Assembly: GCA_021234155.1 (NCBI GenBank)
Contig: JAJEKV010000041.1
Location: 10,003,018-10,067,017 of the forward strand
DNA from: Isoetes taiwanensis
Lineage: Eukaryota > Streptophyta > Lycopodiopsida > Isoetales > Isoetaceae
Direction: 5' to 3'
DNA: 64,000 nt
Shown here: in pieces, positions 1 to 64,000 of the stretch
Layout of the letters: each line of letters opens with the position of its first letter
Numbering within the stretch: the first letter of the stretch is position 1
The notes under the pieces: generated by a model
Database searches by the model: none
Told to the model about the DNA's origin: nothing
Seen by the model: the letters and a program-made list of their open reading frames with translations, nothing else
Position numbers and translations under genes: made by a program

Positions 1-2051
1 ATTATGTGGCCATTTGAGAAGGATGTAGACGCCAGAGTTAACTCTTTAGGTTTTCAGATCATCAAAGCAGGGGAAGCTACCAAGCTGCTTGGGCTACCAC
101 TTGTGGTATCAGATAACCTTAAAGGTTTGTGGACTCCGATTCTTGATAAGCTACGAAAAAGGGTAGGGTTATGGTCCTCTAAAGGCCTTTCCATTGCAGG
201 AAGAATAACAGTGGCCAATGCTATACTAGCCTCTTCCCATGTGTATTACTCTTCAATTATACTAGCTCAAAAAGGGGTATATAGTCAAATTCAGGCTATT
301 ATCAGGAAGTTTATCTGGGGAGGCATGCATCTGGTTGCCTGGGCTGAGATATGCAGAGATAGGAGATGTGGGGGCCTAGGCTATAAAGATATACTGACAC
401 ATGCCCAGATTTTATCAGCCAAAAGTGTGTGGAGAGCAATCAAGGGAGGCACCTCCCCTGCTCTGAATTTTGTGAGATATTGGCTTGGCCTCTGTAAACT
501 GAAAGGAAAGCCCTCCCTCCCAAGAGATGAAGTTGGGGCCATGTTCTTTAGATATAGGGTAGCTCCCGGGACCTCTCCAGTGATGCGAAAGATTCTACAG
601 GCCTGGTGTGAAGTCCAACAACTATTCTCCCCTATGGAGCCTACATTAGATGCAGGAAACCTTAGCATCTTCTGGAATATTCATGTATGGAAAAGGGGTG
701 ATCTTCCTCTTGCTTTGTCTCACCCCCGTATCTTCATCAAATGGAAGGACGCAGGCATTACTAGATTGCACCACCTATGGAGGAATGATAGGTGGACATC
801 ATGGTCCAGGTTCAAAACTCTAATCAGGAATCCAGGTGAGGCTGATAGAAAGATCCTTAAGGAAATCTTAAAGAATGTACATGCCCTTTCTGGTATTTGT
901 GGCCCAGGGGAGAAGTGGTTATGTCATGGCTCAGAAAAGTATGAAGTTGGTAAGATCTATCACTTACTTATTCAACCAAGTCCTCTTAAAGCTATCAATG
1001 CTCTTGGGTTGGGTGAGAGAGAAGTGGTCAAGCTCATGGGTGATTCCTGGACTACCCTTTGCTCGAGAAGGATTCAATACTTTAGGTGGCTAGCCTTACA
1101 AGGTGGTCTTAATACGCATACCAGGCTAATCGAAAGAGGCACTGTTGTTCCATTGGAGTGTCCACTTGGCTGTTCAACACCAGAGGATACATCACATCTC
1201 TTCTTCTGTCCACGTATTATGTGCTTCTGGCAGTGGGTGGCACCCATTATTGGGCTGGAAAATACCGACCTAGATTGGCCCCGAATAATCACGTCCAATG
1301 AAAACGACAAAATATCTGCAACGCTGGTTAATATTGCCTTGTGGGTGATATGGAAGCATAGATGTGAGGTTGCTCTTGGAGGAAAAGAAATCTCTTTAGC
1401 AAAACTAAAGAACTGGTTCAACTACGAAGTTGCATTGATGGCCCTTGCACACCACAGGAAAATGGGGAGTGCATATCACAAAGATTTGGATAGGATTGGA
1501 AGACTCGAAGGGTTCTATACATTCTTCAGGTGCAACTGGGATGGGAAAAAGGAAGATGAACATACTCTGACTGGGGTGGTGGAAGTAGGTGAGGATAACT
1601 CTTGCTAGTAGTCATGGTGAGTTAATATGGTCTCCTCCTTTCTAAGATGACCACGGCATGGGGGTTCTGGAATGCTGGAGGTAGTACTCCTATAGTACCA
1701 TCAGTAGGACACAGGTAACTTCATGTAGTTGCACAATCCCTGTAGTACTGTGCTGATGAGGAAGAGGTGAGGGAAGCTAGGAGCTAGTTTCCTTTAGCCA
1801 TAGTACAAATCATCACAGGAAGATGTGTGGTCATGCAACCGAGACCTGAGGTGCTGGTGCCCCATTAATAGGGAAGAAGTTGAGATGGCCTTCACCAAAG
1901 TACAAGAACCTCTACCGTGATTCACTCTCCTGATTGGAGTGATTTGACTTTATGTTGCTTTTCAAGCCGTTCCATGGGGATCATGTACTATATTTATAAA
2001 TTAATAGAATCTCAACCTTACACTCAAAAAAAAAAAAAAAAAAAAAAAAAA
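1..2051 (+). mobile_element. 3' part of a plant L1-type LINE (left copy)
   Basis: The last ~2 kb of a non-LTR retrotransposon, entering from beyond the window edge. It consists of the ORF2 C-terminal part, a ~415-bp 3' UTR and a 26-base A-run at 2026-2051. It is nearly identical to 53021-55053, where the rest of the element is present, so both are the same insertion duplicated with its flank or very recent copies. The flank after the tail (GGATTACATC...) is also the same in both places, which favours duplication of the locus over two independent insertions. Confidence 0.93.
4..1608 (+). CDS. LINE ORF2 C-terminal part: RT thumb region and zf-RVT domain (5' end outside window)
   Basis: 534 uninterrupted codons. 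The N-terminal third corresponds to the segment just after the RT catalytic box (motifs LLGLPL and SIAGRI, then FIWGG). The middle is the typical plant LINE connector. Around residues 385-405 there is a zf-RVT zinc-binding arrangement (CPLGC followed by H and C in SHLFFC, then FWQWV), and further on ALWVIWKHRCEVAL, a conserved plant LINE segment. The frame is open through this region, while the right copy has frameshifts at 53515-53640, so this copy is better preserved. The polymerase catalytic residues lie upstream of the window. No target site can be assigned on this side. Confidence 0.85.
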   Translation: MWPFEKDVDARVNSLGFQIIKAGEATKLLGLPLVVSDNLKGLWTPILDKLRKRVGLWSSKGLSIAGRITVANAILASSHVYYSSIILAQKGVYSQIQAIIRKFIWGGMHLVAWAEICRDRRCGGLGYKDILTHAQILSAKSVWRAIKGGTSPALNFVRYWLGLCKLKGKPSLPRDEVGAMFFRYRVAPGTSPVMRKILQAWCEVQQLFSPMEPTLDAGNLSIFWNIHVWKRGDLPLALSHPRIFIKWKDAGITRLHHLWRNDRWTSWSRFKTLIRNPGEADRKILKEILKNVHALSGICGPGEKWLCHGSEKYEVGKIYHLLIQPSPLKAINALGLGEREVVKLMGDSWTTLCSRRIQYFRWLALQGGLNTHTRLIERGTVVPLECPLGCSTPEDTSHLFFCPRIMCFWQWVAPIIGLENTDLDWPRIITSNENDKISATLVNIALWVIWKHRCEVALGGKEISLAKLKNWFNYEVALMALAHHRKMGSAYHKDLDRIGRLEGFYTFFRCNWDGKKEDEHTLTGVVEVGEDNSC

Positions 2052-2306
2052 GGATTACATCTATTCGCAATACAAAGATTTATAATTATAAAAAGATATC
2101 TAAGAACTAAGTTCCTCATTGTCGTCCATAGGCTCGAGCTGGTGGCCGGTAGCGCATCAAGGTGGTGCTGGGGCTAGCAGAGAGGGCGGCTCGAGCTGCT
2201 GCCTCTGGTGGCAAGCAAGTGGCCAAGGGTGCTGCCACAAGGAGTCGCATACTAGCGCAGCCCGCCACGTCCCCCAATGCCACTATAGCCAGATCTCGTC
2301 GGACCA
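2052..2306 (-). pseudogene. 3'-terminal fragment of the uncharacterised acidic-protein gene (third partial copy)
   Basis: These 255 bp match 7853-8105 and 55054-55312, including the C-terminal coding part and stop region of the minus-strand gene at 7917-9161. Homology stops abruptly at GGACCA (2301-2306), where the sequence switches to the 2.4-kb repeat. It is a truncated remnant with no start and cannot encode a protein by itself. Confidence 0.8.
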
Positions 2307-4698
2307 GGTGACAGTCTAATCTAAGCCCTGATCTGAGGCTTTTTTAAGAAAAATGAAAAATACAAATAAGGACAAGTTTATGAAACATTGGCCAAATAGA
2401 CAAAACGATTCAAAAGATATAGGAGATCAACATCAGACTATATGGAAGACTTTTTGAGCTTTGAATTCAGACAGATGATAAAACATGTACAAATATCCAA
2501 AAAAAAGAACTTAATACTAAGATATGAACCACAAATCAATATAATACTGATTTGCATAATATAATTTATGAGTCAACCATCCACGGTGGTGGAACAACAT
2601 ATAACAACTTAAAATAGAGAAAAGTAGACAGATGTCACCAAGAAGCTAGCTTCCGAAGTTTAATCTTGCAGATTTGAGCAGTAGTTTTTGCTCATTGAAC
2701 ACCATGGAAAACACCACTTGGAGGGATAAGTCCGGTTACCTGCAGTGGAACCAAACGCAAGTTAGCCTGAGAAGGGTAAATGCGTAAGCCACAAACAGGT
2801 AAGCAATGGACTCATCCGGCTTAACGCCTTTCACCATAAAACGAACACTTAATAATTTAATAAGACGCAAACAGTTTAAGAAAATGAATTTGTTAAATTG
2901 ATACAACGTAAATAAAAAATAGCATGCTTAGGGCTATAAATAACAATATTTTAATTGAACCGAGGAAAAAAAGGGCCGTGAAGGAAACTAGCTAAAAGAG
3001 GAGTCCGTGAGAGCTAGATAACGAGAATGAATAATTGAGCTTGCACTATCATGTTTGCACGGGTAAAATTGTGCAAGGCAAAGCGATGTGGGAATAGAAA
3101 ATCTATCCAGCTTAAGTAGCTCAAAAGGATAGCACTGTTTACAATGGAATCGAAATAGAACCTAACTAAGGACAACCAAAAATCCATGCAATAACAAAGA
3201 TCAAACAAGATAGAGAGAAGATAATGTTAACATCAATATACAGCAAGAAACAATCGATTATTCAAGAAGATACCGCATGGCCATCATACAAGGGCGATCT
3301 CGCTCCAAGTTGCTTTCAAAACACGAAATGGAAGGATATGCATCTACTTTCTGAAATTGTTAACAAGAAACAGTAGACTTATACATCAATAAAATATTAC
3401 GGTTCAAGTAGCATACAAAACAAGGGATATTACATATCCACTGTCACATCTGTGCAGGTCATATATGTGTAGAAATAGAAAATCCATCTAGCTATCCAGA
3501 AATTCTAAGACGGATCCAAATTCAACTAGCTAATACAGGTCAATGTGCTATTTATTTCTTAAGTTACCAACGAGCTAAATGAGAAATGACATCCCATCCT
3601 TATGATACGGTGTACTTCTAGCGGCTAGCTTATTCTTCTATTTTGCTATTTTAGATAGAGATCTACGTAAGCTGTATTTGACATATTTTCAGTATAACCA
3701 TATAGAACATCACGATCAACCTGTATTTTAAGGTCTATCTAGCCAAAAAATTGTGGTAGAATTAAAAACGAAAATGGGTAAGAACCTGGTTCGTCATGAT
3801 GCCATCTACTTGGTCGATTTGCGCTTTTGCAGCTGAGGCCGATGGTATATTGTACTTTGGGCAGAGAAACTCTCTTCAGGAGTGCGTAGCTAATCATGAA
3901 TAAATTCTTTGCTGGCGAGACCTTGCACATTCTGAGCCGAGCTCCCTTGTTCTTCAAGATCAGCGAGTTCACTGGCTGGGAATGCATTAGAAACCTTAAC
4001 AGGCTTAGTGAAACCTCATTTTGGTCTACCCATATACTGAAAGCAGCTCAACAGTGCAGCATGTCTCTGGTTTAATACACTCCCAAGATACGCGAGGATG
4101 ATTTTCATATGGAGCAACTCCTTGGAATATCTGTTAGGGTAAGGAGACGTCTGCGCCCATCGTAAAGTGAAGAAGCTCAGAGAAACGAAAGAAACCTAAA
4201 CCTAAAAGAATCATGCAAAATATTGACGGTCTGGATTTTTTTAACCATACTACCATGTAATTTCTAATTGTAGAATAGAAATACCAAAGGTTGAATAATA
4301 AAAAAATTATTCTAATCTTACACTTAGAAGGTTCAATGGTTGTTTGAACATTGGTAGAGTTTACGATATTCAATGAAGCAAACGTTAACTCATAAAAATG
4401 CAATACCGAGTTGAATGTCGTTTTCAAGGTGGACATGGAACTCCACAAGGGGACTAGAGATAATGCAATACCAAGCTGAATGCCGTTTCCAAGGTGGACC
4501 TGAATTCCACTAAGGGGACTGGAGATATCAATCTAATTTAGAGAAGGGAAAATCAGTGGCTAACAAGGATCCATTTATTTTAAGAAGATACAACAACACA
4601 TGAGTCAACTAGGGGGTCTCAAAACATCCGTTGCTAATAAGACCACTGGGGGCATGATTTTAAGAAGAATCAGCAGTGTATTAGTCAATATAAAAAAA
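2302..4698. repeat. 2.4-kb direct repeat, left unit
   Basis: Nearly identical to 5435-7826 (offset 3133). It starts at GACCAGGTGACAGT and ends in AATATAAAAAAA. Small clustered differences separate the two units, for example near 2921-2990, 3062-3090 and 3820-3840. No LTR ends (TG...CA), primer-binding site or polypurine tract bound it, so it is not read as an LTR. AT-rich, with only short open frames on either strand; nothing in it resembles a known protein. It contains the 65-bp tandem duplication listed separately. Confidence 0.9.
4397..4526. repeat. 65-bp tandem duplication inside the 2.4-kb repeat (left unit)
   Basis: Two adjacent 65-bp units (4397-4461 and 4462-4526), both starting AATGCAATACC and both containing AAGGTGGAC and GGGGACT. 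They differ at several positions, so they are older than the 2.4-kb duplication that carries them. The same pair is at 7532-7661. Confidence 0.85.
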
Positions 4699-5434
4699 TC
4701 CTACCTCCTACCTCAGGCAGGGAGGTCCCAATAAGTCACTTTACTTGACTTAAGAAAGTCAGACCAGGAGAGTAGGGCCCTGTTGCAACACAGGGGCCCC
4801 ACCCAACCCGTATAATTCTACTCTATGAATAAGCAAAAAAGGAAAGATAGAACTTACAGTATAGCTATAACAGTCCTGGTGAATCTTGGCATTCAAAAAA
4901 TGTCATAATGATATCTGTTTTGAGATATGATAGTGTAAAAGTTTTTGTTTTAATACATAACCAGGCATGGAAAAAAACTCTTTCCATAAAAACCCATGAC
5001 TGGTGGTACATATGTTAACTCCTTGAGTTCTGTAAGTACACAATACCCTTGATGCAAAGAGAAGTTTCAAATTCAATTGACGTGAGTGTATATACGTACC
5101 CAGTTGCCAACATTTGGGTGATGAAGTCAGTTCGTGCTAGAAATACCACACTGGTTATCCTTTAATAAAGATCAGCTCCTTTATCCTTACAGTATTGACG
5201 TCATCATCTTTAACAACAATTTAAATATTCTGTACAAGATAATAAGAGTGTTAAGATCAAAATTTTGAACAGTTCCAGCAATCAATTAAATACACCTGAC
5301 CTCAAATCAAGGTTCTGGGTTAAACCCAGAAATTGAGATAACATTAAAAAACCTTTCTAGTCTGTCTAAACAGACTTTAAGCCATTTAGACCCAATTTTG
5401 GAACTAAAAGACTTTCAATTGCAATCTTAGATTA
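4699..5434. other. Unique spacer between the two 2.4-kb repeat units
   Basis: AT-rich sequence without a convincing ORF on either strand. It ends in GATTAGA-CCAGGTGACAG-TCTAATC (5429-5453), an imperfect palindrome with perfect 7-bp arms that lies exactly across the start of the right repeat unit. No gene, tRNA or transposon end is visible. Confidence 0.6.
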
Positions 5435-7826
5435 GACCAGGTGACAGTCTAATCTAAGCCCTGATCTGAGGCTTTTTTAAGAAAAATGAAAAATACAAAT
5501 AAGGACAAGTTTATGAAACATTGGCCAAATAGACAAAACGATTCAAAAGATATAGGAGATCAACATCAGACTATATGGAAGACTTTTTGAGCTTTGAATT
5601 CAGACAGATGATAAAACATGTACAAATATCCAAAAAAAAGAACTTAATACTAAGATATGAACCACAAATCAATATAATACTGATTTGCATAATATAATTT
5701 ATGAGTCAACCATCCACGGTGGTGGAACAACATATAACAACTTAAAATAGAGAAAAGTAGACAGATGTCACCAAGAAGCTAGCTTCCGAAGTTTAATCTT
5801 GCAGATTTGAGCAGTAGTTTTTGCTCATTGAACACCATGGAAAACACCACTTGGAGGGATAAGTCCGGTTACCTGCAGTGGAACCAAACGCAAGTTAGCC
5901 TGAGAAGGGTAAATGCGTAAGCCACAAACAGGTAAGCAATGGACTCATCCGGCTTAACGCCTTTCACCATAAAACGAACACTTAATAATTTAATAAGACG
6001 CAAACAGTTTAAGAAAATGAATTTGTTAAATTGATACAACGTAAATAAAAATAGCACAGTTAGGGCTATAAATAACAATATTTTAATTGGAACTGGAGCG
6101 TAAAAAAAGGGCCGTAAGGAAACTAGCTAAAGAGGAGTCCGTAGAGCTAGATAACAGAATGAATAATTGAGCTTGCACTATCATGTTTGCACAGGTAAAA
6201 TTGTGCAAGGCAGCAACGTGTGGGAATAGAAAATCTATCCAGCTTAAGTAGCTCAAAAGGATAGCACTGTTTACAATGGAATCGAAATAGAACCTAACTA
6301 AGGACAACCAAAAATCCATGCAATAACAAAGATCAAACAAGATAGAGAGAAGATAATGTGAACATCAATATACAGCAAGAAACAATCGATTATTCAGAAG
6401 AAGATACTGCATGGCCATCATACAAGGGCAGATCTGCTCCAAGTTGCTTTCAAAACACGAAATGGAAGGATATGCATCTACTTTCTGAAATTGTTAACAA
6501 GAAACAGTAGACTTATACATCAATAAAATATTACGGTTCAAGTAGCATACAAAACAAGGGATATTACATATCCACTGTCACATCTGTGCAGGTCATATAT
6601 GTGTAGAAATAGAAAATCCATCTAGCTATCCAGAAATTCTAAGACGGGTCCAAATTCAACTACCTAATACAGGTCAATGTGCTATTTATTTCTTAAGTTA
6701 CCAACGAGCTAAATGAGAAATGACATCCCATCCTTATGATACGGTGTACTTCTAGCGGCTAGCTTATTCTTCTATTTTGCTATTTTAGATAGAGATCTAC
6801 GTAAGCTGTATTTGACATATTTTCAGTATAACCATATAGAACATCACGATCAACCTCAGATTTTTAAGGTCTATCTAGCCAAAAATTGTGGTAGAATTAA
6901 AAACGAAAATGGGTAAGAACCCCGGTTCGTCATGATGCCATCTACTTGGTCGACGGCGCTTTGGTACCGAGGCCGATGGTATATTGTACTTTGGGCAGAG
7001 AAACTCTCTTCAGGAGTGCGTAGCTAATCATGAATAAATTCTTTGCTGGCGAGACCTTGCACATTCTGAGCCGAGCTCCCTTGTTCTTCAAGATCAGCGA
7101 GTTCACTGGCTGGGAATGCATTAGAAACCTTAACAGGCTTAGTGAAACCTCATTTTGGTCTACCCATATACTGAAAGCAGCTCAACAGTGCAGCATGTCT
7201 CTGGTTTAATACACTCCCAAGATACGCGAGGATGATTTTCATATGGAGCAACTCCTTGGAATATCTGTTAGGGTAAGGAGACGTCTGCGCCCATCGTAAA
7301 GTGAAGAAGCTCAGAGAAACGAAAGAAACCTAAACCTAAAAGAATCATGCAAAATATTGACGGTCTGGATTTTTTTAACCATACTACCATGTAATTTCTA
7401 ATTGTAGAATAGAAATACCAAAGGTTGAATAATAAAAAAATTATTCTAATCTTACACTTAGAAGGTTCAATGGTTAAGCTGAACATTGGTAGAGTTTACG
7501 ATATTCAATGAAGCAAACGTTAACTCATAAAAATGCAATACCGAGTTGAATGTCGTTTTCAAGGTGGACATGGAACTCCACAAGGGGACTAGAGATAATG
7601 CAATACCAAGCTGAATGCCGTTTCCAAGGTGGACCTGAATTCCACTAAGGGGACTGGAGATATCAATCTAATTTAGAGAAGGGAAAATCAGTGGCTAACA
7701 AGGATCCATTTATTTTAAGAAGATACAACAACACATGAGTCAACTAGGGGGTCTCAAAACATCCGTTGCTAATAAGACCACTGGGGGCATGATTTTAAGA
7801 AGAATCAGCAGTGTATTAGTCAATAT
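5435..7826. repeat. 2.4-kb direct repeat, right unit
   Basis: Second copy of 2302-4698. It ends in ...CAATAT and then runs into 26 A residues instead of the 7 seen in the left unit. After the A-run the sequence is the LINE flank (GGATTACATC), not the spacer that follows the left unit. Contains the 65-bp tandem pair at 7532-7661. No recognisable coding region. Confidence 0.9.
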
Positions 7827-7852
7827 AAAAAAAAAAAAAAAAAAAAAAAAAA
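7827..7852. other. 26-nt A-run forming a rearrangement junction
   Basis: Exactly as long as the LINE poly(A) tail at 2026-2051 and followed by the same flank, but preceded by the 2.4-kb repeat instead of a LINE body. It therefore looks like a LINE tail whose element was lost or bypassed by recombination or template switching at the A-run. Confidence 0.75.
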
Positions 7853-7916
7853 GGATTACATCTATTCGCAATACAAAGATTTATAATTATAAAAAGATAT
7901 CTAAGAACTAAGTTCC

Positions 7917-9161
7917 TCATCGTCGTCCATAGGCTCGAGCTGGTGGCCAGTAGCGCATCAAGGTGGTGCTGGGGCTAGCAGAGAGGGCGGCTCGAGCTGC
8001 TGCCTCCGGTGGCAAGCAAGTGGCCAAGGGTGCCGCCACAAGGAGTCGCATACTAGCGCAGCCCGCCACGTCCCCCAATGCCACTATAGCCAGATCTCGT
8101 CGGACCAAAGTGACAGTGGTGGCATGGTAATCAATCTTCTTATGTCCCGCCAAGGTGGATAACGCGCGGAGCGCCCACCAAGATGCTTCAGAAGAAGGCC
8201 CCAAGTTCTTGGAGAAGAACAAGACCTCACCTTGCCGAAAGGGTGAAAGGAAGAATCGGGTCAAATGGTTGCCCATTGCCCTAATTTGCGGATCCCTGGA
8301 GGTCTCTGCTTCCTTTTCCAAGTTAACAGGGATCTTCTCCTGCTCTGCCTCTTCCTTGTCATCCCTAAGACTTATCTTGGTGTCCCAAAAGTCTTCCTCC
8401 TCTTGATCCACCCCTCCCATAGTGATCTGTAAAGGCTGAACTGCAGGAGGAGGGCGCATGTGAGCCGCAAACTGCTCCTCTGGAGGCTGGGGTGCATCAG
8501 TCAATAGGAATTGCCGAAGAGACAAAGGGGTCTCAACGGGTTCTAGCTCTTCTAGCCGAAATACTAACAAGTTCTTGACTTGTGGCGGATGCACAACAGG
8601 TGTCGTAAAGTCGAGGAAGTCATCCTGGCAGTACTCCGCAAGATCATAGAGGACCTCTATCTTGCGGCGGCCCCGCATATCAGCAATGACGCGGTAAGCC
8701 CATATAATGTCCTCTAGAATCAGGTACTCTTGTTTGTTCAAGAGTACGGCAGGAAGGAGGTTTAACCCTTCGAGTTTGAGGGCTTTATCCCGCGCTGCCG
8801 GTGCTTCGGTGGCTAGCTCCTTCCACCGTGCAAAGTCATGCTCGTCGACGACTTCATCGTCTTCCGGGTCAGGAGGTACTGGTGTAGAAGAATGCTCGGC
8901 AGCTATCTGCTCATCCTCAATATACTGGTCCATGATGATGGCCAGCGCAAATCGAGCCTCAAAACAGACTTCCCGATCTATAGTAACGATAGGGAGGTCG
9001 GTTCCTCGTCTCCTTATGCCCTTAATGACATTCCGGGCATGATCATCACCTCCTAACATCTCGAGCAAAGTGTGGAAGTCGAGGTAGAGCTGTGAGTCGT
9101 CTTCATTGAAGACACAAGCAGGTACGATCTCCTCACAGTAGAATTGTTCGCATTGAATCAT
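7917..9161 (-). CDS. Uncharacterised acidic plant protein (left copy)
   Basis: A 414-codon ORF starting with ATG at 9161 (MIQCEQFYCEE...). I do not recognise the family. The N-terminal ~85 residues look like a small folded domain (YLDFHTLLEMLGGDDHARN, then IKGIRRRGTDLPIVTIDREV). An acidic proline-rich linker follows, then a second block rich in Leu and Ile (YLILEDIIWAYRVIADMRGR), then another acidic stretch (DQEEEDFWDTKI, DDKEEAEQEK). The N-terminal block is loosely reminiscent of BRO-N/KilA-N-like domains, but this is only an impression. The C-terminal ~50 residues may be out of frame: another frame ends in EPMDDDEELSS and a stop at 7901-7903, more in character with the rest. The LINE tail or A-run lies ~65 bp beyond its 3' end. 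The right copy is broken by indels. Confidence 0.55.
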   Translation of the reverse strand: MIQCEQFYCEEIVPACVFNEDDSQLYLDFHTLLEMLGGDDHARNVIKGIRRRGTDLPIVTIDREVCFEARFALAIIMDQYIEDEQIAAEHSSTPVPPDPEDDEVVDEHDFARWKELATEAPAARDKALKLEGLNLLPAVLLNKQEYLILEDIIWAYRVIADMRGRRKIEVLYDLAEYCQDDFLDFTTPVVHPPQVKNLLVFRLEELEPVETPLSLRQFLLTDAPQPPEEQFAAHMRPPPAVQPLQITMGGVDQEEEDFWDTKISLRDDKEEAEQEKIPVNLEKEAETSRDPQIRAMGNHLTRFFLSPFRQGEVLFFSKNLGPSSEASWWALRALSTLAGHKKIDYHATTVTLVRRDLAIVALGDVAGCASMRLLVAAPLATCLPPEAAARAALSASPSTTLMRYWPPARAYGRR

Positions 9162-9862
9162 ATTCTCAAAAGAAAATAGTTATCAGAGGTTCTCTGTAGT
9201 ATCTCACCCTGATCTTCAAACAGTTGTAGTGTGCCAGCTTAGTATATCTCTAGAGAAGGCAAATACTGAGTAGTTATCAAATCTAAATTATCAATGCTAC
9301 ATTGAGATGACATGTCTAAATCCAGTTGTTGGTAGCATCGGGTATTTGAGCATAGAAAAAAGCAATCACATCAGTGTTAGTCTTGCCTAATAACATATGT
9401 TGAACAAGGCAACATTAGACAAACATGCATTCCATCATTAAAAAGTATTCTCTTTCAGAACTGTTCACACCTTGCAGTCTATAGCAAGAAGTCACCAAAA
9501 GGAAAAATTAGGATCCCTTTTGCAAAAGAGAAGTCTTGGCCCTTGTTGTGCAGGTAAATCTAAGAAGAGTAGAGTTTGCAAATCTAGAAAATTCATTGCC
9601 ATCATCGAGTTGCAAATCCAAGCTCTCTCTCGCAGGGGACATTGACCTAAAATTGGTGGGTCGGGAATCAAAATTTGGCCTATCGACCCTATCGATAAAT
9701 GCGGATTTTTACCGGCTGTCGAAGAAGTGTTGAGTATCTCTAGGTGCGAAAATCATGTCCAAAATTTGAATAGTGAGCACATTACAGATTATTTTGTGAA
9801 GCAGACTTTTTGGCCTTCAGGGAAACATGTTACCAGTGAATTTTTAAGCATTATTTCTGGAA
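9162..9862. other. Intergenic spacer upstream of the acidic-protein gene
   Basis: AT-rich, no convincing ORF. It is collinear with 56380-57030 in the duplicate. A patch near 9620-9730 differs strongly between the copies while its flanks are almost identical. Confidence 0.5.
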
Positions 9863-10119
9863 TCTTTGCACTCAGAGTGGTTGCCTCAAGCAACCTGGAG
9901 GTTCTAAACCATTGAGGTTGAGGGTTTTGCCAGGAATACCTTCAACAACTGCCCAAAGTCTCATTCAATGTAAGGTGGTTGGAGGCAGGACCTAATAAAG
10001 TAGTGTTGGTGTAGTGTGCGCACCATGTATCCAATTGGATGTTGCTAATATGACATGACATAAAAATTGTGTCTTTCCTTCTTCTAAATTCGTTACAAAA
10101 AAAAAAAAAAAAAAAAAAA
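9863..10119 (+). mobile_element. Candidate tRNA-derived SINE with poly(A) tail (left copy)
   Basis: An A-box-like element (CTCAGAGTGG, 9871-9880) is followed ~20 bp later by a B-box-like GGTTCTAAACC (9900-9910), a ~180-bp unrelated body and a 23-base A-run at 10097-10119. This order (pol III boxes, body, A tail) is that of a tRNA-related SINE. No clear target-site duplication was found. The counterpart at 57036-57276 lacks the 5'-most ~54 bp. Confidence 0.4.
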
Positions 10120-12622
10120 GTTTGGATTACTGCATTTATTAACATCGAATTTGTATAAGATGAGTTATAGTTTTCAATTATTTATTGACAGTGCCTGCAA
10201 CTTTGTGGATCATATGCACTTTATAGAGCAATGACATGTTGAACTATTCTGAGCTCAGAGATTCACGGCTGAGTGCCCCATTTGCTAGAATGTATACATA
10301 ATCCATGAGTAGGACTATGACTTATCTACTAAATTAGTGCCCATTAGCATTAGGTTCAAGGTTCTCGCACCTTGTTAAACATGAGAAGGGATTAATTTAT
10401 TGCCACTTGACAATTGCTAAAATGGTATTAAAGAGATTTCTCATGGTGTTCATGCCATAGCAGAAATGCATAGGTTAGAGTTTGATTCCAATTCTGTATT
10501 TATTATGTTAACTGCATGATTAGATGGTTGTGCATACCAGCCAGATTTCAAGCAGGTAACAACTTTTTCATCTGGCAAACATTATGGCTAATAATAACAA
10601 ACTAATAAGACAAGGGTATGACACAAAGTAAAGACACGCTTTGCTTATTTCATGACAGTTGTCAACCAATGGTTGTATTTAATAAGTCCTAAGTTGGCAA
10701 TTCTATGTATTCAATTGGCAAAGTTTCAAAATATTTGAATCAAAGCAATCAAAGCAATGTTGTTTTCTGTTATTTGGCCTCATAGTAATGCCTCGTGAAG
10801 AAACAATAGAGTACTTCCCTTGCAACTTTAGTGATAAGAATCAAGTGTACAAAAGTAATGGTTGAGCACGTAGAAAAGCTTGAGATTCTTGCACGTAGTG
10901 ATATAGTTGTATGTGCATGCACACATGCCATGTCCTTTATGCATTTTGAGATGGCGTAAGAATGACATGTGCACATCTATTTATCATTAGCATATACCAA
11001 TAGGCCCACCTTGTAAAGCCATAAAGAAAGTAAATGGAAACAAAAATGTAGAATCTATAGGAAAATATTGATCTCGGATCGATTAAAGAAGCAAGCAACA
11101 TAAATAATGTTAATAGTCTACAATGAATAAAATTATGTTAAAGGACGAGCTCATGTAAAGTCTATATTAAGAATCTAGGGGTTTGAAATCAAGCTCTTTA
11201 ATTTATTCACTAAAGAATTTGCATGGTTATCATTGTTTGCACTCCTTAATTATCCTAATACCAACTAAAAAATCTTTTTCTTTCTACATGAAATTAAGAT
11301 ACACAAGATGTTGAAATAGCTCCTTCGGATTCTTTTCTCCATAGATGTGCTTCATGAACTTAGTTAAGTTTCATAAGCGAGGTCCGAACTATCAACCATA
11401 AAATGATTTTTTAGATATAGGATCTGCCAACTATTTTGTGACGATCAAATGACAATTCGATCCCCACATGTATGGATGTTGAAGTGGATGAACTAAAAGA
11501 TCAATATCTCCTATATGTCAGTTAATCCAAAACTACCTGAGTGATTCTTGTAGTATCCCATATATGGCGGTTATGATAGCAATCAATTACCTGAGTGATT
11601 CTCGCGGTCCACTATATGAATGTGTCAACCAAAAGAACGGTCCACTATTTGAAGGTGTCAAGCATAAGACCATGTTCCAGATAAAAAGGTGACAACATTT
11701 ATGAACTTTATGCTTAAGATCTGAACAACTTTATGCAATGGGTGTAGGTCCTAGTGGAATGACAGAGCAAAGCGCAATGCGAAGGTGTTGAAGGGGATGA
11801 ATTGAAGGATCAACATCAACAGCAGAGGAGATGGAAAGATGGCAGGGGTGGTGAGATGCGAGCTTTATCCTGTAGATGCTAGTGGAAGGCAAAGACCAAT
11901 GCAAAGAATATTTGACAAAGGAAGTGTGGGACGCGGAGGAGGGTTATGTTGCGGAAATTGAATAAATAATAAAACTATAATAATAATAACAAATAAATAA
12001 ATAACAAAAACTAAAGGAGGAAAAATACAGTACTTGGATGTAGTATCGTGGTGGGATAGAGGCCGTCGGATTGGAAGTCTCCAATGGCCACGATCCGACC
12101 ACGAGACTACATGAAAAACAAAAGAAAAGGGCATCTTGGAGAGGGCATTCAACATCATGCACATGTGAAACATAGGCAACCATGTTCGTACAAAGGCACG
12201 TACGAACACAAGGTTTAAAAAACAAACAGAGCGTGTATCTCCAGTTATATACTTACTGTTACTGTTACTGCTTCAGGAGCAGCTGCCCTGCTACTCCTGC
12301 TGCACGCCTGTTTCTGCTCCTCTGATGCTGCCTGTCGCTCTCTGTTTCCCTTCTTAATTATTTCTTCCATGCCCAAAGACCATAGACCACCTTTCTAATC
12401 CTTGCATGACGGCCCAATTCTTGCATTTTCCTTCGGATCATCACCATGCTCCCCCTTTCATCCCCGCCCGAAGCACTTTGGATCATGAATTTTGATCCTT
12501 TTGGTTGTTTTCGATTTGGGTTTGTAGCAAAAAACGGATTCGGCACCGGAACTGGGCTAGGGTAAGTGGGTCTTGCTCAAACCGAGGACTTCATAGGAAA
12601 TTTGTGCGGTATACATTGTGGA
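10120..12622. other. Intergenic region and 5' flank of the dipeptidyl peptidase gene (left)
   Basis: About 2.5 kb, AT-rich and without a supported gene. Short minus-strand frames at 11865-12225 carry no recognisable motif. A GTAAGT at 12563 could be a 5' UTR splice donor, but no upstream exon can be fixed. Collinear with 57277-59791 at very high identity. Confidence 0.5.
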
Positions 12623-15420
12623 ATGCAATCTTTGAGTATACAGAACCCAGGGCTTGAACAAGGCGGTGACATAGCTCAAGGGCAGGAAACGGTTGCCGGT
12701 TTCAAGAAGGCCAAGAGAGATTATAACATTTCTTCGCCGATCTTATCTTGTTGCCCTAATATGCCATCCAGGGATAGTCAAAACCCAGATGACGTTACTC
12801 TTTTTCCAGTAGAGGATATTGTTCAATATCCCTTGCCTGGTTATGTTGCCCCTTGTTTCTTTCAGCCCAGATGATGCGATTGTTTCTTATCTTTACAGCC
12901 CCGATTGCACACTAAGCAGAAAGATTTTTGCCTTCGATCATGTTATGAATGGGCCAAAGCAGGGTGCAGTCCCCATCTTATGGTTCCACTGCCTGGTGGA
13001 GTAAGTTTCATTTGTTTCATCCAATTCTTCTTGTCTACTTTTAAGCTTTTTGGCATTCATCTCTTGATATTTCTAAAATGTCTTGACTGTTATTAGATTC
13101 GAATTTCTGGATGAAATGAGTGGCCTTTCTTGTAAATCACATTCCACAATCAGGCATGAATGGTCTTCCTTTTAATCTCCGCCTTTAACTTTGCACAAAT
13201 CTGACTTTTGTAAACTAATAGGCACTCTGCATTATGTGTGGAACCAACATAGAATGTCCATTCTGCATTGAGTAATTGATCTTGTTTTCTGCATTTTTAC
13301 CTAGGTCTATGTTCAGGATGTTCCTGGTGCAAAATTGCGCCTCAGGATTGGGAGCACCTCATGGTCTCCAATTATTGATCCTCAATTATCACCATATGGT
13401 TCCTCCATAGCTCATGTGCGAGATGATGAGATTTTTGTGGTGCCTATAACATCTGAAGAGCCTAAACAGATCATGTTTGGGGCCTGCATGGGAAAGGTAA
13501 CATACAACTAACTAAATCTGTACTGTCATTTTTCTATGTAGTTGACTGACCTGTGTGCCTTGCTGCAGACTCATAGAATTGCTGAATATATTGCACAGGT
13601 AAGTAATGTCATCAATGTACTTACATATTGGTCTTGTAACATGTTGAAGGATGATGCCTTATTAGCCCCTTGCTCTTTTTTCAGGAAGAGATGGAAAGGA
13701 GAAATGGGTATTGGTGGTCACCAGATAGCAGTCTTATAGCTTTCACTGAAATAGATTCCTTTTCGGTTCATGTATTCCCTTTTGCTGGTCATGTAAATGT
13801 GAAAGTATGCCTGGGGATTGTGCTAGCTGTTGGGGGAGATGTAACATGGGCAGATATCTGTTGTGGAGTACACGAAGAAGAAGAGTATCTTGCACGCGTT
13901 TCCTGGATGCCAGACATCTCTCTGATGGTTCAAGTCCAGAGTCGTGATCACACTAAAATCAAACTATTAAGGATCAATTCAAAAACTGGACATCGTGAGC
14001 TTCTGTTTGTAGAGGAAAGTGACATATATGTAAACGTATCTGATTGTTTCACCCCTTTGCATATAAGGGCAGACTTTCTGCGGGTTTTCTTTGGGGAAGT
14101 GAGAGGACTGGCTTCAAGCATCTCTATCTTTATGATTGTACAGGATGTTGTCTTGGTGCATTAACAGGTGGTCCATGGGTTGTAGATCAAGTAGCTGGTG
14201 TAGATGAGGATATGGGGCTTGTTTATTTTACAGGCACATTAGACAGTCCATTAGAAACGCATCTTTATTGTACCAGTCTTTTGCCTACTCCTAATGCCAC
14301 TCCACCAATGCCCAAGAGGCTGACAAAAGGACCAGGAAGACACCTCGTTGTTCTGGACCATCAAATGCAAAGATTTGTTGACATGCATGATTCTTTAGAC
14401 ACACCACCTCGTGTTCTGCTTTGTTCTTTGAACACCGGAAAAGTGATTGTTCCCATTTTTGAGCAGCCATCGCCTACTCCCAGGACCCGAAAGTTGCAGC
14501 TTGCTCCACCTGAGATTGTCCAAATCACAGCAAATGATGGAAGCATTTTGTATGGAGCATTATATAAGCCAGATTTTAAGCAGTTCGGACCCCCTCCGTA
14601 TCAGACCGTAGTTAGTGTCTATGGTGGTCCAAATGTGCAAACGGTCTGCATGTCCTGGTTGAACACTGTTGACATGAGAGCTCAATACTTGAGGAGCAGA
14701 GGAATTCTTATCTGGAAGGTATTTTTTATTAGAATTTTTGTATGTAATCTCGGTAACTTAACTAGAATGTTCTAATTCATCTTATTTTGGAGCTGCTGAC
14801 TCACTTTCTTTTCATTTTACATGGAATATATTTACCATGCTCATGTGATATCATTGCATATGCAGCTGGACAACAGAGGAAGTTCGAGACGAGGCATAAA
14901 GTTTGAGAGTGCAATTAAATATAACATGGGCCACGTTGACATTGAAGATCAAGAAGTCGGAGTGCAATGGTTAATCAGGCAAGGACTAGCAAAAGCAGAC
15001 AGGATTGGGATTTATGGCTGGAGCTATGGAGGCTATTTAGCCATAATGGCCTTGGCTTCGCTGTCCCAAAATTTTCAAATGTGCAGTTGCAGGAGCTCGG
15101 TAACAGCATGGGATGGATACGACACATACTATACTGAAAAATACATGGGGACACCATCTAGTAACCAAGCAGGATTTGAGTTCAGTTCTGTCATGCATCA
15201 TGTTCACAAGATTGAAGGCAAGTTGTTATTAGTTCATGGCATGATTGATGAGAATGTGCATTTTAGACACACTGCTCGATTGATCAATGCGCTGATAGCT
15301 GCGGGCAAGGAGTACGAGTTATTGGTTTTTCCAGATGAGAGACATATGCCAAGAGGATTACGAGATAGGATGTACATGGAGGAGCGGATATGTGAATTCT
15401 TAGAAAGAAACTTGTCATGA
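12623..15420 (+). pseudogene. Dipeptidyl peptidase IV/8/9-like (S9B prolyl oligopeptidase family), left copy, disrupted
   Basis: The exon layout matches the better copy at 59792-62801: exons at 12623-13000, 13305-13496, 13569-13598, 13685-14718 and 14866-15420, all with GT-AG introns. The family removes N-terminal dipeptides (X-Pro/X-Ala); in plants it is a soluble enzyme with an N-terminal beta-propeller and a C-terminal alpha/beta hydrolase domain. Lesions relative to the right copy are as follows. A 5-nt loss at about 12850 causes an immediate stop. A 121-bp deletion after about 12945 lies between GTTA repeats. Exon 4 has an in-frame 60-nt deletion at about 13760, and a 2-nt insertion at about 14062 shifts the frame. 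A compensated +1/-1 pair at 15058-15103 scrambles ~15 residues after the nucleophile. The triad codons remain: Ser in GWSYGG (15022), Asp (15247) and His (15343). Almost certainly not functional as written. Confidence 0.92.
13569..13598 (+). other. 30-nt micro-exon of the DPP gene (left copy)
   Basis: Bounded by ...TTGCTGCAG and GTAAGT. It encodes ten residues (THRIAEYIAQ) just before the EEM of the next exon. Together these form the G-x-AE-(F/Y)-(V/I)-AQEEM segment that in this family holds the glutamates gripping the substrate N-terminus. The left copy has Arg where the right copy has the usual Gly. Confidence 0.8.
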
Positions 15421-16152
15421 CTAATAATCATCTTGGCAGGACTGCCAAGATTGTAATTACATCTTTTGTATAATTAAACATTATATTCTGCATAAAGTCT
15501 TGCATTGAGCAAATTGTGCGGGTGGCCTGATGTTATCATGAACAGTTTTTATACCATGTGTGGAAGCATTATCTTTTCCAAGTTACCTAATTTCAAGTTT
15601 CTGTACTTTTGATAGAAAAATACTAGTATTTGGAATGCAGATGGAGTAAGACAAATGTTGCCATTAGTGACAGTGTGTTAATGGGACCAATGTCTCCATT
15701 TATCCAGCCTCTTAGGTTGATAAGTCTTACTGTTTGTCTCTTCCCTTCCACTTGACACGTTTCCAACACTTCTGTCCTTTATATAAGGTATAAGGTCATG
15801 CATATGCAAGTGGTTTAGAAATCAGCAGTTTTGGTTTAAGAGATATGTACAACCACATGCACAAAATATAAATATTTCATAGTTTAATATCCTCCCTATT
15901 TATTACATATTAATATTTTTTTTGTTTTGGATCTGACTTTGAGGGTTTACGATGATGACAACACATTTGGCATGATAAACATCACACTTCGAATCAAAGC
16001 CCTTCAAGGCATGGGAGAAATATCAATATCAGTTGGTAAGTTGGTACGGCAAAGTCCTAGGAACAATAGCATCCAGCTGGTTGGAATTGAAAATTCCATG
16101 ATTCTATCTCCTTCCCTCGTTACGCTTCTGAGTTTTTGTAACTAAAATATAT
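15421..16152 (+). other. 3' UTR and downstream flank of the DPP gene (left)
   Basis: AT-rich. Contains an AATTAAA-like signal (about 15471) about 50 bp after the stop. A 72-codon frame at 15927-16145 reads like protein in places but has no family match and no supported ATG. Collinear with 62802-63548, which carries an extra ~14 bp near 63209. Confidence 0.5.
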
Positions 16153-16510
16153 GCTATGCTACATATTCTAAACAAGATGCACCCTGGGCTACCTTGATCG
16201 CCAGATTCGTCAGTTCTATAGCCCAGAGTGTATGTTTGCTAGTTGAAATTGAAAATTCCATTATTCTATCCAGATCTTTTGTAATTGAAATACATGCTAT
16301 GCTACATATTCAAATGAGGTGCACCACAGGCTACCTCGATTGTCGATTCATGGTTTCTACGACCCGAGTCTATGTTGGGGCCTTTGGCGCCCTCTCTCCG
16401 TTTCGATTATGCTACATATTCCAAAGCGAGGTGCATTGTGGGCTACCTCGATGGCGATTCATCGATTCTACAATCAGAGTATATGTTGGGGCCTCTAAAC
16501 ACCTCTTGTT
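16153..16510. repeat. Three diverged tandem repeats of ~100-142 bp (left copy)
   Basis: Units start at about 16153, 16295 and 16406. Each begins with a GCTACATATTC-type motif, then GGTGCA, GGGCTACCT(C)GAT and a GAGT(C/A)TATGTTG motif. The last two units are closest and end in TTGGGGCC. The copies differ by substitutions and indels, and this left array is more degraded than the one at 63549-63905. Confidence 0.75.
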
Positions 16511-16585
16511 TCGATTACCGTCATTTATGACTAGGGACACCCATGATTTTGAAATATGAAATACATATGCGCTTAAGGTTTTGAA

Positions 16586-16672
16586 ATATGAAATACGAGG
16601 AATTGAACCTCTATTGAAATAGTTCAATCCTAATAAGAATACTTATTTTACCAATACACCTAGCAAGCTAAC
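16586..16672 (-). other. tRNA-like sequence (weak)
   Basis: Read on the minus strand, this stretch has a perfect B-box (GGTTCAATTCC) in a T-arm with a 4-bp GAGG/CCTC stem, preceded by a D-arm-like GGTGTATTGGTAAAATA. A convincing acceptor stem and anticodon loop cannot be drawn. It could be a decayed organellar-type tRNA insert or chance. Confidence 0.2.
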
Positions 16673-17119
16673 GTGAATTTTTTTTATTGGATCAAGTTCT
16701 TTTTTTCTCTCTCTAATAACGGCCCATTTAATTGTTTTAGGGATATAGTCTATGGTTTTAAATATGGTCATTTATACATCTAAATTAATTCTTCTTTAGA
16801 GGCAAAGCCATGCAAAATATTGTCCTTCAAATGTCGCCTAGTAATATAAGAGCGAGAGATAATTTTAATCAAAAGCCATATTAGGCAAGATTATCATAAA
16901 GGGCATCTATTATACAAAAGAGGCATCTATCTTAATAAAAAGGACATGTTTTGCTAGAAGGGGCCGGGCCGGTCGGTCTATTTGAAAGAGCGCCTTAAAT
17001 TTTAATAAAGGGGTAATATAAAAGGAACTCGAAGGTAAAAGTAAGCAAGGGACATGTAAAGAGGGACGTCCAAAACTTAAAAGGGGACAGCGAAGATATA
17101 TGAAAGGCAGCGATGTCGT
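16673..17119. other. AT-rich spacer, no gene seen
   Basis: The region beyond the last point where the right copy can be followed. Short poly-T and purine stretches only; no ORF with a known motif. Confidence 0.4.
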
Positions 17120-17138
17120 CGATTCGCGTAGCGAATCG
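17120..17138. repeat. Perfect 8-bp hairpin
   Basis: CGATTCGC-GTA-GCGAATCG, a perfect inverted repeat with a 3-nt loop, 19 bp before the CATGCA cluster. Too short and without a T-run to call a terminator in a plant. Confidence 0.6.
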
Positions 17139-17157
17139 CCATTCTTGCTCAAGACGA

Positions 17158-17200
17158 GCATGCATGCATTGCATGCGTCGCATGCATGCATCGCATGCAT
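17158..17200. promoter_or_regulatory. Dense cluster of CATGCA/GCATGC palindromes
   Basis: Within 43 bp, GCATGC occurs five times and CATGCA or TGCATG recurs on both strands. CATGCA is the core of the RY element bound by plant B3-domain regulators, and alternating purine-pyrimidine tracts like this can adopt Z-DNA. A C/T-rich leader-like region follows (17240-17330), but no gene with a solid start is visible downstream, so the regulatory role is inference. Confidence 0.4.
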
Positions 17201-18649
17201 TTTGGGCCGTTCATCGGGTTGGCGTTTGCTACTTATTTGAATTCTTCATCGGCGTTTCATCGGTGGCTTCCTCTTCTCTCGGCGGTACCTATTTCTCTTT
17301 GAACCCACCCTCCCCTTCTTTTTTTTATTATATTTGTCGCGTGGCACGCATCGTGTCGACCCTCCACTCTGGGAGGTTTGTTTTGTTTTGTTTTTGGTGT
17401 TGGTGATGTGCAAAGTTGGGTTGGCGGCATCTTTTCGACTTCTCCATTCCATTCGTGGGTTTTGGGGGCGATTTCTCTGCCTAAGCGTTTGTCTAAGCCC
17501 CTTGCGAAGGTTTATCACTAGGGTTTTTCCTCGAAACCCGAAGGGGTGAGTTTTTAATCCGGTGATAAGCTTTCGGCGGTACCTAACAAACATCTGTTAG
17601 CATTGTATTTTTGGGGTCCAAGCGATATAATTGGATTTTCCCTTTATTTTTTGTGGGTAGTTCGCATGTGTGCGGCTACCCACTATCCACCATTGTAGAA
17701 AATCTGCTGAGATGAATGAGAAGCCTATCTATCGCGCTTTGTTGGTTTCATGCGAGTCGCAGTGCAAGAATCATCTAATATTTGGAAACAAACCTGTTAT
17801 GTAGCGGGAAACAAAGACGACCACATGTTCTTAGCTTCGAATTAGAAGGAGAAAGAATTAATCAGTTTCTTGTGATTCAGCGGCCAGAAATCAAGTGCGG
17901 TGGACCTCCCATAGGAGTAGCCAGTGAGCAATTGCAAAAAGCAGATACAGTTGCAGATTGTTACCCAAAGCTTTCTTATTCGAAAGCCAATGTAATTTCT
18001 CTTTTGATAAGGGACTGTGGTAAAGCAGTATTGATCTTTGCCAGTATCCAGTAGCCAGTTAAGACAGTGTTTGTAGCTTTGCTTATAGCCTTTCAGAGAT
18101 GGATCCGGTTGAGCGGTGTACTGCACTATAACATTTGTTTGAATAAAGACCTAGATAATCAAGTATTCTTTTGTTATATCAGAGCGCAATTCTGATCTTT
18201 ATAAACAGAGCTGTGGGAGATGGTCTAGAACTAGTAGCACAACGTAAGGAGATGCGTTCAGGGGCCACGTGCGTAACATGGGGAATCATATATATAGAGA
18301 TTGATCCCAACCATTCACGAAATTGATGGCCATGATCTCGCCACCTCATTGGGGGGTAGTGGGGGCATGTCTGGGCATGCACCACGTCTCTGGACCGTTA
18401 GATGTGGGAGATTAAATCCTAGCCATTGATTTAAGGTTAAGGAACTTACTAGGAAATTGCATTACACTTAATAGGGAGGCGGTGAGGTGGCATTGCATTT
18501 GCTATGAAACTTTCGACGAAGCTTCTTTTTTTTGTCTAATCTTTGAACGATTGGGGGTGTCAGATCAAGGTGGGACCGACGCCCTTAGATTCCTCTCATC
18601 GAGAGCTTTTCAATGACTTGTTCTTTGGCACATTTTGCCACAGTTGAAG
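17201..18649. other. Promoter-like and unassigned sequence, no supported gene
   Basis: 17240-17340 is pyrimidine-rich like a plant 5' leader. 17782-18054 is an open frame of 90 codons without an ATG at its start and without a recognisable domain. The remainder shows no features I can support. Confidence 0.35.
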
Positions 18650-19578
18650 CCATTGAATTCTAAGAATCTTTTTAGAAAGTTTGAATTTTACAGAATCAAG
18701 GGCTATTTAAGAGAATCTAGGGGGATCTTCTTAAGATCTTTGAGAATGTAGAGGAATCTCAAAGAGAATCTTATGGAATCTATGGGGATCTTAAAGAATC
18801 TTCAAGAATGTGGGGGAACTTACAAGAATCTTCATAAAATCTTTGAGAATCTAGAGGAGCCTTGGAGAATCTAGAGGAATGTTGAGATAATCTTTGAGAA
18901 TGTTGAGCAATCTTAAGAGAATCTTAGAGAATCTATGAAAATCTCAAAAGAAACTTTAGAATCTTAGGAAATCTTCACAAAATCTTTGAGAACCTAGGGG
19001 AATCTTGATGAGATCTTGGAGAATCTAAAGGAATCTTCATAGAATCTAAGGGAATCTTGGAGAATCTACATAGACTCTTGGGTAATCTGGAGGAATCTTG
19101 AGATAATCTTTGGAAATCTTGGGGAATCTTAAGGAATTTATGGAAATTTCAAAAGATTCTGTAGGAATCTTCATAAAATCTTTGAGAATTTAAGGGAATC
19201 TTGATGGAATCTTGAAGAATCTAGGGAAATCTCATAGAGTAAGGGAAACTACGAGATCTATATAGAATCTTGGAAAATCTAGAAAAATCATGGAATACTT
19301 TTTGAGAATCTTCGAGAATCTCAAGAGAATCTTTAGGAATCTAAGGGAATCTTCATATAACCTTTGAGAATCTAAGAGAATCTTAATGGAATCTTTGAGA
19401 ATCTAGGGCAATTTTCGTGAAATCTAAGGGAATATAGTAGAATCTTTATAAAATCTTTGAGAATGTATGGGAATCTTGATGAAATCTTAGAGAATCTAAG
19501 GGAACCTTTCTAGAATCTAGAGGAGTCGAGGAGAATCTACATAGAATTCTAGGTAATCTAGAGGAATCTTGAGATAAT
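18650..19578. repeat. Degenerate GAATCT-rich minisatellite
   Basis: More than 900 bp built almost entirely from imperfect ~10-25-bp units of the type (G/A)GAATCT(T)(N)GAGAATCTAGG. GAATCT recurs dozens of times on the plus strand with few other motifs between. Strand composition is strongly skewed (purines plus T, few C). It is cut off at its right end by the LTR at 19579. Confidence 0.85.
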
Positions 19579-20297
19579 TGATACGGCACTAGCTTGGGGG
19601 CGTGGCTCAGAGGAATGATTTGCAGAGAAACACAGAGGCAAGGACTTTAGATAGATATCCTGTAATCTTGTTTGATTGATAGAAGTCTCAAAGGTTATAT
19701 TTAACTTAAGGAAAGGGCTATTGAAATCTTAACCATTGAAATAATTAATAAGCTAAGTGTTAATACAAAAAAAACTACCGCCGGTTTAGTAACGACCGGT
19801 GGCCGGATGGAATTGCCGAACCAGCTACCTTTTCGCTAAAAAGGGTCGGAAGGCCCGGAATTAGCTCCTAGGCCATTGTAGCAGGCCGAATTGCTGAAAA
19901 AGGCAGTCGGATTTAGTTTAACAGGAAAAAGGCAAACCCAGATATAACATATAATTACCTTTTAGAATAGCTTAAAAAGTCATCGATCTGCAGAATTGTG
20001 GCAGCCGGAGGTGTTTGGTGTATGATAAAAGGTCTGCTGTAGATCTTCTGATAATTGTGGTTGAATTGAGTGCTTCCCTTAGCTCTAGTGAATTCCAGAG
20101 AATCCCGGAGAGGCTATCCAGCTGGTTAGCAGACTCTCAAAATTGGGAAGAATTTGAGCCCAGACTTGCCGTGTTTGCAAATCGAGCGGTTGGGCCAGGA
20201 TAAGTAGTGCGGAAGAACTTGATCAGGGAGTTCGAGGTTGATTGGATTAACTATGTTTGTTTGTTTTGCAATTGGTTGGATTGGACCGTTTGTATCA
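19579..20297 (+). mobile_element. 5' LTR of an LTR retrotransposon (719 bp)
   Basis: Begins TGATAC and ends GTATCA, a perfect 6-bp terminal inverted repeat of the TG...CA type, and is followed two bases later by a textbook primer-binding site. The left edge abuts the GAATCT minisatellite directly. No second LTR was found in the window, so the element is 3'-truncated or rearranged. Confidence 0.82.
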
Positions 20298-20299
20298 AT

Positions 20300-20311
20300 T
20301 GGTATCAGAGC
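20300..20311 (+). other. Primer-binding site complementary to tRNA-iMet
   Basis: TGGTATCAGAGC, the standard plant LTR-retrotransposon PBS matching the 3' end of initiator methionine tRNA, placed 2 nt after the LTR end. Confidence 0.9.
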
Positions 20312-21200
20312 GTAAGTTGATCTTGCTAAAATAATCATGTGTTAGACCTTTCACACGTTTCAAGATTTTGTATTAGCCAATTCGATGTTACATGATGACT
20401 AGAGAGCTTCCAGAGAGGTTAACCGATTGGTTTAACAGACTCTCAGAGAGGGAAGGAAGAAACTGTTGTTGTTCTTGATGCAGGGAAAGTAGAAAGGATA
20501 GGAGACAAAAAAAGATTGTCCTGAGCGGCTGGAGCTGAAGATATTGAGCAATGCTATGTAAACGATCAGGAAGATCCATCCTTAACTTGACAAGGAGAAG
20601 GCAGAGGCCTAAGAGACAGCGGGCGAATTCAGATTGGTCATCTAAAAGATAAGTAAAATAATGAAAGTTTGTTTCAAATGAATGTTGCTCTAGAGTTTAG
20701 AAGGGGGCAACTGTGACTGCAGCACAGAAGTCAAACCCTTAGAATTGTCAGGCAGATGGTAAGTTTACCAGCCTAGATGAAATCCTTTCAAAGCAGATAG
20801 TCAGGTGACTAGCTTGGAAAGAAAGGTGGTTATTCCAGCAAAGCGGATAGTCAGTTGAAGACTCTAGAGAACTCTACTGCCATCCCTTCCTAGACATTTG
20901 TCACTAAGGATGAGGAATGTAGCTTGCTCAAGATGGCTCAAGACCTAAATCCTGAGTGGGGCTTCCAGGCACTGCTGCTGAGAGGAAGAGAGTATGGGCA
21001 AAATCTTGGAGAGCAGAATTTCTAATGCCTTAGCCTCAAAGGGGGGAGATTTCTTCTCGAAGAAAGGGCTAAAATGTGATGATAAGAAATGCTTCAAATA
21101 CATAGAAGAAGAGATAACATTACCATTGTCCAACCAAGAGGATAACGCTTTAAGCAAGCAGACTTGAAGAAATCTTCTGAGCACCTATCTCCGTCTCTAA
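20312..21200 (+). mobile_element. Degraded internal region (gag side) of the same LTR element
   Basis: Just inside the PBS, around 20399-20460, a frame reads ELPERLTDWFNRLSEREGR. A related phrase (IPERLSSWLADSQNWEEF) occurs inside the LTR at about 20100-20155, so part of this leader is duplicated in the LTR. No open gag, RT or integrase remains. The right limit is approximate. Confidence 0.45.
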
Positions 21201-23597
21201 GCTAAGCAAGGCCTGCTTTTACCTTCTCTCCTCTCACCTATGCTTTCTCAATATCCTGAATCTGTTTCACTAGTTTTATTTCTCGGGGTTTCCACGAATG
21301 CCAATTTGATTATATAGCCAACGTGATTCCTCTTCATTGCTTTATTCAATGTCTTTAAAAACATGCACTACATAATTGGACTAATCTTCAGTACCTTTTA
21401 TTGTCATATGGGTGTTGTTAGGTGCTTTCAGAGTACCCCACACTTCCCCATATGTTGCCACCGAAACACCTGACAACTCAATTCCCATATTAAGCCTACG
21501 GCCTTGTGTATTTAGATATCTCCACTAACTAGAAGAACTATTGATCTAGGCTTGGATTTGAAAGTCCTAGCTTTCAATATCCCACCCTTCTCGAAGATAA
21601 AAATTTGTGGGCACTGTCAATACACAAACAGACTACAAGAGGCTGGACTTTGATCTTATCCACCGCCAAAATGACTGCAAGTTTACCATCAGCTTTTTCT
21701 ATTTCTATAGCTGTAAAAATAGGGGACTCACAAACACAATCCTTGACTTTATTATCGTCCCATTTTGCAGACTCCTCCCATAGTTCCTTGTCTACATGTG
21801 GGCTTCTCGGAATTTTATGACCCAGTTAAGAACACATAAAGGTTGAACCAGTTTCCTCAAGTTGCCAGGTAACCCCTCAATAAATCTTTCTATAGCCCTT
21901 CTTTGCTGACATAGGGCACATAAAGCCAGAGTTTTATAAACTTTTCACAGTGAATTGCCACCAACACGTTGTTCTGCTACAAGTGATAAGACATCTGGAC
22001 TTACTAGCATTTATGAGAACGAAGCACATAGTGACTCTGAAAGCTTTAGCAAACTTTTAAACTTGTAACAGTCCCTCCTAAGGTCATTTCTCTCATATAA
22101 CCCTTCTATCAAAATATGGGCCGACCTTATGAGGTTAGTGGTGGCCGCCTTCTTTATCCTTGTCCGTCATATCCGAAAAATTACCAAACTTCTATACCGT
22201 CTCCAAACATACCTTGTTATCCGTGTCTAAACGGTTCTTATCTGAGAACTGAGTCAATTTCTTGCTTTTCCATATGCTACCTATAACCGTATCTATTGTT
22301 TTCCTCCCTCCCTCCCTCCCTCCCTCCCCGTCACACTGCTAATGATTGAACTAGAGTTAGAGCTCCTAGAACTCCTGTGATATCTCTTTTTCTTTGCCCA
22401 TGGCCCTTTCGATTTCTCCCGGGTTGGCCACTAGTGTTACTTGCGAGAGAACCTACTACGAGGATACCTTTATTGATTGGACCGTTGGTCCATATTGGGC
22501 ATTACAAGGGATTAGTCCCCTCAAAAGTATTTTCCCATTGCATTGGGTTGATGAGGCCGACTAACGAACATTGCATGTTATGGCTGCAAAAAATATTGTT
22601 ATACAGGATTGTTGTATCCTGATATTGACATTTAAGTTGGTGTCCTTGATACATATATTCTTAAGTACTGGAAATATTGATTCTATGATTCACATACGTA
22701 TAAAACTAAAACACATATCTGACATTTATTTCAATGAGTCTCTTGGTCATTTTCTAGAGGAGGTCCTCGCCTCTTCCTATGCTTCAGAATTGGCACAAGG
22801 TTGACGGAAGTTGTTGTGGCTACTGCAATTGTGTTTCGAAAAGGCGTGGCCACTAACATTTTAATAGTCATCTAAATGCCATACAATATGGTTATATACT
22901 TGCCTTAATGTACAGATATTTGTTTTGCGCTTAACTTATAGATTCTTTGTGACTTGGTTAATTGGCAAAACATTTACATGTTATCACAATGCAAGTTAGT
23001 ACTCTCGGGGTGATCAAAACAAAGCAAAACCTCTAAATTTCGAAGTGAACATGTTTAGAAGTCTGGTTTTATATGAAGCAGATTATGGGCCTGTAGAATT
23101 TATACCTCCATATTTGTGAATAATGTGAATATAATAACTTCGGACAAGGTATTTGGTTGTTTTAGAGAATAGATTAGAAATTACATCTATATTTATTAAG
23201 AATGGGTGTAGTCAAAGCCTACTTGCAGGTAAAGTTAAGCAGAACAAAAAAACGTGGCGATGATATTCATTTCTTAACCACCTGGGAAAAGCAAAGTTAT
23301 ATGATCTTTTTCTTGCAACTTTGTTTGTTTGGCTTCTATAACTGTATCTAAATGGCTTTCCCATCTTAGCCGGATATTAATCTTGAATTATGATCTCTAT
23401 TTTCTACACGTTACGGTAATTATTATGTAATAAGGAAGCTGCAGAGTAATTTAATTGTTATAGCAATGCTCCCTCTAATTTCCTAGAGAAACAAATTCAA
23501 AGAAGAGAGGTCAAAGACCAAGTAACGAATTTTTTTTGAAGAAGAGAAGTCAAAGACCAGTTGTTACCTGACTACTTCAGCATATGTTTTTGTTGAG
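21201..23597. other. Non-coding accessory sequence with a (CTCC)n microsatellite
   Basis: No gene can be supported on either strand. The only sharp feature is a CTCC/TCCC microsatellite at 22303-22329. Confidence 0.45.
22303..22329. repeat. (CTCC)n microsatellite
   Basis: About 6.5 uninterrupted units of a 4-bp CTCC/TCCC repeat. Confidence 0.95.
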
Positions 23598-24146
23598 CAT
23601 TAGGGTTTTTTTGAGATTAAAAAAGGGCCTTCAAAACATGCCAACTAAGCCAAATGAAGATAAATGAACTACCAATCAGAAATCAGAGCCTGACAGGTCC
23701 AGTCAGCAAAACTGTTGTAACTAACTCACTGGATCACATTTTCTAGCATAACTGTTGATAGAAAAGTCCAAATGATCTCTCGTTTAGTGCAATAGATAGA
23801 TCTCATTGAGAGCTTTCCAATCTTAGGTGCTTTGCACATATTTTAGCCACTTATGATTGTCAAAACTCCAAAAAATATGGTTTTTACCATTTTTTACTAT
23901 CTTACGGGGCTAAAAGATATGCAAACCACCTAAGGTTGGAAAGATCTCAATGAGATCTATCTATTGCACCAAACAAAAGCTCATTTGGACTTTTCTATCA
24001 ACACTTATGCTAGAAAATGTGATCCAGTGAGTTAGTTATAACTGTTTTGCTGACTGGATTACAAGTTCTGTTTTCTGATTGGTAGTTCATATAGCTTAGT
24101 CAGCATTCTTAGAAGGCCCTTTTATGATCTCAAAAAATCCCTAATG
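23598..24146. mobile_element. 549-bp fold-back (long terminal inverted repeat) element
   Basis: Two inverted arms of ~250 bp face each other around a ~55-bp AT-rich loop (about 23853-23907). The outer ends are CATTAGGG and CCCTAATG. The inner arms pair through GTGCAATAGATAGATCTCAT and its complement down to TTTTAGCC/GGCTAAAA. Arm identity is high but imperfect, with small indels. No transposase. Size and structure fit a fold-back MITE; no clean target-site duplication could be assigned, so the superfamily is open. The transcript would form a long hairpin. Confidence 0.85.
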
Positions 24147-25045
24147 GCTATAGGAGGTGATTAAATAGGTTTGATGGTGGTTCTCTATTGTGAGAAAACT
24201 GTATGATAGTGCATTGCCACCTTCACCAGCAAAACCACAGCTTATGGATAAGTACTTTTACACTACATTTGGTATTTATAACCTGGCCATATTTGACAAA
24301 CTTAATCTATAATGGCAAGTACGAGGCAAACTCAATTGCGAGATCCATGAATCTGGTCATATCTGGCTTCTGGTCATATTTTTGTTGTGTTTCCTAGCTT
24401 CTAAGTGGCCATGTACTTTCATAAAGAACTAATATTTTCATGACTATAGTCATGCACTTGTAAAATGATATACAGTGCCTTTCAAATATGTTGCCAAAGT
24501 GATATGATGTTTCGATATGAAGCATTTTTATTGATCTCTAGTTATCAGAGCTTTCCAAGTAGGTCCATGAGAGATTAGTTCCTCTTCAATCTTACCAAGA
24601 TGCCCAAGTTTGTTCCCTCCACAATAATATGATAACCAGATAAACACCCTCCCCCATTCTTGATGTGTTTTATTGTGATGTAAAATTTCGAAGTAATGTC
24701 TCAACATGACTTAAGGAAGGCTGGACATTTAGGCAGACGCGTGTAGAAATGTAATGGACTGAATACTCAGACAAATGTCATGGACTGAAAATTCATGAAC
24801 ATACTAATGCTATATTTTGTAGCTAAACAAAACATTGAATGTAAGCATGCACCATAAGTAAAATGTAGACTTCATTTCATTAATGCAAGTAAAATGTGAA
24901 TACAAATATTGCTCTAGCAGCTTGTAGCACGCATGCTCCAAAGGTACAGCTACACATCTTTCCTTATATTTATATTTGAATGTTTTTCGCCTTTGAGCAT
25001 AAATATACATGGGCATTTATTGATTTTCCTCGGCTCACGTAAATG
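24147..25045. other. Non-coding spacer
   Basis: AT-rich sequence with no supported gene or repeat. Confidence 0.4.
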
Positions 25046-25273
25046 CAACTTAGGTTGCATTCGCCATATCGCCAATGGCATTTCGCGCCATCGGCTAAGG
25101 TTCTCCGGAACTTCGTGGAAGCTGAAGAGCAACGGCAATTCTTGAAATTACTTGATTTACCTCGATTCGCGATTTACCTCTCATTCTCGCCATCTACCTC
25201 TCATTCCGATGTTTTCTACCCTCGACTTCTGAAGTTTTTACCCCCGACCAGGCGGGGAATGCAACCTAAGTTG
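25046..25273. mobile_element. Small inverted-repeat element (MITE-like)
   Basis: A perfect 17-bp inverted repeat, CAACTTAGGTTGCATTC at 25046-25062 and its complement at 25257-25273, encloses 194 bp of GC-richer sequence than the surroundings. The ends (TTA/GG...CC/TAA) resemble Tourist/PIF-Harbinger MITE termini, but a direct target-site duplication is not evident. An ORF spans part of it without a known domain. Confidence 0.45.
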
Positions 25274-26248
25274 ATCCACGCTTATAAGAATGGCAGCCGA
25301 TTTCTGGAGTCATCCCCGTTCAAGTCATCCATCGCCGCCATGGTCCCTCCCCGGTAAACCGCCATTCTTATATACAACTTGTGCTCCTTTAATGCCACAA
25401 ATCAATTGATACTCATTCCATTCTTTTCTACCCCATTCATGAGGGCAAACCCATAGTGCAACTACACTTTTGTTTGTTTTTTAAGATCTTTTCGTGACAT
25501 ATTGATGGCAAATTGCTCTTGTTCTAATTTTAATGCTTTTGACACTTGGCTTGGTTGTTCTAGTTATGGATGTTGGATGCGAATTACTAATTAGGGCTGC
25601 ACGGGGTCTGGAATTCACCATCACTCTTGGTCAGATTGGAAGTTTGGGTCAATTCTTTATGGTTAAGGTTTATTGTCCTGCTTCCACTTATGTTGTGATT
25701 CTGAGTTTTCCCCAATGGGTCTTGTTGTACTCATTCATCCAGTCTCAATAAAACCCACCACTTCAGAGGTTTGTGCATAAAGACCTTTCCCTAGAATGCA
25801 AGGATGGTAACAATCAACTTTTATCACATGCGTGATGGCATCATGGGACGAGTTAATTCACATGCACAAAAGATGATACAGCAATAAAAGTCATAGCACA
25901 ACGCACTCAGTCCCAGCATCGAAGGGCACGAGACTGCTAGTCTGTTATAAAAGAATCTTTCTTTCAGTTTAGTTTTGACATGCACTGACTAAGACTGAAA
26001 GTTGTTCCACCAGCTTCCTGCCATTGCAATACACATGCATGGACAAAATATTTTGGAGATAACCCTATTTGTAACATAACCTATTTGTAACTTTCTAATC
26101 TCCTTTATACTGATGATATATATAGGTTTGACATGGTTTTTTTATATTTCCATACCTCCATGCAAGTTAGAAAATAATAAATCTATGTTACTGTATCTAA
26201 CCTGTTTGGCTCCAATAATCGCATGGTCCTCATCTCCTCATGAATCAG

Positions 26249-26451
26249 ATGCCTCTTCGAGCTCGTTTCCCTGTCGCCACAATCAAGAAGGCCTAGAATG
26301 AGTTGGGTAGAAGTTTGCACTCTAACCTTGTTTGTGATGACGACAGAAGCCTTTGCTAACCTTCAAAAGGATGACTTGGTCAAGGTCTAAAGAAGAGCAA
26401 GAGAGCAAGTCCCGTAGACAAGAGAAAGTAAAGAAGAAGCAACAGGTATGG
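26249..26451 (+). pseudogene. Exon-like fragment, disrupted
   Basis: After an AG acceptor (26247-26248) the sequence reads MPLRARFPVATIKKA then a stop. Further on, a frame MTWSRSKEEQESKSRRQEK with a lysine-rich end stops at a GTATGG donor-like site (about 26452). RFPVATIKK recalls the start of histone-fold subunits (RFPxAxIKK), but the following residues do not support that family. Weak. Confidence 0.2.
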
Positions 26452-27856
26452 TAGTATTGAAAGTTGAAACTAGGTTGATTACCATGCTCTTATTCTAGGG
26501 TATCTGTTCTGTTGTTGTCGACCAATGGGCCCTACACCACTATAGCCACAAGTATGACGCCAGGGATTGCATATACTTTTAAGGCTTGTAGATAATATAC
26601 ACACTTTGGTCCTTTGTGGATGGATCTTAGTGTTGAATAATAGAATTTCCTCTATGCTTTAAAATTGTCAATGTAGGGTATTGATGTTTCAAGATCTTTC
26701 CATCCCTTACAGAGAGTCTAGTTGTTCCTGTCCCTCATCAATCTTTGTAAATTTAAACTTATCGCAGGCTTAATTTCTCCTTGCATATCCTTCTACCTCA
26801 TCTGCTTGAACTGCCCCTGCATATGCTCGATTATAGTACTGTTTTTCTGGCTGCCTGAAACTCTTTGTTCATTTGCAGTTCTTTTTAGGGCTCCAGCCGG
26901 TTATTGTGTCACAAAGTTTCCACCATATCTTGAGGCTTGCTTCAAATTTGGTTTGTGATCAATTCCATGCTCCATGTGCTGTAGAATCTATGCAATTATC
27001 ATCCCTGCCTTACCGCATCCACCAATCAACCTCGCGGTTTCTGTTTTTTTACATTGAAGGATTCAAATCATCAAATCAAATCAAACAAAAAATAAACGGT
27101 CAAAAAAAATAACGTTCTGGCGTTTAGGATTGATGAATCAGGAACTAAAACCATTAGAACTCTAGATCATGATAGAAATGCAGAATGAATCAACAAATAA
27201 CAAATCAAAGTTCAGACCTCAAAAGCAATATCTAGCTCATTGATGAAACTAACCAAAAGACCACCAAAATACTGCTTTTATAACCAAGGAGCCAAGCTTA
27301 CTTTTGTAATGCCAAAGCTCATGTGATATGTTCGGGTCAAGAGCCACGGCAACTTGGGATACCCATCACTATTCTTGGGTCTCAATAATGGCATCATTTA
27401 ATTCAATTCCCAGTTGAAAGATTATCATCAGCCATTATTGTAATTACCAAACATACTTCAAGACCAAAGTGAGTCCAGATATTGTTATAAGCCAGTTTTA
27501 ACCTTTGATGACATCACAGCATAAACCTTCTATTGAGATGTCTCTGCCTGCTGCAAATTCCTCCTACCATGTGCCCATTAAGGTTTGATTTCATGTGTTT
27601 GATTACCATGCAATTGAGATCATTTGAATAAGAACCTGTGCTAAATTATTGGTGCACTTATCTAATAGGTCTATATTTATTTAAGCTCATTGCATCCATC
27701 TGACCCCTGTAGGGATGCACAGTTTTTTCATTTGGATTCCATTGAATTTTGAAGTTTAATCAATTAGTAAAACTGGGCTTATATGTAAAATAAGATGTAA
27801 GAAAAAGTTTATGAGCTTGGAATATGTTGACTTTCAAGATGTTTGGTTGTTAATAG

Positions 27857-27960
27857 GAGTACGCCGGAGAGAAGAAGAACTTTGCCTGATAGAGCTGATG
27901 GAGAAGAATCTATTGAAGGAATGAGGAAATGGTTCTCATATTCAATGTGTTCTGAATTTG
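27857..27960 (+). other. Candidate orphan internal exon (104 nt)
   Basis: Bounded by an acceptor (TTAATAG) and a donor (GTATGT). One frame is open throughout (STPERRRTLPDRADGEES, then GMRKWFSYSMCSEFG). No recognised family and no companion exons could be joined with confidence. Confidence 0.3.
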
Positions 27961-28519
27961 GTATGTCTCACCCTTTTCATGGAAAAAATCCCATCTTAAC
28001 CTAATGCTTGCTGGCCAATGTCCATCATGTACCAATACAGGAACGTACTTGGACACCAACAATAGCTTCTCTTGAAAAGCCTATTCCCTCTTTGAAATCT
28101 GCATCACCCAGATTCGTATTTGTTTTAAATTGGCTCCAGCATAACTATATTAGTTTAATAAAGTTGTTCTTGTCATGATGTCTATATGGCTCAATTTGGC
28201 GATCTCCTTAAGCTGAGCTGGCAATCATAAACTACATGTACATGTCGCCATCCAAGTCCAACAAATTTATAGGTATCACCTCTATCCTCCAGTTATTCCA
28301 TCCCCTTAATATTTCCATGTATTTTGACTTGAACTTATTTCCCATGCATCCCCTTAGTCAACAAGTAAACCCTCACTGTGGAAGGTTAGGTCTGGCGTGA
28401 ATATGGAAGATAAAATCATTGGTCAGATCTAGTTGCCCTCCATGTCCCATAGCATTAACAGCACAACCATAATGTTCTGGCCGGGAGTGATGCTGTAATC
28501 ACCACACATGGAAATCAAG

Positions 28520-29820
28520 TAATGAAAAGCTTCAGTTATGAACCCGGGTGACAACAAGCAGAAAAGCAAAGTTTTATAAAAGTAATGTCATCCGCAATAC
28601 ACCTCCTAAGTACATTGCTTGAAATAGCCTTAGTGAATCATGTGCCTTCCCAAGCTGTGCATAAGGATATAATAGCTGTCCAGGTACACACATTCGATCA
28701 TTTATTCTGAAAATGTTTTATGTGCAGCCTCAACATTTCCACACTTGCCGTGACATATCAATAAGGGCGCTACCCAGAAGAATATCACGATCCCACCCAT
28801 GCTCATTTCTCTGAGTCATGGACCAACTGCCCTTCTTCTAAGGCAGCTAGATTGGCACATGCATCAAGGACAACTTAGATAAGTAATTTTGTTTGGGAGT
28901 ATGCCTAGGTACTCCATTTTCCTCGAAAAGGCGGAGGGTTTTGGTGCAACAGTCATGATGCACATATGCTGCAACCATGACAGTCCAAGAAACAAGATCC
29001 TTTCAGGCATGCTATCAAACAAACTCGAAAGTATCCTTTTACTTCGCTGCACTTGTTGTACATATTCAAAAACAGTGTTTCCCACACATGAATCTAGCAT
29101 AATATTACTGTTAACTATGCAAGCATGGATCACTTTACCTTCGGAAAAAAACCTCAAGACTTGAGCATGCCTCCAGTATTGCAATTAAAGTAACTCTATT
29201 AGCGCCTATATTTTCCAAATGCATTCGCTTATAAAACTGGAAAAGCATCTTTTTCTAAACCAGCCTCGCATATATGATGTAATCAACGCCGCCAAGTCAC
29301 TACATTTCTGTTTGGCATTTTCTCAAACACAATGTGTGCTTCCTCCAGGCTCTTTGCATCTACCATACATTGAGACTAGGGCATTCTAACAACAATATCT
29401 GATTCAAACCTCTGAGTAATATGTTTTAGAATGATTCTGGCCTTGCTCCCAAGTCATCCCCATTGACAAGTATTTAAGGATCGCGGAATATATGTCACCC
29501 CATTCTGGCTTCACTCCCTTCAAATTCCATTCTTTTTAAGAAGAACCCGAGCTTCCTTGTATTTCCCATCTTGGCAATATGCAGCACCATACTAGTCCAA
29601 AGCAATAACACCCTGTTGCTCATTGTCTCAAATACTTGTTTTGTTTCTTCAACACTGCCACATTTTCCATACATATCAACAAGGCGGTTTCCAATAAACG
29701 TATTCTTATGTCTAGTTTTTAGTGAGCCTACAAGTGAATAGTCCGGATCTCCGCTACAAAGCCAGCCATCAAAATACTTTATCAATAAGTATCGATCTGG
29801 TCGGGCCCCTTTCTCTCTCT
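28520..29820 (-). pseudogene. Decayed PPR protein gene (PLS-type)
   Basis: The minus strand preserves PPR-repeat phrases in several frames. From the 5' side these are NTFIGNRLVDMYGKCGSVEE with KQVFETM and TSMVL (about 29495-29785), then GKVIHACIVNSNIMLDSCVG, SLFDSMPER and FRKMEYLGILPNKITY-like text (28864-29184). Further degraded repeats run towards 28520. PPR proteins bind organellar RNA through 35-residue helical repeats; the intact genes have many repeats and are usually intronless. Here stops and frameshifts break every repeat, so no product is expected. The start and organelle signal are not preserved. Confidence 0.8.
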
Positions 29821-29877
29821 CAGGGATAAATTATAGCTTCGCGCAATCGCTGCCTCATCTACACAAACTCAAAAGAT

Positions 29878-29890
29878 NNNNNNNNNNNNN
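29878..29890. other. Assembly gap (13 N)
   Basis: Thirteen ambiguous bases. The sequence character changes across the gap, from PPR relic to Gypsy-type debris, so continuity is not proven. Confidence 0.99.
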
Positions 29891-29959
29891 TAAGCCTTAG
29901 ACTTAGAACCAAGACCCTTAAGCTAGATAGAGACAGCATCTTGATAGACTCCGATCTAC

Positions 29960-30148
29960 ATGATGCGCACCAAACAGACCGCTCAACTTCCTCGACAAGG
30001 CTTAAATGACCCGAGGCCAAGGAGGCCAAGGAAACAAGAAGAGGAGAGGGCGAACGAGAGCGTAAGGCCAAGGGTCAAGAAGCGGCAGAGCGGCCGGTCC
30101 AACATTTTGAAGACTCAACAGCCTGCACAGTACACGCCAAGGGAGTAA
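29960..30148 (+). CDS. Short basic ORF, probable gag N-terminus, with H3-tail-like start
   Basis: 62 codons from tandem ATGs. The first residues MMRTKQTAQ match RTKQTA of the histone H3 N-terminal tail, and PRKQ recurs ~18 residues later, as in H3. The remainder is Arg/Lys/Glu-rich with no histone fold. Position just inside a Gypsy-like internal region suggests a gag start. It ends at a stop (30146-30148). Function unknown; the resemblance could be chance. Confidence 0.4.
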   Translation: MMRTKQTAQLPRQGLNDPRPRRPRKQEEERANESVRPRVKKRQSGRSNILKTQQPAQYTPRE

Positions 30149-30345
30149 CTCTAATGAAGAAAGATATGCACTTAGCCAGTCATATCAAAGGAGAGCCTTA
30201 TTAATTTAGTAAATGATAAAATTTGTTTAATACAAAGTGTTTTAGAGTAAACTATAAGTGTATAAAGTTACTTAATTAAGTTGAGTTAGTAAGTTTTAGC
30301 TTTTGTTTTAGTCAAAACAGATATCCTAGGCCAATTTGAGAGGAT

Positions 30346-30412
30346 GTCTCACACGTCGCGCCAGGACAGAAAATGAAAAGTTCATTATCGGTCTGGGCGC
30401 AATGTGTGAGAC
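30346..30412. repeat. Imperfect 17-18-bp inverted repeat
   Basis: GTCTCACACGTCGCGCC at 30346-30362 faces GGGCGCAATGTGTGAGAC at 30395-30412 across a 32-nt loop. Nine terminal bases pair perfectly. Confidence 0.7.
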
Positions 30413-33400
30413 CTCCAAACTTTGAACCTCCATAACTTGAGCTACAGAGCTCCAAATCGCCTGAAATTTGTTGCAATAGGACCATTAGACAGCCTAGAAT
30501 CCATTTATGACCTCAAATTAGGCTAGAAATGTCAAACCCCAGCTCAAAATGACCAAAATTGCTCAAACCCTTGAATTGTTTTTCCAAACTGTAGTTTGTT
30601 TGTAGATAGAAGCATACCCCATTAGTAGCTCGCAAGTATTGCTCTCGGCTCAAAGCTGATGCCTTACTCCTAGATAGAAGTTCTCAAGAACACCCCCTTG
30701 TTATAGTCATCTAGACCTCAGCATAGCAACCCAAGTCCAACTGTTGGTACGTCACCTCTGCTCATGCCAAAAGCATAAACCTTGACCTAATTCTGTGTCC
30801 TTCTAATAGAGTTTGACTTATATAGCCGCCACATTGACACTTCCCTATTGCCAGGATACCTAGAAAGGAGCTAGAGTCTAGAGCTGCCCAAGTCACTCCA
30901 TGTGTAGAGATTGGATCCCCCCAAACCAACTTTGCTAGGACCTTAGAGTATGCCTCAAACATCATGGAGGTTTTGCAAAACAACCCCCATTTCATGCCAT
31001 ACCACATGTCCTAATGTCCATAGACTTGTAGATTATAGATATGTCTCCAGTAATGCTGCTCGAGCCATCTTGCTTGCTTATAGAGCCCAAAATGTTGCAG
31101 AAGAGCCCTTCAAGTAGACCCTTAGACTCTAGGATATACGAGAGTTGCTTTCGAAGTACAGGGCCAGAGCCACAGATGAGCTAGAGGCGCAACTTCTTGA
31201 AGACATCAAGGTCCCAGCCGATGTACAAACAGATAAGGAGAGGAGACCGAAAAGGCAGACCCAAGAGAGGGAAGCACAACGACAAACACCTCAACCGACA
31301 AACGAGTAGAACAGGACACCACCGGCCTATCATCAATCTTCATCAAATGGGAAGAATATTTAGTAACCAACGGCATCAAGAATTTTCTAGATGTCAACCT
31401 CCCGGCTACCACGACGAGGTCACATCAGAAAGAGGATCTCGATGCCTTCACCGACTCGACGCACATGAGTTTCAAATAGAAGAATACAAGGCAGCAAAAT
31501 ATAGGTGCAGGAAGACGTTAGACATCGATGCCGCCAAGCATCACGAAGAAGGGCGAGGGGCATAATCTTCCGTCGAGGAGAGAAGTCATGGCGACCGTGA
31601 GTGTATAGAAACCGGAGGGAAGACCACCAACGACCTTGCAGCCCAAAGAGCTCAAGCGAACGCCATGCAACGCCAACAAAAGGAGCAACCAAGCTAAGCA
31701 ACAACAAAACACCTAAGGCTAATCAGGACAAGCTTCCAGCTACCTTGCACCAGCAGGAGAACTTTCATCGGTTCCAAAAAGTAGGAGACCATGAGGGGGA
31801 GGAGATGCATATCAGGGAACATCTCCGACTTGAAGGCCTACATCAGCATTAGAAGCAAGATCAAGGAGGAAAATATGCCGCTCAAACAAGAATTCCGGAC
31901 CCAGGAACACCTAGAAACCAAAGGAAGGACGACCTTACAACGTCAGCCAAGGAGTGCGAGACTCGAATGGATAGGACCCAAAGGACGGAGGAGACGACCT
32001 AGCCAGCAGGTACAAATCACGCAAAGGCGACCAGAAGGAGCTATGATAGGGCAATGGAGATGACCACACTTCCGTGCACGTGAGAGGCACCTCGGAATGA
32101 AGCAAAGCCCAAGTAACAGGAGTCGCACTCAGAAATTCAACCTGCGGAGGAATGACAATGCCTGCCTACCGACCATGAACTCAGAGCTTCGAAGACATTC
32201 AAGAATGCCCAACTGCAATAGCTAAGGATCCTACTCAAGCGACCAACGGCACCGCACATCGGCAACCCTGCAACGACACACCGCATGTAGCGACGTTGAG
32301 CGGTCACCGCATTCCTCACGACGGACATACGCATTAACGAGGAGCATCTTTCTCAAGGGATCACATCGACGAACACTCTTCGCAACTGGGGGTGACGAGC
32401 TCGGATCAGACATGAAGCTCAACAATAGTAGCAGCATCTCAAGGAATCCCGGAGTCAACCAGAATGAAGAAGATGCAAAGAACAATCGAATAATCAAACG
32501 CGATAGGAGGAGGGAAAACCCTAAAGGAGTATAAACATTTAAGTAGATCTTCGTAATTGTTTTGGAAAAGTGGATGAATTAAAATCCCAATGTAAATGCG
32601 TATATGTCTATTGTATATCTCGGGTGCTCACAGATATAGTTGAGAAACGTGAGTTTAAAGTCATGTTTTACGGATTTAGCGCTTAGATCAAGAAGCTCCT
32701 TCACTTCGACTACCAAATGAGGAAGCAAGGAAGCACAACTATAGCCCAAGATCAAAATGGAAGAGCAAGTACGAGGGAGAAAGGACCAGAGCCCAAGCAA
32801 ACCTTCGACTCCAAACACTTCGGGAAGTGCCCCCTCAAGTAGAAGACCAACCGCCCACCCAATGTCGTAATAAGAGACAACACCGGGCCATGTCAAGATC
32901 GCCGGGCCAGCACTGTGACATCGCCAGACGCAACACTACCTCTTGTGGCAGCAGCAACACTTGACGAACTTATGACACAAGTGGCCTCAACAATAGAAGG
33001 AGGAACGACCCGACATCAACAAGCCAACTAAGAAGGCAACATCTCGACGACCATGACTCCAGCTTGTGGTAATATAGGGTGATGCGATATGACACGTGTA
33101 TGAGATGGAGATGCACTTACGAAAGGCACTGCGACGAGGAGATATGCCTTCAACAACTAGGGTGATGGCTTCACAAAACTCCTACCAAAGAATTGGAAGA
33201 AAAGGAAGCCGATCGTATCTCCGATATGTGGGACATCAAACGCCTAAGGTAGAAGCAAAATACACCTTAACGACAAGGATAGCAACCAAGCACCTTCGCA
33301 AAAAGAGAGTTCAAGATAATAGCCGCTATTCGATCCACAAGAGTATATCTAAGGCAAGTACTTCTTCAACTCAAGGGTCAAGTTTATCATTTATATAGGG

Positions 33401-36400
33401 ACCCATCACCCCGGCAACATAGCCAGCCAGGGGAGGAGAGCCATGATGCTTTACTTGCCGAGAGACCGACATACATAGAGGGACAAAGGTCGAAACCAAA
33501 GCTGGAGAAGTGCTAGCAACCGACTTCGCCCACAAGCTCCCTAGAGGCAAATGTGAGGATCAAAAATTGACGAGCACAATCAAAGTCACCGGAGGGTACC
33601 TCAAGACAAGAAGACGGCATAGCATTGTGGAACGTGACAACGTCCAAGCCATGTGATCGAGGGGATCAAACGAGGAAGTTTGGAAGCTCGATGGAGAACC
33701 AACTAGGTGAGGCGAAATGATGACTTGCACGCTGCCTTGCATGCAACTTGGTGAACCCAAGGATGGACGATTCAAAGGACAATCAAGCAGAAGAGAACAA
33801 CCCCAGAGGGAGTATAGCCAAAGGAATCGCGGCACACCCTCAAGAGACGCCTCCAAATAGCTTCAAGTATCATGAAGGGGGAACAATTACCACCGAGAAC
33901 AGATCGAAGCGACTCAAATGTCGAAGCATCAACGCACCAAAGACACCTTTTAGTTAGAATGTGATGCAAAGCGTGTTGTGCCATAGCCGACAAACATTGA
34001 GGGCCCAAGTATATCAACGAAGTTACCCCGCAGTATGAGCCGACGTACAAATAGGAGGATATAGATCATCAACACCATTGCACCAGGAGGAGCACCGATG
34101 ACATTGCCAAGGAGTAGGTGTGCAACTCGAAGGGAGGCACAAGGGGGGACCTAATAGCTCTAGTAGTAATTGTAATTATGTAAGTTATATGATTTGCATA
34201 TATAGTTCCCTTGTTATTCCTTCTCCCCCCATAGCATAACAAATCAAAGGAAGAGATGTCAGGCAATTTGCAGGGGTGAAGCAATCAACACCCTCAACAC
34301 TCTTCGGGCAACACGATAACGACAAGAGGACTTGACGTATGAGACGTCGATGGAGTCGAAGAAACAACATCGGATACAGAGTCGCCCTTTAGCTGCCAAG
34401 ACAAAAAGTTCAAGATGAAAGATCTTTTTCAACGGCACCACCTTCAGGCTTTTGAAAAGCGGCATGGAAGATTTCAAGTGATCAACTACACCATCAAGCA
34501 ACAATGAGAGGCTTCTAACGAACAAAGTCAACCTCTACATCAAAGAGGAGCCACCGTCAAGGAGACTGAAGTATCGAGCGACTCGGAAGAACGTTACCTT
34601 GCTACTTCAAGCAGGCAACGAGTGGATGAGCTTCTAGCAAGCTCAAGCATCTAAGGCCATGGGGCCTAGTAGGTTAAATGTATGGACGGTAACATCCATA
34701 TTGGGATTGGAAGGCATTTCCAGATATTCTTGTTGAAAGAAGAAGAAGAAGAAGAGATTTTAATGTCTCGTTGAAAGGATTGCCCCAATATTGAGCTAAG
34801 CATCAAGGATTGGGAAGGAAATGCATAGGAGTGACTAAAATTATACACGCTTTGTTAACGTATTATCCAACGTATTGAAACCACTTGGTGAGATTGATCA
34901 CCTCGCTAAGAAGGAATCATTACTAGGATAATTGTTGACCATGTATAAATCTAGTACCTCCAAAAGAATAATCCAACCGAAAGAAAAGAAGTAATCTAAC
35001 AAGTCCGGCCAACTTGTTACGATGGCATCGATTCGATTGGTGGGAATATTCCAAGAGTTTAAATAACTAAGAAAGGGGGAATCTCTAGAATATAAAAGAA
35101 TAATACATGTAAGGTACATCTAAAATAAGAATTATAGTAATCAAATAGTCTTTTGAGACAAAAAGGAATTGTCGCCATGACAAAACCTTGTGGTTTAGAA
35201 TCGTTCTAATTAAGTAGGTAACCTATAACTATATTGAAATAAATGATAACATAAAATGTGCATCCGTCTTAGATGGTTATATATGTTAGCTAAGGCTAGT
35301 AAATTAATGCGCTAAGTAAGAAGCGTATAACCTCTTAAGGGGAGAGAATAGATATGATGTTGTGTAGAACGTCATTGGAAGGGTGCAGGACCATTTTCTT
35401 TTCGAAGAAAGTGGGAGGGCTCAATCTTATGATTGAACGTACTTGCATCGAATCGACCGATCCGTCGAATAGAGTTCACTCCGCAATGGCCGGGGCTTAA
35501 TAGAGCATAAGATAGATAGATAGATAGCTCGTGAGGCCTTCAACGCATATAGACCGACGTAGTAGCTAACTACACCAATGAAGTGGAGCAAAACTATGGG
35601 AGCAATGCAAATCCACCAAGTCATCTCCAAAATTACCGATGCCGGGCTCAATGGGTGGATGCGCTCTAGCCTCAGGTAAGGTGTGCGCATGCATTATAAG
35701 CTTTAATGTGTCTTATAAATAAGTTAAATATAGATCCTAATAACTGGATAGAAATTGTTGTACGTATATGTATCATAGGGAAATAAGTTAAATAACATGG
35801 TAATGAGAGGTAGCATGTTAATTAATCCCTTGCAAGGATGCAATCCCTTCCAAGGATAGCTATATGACCTCGGAGTCCTTATAAATATAAATAGAAAATA
35901 GAATTCAGATATACTTAAGTGCATCTTAGGGATATACTTCAAAGGGTAATGCAGGACCCAAGGAAGAGAATAAGAAGCACATCTAATTCTTGTGTATGAT
36001 AATTAAAAATCTTGTTTATGTTACAATAGGTCTAAATCAGAGTTATTGTTTAAATAATCGCGATCTAAAAGTCGTTAAATATTGCAAAGCTTAGAGTAAA
36101 TATAATTGTACTATCGGAAGTAATGTATCCGATACTATGATAATGTTAATTCATAAATATTACCTTAGGGTAATTATGTTAATCACGTGCATTAAAGGAG
36201 TCAGCAAAAATCGGCTCAGGCATGTCGATTTGTGTAGATTAATTCTATGTGTAGTTAAGATTAATCACGCGATGCAACCTATGCTAGGTATGGGTTGCAT
36301 GCGCTGTTACCGGCGATGAGACCACTACGGTGATCTCTAGGGCGGGTGTAATGCCAATGTAGGCATGACCGCTGCCGCTCGCTGGACGAAAGTGGAAGGT

Positions 36401-36782
36401 AGATTAGAAAGTCTACCGCCGTTCTATGGAAGTAGACGACCTCGAGAAAAGGAGGTCATTAAGGAATGCATTGATAGGAAAGGCACCTTTAGCCCCATAT
36501 ATGCTTTGATAGGAGGAATCTATCCTTCACGCCCCACGGGAAGGATATCCTCCACGCCGGGCAACTAGAGGTGTAGGCATGAGCGCATATAGGCATAATA
36601 GGACGCTGTTCCACGGCCACGATGGAAGAATCATCCTCTTCCTACGCCGAGATTAGCCATGCATTCATGTAGATAGGTGGGGTGGTCACCATATAACCAA
36701 AATTTTTGTAATAATTAATAATAGGTAGTGTCGACCGGCAGCCTAGAGCGCCCGAGGGGGCAAGGAGGTCGAAGATGAAGGC

Positions 36783-37300
36783 TTGCAACACAAAAATTTT
36801 GTATAATGTGTTGCAAGGGATGAAGAGTACCTTAGAAGTGTAAATTTTGTATGAAATTGATAAACTTTGATTAACTTAAATGTTGTATTAAGTAAGGTTA
36901 ATAATTACCTTATGATTAAGTTATGAAGTGATAAGTAATTGATAATGAAATAGTACAAGAATGTCTTAAACATTACCTTAGAGTTATTCTAATAAGTAAG
37001 ATAGTAAGTAGGCAATTATAGATATTGTAAAATTAATGCAGGATTTTAAGGTAAAGAAGATTTGCAACACAAATTTTGTTGGAATGTGTTGCAAGGAATG
37101 AAGAGTACCTTAAATAATAATTGTATATGAAATTGTTAAATTGTGATAAACTAAATGTTGTGATAATAGAAACTAATAAGTACCTTGTTTTAATAGAAGT
37201 TACTTAATTGACAAGTTATTTGATAATGTAATAGCGCAATAATTTAAAAAATATTACCTTAAGGTAATCGTAATAAATGTGTAAGTATTATAGTAGTATA
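36783..37300. repeat. 279-bp tandem repeat, two diverged units
   Basis: Units begin at 36783 and 37062. Each starts with a TTGCAACACA...TGTGTTGCAA stem-loop, followed by GGAATGAAGAGTACCTTA-like sequence and several ATTACCTTA motifs. Related ATTACCTTAGGGTAAT sequence also occurs near 36160, so the family is older and wider than these two units. Confidence 0.7.
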
Positions 37301-37384
37301 TCGTGATGCATCGTGCTGATTGCGTGTTAGGAAGATTCCAAGGTGGGGAGACCCACAATGATGTCGCGGACAAAGATCATTTCA

Positions 37385-37396
37385 AGGTGGGGAGAA
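37385..37396 (+). other. Polypurine tract
   Basis: AAGGTGGGGAGA immediately before the TGTGACG start of the LTR, in the position where second-strand priming occurs. A near-copy (CAAGGTGGGGAGA) is ~50 bp upstream (about 37340). Confidence 0.75.
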
Positions 37397-38846
37397 TGTG
37401 ACGTTCCAAAGACAAGATACCGTCCCGTGGCGATACCGCATCGCCTCGCCACGCCGCACACGCCACCCCGACCGACGGACGTACCGACGACGTAGCCAGC
37501 TAGTAGCCCCTAGGGGGCAACTTGCTAGGTATGTGCATTTCTTATTAATGTGCACATGCACATTTATTAAGGTGCACACATTTCCATGTGGGCACATTTA
37601 GGTGCACACATTTCCATGTGGGCACATTTAGGTGCACACATTTCCATGTGGGCACATTTGGCCACCTAGCCATTAAAGGCAAGTGGGCCCATTTCCAATT
37701 ATCCCACATGCCTAAAGGGGATAATTGGAAACCCTAGCCAACCCCTTGTCTATTTAAGTAGGAGAACCCTAACTTGCCCATTTTCGCTTCTAGGGTTTTA
37801 GAGCTCGCTTTGACTCAGCCCCAAGGGTCAAAACCGCCTTCCCGCACTGGCCCCGAGAGAATTGCATCATTAGTTTTCCTTGATTCGAGCATCTCAAAGG
37901 GTGGTCGAAGCTCAGTCGAGGAGGAACTCAAGGATCAGATTTAGGCAATTTAATAGTCTAAACCCCATTGCAGCCATCGAATTAGTAGGTTTAGCCTCTT
38001 AAATTGCCCATAGCAGCCCTCTAGATCTCTAGATACCAGACTCTAACTAAAGAACCTAACTCTATGATATAGATTAGATCTAGTTCTTTAGTTCTTCTGT
38101 GATGTATATGGATGATGTATCTCTATGAACTCCTTTGTATTGGGAAGGGGGTAGAGACCTAAAGCTTTGTAGTTGATGCTCCTAGAGTAGCCTCTCTAGC
38201 ACAATCGTAGATTCGCCTGTGGTACAAGATCCACACCACAAAGTTGTGGGTGAAGGGGCCGACCGGCTAAGAAGGAGGTTCATGTTCTCGACTCTTGAAC
38301 GATCCCTCCGGTGTGTAAGGCCTACCGGGATCATTGTGACTAGGTCCGATGGCTCACCACCGAAAGCGGGTGAGGCATGGACTCGACACCCGTGAAGTGG
38401 TGTACACTTTCCAAAGGTTCACCACACGGGCAAGGCCCTCTAGTCACCTTGAGTCAAGATGTAGATCTCCTCGAGGGAGTGATCCCTTCCTCGCCCCATC
38501 GAACTCGGGAAGATGAAACCCGTGAATAGCCCTTTTGGCTATGCATCCGGGCCACTCTGCCAGTCCCGACACTCTTCACCTACTCGCAAAGTGTGCACAT
38601 GGAGGGGGGCGGATGGAGGGACAACCCTAAGCCATGTTCTTATGCCAGCCAAATCCATTGCCATGAATTCGGCCCGAATGAACTGAGACCCAAGCCGCCG
38701 GGCCATTCCCTTGAGTCTGAGCCTTGGGTAGGATTCCCTATGTAATGTGCTGATCTTTGTCTATGCAGATATGTGGTGAACCATCCTTCGTGATGGTCTT
38801 ATGATGTTGATGTATGTACTACTGACATGTATATTACGCTTCCGCA
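37397..38846 (+). mobile_element. 3' LTR of a Ty3/Gypsy-like element (~1.45 kb)
   Basis: Starts TGTGACGTTCC right after a polypurine tract. It ends near TTCCGCA at 38846, after a typical U5-like stretch (TGTATGTACTACTGACATG). Contains the 30-bp triplicated repeat. The right end is inferred from the terminal CA; the partner 5' LTR is not in the window. Confidence 0.65.
37571..37660. repeat. Perfect 30-bp tandem repeat, three units
   Basis: GGTGCACACATTTCCATGTG plus GGCACATTTA, three copies in a row, identical except for the last base. It lies inside the LTR, downstream of related GTGCACATGCACA sequence. Confidence 0.97.
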
Positions 38847-38918
38847 GCTAGGTAGGCCCTGAGGGAGACAGGGTAAAGGACCCCTTCATTCTTCCCACTG
38901 GAACTCTTCAAGGTTGCA
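38847..38918. other. Junction between the LTR and the next Gypsy fragment
   Basis: Short stretch with no feature. The Gypsy pol sequence that follows lacks gag, protease and RT, so a deletion or fusion must lie hereabouts or between 38919 and ~39030. Confidence 0.4.
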
Positions 38919-40658
38919 GTGATACGTGGAGGGCCCTATATTAGCATGGAGCTGGTATGGGGGATGAACTCCTATTTGTATACAGTGAGTGCACCGTATA
39001 CGAGTAGGGGACGTCACACTAACCTCACAAAGGTTGGAAAATTTTCCAAAAGTGAAAGCAAACATATTCTGATAGATTGGAATGAGCAATGCCAAGATTC
39101 TTTTGACAAAATCATTGATGCCATCTGTAAATCTATCCTACTTAAACCTCCTGATCTAGAGAAACCTTTCAAAGCTTATATCAGTGTCACAAAAAAGGCA
39201 ATTGGTTTGGCACTGCTGCAAGAGGATCATGTGATTGCTTTTGCAAGCAAGATGTGGTCTGATACTGAATTGAGATATCCTAGGTTGGAAAAGAGTGCAA
39301 CAGCCTTAATGTTCTTGATAGAAAGACAAGGACACCTGCTTCAAAACAATCAGGTTCAAGTATTTATGAGACAAAATCCTTTGTCACTTCTTTTTGCAAA
39401 AAAGCAACCAAAGGCTAAACTATGCAGGTGGGCTTGTAAGGTCCAAGCTTATGATATTACTGTAAAGGTGGTAAAGCTAATTGAGAATCCCAGCTCTTAT
39501 CTTCCATATGTGTTATTTGAGCATGAAGATCAAGATGGTTTATGTAGTGATGATAATCTAACAAACTTGGTTTCTTTTGATGCAGAAAATACTGACTGGC
39601 AGATTGACATTAGAAATTATCTTGAGAGCAATGAGTTGCCCAAAAATTTGAGTAGCAGTCAAGAGAGGAGATTTAAAGACAAGTGCAAAAAGTTCAGGCT
39701 AATTGAGGGTGTTTTATGCAAAATTGACAAGGAGGGGATCTTGTTGAGATGTGTGGATGAGGAAGACGCCAGGATGATAATTGAAGCATGTCATGAGGGA
39801 GTGTGTGGAGGACACTTTGCAGCAGACACAACTGCAAAAAAGATTCTAAGGTCAGGATATTTTTGGCCCACTCTTTTTAAGGATTGCTATGACACTATAA
39901 AATGCTGCCATAAATGTCAGATCTTTGGTAGAAAAGCTCTACAACCAGCTGCTCTTACTACAATAACATCTCCTGGACCTTTCCAAATATGGGGTCTGGA
40001 TTTTATAGGCCCCATAGATCCACCTTCTTCAGCTCAACACCAGTTTATATTAGTGGCCACTGATTATTTTACCAAATGGGCAGAGGCAATTCCTTTGAGA
40101 GAGGCTAATGCTCAAGCCACTGCAAGATTCCTGCATGAAAATATTTGTGCCAGATTTGGCATTCCCTTTAAAATAATTTCTGACAGAGGTAGCCAGTTCA
40201 TCAACCATGCAATTGCACTTCTGCTAGCCACCTTAAAGGTCAAACACACCAAGAGTTTGTCCTATTACCCTCAAGGCAATGGCCAGGCAGTGTCAACCAA
40301 TAAGACTCTCAAATCTATTCTCAAGAAAACCATCAGCGTTTCAAAAAAAGATTGGCATTTGAAGCTCCATGATGCACTTTGGGCATATAGGACTACTATC
40401 AAAACAGCTACAAAACACACTCCTTTCAGTTTGGTGTATGGGATAGAATCAGTATTACCTATTGAGCTAAAACTTTCATCTCTCAGACTGGCTTATCAAA
40501 TAAATTTGGAAATGGATGAGGCTCTAAAAGAAAGGTTTGTGAGATTGATGCAGCTTGAAGAGCATAGATATGAGGCAGAAAATGCTGTTATGAGAAAAAA
40601 GGCTAAAGACATTGCAGCCTTTAAAGCAGCACACAAATTGCAGGGAGTCTTGAAATGG
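38919..40658 (+). CDS. Ty3/Gypsy pol fragment: RNase H and integrase (interrupted by a LINE)
   Basis: Reliable homology starts near residue 45 (DWNEQCQDSFDKI). RNase H follows with AYISVTKKAIGLALLQ and ELRYPRLEKSATAL. The integrase zinc finger is H...GGHF...C-x2-C (residues ~289-330), and the catalytic core has WGLDFIGPI and IISDRGSQF. The third acid of the DDE triad, normally in NGQAExTNK, is Val at residue 458 (40290-40292). The last codons before the LINE are VLKW, and the same frame resumes with VLKW at 43283. The ORF was therefore open when the LINE inserted. Gag, protease and most RT are missing. First ~35 residues are probably not part of the ancestral protein. Confidence 0.88.
40647..40658. 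repeat. Left target-site duplication of the nested LINE
   Basis: GTCTTGAAATGG matches GTGTTGAAGTGG at 43283-43294 with two mismatches; both encode VLKW in the Gypsy frame. Confidence 0.75.
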
Positions 40659-42667
40659 TCCATATTGGCATTCATCCTGCCCTCACTAAGCTCATTATGG
40701 GATTAAACCAAAAAGCCACTTCATGTGTTATTGTCAATGGGACTCCTTCTGTTTTTTTCCACATTCAAAGAGGGGTGAGACAAGGCTGCCCCTTGGCTCC
40801 CTACCTCTTCATAATTGCTGCTGAAGTTCTCACCAAAATGGTCCTCTCTTATCAAGACAAGGGTCTGCTCCAAGGCCTTCAAATGCCTGATTCCAATAAA
40901 CAGCTTTCCATTCTTCAATATGCTGATGATACCTTTACCATGTTGAGAGCTGATAATGACAATATGAAGAATTTTATGGACTCAGATTCTAAATTTAGTG
41001 TCTGCCTCGATCCACCTCAATTATGCTAATGTTCTATCCTAGATGGCTCATATCCGCACCTTAATACATATGGCATCAAATTTGTTCCTAATGGCCAATA
41101 CCGACTCTTTAGGCCTCCCCCTTGCGCTCATATGTCCCATAAGATTGCTTGGCACCTCCTCGATTAATAGGATCGTGAAAAAGCTTATCCTCCTTAAAGG
41201 TTCTCTCTCTCCCCGGCCGGGAGGATTTTGATTGCCAACTCTGTCCTTGCCAAGAGCCATGTCTATTTCTCTTCCGCTTTGATTGTCGACAAGGCTTCCT
41301 ATAATAAAATTGAGCAATGTATTAAAGAGTATATTTGGCAAGGTACACACCTTTCTCGCTCGGGATCACCGACTCATAGTAAAAAGTCGGGGTTTGGGAT
41401 GTAAATCCTTATTTCTACAGCCCCAAGTGCTTGGGGCCAAAACTGTGGAAAGCCATCTCCGGTTTCCAATCTCCTCGCTATGGATTTTATTAGGTTCTGG
41501 TTTAATAAAAGTAAACCCTTAGGAAGTCCCTCCCTCAAGCACCAGCTCCCAGATTCTGCTTTCTATGAGTTCAAATGTGCAGCTAATACTTCTCCTCTCC
41601 TTAGAAGTATCTTTAAAGCATGGGAGAAAGTGGCTGCTAACTTTACTCATGACAAATTGTCCAATTCAAGGAGAGATACCTCCATATTTTGGTCTCCCCA
41701 GATGGCCCCTTCCTCCTACTGCTATGGCTATCTCTGTCACCCTACATGTTACAAAAAATGGCACTCTGCCAATATTTTGCATGTCAGAGACCTCATTGAT
41801 GATGAGGAAAACTGGATTCCCTGGGAAGTGATCAAGAAGAAAGTAGGAGGGGATGCTACTCATAGATCGATATATAAGAAAGTGGTGCTCACCTACTCCC
41901 CTTTCTTAGGCAAAGATGGTACGGGGGAGAGTCACTCCCCCCTGAACTGGTTTTTCAAGGTTAAGAGGAGCTACAAAGTATCTAAGATTTACCATGCATG
42001 TCTTCCCCAAAAAAGCAGAAAGCATGCCTCTCTCCAGGGCTTATCTTCCAAGAATTTCAAGAAGATTCTTTATTCTAGTTGGAAATCCTATGCCAGCCCT
42101 AAGATAAAAGTGTTCTCTTGGCTCATCCTGCACAGTGCTATCCTGAGTAACACTAACATGATCAAGAGAAATTTTAAGACTGTCCATAGTGCTCTCTGCC
42201 AGCTTTGTAACAATCATGATGAATCTGTGCTACACATTTTCACTTGTCAAAGGATCCAGGACTTTTGGAGGTGGTTGACTCGGTCAGGCCTGAAAATCCC
42301 TGATTTCGATTCCATAACCAGTATTTCTCAATTTTTTCAGCTCCAGGATTCCAATGTCAATTGTACAGTTCTACAACTAGCCCTGTGGATTATCTGGAAA
42401 CATAGAAATAATGTGGCTTTGGCAAACAGGAAGTGTGACCTTAACTGGATGAAGCTCAATTTCCAATTTGAACTCATTAGATGTGCTATGGCTCATAAGG
42501 CCCTTAAATTGGAGAAGTTTGATACAGATTGGTTGAATTGGGGATCCTTCAAGTCTAACTTCTTTATTATTCATTCTGACTCTCTGATTAACTTGAATGC
42601 CTTTGTGGATTGCAGCCTTTTTGAACAGTGTGGTTCAGGTGTTCAGGGGATCAATCCTACCGGATGA
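40659..42667 (+). pseudogene. LINE ORF2 remnant: RT core to zf-RVT domain
   Basis: RT motifs are present: RGVRQGCPLAPYLF (about 40770-40810) and the catalytic QYADDT box (about 40917-40934), both intact. Frameshifts follow between 41010 and 41480. An open part from 41480 to 42667 then carries the connector and a zinc-binding CQLCNNHDESVLHIFTC-type motif (about 42198-42250). Not translatable as one protein. Confidence 0.85.
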
Positions 42668-43109
42668 TGTTCCTACCCACCATTCAGGGACGCCTCGTCA
42701 AGCTGTCAGAGCTACGTTTCGGCTAAAATTCTTGCTGAAGGAAGCATACAATGCACACATCCTTCACAAGTTCATTGGAGCCAACAATCGGCTTCTTACT
42801 GAAAGGCAGTTCTCTTGCTTGCGGTCTATGTATTACTACCACAAAGGCAGATGTGAGGCTGCAGCTGGTGTGTTATTGGACATTATCCAGGTACCCATTG
42901 ATGAACTGCTGCTGTTGACCCCCTCCTGGGCTGAGATTAATTGGATGGCCCCCCCTTGCTTTTCAATGCTCCTTAATGCTACACACTCTTTCCCTGATCT
43001 TCCTACCATCCCGGATTCTCTACTGAACTTATCCCCTACCCCATGTTCTGCTGCTCCCCCTCCAATCTCGCAGAACTCTGTTCCCTCCATCCCTGGCATA
43101 TGGCTGTGA
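42597..43109 (+). pseudogene. Overlapping C-terminal extension ORF of the nested LINE
   Basis: 170 codons in a different frame from the zf-RVT ORF, overlapping its last 24 codons. It contains a plausible globular segment (AYNAHILHKFIGANNRLLTE, then RQFSCLRSMYYYHKGRCEAA) and a Pro/Ser-rich end. A typical 3' UTR and A-tail follow its stop, which suggests the ancestral ORF2 ended here and a frameshift near 42600-42660 split it. No known domain recognised; the other LINE family in this window has no such extension. Confidence 0.45.
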
Positions 43110-43282
43110 AGATGGTACTATTTTGACAGTCTTCTCTCGTTGCCAATGGACAATTGGATGTTTTGTTTATATTTAATTTTCTCTGATATGGGCTCTGAGC
43201 CTTATTTTGTATGTACTTAAGTTATGATTAATATAATCCTTCCTTTTCCTCAAAAAAAAAAAAAAAGAAAAAAAAAGAGTTG

Positions 43283-43488
43283 GTGTTGAAGTGGAACAAG
43301 GCAAGGGAAGAAATAACATCCAAATTTGAGAACCTCTGGGAAGGACCATTTGAAGTAATTGGTACAGCTGGCAGAGATTCATATTGGCTGAGAGATATTG
43401 CTGATGGCAGAGAATTGATGAATCCTATCAATATTGTGCACCTAAAAAGGTATTGGCAACAACATGTTGCCCTTGCTCTATTCAATTA
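43283..43488 (+). CDS. Ty3/Gypsy integrase C-terminal end (continuation after the LINE)
   Basis: Starts with the right target-site duplication (VLKW). Continues in frame with NKAREEITSKFENLWEGPFE, the GPF/GPY motif of Gypsy integrases, then HLKRYW near the end and a TAA stop. No chromodomain follows. Confidence 0.88.
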
Positions 43489-45229
43489 AGTTTTTGGAAA
43501 GATATAGGTAGGATTAGTTAGTGCATCATTTGGGAAAAATAAAAAATAGAAAAAGGCAAAATACAAAAAAACTTGAACAAGAAGAAAACAAAAAATTAAG
43601 TTGATTTCAGTAAGTTGAGTTCTGCCTTTAAGTTTGCTGCTCGTGTGCTAACTGGTTTCTAGTGTTGCAAGGACAAAAGGACTGTGCAGGTTGTGGTCAA
43701 GTGCAGGAGTGATTTAATACTAACCATAGCTCCATGCAGGTGCATCTGAACATGTTGCTCACACATCTCTTTCATCACATCATATCATGCTTCATCATCT
43801 AGAGTTGCTGCCATCACCTCCACAACAGCAACTTCTCTAAACTAACAAGCTTTATCATCACATGCAGGTGCATCATTATGTATACTTCCATATATCATCT
43901 GATCAAGAGTTGACCTTATTACATCTGAAGACCCTCCACATCCTCATAAATTCCTAAGCTGCAGCCACACTACCATCCTGCAGCTCTTCATTACTAAAGA
44001 AATTTACTTTCCATGCAGGTTCATCTGAAAAGAGCATCATTCACATATACACTCATAATGCCAGATCTATCACTTTCAAATCCATCGGCAGGTCATTGAG
44101 TTGCCAAACATATTCTCACATTGGCAACTAGCTGGAGTTATGTCATGAAGTACAAACAGCAAGTCAAAGGGGCTGGTAGACCAGCCTTTTCTTTCAGTTT
44201 GGCATAATGCTGCCATGCTATGGCAGCATGGAAGAGCTGAGCACATGTTTGCACTAATCCTCTCACTTTGATATTGGTTTGCAAGACAATAGGGAAATGC
44301 TTCACTAGCATACATCCTTTGGTATGTGATCATTTGTGTTCTTGGCATCTTTGTGCAGTTTGACTCCTATTCCACATTCCCCATACCTTCCACCACCATA
44401 AAATACCCATTAGACTTTGAATTTCATGCATACAATTCCTTCCCAAGTCAAACTTGGCCTTGAAAATTCTTTCTAGTCAAAGTACACCTTCAAGAATCAT
44501 CCATTTGCCACACACCACTCACGCCACTTCATCACCATCAAAAAGTTCAAAGCTTCACTTGACTTGGTCATACATGTGGTCAAGAAGTCAACTTTTCATG
44601 CAACATGGTCAAAAAAAGGGTGAAAGTTGCAAAATCCCTAAGGGAAATGTCCAAAACTCAAGTGTGCCCCAGGAAATGTCAAAAAGTTGCATTTCACAAG
44701 AATTGACCCATGAAGGTGCATTCTATGTGCCAAGTCACCATACACTTCATTCCATGTGCCAAATCACCACACATCATCATTCTAATCATGCCATGTCACA
44801 TTTCCATTGCCATGTTCAAAGTCTAAATTTATTCCAAAGCTTCAAGTTTGCACTCATAAGATGATATATCACTATGCCACATCATCATTGTCACTGCCAC
44901 AATCACCATCCACATGTCACACACATCATGTCCACGTCACTTGCAATTTTGACTAGAAAGAATTTTCCAAGCCCAAGTTGATTGACACGTCATCATCACC
45001 ATTTGCCATGTCATGATCACCTAGCCTTGTCATCACCTCCACATGCCACATCATTCATTCCCTAGGTCATTCTTTGGACCAAAATTGAAAGTGCTCTTTT
45101 GCAAAAAAAGATTCCAGAATCTTCTAGAATGCAAAAAAAGATTCCCTTTGAAAAAAAGAAAATTGAAAAAAGGCCTTATTTTGAGCCTAGTATTTGCCTT
45201 CTAGGGAATCGTGCCATAGGCCTTGGGGT
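43489..45229 (+). other. Long 3' untranslated region of the Gypsy element
   Basis: No ORF of note. 43728-44040 contains several copies of a CCATGCAGGT(G/T)CATC motif, and 44440-45080 is rich in CCAC/CATCA and TGCCATGTCA-type repeats. A- and G-rich stretches at 45140-45175 could include polypurine tracts. Assigned to the element by position only. Confidence 0.4.
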
Positions 45230-45790
45230 GTAAAAAATTTTCCTATCTACCCCCCAAGCCTATTTTCCTTTCCCCACCAATCCCCATGCCACGTGGAACA
45301 TCCCATGCGCGCAGGGGCGTTGAGGTACCGGATCCCACGCGGGATATTGCACGCAATTATTATAAATACTGGATTTTCTTTTTCTATATATACCTGGTCG
45401 CCCAAACCTAATCAAGCCTGTGGGATATTTGCTCGAAGCTGCCAAGAACCCTAAATCTGGAAACTGCCAAGATCCGTCCAATTCTCTCAAAACAACCATG
45501 CAATCATGATCTTAAATGGCCGAATTACCCTGTATAATGCCAAGAATGCATCAGAGAAGCAAAAAGACAGAGAATTGAATTGAATTAGCCAAGAACGCAA
45601 TGAAATCAGGGAATTTCAAAAGGGGCTTTCGTGTACGTAAGAAATTGGAGGGCTTTGAGGCAAAGAAGAGATTTCTCGGCTTTGAAGAAGGACCGCTTGA
45701 TGATCCCGAAGCTTGATCCCACCTCCAATGTTTACCTTTGATCCGATTATTGACTTAATTCTCCGGATTGTTTGAATGTTTACCTATTTG
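45230..45790 (+). promoter_or_regulatory. LTR-like promoter region (candidate 3' LTR of the second Gypsy element)
   Basis: TGTAAAAAATTTTCC follows TTGGGG at 45230, a possible LTR start. Two TATA-like boxes (TATAAATAC near 45361 and TATATATACC near 45384) lie at a promoter-like distance from a leader-like stretch. The right boundary cannot be fixed and no second LTR is available for comparison. Confidence 0.35.
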
Positions 45791-45793
45791 ACT

Positions 45794-46167
45794 CTACCAA
45801 GACCTTGAGCTTGGGATATGTATTGTTATCTCCTCGAAAGTGTTTGATTCAATTGAAAATCCCACCATTATTATCGCCAATGATTTTTCCTCAAAAACCC
45901 TTCTGGCGGGGGTTTTTACCCCGACAAAGAATAAGTTTGCTGCACTCCTTGTGGGTCCCATAGGCCGATTGGCCTCAGTGGACGATAAAAAATCATTCTC
46001 ATTCTCATTCTCTTCCACGGGTTCCCCTGCTTCGTAATCATCATCCCGATCCTGATACTCCCCGCATCGCTGACCATAGTCTTGCTCTGAGGGTACCGAT
46101 CGTCCCCTTCAGAATTGCTGGTTATTATGTCCTCGATTTCTTCGAGCTCATCGTCTGTAAGACGGCA
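45794..46167 (-). pseudogene. Minus-strand exon-like fragment, acidic
   Basis: After an acceptor-like TCTTACAG (about 46168-46175 on the minus strand) the sequence reads DDELEEIEDIITSNSEGDD. After a one-base frame change it continues EYQDRDDDYEAGEPVEENE and further to the stop at 45794. Strand and acidity resemble the unknown gene on the far side of the LINE (55120-56379), so it could be a downstream exon of that gene separated by the LINE insertion. That link is inference. Confidence 0.3.
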
Positions 46168-46336
46168 AGAATAAATATACAACATTGAACGATTGCTTAT
46201 ACTCCAAACTCTAAAAGAGGCAAACAAGTATCATAGGGAAGCAATGTAACTGTACTCAACAATACAATAATCATACAATATAAGGAAATAGCACATATAT
46301 TATATGATGGCTTATAAAAAAAAATTGCCAATCAAA

Positions 46337-46345
46337 GATTACATC
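46337..46345. repeat. Left target-site duplication of the large LINE
   Basis: GATTACATC, identical to 55056-55064 directly after the poly(A) tail. Confidence 0.65.
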
Positions 46346-46387
46346 CGATACCACTACCTGTGGAAAAGAGAGAAGGCGCCGCATACC

Positions 46388-46549
46388 GCATGCCAACTCC
46401 TGCCATGCTTGAGCCGGCTCCCACAAGCTCCTCTACATCGGTCTATCTAGAGCAGGGTAAGATGGAGCATGCCAACTCTGCCATGCTCGATTTGAGCGAG
46501 CTCTCCTAAGCTCCTCTACATCGGCCTATCTAGAGCAGGGTAAGATGGA
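46388..46549. repeat. 79-bp tandem repeat in the LINE 5' region
   Basis: Units at 46388-46466 and 46467-46549, both containing GCATGCCAACTC, AAGCTCCTCTACATCGG and CTATCTAGAGCAGGGTAAGA. A partial GGAGTTGAGCA(T/A)(C/T)GCTGCTCC motif recurs twice just downstream. Tandem units in this position are common in LINE 5' UTRs, where they act as promoters. Confidence 0.8.
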
Positions 46550-46733
46550 GTTGAGCATCGCTGCTCCTCCTCCTGGTTTCCTCTCTCTCTCTACTCAAGC
46601 AACTCTAGGTGCAGAGGGCGGAGCTTTAAAGGCTTATCGCCCAACTCCTCCTTTTACAGCAGATTAAGAAGGAGTTGAGCAATGCTGCTCCTCCTGACTT
46701 CGTATCACTTTAAACAGGAAAATATTGGCCGGA

Positions 46734-47030
46734 ATGAGCAATCTAAGTCCACATTTATCCAGGCACAGAAGCTATTCTAGTGCTAGGTTCTTCACCATAA
46801 TCATTTGTGGGGATCGTCATATATGTGGCCGGTTGGAGGGCGAGTTCAGCCAACTTTGGGAAGCCCTTGTTCTAGATAGAGTCTTTCCTGATTATCTCTT
46901 TCAAGCAGAAGCCTGGCTTACGCCACAAATTCCGATCCAACTAATCGAGTATTGGCTGGGCGACTATATGGGAGATAGGAATATCTCTGCTGCTGGCATT
47001 TTCCATGTCTACTGCCAATGGGGCCCCTAA
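46734..47030 (+). CDS. Small ORF a of the LINE 5' region (module copy 1)
   Basis: 98 codons from ATG. Core motif CGRLEGEFSQLWEALVLDR, followed by a less conserved stretch ending IFHVYCQW. It shares spacing and key residues (G, L, G, LW, L, D) with the ORFs at 47325 and 47743. No known domain recognised. Confidence 0.45.
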   Translation: MSNLSPHLSRHRSYSSARFFTIIICGDRHICGRLEGEFSQLWEALVLDRVFPDYLFQAEAWLTPQIPIQLIEYWLGDYMGDRNISAAGIFHVYCQWGP

Positions 47031-47324
47031 AAATCACCTTAAAATCTACACTTAGCTAGATCTGCATGGATGTGGATGGATCCAAAACTCCTGTAGTCAA
47101 CTCTTGACTAGTCTCGCATGAAGGGTCCATTTATCCCTTTGCTGCTGGATTAGCTAGCTGACTCCTGGGGCTTTTAGCCTCTGCAACTTCCATCAATTCA
47201 TATGTGTTTGCTGAACCCACTTTATGCACTATAATCATTCCTCTGGCTCTGTTTCTTTATAAGCCCCTTTGTTGGATCTGCAAAGACACAAACCCTCAAG
47301 TGCCCGTGATCTTCCGATGTCTCA

Positions 47325-47711
47325 ATGGGACTTCCCCTCGCCGCTTTCTTAACCTCTCCATCCTCTCCAGTAAACTATCCTCCATCCCCTTCTGATATTG
47401 AGATCTCTAGATACTTTGTCACTATCGAGGGCTCCCAACAGTTACCCTATGGATGGTTGGAAGGCCCTGCTGCAGAGTTGTGGACATATTTAATTGATGA
47501 GCGGCTGGTCCTAGAGATTTACTTCGTTGGAGAGAGCGGCACTCCTGCTGTAAATCCAGAGGAAACACTGAGGTTGTGGAGGGTCGAGTTTCTTGGAGTT
47601 GATCGTCCGGCCTTTGCCACCTTCTACGTCCACAGTGCCTGGATGATAGATTCGGTTAAGTTGGAATTACATAAGGTGCCTCTCCCATTTGAGATCATAT
47701 CTGTAGACTGA
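47325..47711 (+). CDS. Small ORF b of the LINE 5' region (module copy 2)
   Basis: 128 codons from ATG. Ser/Pro-rich start, then YGWLEGPAAELWTYLIDERL and later ATFYVHSAWMID. Best preserved of the three copies. Unknown function; an RNA-binding or capsid-like role would be guesswork. Confidence 0.5.
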   Translation: MGLPLAAFLTSPSSPVNYPPSPSDIEISRYFVTIEGSQQLPYGWLEGPAAELWTYLIDERLVLEIYFVGESGTPAVNPEETLRLWRVEFLGVDRPAFATFYVHSAWMIDSVKLELHKVPLPFEIISVD

Positions 47712-47742
47712 AACCTGTCTAGAATGATTTCTCGTGACCTCA

Positions 47743-48100
47743 ATGGATCAAACCCCTTCTGTTACCTCATTGCATTCATCTTCCTCTAATCCATCTTCTT
47801 AATCTGCCTTACTCCCCGCCTTACATAGTTCGCACAGCCATTCTTGCTAATTACAACTATATCTGGTGGGGCTGGATCAGAGGGGATCTGGAGGACATCT
47901 GGACATCCTTGATTGACAGACAAATCCTTTTTCTAGATCAATTTTACTGTGTTGGTGGCCTGCAACTGCTGGGAGACCTTCACAATACAAGGAGGGTAGT
48001 CGACATTTGCCCTAGGATCCCTCTCACCCTTACCTCTTCAAGGCTTTCTTGTTCACCGTATATGGCCGAAAGTGATAGATACCGGGTTGAGCTATACTAG
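47743..48100 (+). pseudogene. Small ORF c of the LINE 5' region (module copy 3, frameshifted)
   Basis: Starts MDQTPSVTSLHSSSSNPSS, then a frameshift. The next frame gives WWGWIRGDLEDIWTSLIDRQ, aligned with the core of copies a and b. A second frameshift precedes FLVHRIWPKVID, which aligns with FYVHSAWMID of copy b. Broken. Confidence 0.45.
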
Positions 48101-48189
48101 GATGGAGATCAATCGCACCAGCTATGCAGAGGGCAAATGGTCTCCCTCACCCACCGGACTCCGCCCAAGGGATAATCACTCAAAGGGGC

Positions 48190-49980
48190 TTATCTCTCGC
48201 CCATACTCGAAGTGGCCAATAGAATAAGATTTTTACAGATTCATCGTTTAATAGGCAAGCTCCTTCGTGGATCCCCAAGCTCGAGAGATCCGGCGACCCC
48301 GGGACTTGTTTGCAGATCCGTAACCCCGCCAAAGGTGCGTGCTTTGGGCAACTCTTATTTCGCAATCATTGTCAATCTACCTAAGGAATCGAGATCCCGC
48401 TCGTAAAGGGCATCATATCCACCATGCATGGGCGCTTCTTTGTGCGTAAATGGCGACCGTGCTTTAACCCCATGCTCCCGTGACGCCTTTCTTTATCCAG
48501 CTTTGGGTCTCTCGAGGGGTTACGCTTGAACTCGACGAGAGAACACTTAAAACTCGACGACCTCTATTGGAGAGTATGTCCGCTTCGACAACAGAGTGAG
48601 GAAGTGCCCAGTTATGTGTGGCAATAGATCCGCTTCAAGCCCATTCCAAAAGCCATCGAAGTTTGAGGGATTCTACAAAGAAAAATGTGGTGTTCCCTCC
48701 GATACCTCCGAAGTCCGCCTCCCATCCGCACTAGATGTGGTTTCGTGAGTCCACCCAAATGCTATGTGCCCATCAATAAAGGAATGCGACAAAGGGAAGG
48801 GGCTTGAGTGCACCGAATCGCTTCGATCAAATCCCACCAACGATCGTTTTTTAAAGGGGAATGTTCTACCGCCACTTGTTCTATCGCCACTCCGATAACA
48901 ATGGGTCTCGCCACTCCTCGATAACAACGGATTCGCCACTCCTGATAACAATGGGTCTGCCACTCGATAACAAATGTGACCGCCACTTCGATAACAATGG
49001 ATTCAAGACCGGCGGAACCGTGATGAATCGGACCTTGTTGGCCTTGATAAGATGGATTCATTGCATCCTTCATTACATCCTTTTGAGCAAATCGATATGC
49101 TGGAGCCATCCACTGGTCATGGCAGGGCTGCATATATTACTCCTGTTATGGTTTTATCTGACTCTGCCCCTCCCACCGATCCCTGTGCTGAGATTAACAT
49201 GTTTCATGATCCCAATGCTGGCTCCATCTCTGTTACTCCTCCCAGATTGGAAGACATGAAGAAAACATATCGCAAGGTCAAATGGGCAGATTTGGTGGAA
49301 GACCCAGTAGTGGCCGATTACATGCCTAGATCTGCTGATCACCCTGCCATAATTGATGATGAGCATGATGAATCCACTCATATTGATCTCTCACAGGCTG
49401 CAGGCACTACTGATGAAGGGCAAATGGCATCGGCTACTGGCCATGATGGCTCTGAGCCCACAAACTTGCCATTCTTGCAGAATTCTCATGAACTAGAGAA
49501 GCTCCATAAGCCCACAAATCCAACTTCTAGTCAGGGGGAAAGAACAGAGGAGACACAGGGAGAAGCAGCAAGGAATCAGCAGCTTGCTTGGTGAAGACAT
49601 ACTAGCAACCGATGAACAAGATCTGTATGCAGCCAGGAATCTTCTTGAAGACATCAGAAAGAATCCCCTCTATGCTGAGATGGAAATTGTCAAACAGTTC
49701 ATTAAGGAGAAAATCCCAAGTGTTGCTGATCCAATTGCCGCAACAGTGGCCGATAAAACTACAATGGATGTTGGCCCCGCTGAGGACTCAATTAGAAGAG
49801 GTACCCCTCGGGCTACACGGGGAAAAGCAAAGGAATTGAGCTACAGGTGATCCCCCCCTCTGCCTCAGTGGAAAAAAAGAAACGTAGAAGGGGTAGACGT
49901 AGCACAAGGAGAACGCAATCAGAGGACCTCTTCATGGACGAGGCCAGTAGCCCTGGATATCTGGATGATAAGTAATCTTG
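48190..49980 (+). pseudogene. LINE ORF1 remnant (DUF4283-like N-terminal part, acidic tail)
   Basis: Fragments LGNSYFAIIVNL (about 48348-48383), FFVRKWRPCFNPM (about 48435-48473) and TPFFIQLWVSRGVTLEL (about 48483-48535) follow the order of the DUF4283 domain found in plant LINE ORF1/gag-like proteins. After a scrambled stretch a long acidic region is open (49052-49594), then continues in another frame to 49850 (EDILATDEQDLYAARNLLED). A basic patch (KKKRRRGRR-like) lies near 49870-49900. Several stops and frameshifts. Confidence 0.55.
48880..49010. repeat. Short CGATAACAA(T/C)GG-type reiteration inside ORF1
   Basis: Six to seven imperfect ~25-bp units of the type CGCCACT(CC)(T/C)GATAACAATGG(G/A)T. 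The reiteration disrupts the ORF1 frame and looks like slippage expansion. Confidence 0.6.
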
Positions 49981-50781
49981 TGATGGATAGTACTACATAT
50001 TCGGATAAGCTAAACTTTTTGTATGGTACAGGATGCAGTAGAGAATGCCTAAAGCAAACGTTGATGGTCGTGGAAGCTAAAGGGGGTAAGATCTCACCTT
50101 ATGCTCCCAATCTCCGATTGCAATTTGCATAATCCTACATCCCCCCACCCCATGGTTTGTGAGCTATTTTCAACTTGCTTATATAATGATAAGTACGTTT
50201 CGTAACTGGTTCTATTTCTATTGTTGTTTCAAGAAAGGGCTAATGTTAGTAAGGAAGCTATATAATACTGGGATTGGCCATATGGAAAATGGGGGTGGGC
50301 AACACCATGTCATGCTTAGAGGTCATCTCGTATTTGCCAGCAACAACTTCGAAATTTGGAAAATTAGTGGTTGTCAAGATATCAATGTGCCACCTAGTAA
50401 GGGACAATTTAAGGAACCACTTGGGGGCACCACTAGCATTTCTGGGTGGGCCGTGGACCTATGTTTGCCACAATTGTGCGATAGGTACCCAACCTATAGG
50501 TACCCAACCCATTCGTGTGAAGGTGATAGGCCATTCATATCCAAAGTGTTATGGTCTCCTGGAAGGGGTTTGAAACACTATTGGCAATCATATGCCATGT
50601 CCTCGGGGAAGAAATGGCGTCCAGTGTACACCAATGCTCCAATGATGGGGGGGTATAAGACGAGTGAACATGGGGGGCTAATGTATAAACCCGAGGAGGG
50701 CCCAAGAATCTATGCTAAACAAACACCATCTATGGTGGTAGGTACTACTTAGAGCCCGTTCCTATCTTAAATCTTAAACAT

Positions 50782-51931
50782 ATGAAGATAGTTTCTTGGA
50801 ATTTACGCGGAATCAAGGGTACCCTCAAGAGAGCTAGGGTCCTTGCTGCTATTAGATCTATGAAAGCTGACATCATTCTGCTTCAGGAACATAGACTCCC
50901 AACTTTTGAAGCAACATGCCTCGGTAAATGGGTTAGCGATAGCTATGATTCAGTTACATGCCCCGCGCATGGTACTAAAGGGGGTACAGGCATTCTATGG
51001 AAGGGCCAGTCACCCATTGGCTCGTACTGTAGCATCAGAAAGGGGATGGTAGATGGCGTGCGCTTTATTTGATACCTTAGACGTTAAGTGGGGACTTATT
51101 AATATTTATGCATCCAACAAGCCCGCTGAGAGAGCGGCCCTCTGGCTAGAAATAGAAACGTGGATTTTGCACCAGCATCATGAGATTAAGAACTGGATAT
51201 TGGGAGGTGATCTTAATATGATGGATGTGTGGGATCAAAAGATAGGGTTACATAGGAATTTGACAGGAGAGGAGCAAACGACTTAGCAATCTCTCATTAA
51301 CAATGTTGGATTCAATTTAGTTCCCCCATCCAATGTATCCTTCTCCTGGTCAAACAAGCAGAAGGGACAAGACCGAATATATTGTTTGCTGGATAGATTT
51401 TACATGGCTAATCCTTCTGCTCCCTTTATGGACCGTAGCTATGTTACTGGTGACCTGGCATTCTCTCATTCTGATCACGCGCCGCAACATCTGACTATTG
51501 AGGGAGTTCCTACTGTGGGGGAGAGGAAGAATGTCCCCTTTAAGTTTAATACTGCCTGGCTGGGTAAAGAGGCCTTCTGTAAACCATTTAAAGAATACCT
51601 TCTCTCGATTAAAGTATGCGAGTCGCCTAGTATGGAAACTTGGGCCAAATTGCTCCGTCTGATGAAAGACTGGGCAAAAGAATGGGGAAGAAAAAAAGCT
51701 TTGGAGTTTAAAAAGAATAAAGATGAGGTCTATAATATGCTAAGAATTGTAAGGCAAGATCTTTTGGTGAATCCATATTGTGAGGAAAGTCAAAAGCTGG
51801 AGGAAGAATTGGAGGCCAAATCGGCTAAGGCGATCGAGGAGGATGAAGCTAGAGGAGCAAAGCAGCTCGCTCTAAAACTAAATGGTATGCCGAGTTGGAT
51901 CATGAAAACTCTAAGTGCTTCTTTCGCTTAG
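50782..51931 (+). pseudogene. LINE ORF2 endonuclease domain (broken)
   Basis: ATG at 50782 begins MKIVSWNLRGIKG, the standard start of the AP-endonuclease-like domain. Then LLQEH, a frame change near 51060, WILGGDLNMMD (about 51200) and SHSDHAPQHL (about 51468-51500), which hold the catalytic Asn, Glu, Asp and His. Stops at 51284 and the frame change make it non-functional. Confidence 0.85.
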
Positions 51932-53582
51932 CAAAAGCGAGATCGGTGAAAATAGCATCACATCTATGCTTGACGATAAACAAGAGGTTTTGCAGGATCA
52001 AAAGGAGATCTCTGCTTACATCAGGAACAGTTTTCAAGATATGTTCAGGGAGGACCCTATTCCCTCCTCAGATAGCTTTTTAAGGTATCCCGTGATGGAT
52101 AAATTAGATTGGAGTAATGGTATCACATCAGAGGATAACTTGCGCCTCATGAGTGATCCCACCGAGGAGGAAATATATAAAACCTTATGTTCCCTTGCCC
52201 ATGGAAAGTCCCCGGGCCCAGATGGGTTCCCGCCTGAGTTCTTCCTGGAATTTTGGGAAGTGCTTGGTCCATTCTTTACAAGAGCAGTTAAGGGAGCTTG
52301 GGCTACAAGGTGTCTTCGTTCCTCCCTAACATCAGGATTCATTACATTAGTCCCTAAAGTTGACAGACCCCAACACCTAGGGGAGTGGAGGCCCATAGCT
52401 CTAACCAATGTATTGTATAAGGTTATTGCTAAAACTATAGCCAATAGATTGAAGCCTATCCTCAATAGGCTTATTGGCAATGAGCAATCAAGATTCTTGC
52501 CGGGTAGATCCATACTTGATAACTATCTGGCTGCGAGGGAAGGTCTTCACTGGGCCAAAAGATCTCAACAAAAGTGTATTCTACTTTAGATGGACTTTCG
52601 GAAAGCATACGACACTTTGAGGTGGTCAGGACTAAGGGAAGTTATGGCTAGACTGGGTTTCGATCCCCAGTTTATCAAGCTGGCCTTTGGACTAAACAAG
52701 TTTGTTACGGCTTCGTTCAATCAACGGACAACCATCGACTTTTCCACATGAGAAAGGGAATCGACAAGGTTGCCCATTAGCACCCTACCTGCTTTCTCCT
52801 AATGGCTAATCTCTTAAACAAACTTATCCGAGCAAAGTCATGGACGGTTCTCTTAATGGGCTTCAGCTTCCTCTTAATGAGGAGAGATTGACAATAATGC
52901 AATATCTGCATGATACCTTCGCCTTCCCTCGTATGATGACTTGAGTTTCGCTGCCTTTAAAGATTGCCTTCTGTTGTTTGAAGTAGTTGCTGGAATTGGG
53001 CTCAATGCCAGTAAGTGTGCAATTATGTGGCCATTTGAGAAGGATGTAGACGCCAGAGTTAACTCTTTAGGTTTTCAGATCATCAAAGCAGGGGAAGCTA
53101 CCAAGCTGCTTGGGCTACCACTTGTGGTATCAGATAACCTTAAAGGTTTGTGGACTCCGATTCTTGATAAGCTACGAAAAAGGGTAGGGTTATGGTCCTC
53201 TAAAGGCCTTTCCATTGCAGGAAGAATAATAAGTACCAATGCTATACTAGCCTCTTCCCATATGTATTACTCTTCAATTATACTAGCTCAAAAAGGGGTA
53301 TATAGTCAAATTCAAGCTATTATCAGGAAGTTTATCTGGGGAGGCATGCATCTGGTTGCCTGGGCTGAGATATGCAGAGATAGGAGATGTGGGGGCCTAG
53401 GCTATAAAGATATAATGACACATGCCCGCATTTTATCACCCAAAAGTGTGTGGAGAGCAATCAAGGGAGGCACCTCCCCAAGCCTCAATTTTGTGAGATA
53501 TTGGCTTGGACTCAGAACTCGAAAGGAAAGCCCTCCCTCCCAAGAGATGAAGTTGGGGCCATGTTCTTTAGATATAGGGTAG
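51915..53582 (+). pseudogene. LINE ORF2 reverse transcriptase domain (broken, catalytic box altered)
   Basis: Conserved motifs include SPGPDGFPPEFF, WRPIALTNVLYKVIAKTIAN, QSRFLPGRSILDN and MDFRKAYDTL. The expected RQGCPLAP region (about 52760-52790) is frameshifted. The catalytic box reads QYLHDT (about 52902-52919) instead of QYADDT, so one of the two metal-binding aspartates is lost. The 3' part (52941-53582) matches the left LINE copy. Confidence 0.85.
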
Positions 53583-53650
53583 CTCCCGACCTCTCCAAAG
53601 GATGCTAAAGATTCTACAGCCCGTGTGAAGTCCAACAACTATTCTCCCCT

Positions 53651-54622
53651 ATGGAGCCTACATTAGATGCAGGAAACCTTAGCATCTTCTGGAATATTCA
53701 TGTATGGAAAAGGGGTGATCTTCCTCTTGCCTTGTCTCACCCCCGTATCTTCATCAAATGGAAGGACGCAGGCATTACTAGATTGCACCACCTATGGAGG
53801 AATGATAGGTGGACATCATGGTCCGTGTTCAAAACTCTAATCAGAATCCGTGAGGCCGATAGAAAGATCCTTAAGGAAATCTTAAAGAATGTACATGTTC
53901 TTTCTGGTGTTTGTGGCCCAGGGGAGAAGTGGTTATGTCATGGCTCAGAAAAGTATGAAGTTGGTAAGATCTATCACTTACTTATCCAACCAAGTCCTCT
54001 TAAAGCTATCAATGCTCTTGGGTTGGGTGAGAGAGAAGTGGTCAAGCTCATGGGTGATTCCTGGACTACCCTTTGCTCGAGAAGGATTCAATACTTTAGG
54101 TGGCTAGCCTTACAAGGTGGTCTTAATACGCATATCAGGCTAATCGAAAGAGGCACTGTTGTTCCATTGGAGTGTCCACTTGGCTGTTCAACACCAGAGG
54201 ATACATCACATCTCTTCTTCTGTCCACGTATTATGTGCTTCTGGCAGTGGGTGGCACCCATTATTGGGCTGGAAAATACCGACCTAGATTGGCCCCGAAT
54301 AATCACGTCCAATGAAAACGACAAAATATCTGCAACGCTGGTTAATATTGCCTTGTGGGTGATATGGAAGCATAGATGTGAGGTTGCTCTTGGAGGAAAA
54401 GAAATCTCTCTAGCAAAACTAAAGAACTGGTTCAACTACGAAGTTGCATTGATGGCTCTTGCACACCACAGGAAAATGGGGAGTGCATATCACAAAGATT
54501 TGGATGGGATTGGAAGACTCGAAGGGTTCTATACATTCTTCAGGTGCAACTGGGATGGGAAAAAGGAAGATGAACATACTCTGACTGGGGTGGTGGAAGT
54601 AGGTGAGGATAACTCTTGCTAG
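53651..54622 (+). CDS. LINE ORF2 C-terminal zf-RVT part (right copy)
   Basis: 323 codons matching codons 212-534 of the ORF at 4-1608 with few changes. Upstream, indels at 53515-53640 separate it from the RT part. Zinc-binding CPLGC...H...C near 54177-54220. Confidence 0.8.
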   Translation: MEPTLDAGNLSIFWNIHVWKRGDLPLALSHPRIFIKWKDAGITRLHHLWRNDRWTSWSVFKTLIRIREADRKILKEILKNVHVLSGVCGPGEKWLCHGSEKYEVGKIYHLLIQPSPLKAINALGLGEREVVKLMGDSWTTLCSRRIQYFRWLALQGGLNTHIRLIERGTVVPLECPLGCSTPEDTSHLFFCPRIMCFWQWVAPIIGLENTDLDWPRIITSNENDKISATLVNIALWVIWKHRCEVALGGKEISLAKLKNWFNYEVALMALAHHRKMGSAYHKDLDGIGRLEGFYTFFRCNWDGKKEDEHTLTGVVEVGEDNSC

Positions 54623-55055
54623 TAATCATGGTGAGTTAATATGGTCTCCTCCTTTCTAAGATGACCACGGCATGGGGGTTCTGGAATGCTGGAGATAGTA
54701 CTCCTATAGTACCATCAGTAGGACACATGTAACTTTATGTAGTTGCACAATCCTTGTAGTACTGTGCTGATGAGGAAGAGGTGAGGGAAGCTAGGAGCTA
54801 GTTTCCTTTAGCCATAGTACAAATCATCACAGGAAGATGTGTGGTCATGCAACCGAGACCTGAGGTGCTGGTGCCCTATTAATAGGGAAGAAGTTGAGAT
54901 GGCCTTCACCAAAGTACAAGAACCTCTACCATGATTCACTCTCCTGATTGGAGTGATTTGACTTTATGTTGCTTTTCAAGCCGATCCATGGGGATCATGT
55001 ACTATATTTATAAATTAATAGAATCTCAACCTTACACTCAAAAAAAAAAAAAAGG

Positions 55056-55064
55056 GATTACATC
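55056..55064. repeat. Right target-site duplication of the large LINE
   Basis: GATTACATC directly after the A-run, identical to 46337-46345. Confidence 0.65.
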
Positions 55065-55120
55065 TATTCGCAATACAAAGATTTATAATTATAAAAAGAT
55101 ATCTAAGAACTAAGTTCCTC

Positions 55121-56379
55121 ATCGTCGTCCATAGGCTCGAAAAATGGGTGGCCTGGTGAGCGCATCAAGGTGGTGTCTTTGGGCTAGCGTGAGAGGGCGG
55201 CTCGAGCTGCTGCCTCCGGTGGCAAGCAAGTGGCCAAGGGTGCCGCCACAAGGAGTCACATACTAGCGCAGCCCGCCACGTCCCCCAATGCCACTATAGC
55301 CAGATCTCGTCGGACCAAAGTGACAGTGGTGGCATGGTAATCAATCTTCTTATGTCCCGCCAAGGTGGATAACGCGCGGAGCGCCCACCAAGATGCTTCA
55401 GAAGAAGGCCCCAAGTTCTTGGAGAAGAACAAGACCTCACCTTGCCGAAAGGGTGAAAGGAAGAATCGGGTCAAATGGTTGCCCATTGCCCTAATTTGCG
55501 GATCCCTGGAGGTCTCTGCTTCCTTTTCCAAGTTAACAGGGATCTTCTCCTGCTCTGCCTCTTCCTTGTCATCCCTAAGACTTATCTTGGTGTCCCAAAA
55601 GTCTTCCTCCTCTTGATCCACCCCTCCCATAGTGATCTGTAAAGGCTGAACTGCAGGAGGAGGGCGCATGTGAGCCGCAAACCGCCCTCCTCCGAGGCCG
55701 GGGTGCATCGACCAATAGGAATTGCCGGCGAGAGACAAAGGGGTCTCAACGGGTTCCGCTCTTCTAGCCGAAATACTAACAAGTTCTTGACTTGTGGCGG
55801 ATGCACAACAGTGTCGTAAAAGTCGAGGAAATCATCCCCGGCAAGACTCGCAAGATCATAGAGGACCTCTATCTTGCGGCGGCCCCGCATATCAGCAATG
55901 ACGCGGTAAGCCCATATAATGTCCTCTAGAATCAGGTACTCTTGTTTGTTCAAGAGTACGGCAGGAAGGAGGTTTAACCCTTCGAGTTTGAGGGTTTTAT
56001 CCTACATTTGCCGGCAAGGTTTTCCGGTGGCTAGCTCCTTCCACCGCAAAGTCTCGCCGTCGGCGACTTCATCGCCTTCCCAAGTTAGGAGGTACTGGTG
56101 TAGAAGAATGCTCGGCAGCTATCTGCTCATCCTCAATATACTGGTCCATGATGATGGCGGCCAAGAAATCGAAACCTCAAAACAGACTTCCCGATCTATA
56201 GTAACGATAGGGAGGTCGGTTCCTCGTCTCCTTATGCCCTTAATGACATTCCGGGCATGATCATCACCTCCTAACATCTCGAGCAAAGTGTGGAAGTCGA
56301 GGTAGAGCTGTGAGTCGTCTTCATTGAAGACACAAGCAGGTACGATCTCCTCACAGTAGAATTGTTCGCATTGAATCAT
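55121..56379 (-). pseudogene. Uncharacterised acidic-protein gene, right copy, broken by indels
   Basis: Counterpart of 7917-9161 with the same ATG (56379). The N-terminal domain is intact to about 56160. After that, clustered substitutions and indels (55130-55190, 55680-55760, 55805-55850, 56000-56100, 56158-56175) change the frame several times. The differences fall in GC-rich patches, while intervening stretches are almost identical to the left copy. Confidence 0.7.
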
Positions 56380-57035
56380 ATTCTCAAAAGAAAATGTTAT
56401 CAGAGGTTCTCTGTAGTATCTCACCCTGATCTTCAAACAGTTGTAGTGTGCCAGCTTAGTATATCTCTAGAGAAGGCAAATACTGAGTAGTTATCAAATC
56501 TAAATTATCAATGCTACATTGAGATGACATGTCTAAATCCAGTTGTTGGTAGCATCGGGTATTTGAGCATAGAAAAAAGCAATCACATCAGTGTTAGTCT
56601 TGCCTAATAACATATGTTGAACAAGGCAACATTAGACAAACATGCATTCCATCATTAAAAAGTATTCTCTTTCAGAACTGTTCACACCTTGCAGTCTATA
56701 GCAAGAAGTCACCAAAAGGAAAAATTAGGATCCCTTTTGCAAAAGAGAAGTCTTGGCCCTTGTTGTGCAGGTAAATCTAAGAAGAGTAGAGTTTGCAAAT
56801 CTAGAAAATTCATTGCCATCATCGAGTTGCAAATCCAAGCTCTCTGCCAGGGACATTGACCTAAAATTGACTGGGTCAGGAATCAAAATTTGGCCTATCT
56901 GACCCTATCAGATCTGTCTGGATTTTTGCAGCCTGTCAGTAAGAAGTGTTGAGTATCTCTAGGTGCGAAAATCATGTCCAAAATTTGAATAGTGAGCACA
57001 TTACAGATTATTTTGTGAAGCAGACTTTTTGGCCT
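56380..57035. other. Intergenic spacer (right copy)
   Basis: Collinear with 9162-9862; no gene. The strongly divergent patch is at 56845-56945. Confidence 0.5.
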
Positions 57036-57276
57036 TCAGAGTGGTTGCCTCAAGCAACCTGGAGGTTCTAAACCATTGAGGTTGAAGGTTTTGCCAGGAA
57101 TACCTTCAACAACTGCCCAAAGTCTCATTCAATGTAAGGTGGTTGGAGGCAGGACCTAATAAAGTAGTGTTGGTGTAGTGTGCGCACCATGTATCCAATT
57201 GGATATTGCTAATATGACATGACATAAAAATTGTGTCTTTCCTTCTTCTAAGAAAAAAAAAAAAAAAAAAAAAAAA
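57036..57276 (+). mobile_element. Candidate tRNA-derived SINE (right copy, 5'-deleted)
   Basis: Matches 9874-10119 and keeps the B-box-like GGTTCTAAACC and a 24-base A-run (57253-57276). It joins upstream sequence at TTCAG, where the left copy has ~54 bp more ending in CTCAG, which suggests a deletion between short repeats. Confidence 0.4.
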
Positions 57277-59791
57277 GTTTGGATTACCGTGATTTATTAA
57301 CATCGAATTTGTATAAGATGAGTTATAGTTTTCAATTATTTATTGACAATTTCAAGAACTTTGTGGATCATATGCACTTTATAGAGCAATGACATGTTGA
57401 ACTATTCTGAGCTCAGAGATTCACGGCTGAGTGCCCCATTTGCTAGAATATATACATAATCCATGAGTAGGACTATGACTTATCTACTAAATTAGTGCCC
57501 ATTAGCATTAGGTTCAAGGTTCTCGCACCTTGTTAAACATGAGAAGGGATTAATTTATTGCCACTTGACAATTGCTAAAATGGTATTAAAGAGATTTCTC
57601 ATGGTGTTCATGCCATAGCAGAAATGCATAGGTTAGAGTTTGATTCCAATTCTGTATTTATTATGTTAACTGCATGATTAGATGGTTGTGCATACCAGCC
57701 AGATTTCAAGCAGGTAACAACTTTTTCATCTGGCAAACATTATGGCTAATAATAACAAACTAATAAGACAAGGGTATGACACAAAGTAAAGACACGCTTT
57801 GCTTATTTCATGACAGTTGTCAACCAATGGTTGTATTTAATAAGTCCTAAGTTGGCAATTCTATGTATTCAATTGGCAAAGTTTCAAAATATTTGAATCA
57901 AAGCAATCAAAGCAATGTTGTTTTCTGTTATTTGGCCTCATAGTAATATTGATGATATGCCTCGTGAAGAAACAATAGAGTACTTCCCTTGCAACTTTAG
58001 TGATAAGAATCAAGTGTACAAAAGTAATGGTTGAGCACGTAGAAAAGCTTGAGATTCTTGCACGTAGTGATATAGTTGTATGTGCATGCACACATGCCAT
58101 GTCCTTTATGCATTTTGAGATGGCGTAAGAATGACATGTGCACATCTATTTATCATTAGCATATACCAATAGGCCCACCTTGTAAAGCCATAAAGAAAGT
58201 AAATGGAAACAAAAATGTAGAATCTATAGGAAAATATTGATCTCGGATCGATTAAAGAAGCAAGCAACATAAATAATGTTAATAGTCTACAATGAATAAA
58301 ATTATGTTAAAGGACGAGCTCATGTAAAGTCTATATTAAGAATCTAGGGGTTTGAAATCAAGCTCTTTAATTTATTCACTAAAGAATTTGCATGGTTATC
58401 ATTGTTTGCACTCCTTAATTATCCTAATACCAACTAAAAAAATCTTTTCTTTCTACATGAAATTAAGATACACAAGATGTTGAAATAGCTCCTTCGGATT
58501 CTTTTCTCCATAGATGTGCTTCATGAACTTAGTTAAGTTTCATAACTGAGGTCTGAACTATCAACCATAAAATGATTTTTTAGATATAGGATCTGCCAAC
58601 TATTTTGTGACGATCAAATGACAATTCGATCCCCACATGTATGGATGTTGAAGTGGATGAACTAAAAGATCAATATCTCCTATATGTCAGTTAATCCAAA
58701 ACTACCTGAGTGATTCTTGTAGTATCCCATATATGGCGGTTATGATAGCAATCAATTACCTGAGTGATTCTCGCGGTCCACTATATGAATGTGTCAACCA
58801 AAAGAACGGTCCACTATTTGAAGGTGTCAAGCATAAGACCATGTTCCAGATAAAAAGGTGACAACATTTATGAACTTTATGCTTAAGATCTGAACAACTT
58901 TATGCAATGGGTGTAGGTCCTAGTGGAATGACAGAGCAAAGCGCAATGCGAAGGTGTTGAAGGGGATGAATTGAAGGATCAACATCAACAGCAGAGGAGA
59001 TGGAAAGATGGCAGGGGTGGTGAGATGCGAGCTTTATCCTGTAGATGCTAGTGGAAGGCAAAGACCAATGCAAAGAATATTTGACAAAGGAAGTGTGGGA
59101 CGCGGAGGAGGGTTATGTTGCGGAAATTGAATAAATAATAAAACTATAATAATAATAACAAATAAATAAATAACAAAAACTAAAGGAGGAAAAATAAAGT
59201 ACTTGGATGTAGTATCGTGGTGGGATAGAGGCCGTCGGATTGGAAGTCTCCAATGGCCACGATCCGACCACGAGACTACATGAAAAACAAAAGAAAAGGG
59301 CATCTTGGAGAGGGCGTTCAACATCATGCACATGTGAAACATAGGCAACCATGTTCGTACAAAGGCACGTACGAACACAAGGTTTAAAAAACAAACAGAG
59401 CGTGTATCTCCAGTTATATACTTACTGTTACTGTTACTGCTTCAGGAGCAGCTGCCCTGCTACTCCTGCTGCACGCCTGTTTCTGCTCCTCTGATGCTGC
59501 CTGTCGCTCTCTGTTTCCCTTCTTAATTATTTCTTCCATGCCCAAAGACCATAGACCACCTTTCTAATCCTTGCATGACGGCCCAATTCTTGCATTTTCC
59601 TTCGGATCATCACCATGCCCCCCCTTTCATCCCCGCCCGAAGCACTTTGGATCATGAATTTTGATCCTTTTGGTTGTTTTCGATTTGGGTTTGTAGCAAA
59701 AAACGGATCCGGCACCGGAACTGGGCTAGGGTAAGTGGGTCTTGCTCATACCGAGGGCTTCATAGGAAATTTGTGCGGTATACATTGTGGA
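57277..59791. other. Intergenic region and 5' flank of the DPP gene (right)
   Basis: Nearly identical to 10120-12622, with one extra ~11 bp near 57947. No gene supported. Confidence 0.5.
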
Positions 59792-62700
59792 ATGCAATCT
59801 TTGAGTATACAGAACCCAGGGCCTGAACAAGGCGGTGACATAGCTCAAGGGCAGGAAACGGTTGCCGGTTTCAAGAAGGCAAAGAGAGATTATAACATTT
59901 CTTCGCCGATCTTATCTTGTTGCCCTAATATGCCATCCACGGATAGTCAAAACCCAGATGACGTTACTCTTTTTCCAGTAGAGGATATTGTTCAATATCC
60001 CTTGCCTGGTTACGTTGCCCCTGCTTCTGTTTCTTTCAGCCCAGATGATGCGATTGTTTCTTATCTTTATAGCCCCGATTGCACACTAAGCAGAAAGATT
60101 TTTGCCTTCGATCCTGTTAGTCGGACGCAAAGGCTCTTGGTTTCGCCCCCTGGTGGAGGTGTTGATGAATGTAATTTGTCTACTCCCGAAAAGTTGCGCA
60201 GAGAGCGGCTTAGAGAACGTGGCCTTGGAGTTACACGTTATGAATGGGCCAAAGCAGGGTGCACTCCTCATCTTATGGTTCCACTGCCTGGTGGAGTAAG
60301 CTTCATTTCTTTCATCCAATTCTTCTTGTCTACTTTTAAGCTTTTTTGCATTCATCTCTTGATATTTCTAAAATGTCTTGACTGTTGTTGGATTTGAATT
60401 TCTGGATGAAATGAGTGGCCTTTCTTGTAAATCACATTCCACGAATTTGGTTATTTGGATCAGGCACGAATGGTTTTCCTTTTAATCTCTGCCTTTAACT
60501 TTGCACAAATCTGACTTTTGTAAACTAATACACTCTGCGTTATGTGTGGAACCAACATAGAATGTCCATTCTGCATTGAGTAATTGATCTTGTTTTCTGC
60601 ATTTTTACCTAGGTCTATGTTCAGGATGTTCCTGGTGCAGAATTGCGCCTCAGGGTTGGGAGCACCTCATGGTCTCCAATTATTGATCCTCAATTATCAC
60701 CAGATGGTTCCTCCATAGCTTATGTGCGAGATGATGAGATTTTTGTGGTGCCTATAACATCTGGAGAGCCTAAACAGATCACGTTTGGGGCTTGCATGGG
60801 AAAGGTAACATACAACTAACTAAATCTGTACTCCCTGTCATTTTTCTATGTAGTTGACTGACCTGTGTGCCTTGCTGCAGACTCATGGAATTGCTGAATA
60901 TATTGCACAGGTAAGTAATGTCATCAATGTACTTACATATTGGTCTTGTAACATGTTGAAGGATGATGCCTTATTAGCCCCCAAATGCATGTCCTGCTCT
61001 TTTTTCAGGAAGAGATGGAAAGGAGAAATGGGTATTGGTGGTCACCAGATAGCAGTCTTATAGCTTTCACTGAAGTAGATTCATCAAGTGTGTCTTCTTT
61101 TCGGATCATGCATCAAGGCAAGGCCACTGTGGGCGGTGATGCCGAAGAAGATCATGCATACCCTTTTGCTGGTCATGTAAATGTGAAAGTACGCCTGGGG
61201 ATTGTGCCTGCTGTTGGGGGAGATGTAACATGGGCAGATATCTGCTGTGGAGTACATGAAGAAGAAGAGTATCTCGCACGCGTTTCCTGGATGCCAGACA
61301 TCTCTCTGATGGTTCAAGTCCAGAGTCGTGATCACACTAAAATCAAACTATTAAGGATCAATTCAAAAACTGGACATCGTGAGCTTCTGTTTGTAGAGGA
61401 AAGTGACATATATGTAAACGTATCTGATTGTTTCACCCCTTTGCATAAGGGCAGACTTTCTGCGGGTTTTCTTTGGGGAAGTGAGAGGACTGGCTTCAAG
61501 CATCTCTATCTTTATGATTGTACAGGATGTTGTCTTGGTGCATTAACAGGTGGTCCATGGGTTGTAGATCAAGTAGCTGGTGTAGATGAGGATATGGGGC
61601 TTGTTTATTTTACAGGCACATTAGACAGTCCATTAGAAACGCATCTTTATTGTACCAGTCTTTTGCCTACTCCTAATGCCACTCCACCAATGCCCAAGAG
61701 GCTGACAAAAGGACCAGGAAGACACCTCGTTGTTCTGGACCATCAAATGCAAAGATTTGTTGACATGCATGATTCTTTAGACACACCACCTCGTGTTCTG
61801 CTTTGTTCTTTGAACACCGGAAAAGTGATTGTTCCCATTTTAGAGCAGCCATCGCCTACTCCCAGGACCGAAAGTTGCAGCTTGCTCCACCTGAGATTGT
61901 CCAAATCACAGCAAATGATGGAAGCATTTTGTATGGAGCATTATATAAGCCAGATTTTAAGCAGTTCGGACCCCCTCCGTATCAGACCGTAGTTAGTGTC
62001 TATGGTGGTCCAAATGTGCAAACGGTCTGCATGTCCTGGTTGAACACTGTTGACATGAGAGCTCAATACTTGAGGAGCAGAGGAATTCTTATCTGGAAGG
62101 TATTTTTTATTAGAATTTTTGTATGTAATCTCGGTAACTTAACTAGAATGTTCTAATTCATCTTATTTTGGAGCTGCTGACTCACTTTCTTTTCATTTTA
62201 CATGGAATATATTTACCATGCTCATGTGATATCATTGCATATGCAGCTGGACAACAGAGGAAGTTCGAGACGAGGCATAAAGTTTGAGAGTGCGATTAAA
62301 TATAACATGGGCCACGTTGACATTGAAGATCAAGAAGTCGGAGTGCAATGGTTAATCAGGCAAGGACTAGCAAAAGCAGACAGGATTGGGATTTATGGCT
62401 GGAGCTATGGAGGCTATTTAGCCGCAATGGCCTTGGCTCGCTGTCCCAAAATTTTCAAATGTGCAGTTGCAGGAGCTCCGGTAACAGCATGGGATGGATA
62501 CGACACATACTATACTGAAAAATACATGGGGACACCATCTAGTAACCAAGCAGGATTTGAGTTCAGTTCTGTCATGCATCATGTTCACAAGATTGAAGGC
62601 AAGTTGTTATTAGTTCATGGCATGATTGATGAGAATGTGCATTTTAGACACACTGCTCGATTGATCAATGCGCTGATAGCTGCGGGCAAGGAGTACGAGT

Positions 62701-62801
62701 TATTGGTTTTTCCAGATGAGAGACATATGCCAAGAGGATTACGAGATAGGATGTACATGGAGGAGCGGATATGTGAATTCTTAGAAAGAAACTTGTCATG
62801 A
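59792..62801 (+). CDS. Dipeptidyl peptidase IV/8/9-like serine peptidase (S9B), right copy, one frameshift
   Basis: Five exons with GT-AG introns: 59792-60295, 60613-60804, 60881-60910, 61009-62099 and 62247-62801, giving ~790 residues if the frame were continuous. The start is the first in-frame ATG ([10 protein letters not shown]). The N-terminal beta-propeller region includes [14 protein letters not shown] and [17 protein letters not shown]. The EE substrate clamp (AEYIAQ-EEM) spans exons 3 and 4. The alpha/beta hydrolase domain begins near exon 4's end and carries LDNRG, GWSYGG (Ser codon 62403), [10 protein letters not shown] (Asp 62628) and DERHMPRG (His 62724). No signal peptide or membrane segment, so probably cytosolic. 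A 1-nt loss in ACCCGA (about 61867) shifts the frame in exon 4; the left copy has the full CCC there. It may be a real lesion or a base-calling error. Confidence 0.93.
60881..60910 (+). other. 30-nt micro-exon of the DPP gene (right copy)
   Basis: Encodes [10 protein letters not shown], phase 0 on both sides, with CTGCAG acceptor and GTAAGT donor. Needed to place the conserved AE(F/Y)xAQEEM segment in frame. Confidence 0.88.
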
Positions 62802-63548
62802 CTAATAATCATCTTGGCAGGACTGCCAAGATTGTAATTACATCTTTTGTATAATTAAACATTATATTCTGCATAAAGTCTTGCATTGAGCAAATTGTGC
62901 GGGTGGCCTGATGTTATCATGAACAGTTTTTATACCATGTGTGGAAGCATTATCTTTTCCAAGTTACCTAATTTCAAGTTTCTGTACTTTTGATAGAAAA
63001 ATACTAGTATTTGGAATGCAGATGGAGTAAGACAAATGTTGCCATTAGTGACAGTGTGTTAATGGGACCAATGTCTCCATTTATCCAGCCTCTTAGGTTG
63101 ATAAGTCTTACTGTTTGTCTCTTCCCTTCCACTTGACACGTTTCCAACACTTCTGTCCTTTATATAAGGTATAAGGTCATGCATATGCAAGTGGTTTAGA
63201 AATCAGCATCCTTTTATTATACTGTTTTGGTTTAAGAGATATGTACAACCACATGCACAAAATATAAATATTTCATAGTTTAATATCCTCCCTATTTATT
63301 ACATATTAATATTTTTTTTGTTTTGGATCTGACTTTGAGGGTTTACGATGATGACAACACATTTGGCATGATAAACATCACACTTCGAATCAAAGCCCTT
63401 CAAGGCATGGGAGAAATATCAATATCAGTTGGTAAGTTGGTACGGCAAAGTCCTAGGAACAATAGCATCCAGCTGGTTGGAATTGAAAATTCCATGATTC
63501 TATCTCCTTCCCTCGTTACGCTTCTGAGTTTTTGTAACTAAAATATAT
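62802..63548 (+). other. 3' UTR and downstream flank of the DPP gene (right)
   Basis: Same as 15421-16152, with AATTAAA near 62852. No gene supported. Confidence 0.5.
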
Positions 63549-63905
63549 GCTATGCTACATATTCTAAACAAGATGCACCCTGGGCTACCTTGATCGCCAG
63601 ATTCGTCAGTTCTATAGCCCAGAGTGTATGTTTGCTAGTTGAAATTGAAAATTCCATTATTCTATCCAGATCTTTTGTAATTGAAATACATGCTATGCTA
63701 CATATTCCAAATGAGGTGCACCCTGGGCTACCTCGATTGTCAGATTCATCAGTTCTACGGCCCAGAGTCTATGTTGGGGCCTTTGAGCGCCTCTCCGTTT
63801 CGATTATGCTACATATTCCAAACGAGGTGCATTGTGGGCTACCTCGATGGCCAGATTCATCGATTCTACAATGCAGAGTATATGTTGGGGCCTCTAAACA
63901 CCTCT
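63549..63905. repeat. Three diverged tandem repeats (right copy)
   Basis: Units start near 63549, 63692 and 63803. Units 2 and 3 share CTACATATTCCAAA(T/C)GAGGTGCA, GGGCTACCTCGAT and AGATTCATC. Better preserved than the left array: one frame is open across all three units (63590-63958). Confidence 0.78.
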
Positions 63906-64000
63906 TGTTTCGATTACCGTCATTTATGACTAGGGACACCCATATTTTTGAAATATGAAATACATATGCGCTTAAGGTTTTGAAATATGAAATACGAGGA

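Follow-up and report, generated by a model that had tools for sequence, protein, structure and literature searches.

Does the 5′ region of a plant L1 LINE code for more than the two ORFs that such elements are given in the available text of a review (PMC9033089)? The question is raised by a locus of Isoetes taiwanensis that lies in the window, by which we mean the whole stretch of 64,000 nucleotides analysed here (C1047:10003018-10067017 of the 1.66-Gb genome). A preliminary description of this DNA had proposed three tandem copies of a small-protein module in the 5′ region of a LINE. We find such a triplicated module, located within an L1 element and upstream of its ORF1 (Table 1).

Table 1. 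The module-bearing LINE in the window and its parts (coordinates are window positions).
Feature	Position	Strand	Basis or remark
LINE, plant L1 type, degenerate copy	about 46346-55055	+	~8.7 kb; target-site duplication (TSD) and A run; EN, RVT_1 and zf-RVT Pfam matches; piecewise DNA match to L036 over 46386-55053
5′ TSD GATTACATC	46337-46345	+	9 bp, short; identical to 55056-55064
5′ leader with ~83-bp direct repeats	46386-46700	+	repeat search; alignments of L003, L004 and L009 begin at 46386
Module 1 ORF	46734-47030	+	98 aa, ~9 residues shorter than relatives
Module 2 ORF	47325-47711	+	128 aa, intact
Module 3, frameshifted in the window copy	47743-48100	+	start codon 47743; main homologous frame 47741-48100
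DUF4283-type ORF1 N-terminal domain, frameshifted remnant	48203-48481	+	HMM matches on L001 (L001 base 1 = window 45825)
ORF1 C-terminal piece	49052-49594	+	
ORF2 in pieces: endonuclease, reverse transcriptase, zf-RVT	50782-54622	+	Pfam PF03372, PF00078, PF13966
A run at the 3′ end	55040-55053	+	14 nt
3′ TSD GATTACATC	55056-55064	+	located after the A run

Several features place this element among the plant L1s. Endonuclease (EN) and reverse transcriptase (RT) domains, followed by zf-RVT, are found in ORF2 of both the window copy and an intact relative, and the window copy ends in an A run and is flanked by a TSD. An ORF1 of the DUF4283 type passes the Pfam cut-off in all three relatives scanned (L034, L036, L031), while the window copy retains only remnants of it. 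The element departs from the two-ORF count of plant L1s, as conserved extra module ORFs precede ORF1; since this count is usual and not defining, we class the element as a variant plant L1, of which the window copy is a decayed, module-bearing example. The suggestion that the modules account for its length of 8.7 kb holds in part, the leader with the modules making up about 1.8 kb. LINE 3′ ends with a common 3′ flank (GATTACATCTATTCGC...) recur at window positions 2053, 7854 and 55056 (regions 1-2080, 7838-8000 and 44500-55150); together with the 5′ flanks shared by a copy some 53 kb upstream, this flank points to duplicated segments and not to separate insertions. At window 41204-42496 there are fragments of another LINE, a distant one (the C-terminal part of RT and the zinc-finger region, ~30% identical), where a search of the window detected no module.

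The first two ORFs named in the preliminary description are open in the window, and they share a core of the form G-W/R-L-E-G...L-W...L-V/I-D and an F-x-V-x-x-x-W block. For the third, the proposed start at 47743 is correct, because relatives begin module 3 with the same MDQTPSVTSLHSSSS peptide, but the frame meets a stop after only 19 codons. The similar stretch WWGWIRGDLEDIWTSLID is read in the frame of 47741 and the final block, FLVHRIW, in yet another; with its similarity spread over different frames, module 3 of the window copy is frameshifted. Some nine C-terminal residues that relatives possess are missing from module 1 of the window, and its CGRLEG reads CGWLEG in all six other module-1 sequences compared. 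A Ser/Pro-rich start, ascribed earlier to every module, is present in modules 2 and 3, while module 1 is Ser-rich in the window family and has a short tail or none in other lineages.

Are the three segments related to each other? We built profiles from 6 sequences of module 1, 13 of module 2 and 10 of module 3, and obtained profile-profile E-values of 2.3e-15 (modules 1-2), 6.9e-9 (2-3) and 9e-5 (1-3). Scores no higher than those of shuffled controls had been named beforehand as a reason to abandon the idea. When the columns of one side were shuffled 200 times, none of the 200 shuffles reached the real score in any comparison: the real scores were 87.9, 53.5 and 30.7 (1-2, 2-3 and 1-3), against best shuffled scores of 20.7, 19.8 and 26.6 and reversed-alignment scores of 16.2, 17.8 and 12.1. 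Judged by these alignments, the three segments are homologous; the direct link between modules 1 and 3, for which the best shuffle came near the real score, is the weakest, with module 2 tying both together.

A search of the genome with module 2, in which the best 150 of 1118 candidates were scored, brought 30 loci. Modules 2 and 3 occur in all 30, some in pieces and the window copy included, and module 1 is also present in ten (L001-L009 and L030), while the group of families L012-L029 has modules 2 and 3 only. These loci are not fully independent, as L001 and L002 are the window copy and its segmental duplicate, and L019 overlaps L022 in one place; LINE copies are moreover related by descent, so that locus counts overstate independent observations. 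DNA of the modules and of the 5′ part of the LINE is shared between the window copy and nine other close copies (L002-L010). L010 aligns only from 47067 on and has no module 1, whereas the alignments of L003, L004 and L009 begin at one 5′ edge. L002, situated 53 kb from the window copy, shares its flanks too and is thus a segmental duplicate rather than an independent insertion. The preliminary description had held that LINE copies lacking the segment would mark it as unrelated upstream DNA; the close copies possess it, and some lineages of the genome (L040, L041) lack it.

Downstream of the modules, the loci have the expected LINE order. A DUF4283-like ORF1 follows directly in 28 of the 30 loci, the exceptions being L011 and L022, of which L022 is the upstream unit of a tandem duplication. 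All six loci read over ten kb contain EN, RT and zf-RVT downstream, with EN 3.2-3.7 kb after module 2. In L034, uninterrupted stop-to-stop frames of 162, 129, 700 and 1293 aa correspond to module 2, module 3, ORF1 and ORF2, in this order; Pfam detects EN, RVT_1 and zf-RVT in its ORF2 and, with E-values of 8e-14 to 6e-18, DUF4283 in ORF1 of three relatives, and its ORF1 contains CSICGNRVHAGNVC, by eye a CX2CX4HX4C zinc-knuckle pattern. We also started from the other end of the element. Of the best 150 EN matches (9999 candidates), 47 are preceded, on their own strand and no more than 12 kb away, by a listed module 2, the distance being 2.9-4.4 kb for 43 of the 47; module 2 lies downstream in two cases and on the opposite strand in none. 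Both lists hold best matches only, so that EN matches left unpaired carry little weight. The modules share the sense strand of the LINE in the window and at the loci in which both were seen. At L019/L022 (C1019:5046023-5047488), a 1.1-kb unit of modules 2 and 3 has undergone recent tandem duplication, its halves being 98.9% identical. A seemingly giant fused LINE gene on C556 (150500-166000; L037, L038) was discarded, as its frames of 2543 and 1752 aa arise as artefacts from a stretch of N separating two LINE copies.

The preliminary description had proposed a comparison of dN/dS among copies, and this ratio is below 1 in every usable pair. We considered intact modules only (module 1 in 7 of 10 loci, module 2 in 27 of 30, module 3 in 19 of 30), excluding stops, truncations and split matches, and took as usable those pairs with a dS between 0.05 and 1.2. 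The median ratio was 0.28 for module 1 (14 of 21 pairs usable), 0.15 for module 2 (84 of 351) and 0.09 for module 3 (42 of 171). In non-overlapping pairs (3, 12 and 7 for modules 1, 2 and 3), differences at codon positions 1/2/3 numbered 17/10/23, 51/44/136 and 45/22/114, respectively, the excess at third positions being weakest for module 1. In a lineage with a single module, dN was 0.06-0.12 and dS 1.2-2.3, the latter near saturation.

This single-module lineage emerged from a query with module 1, for which the best 150 of 2285 candidates were scored. For 32 of these matches, a listed module 2 follows 265-490 bp downstream, and 74 of the 118 unpaired ones have a uniform frame of 92 or 94 aa, stop-free within the match in 61 cases. 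The three unpaired matches that we read (L050, L051, L052) contain a 92-aa frame of the form MK-F/H-FT...CGWLEG...LWESL...FH-T/V-HCSW...K-VYS, and no second module was found in them. In L050 and L051, a DUF4283-like ORF1 is located just downstream, and their ORF2 is 60-62% identical to that of the window over the first 82 EN residues and 44-54% over RT. L052 shares DNA with the start of the L050 ORF1 (67%), and neither DUF4283 nor EN was matched in its 6 kb. In all three loci, ACCCTAA immediately precedes the module ATG (L050:2580-2613, L051:1482-1515 and, in reverse, L052:1578-1611), a sequence that resembles the plant telo-box AAACCCTAA.

Further lineages differ in module number. In L055 and L056, an ORF of the module-1 type precedes a second module, after which comes ORF1; this second module matches the module-3 profile in L055 and that of module 2 in L056. 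In L053 and L054 no module other than module 1 is seen, and the 4 kb read there gave no match to DUF4283. The lineage of L040 and L041, to which L043 with its seemingly interrupted upstream part also belongs, has no module, a diverged ORF1 and an EN that is 77-78% identical to that of L034. As the L040 element, devoid of modules, has an open ORF2 frame of 1289 aa, not every plant L1 requires them. Four other loci (L039, L042, L044, L045) have neither a module nor an ORF1 of their own type and are uninformative, since they look 5′-truncated or interrupted. An unrooted tree built from the N-terminal region of ORF2 (~400 aa) places the family without modules among module-bearing ones, its attachment having a low support of 0.396; this family may have lost or replaced the modules, or may never have had them. 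The count of three modules seen in the window is one state among several and not universal.

How might these different states have arisen? An unrooted tree of 38 modules (supports given as SH-aLRT/UFBoot) sets the 13 sequences of module-1 type apart from all others with 96.8/99, and groups module 2 (13 sequences) with 91/96 and module 3 (10 sequences) with 100/100. The second modules of L055 and L056 fall with module 3 (92.6/96), for L056 unlike its profile match. Given these three groups, old tandem duplication within LINEs is the most likely origin. One plant L1 lineage has a single module directly ahead of its DUF4283 ORF1, and tandem duplication inside the element would have given rise to two and subsequently three diverged paralogues, before module number was reduced again. 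Reading the unrooted tree in this manner, the order would have led from a module-1-like ancestor to an ancestor of modules 2 and 3 and from there to these two modules.

In elements built in this way, the modules, lying upstream of ORF1 and ORF2, would be translated from a full-length, polycistronic LINE RNA. Little space separates the cistrons. In 17 of 19 loci (exceptions L004 and L009), the ATG that comes first after the module-3 stop, whatever its frame, is 0-24 nt away and in frame with ORF1, which leads us to consider it probable that translation of ORF1 begins by termination-reinitiation at the end of module 3. Stop/start overlaps serve termination-reinitiation in other LINEs. In the single-module lineage, the start of ORF2 overlaps the stop of ORF1, as AUGA (L051:3988-3991) or UAAUG (L050:5036-5040); these overlaps, like the spacing between module 3 and ORF1, would fit such a mechanism. 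L034 has more than 700 nt between ORF1 and ORF2. At the junction of modules 2 and 3, an in-frame module-3 ATG follows the module-2 stop by 9-43 nt in 23 of 24 loci, but it is the nearest ATG in only one of the 24 (L015); elsewhere an out-of-frame ATG is nearer, or none was found for module 3, which weakens the case for simple reinitiation there. The UGAUG or UAAUG present at many module-2 stops was rejected as the module-3 start, since its ATG is out of frame.

A different arrangement, in which modules and ORF1 form one polyprotein by stop-codon readthrough, could be imagined for L034, where module 2, module 3 and ORF1 are consecutive in one frame with single stops between them. However, the stop codon varies between TGA, TAA and TAG, and such differences among families argue against readthrough. 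The frame relation of modules 2 and 3 also shifts among relatives, L055 and L056 have module 1 and the next module in different frames, and module 3 and ORF1 have in-frame ATGs of their own in the loci just described, making readthrough improbable. The possibility that the similarity is due to chance, or that the region is unrelated DNA upstream of a 5′-truncated LINE, might draw on the broken frame of module 3 in the window. It is already refuted: no shuffle reached the real scores, L003, L004 and L009, which are independent copies, have a common 5′ edge at which their alignments begin, the 9-bp TSD encloses the whole block, and module order is the same in divergent families. The location in the 5′ leader of ORF1 could likewise suggest uORFs that act solely as translation regulators and whose peptide sequence is irrelevant. 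This we consider very improbable, as dN/dS is well below 1, the differences between copies are distributed over codon positions as given above, and residues are conserved across lineages in which the EN start is only about 60% identical.

We favour, as probably correct, the reading that the modules are a family of LINE-encoded accessory proteins of about 90 residues, tandem-duplicated and translated ahead of ORF1. Their homology, position, purifying selection, tandem paralogy and distribution over lineages leave hardly any room for doubt. The main rival concerns their role: they might serve in counter-defence, for instance by suppressing RNA silencing, and so shield the LINE RNA instead of building the RNP. 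As would suit such a role, they are small, 5′-most, duplicated and diverged, with module 2 of the window only 33-38% identical to module 2 of other families, compared to 62-69% for the ORF2 N-terminal region between the window family and other module-bearing families, and their presence varies by lineage. Pairwise dN/dS, however, is low, with no sign of an arms race within families. A GW dipeptide might suggest an Argonaute hook, a candidate that we dropped because module 3 does not keep the motif, most families having GY, GT or GV there. Counter-defence is thus a rather unlikely explanation. Among the roles open to accessory proteins, we tentatively propose that they act together with ORF1p in the RNP and that modules 2 and 3 form an obligate pair; the co-occurrence of these two in all 30 loci and their distinct signatures point to this. 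Plant RNA viruses, too, duplicate and specialise small accessory genes.

Comparisons with known families provided no relative. Among 18 modules, no significant match was found in Pfam (best E 0.33), NCBIfam (0.072) or PHROGs (0.078); PDB sequences gave no match with the profile and a best E of 0.56 with module 2 alone, and module 2, sought in viral and prokaryote contigs, had no confirmed relative there. That the modules are diverged DUF4283 domains was rejected, since hhalign comparisons to the elements' own DUF4283 profile stayed at shuffle level (49, 14, 16 and 31 of 60 shuffles reached the real score for A1-A4) and no Pfam DUF4283 match was obtained. An HUH-type HxH motif in module 1 (FHTHCSW) was set aside, as its second H is not conserved. 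Two AlphaFold models of modules from three window sequences had low confidence, with mean pLDDT values of 37.7 and 42.4. Among the open-access PMC titles and abstract starts listed for this question, we found no report of such modules. By the sequence evidence assembled here, they constitute a real, selected and tandem-duplicated protein family within plant L1 LINEs that matches no known family in the databases searched.

Module-bearing plant L1s would consequently encode more kinds of protein than the textbook two and, if this is true, the requirements for movement of some plant L1s are incompletely known. With somewhat less assurance than for the accessory-protein reading itself, we lean towards a view of some plant L1s as polycistronic retroelements with up to five ORFs, whose first cistrons would be a new accessory family that grew by tandem duplication to one, two and three paralogues and was later reduced, and whose ORF1 would be coupled to the last module by reinitiation. 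Lineages with zero, one, two and three modules in one genome make the role of the modules directly testable. LINE annotation would change as well, as the module region is easily mistaken for a non-coding 5′ UTR, and this short protein family would offer a new fold target.

Primate L1s contain an additional reading frame, ORF0, which is antisense, has an antisense promoter and is primate-specific. The modules resemble it as a further small protein encoded in the 5′ region of an L1, but they are sense-strand and tandemly duplicated, a distinction drawn from the description of ORF0. Among plant elements, the poplar LINE Celine is reported in the available text of its description (PMC11288735) to have 6,114 bp, a 635-bp 5′ UTR and two ORFs. 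Judged by this text, the elements described here share with Celine and plant L1s a DUF4283 ORF1, an ORF2 with EN, RT and zf-RVT, an A-rich 3′ end and a TSD, but differ from the 6.1-kb, two-ORF Celine in one to three extra small ORFs before ORF1 and, for the window element, a length of about 8.7 kb (PMC11288735). Shuffling of ORF1 domains has been described for Jockey-group LINEs (PMC4120745, as far as its available text goes), and the lineage-specific gain and loss of 5′ coding modules, with a 5′ half evolving apart from ORF2, is a likeness to the modular ORF1s of Jockey, CR1 and L2 elements. In the portion of that work available, the extra domains of Jockey, CR1 and L2, PHD or esterase, lie within ORF1 or ORF2 and have known folds (PMC4120745), whereas the modules of the plant L1s described here are separate ORFs without a known relative.
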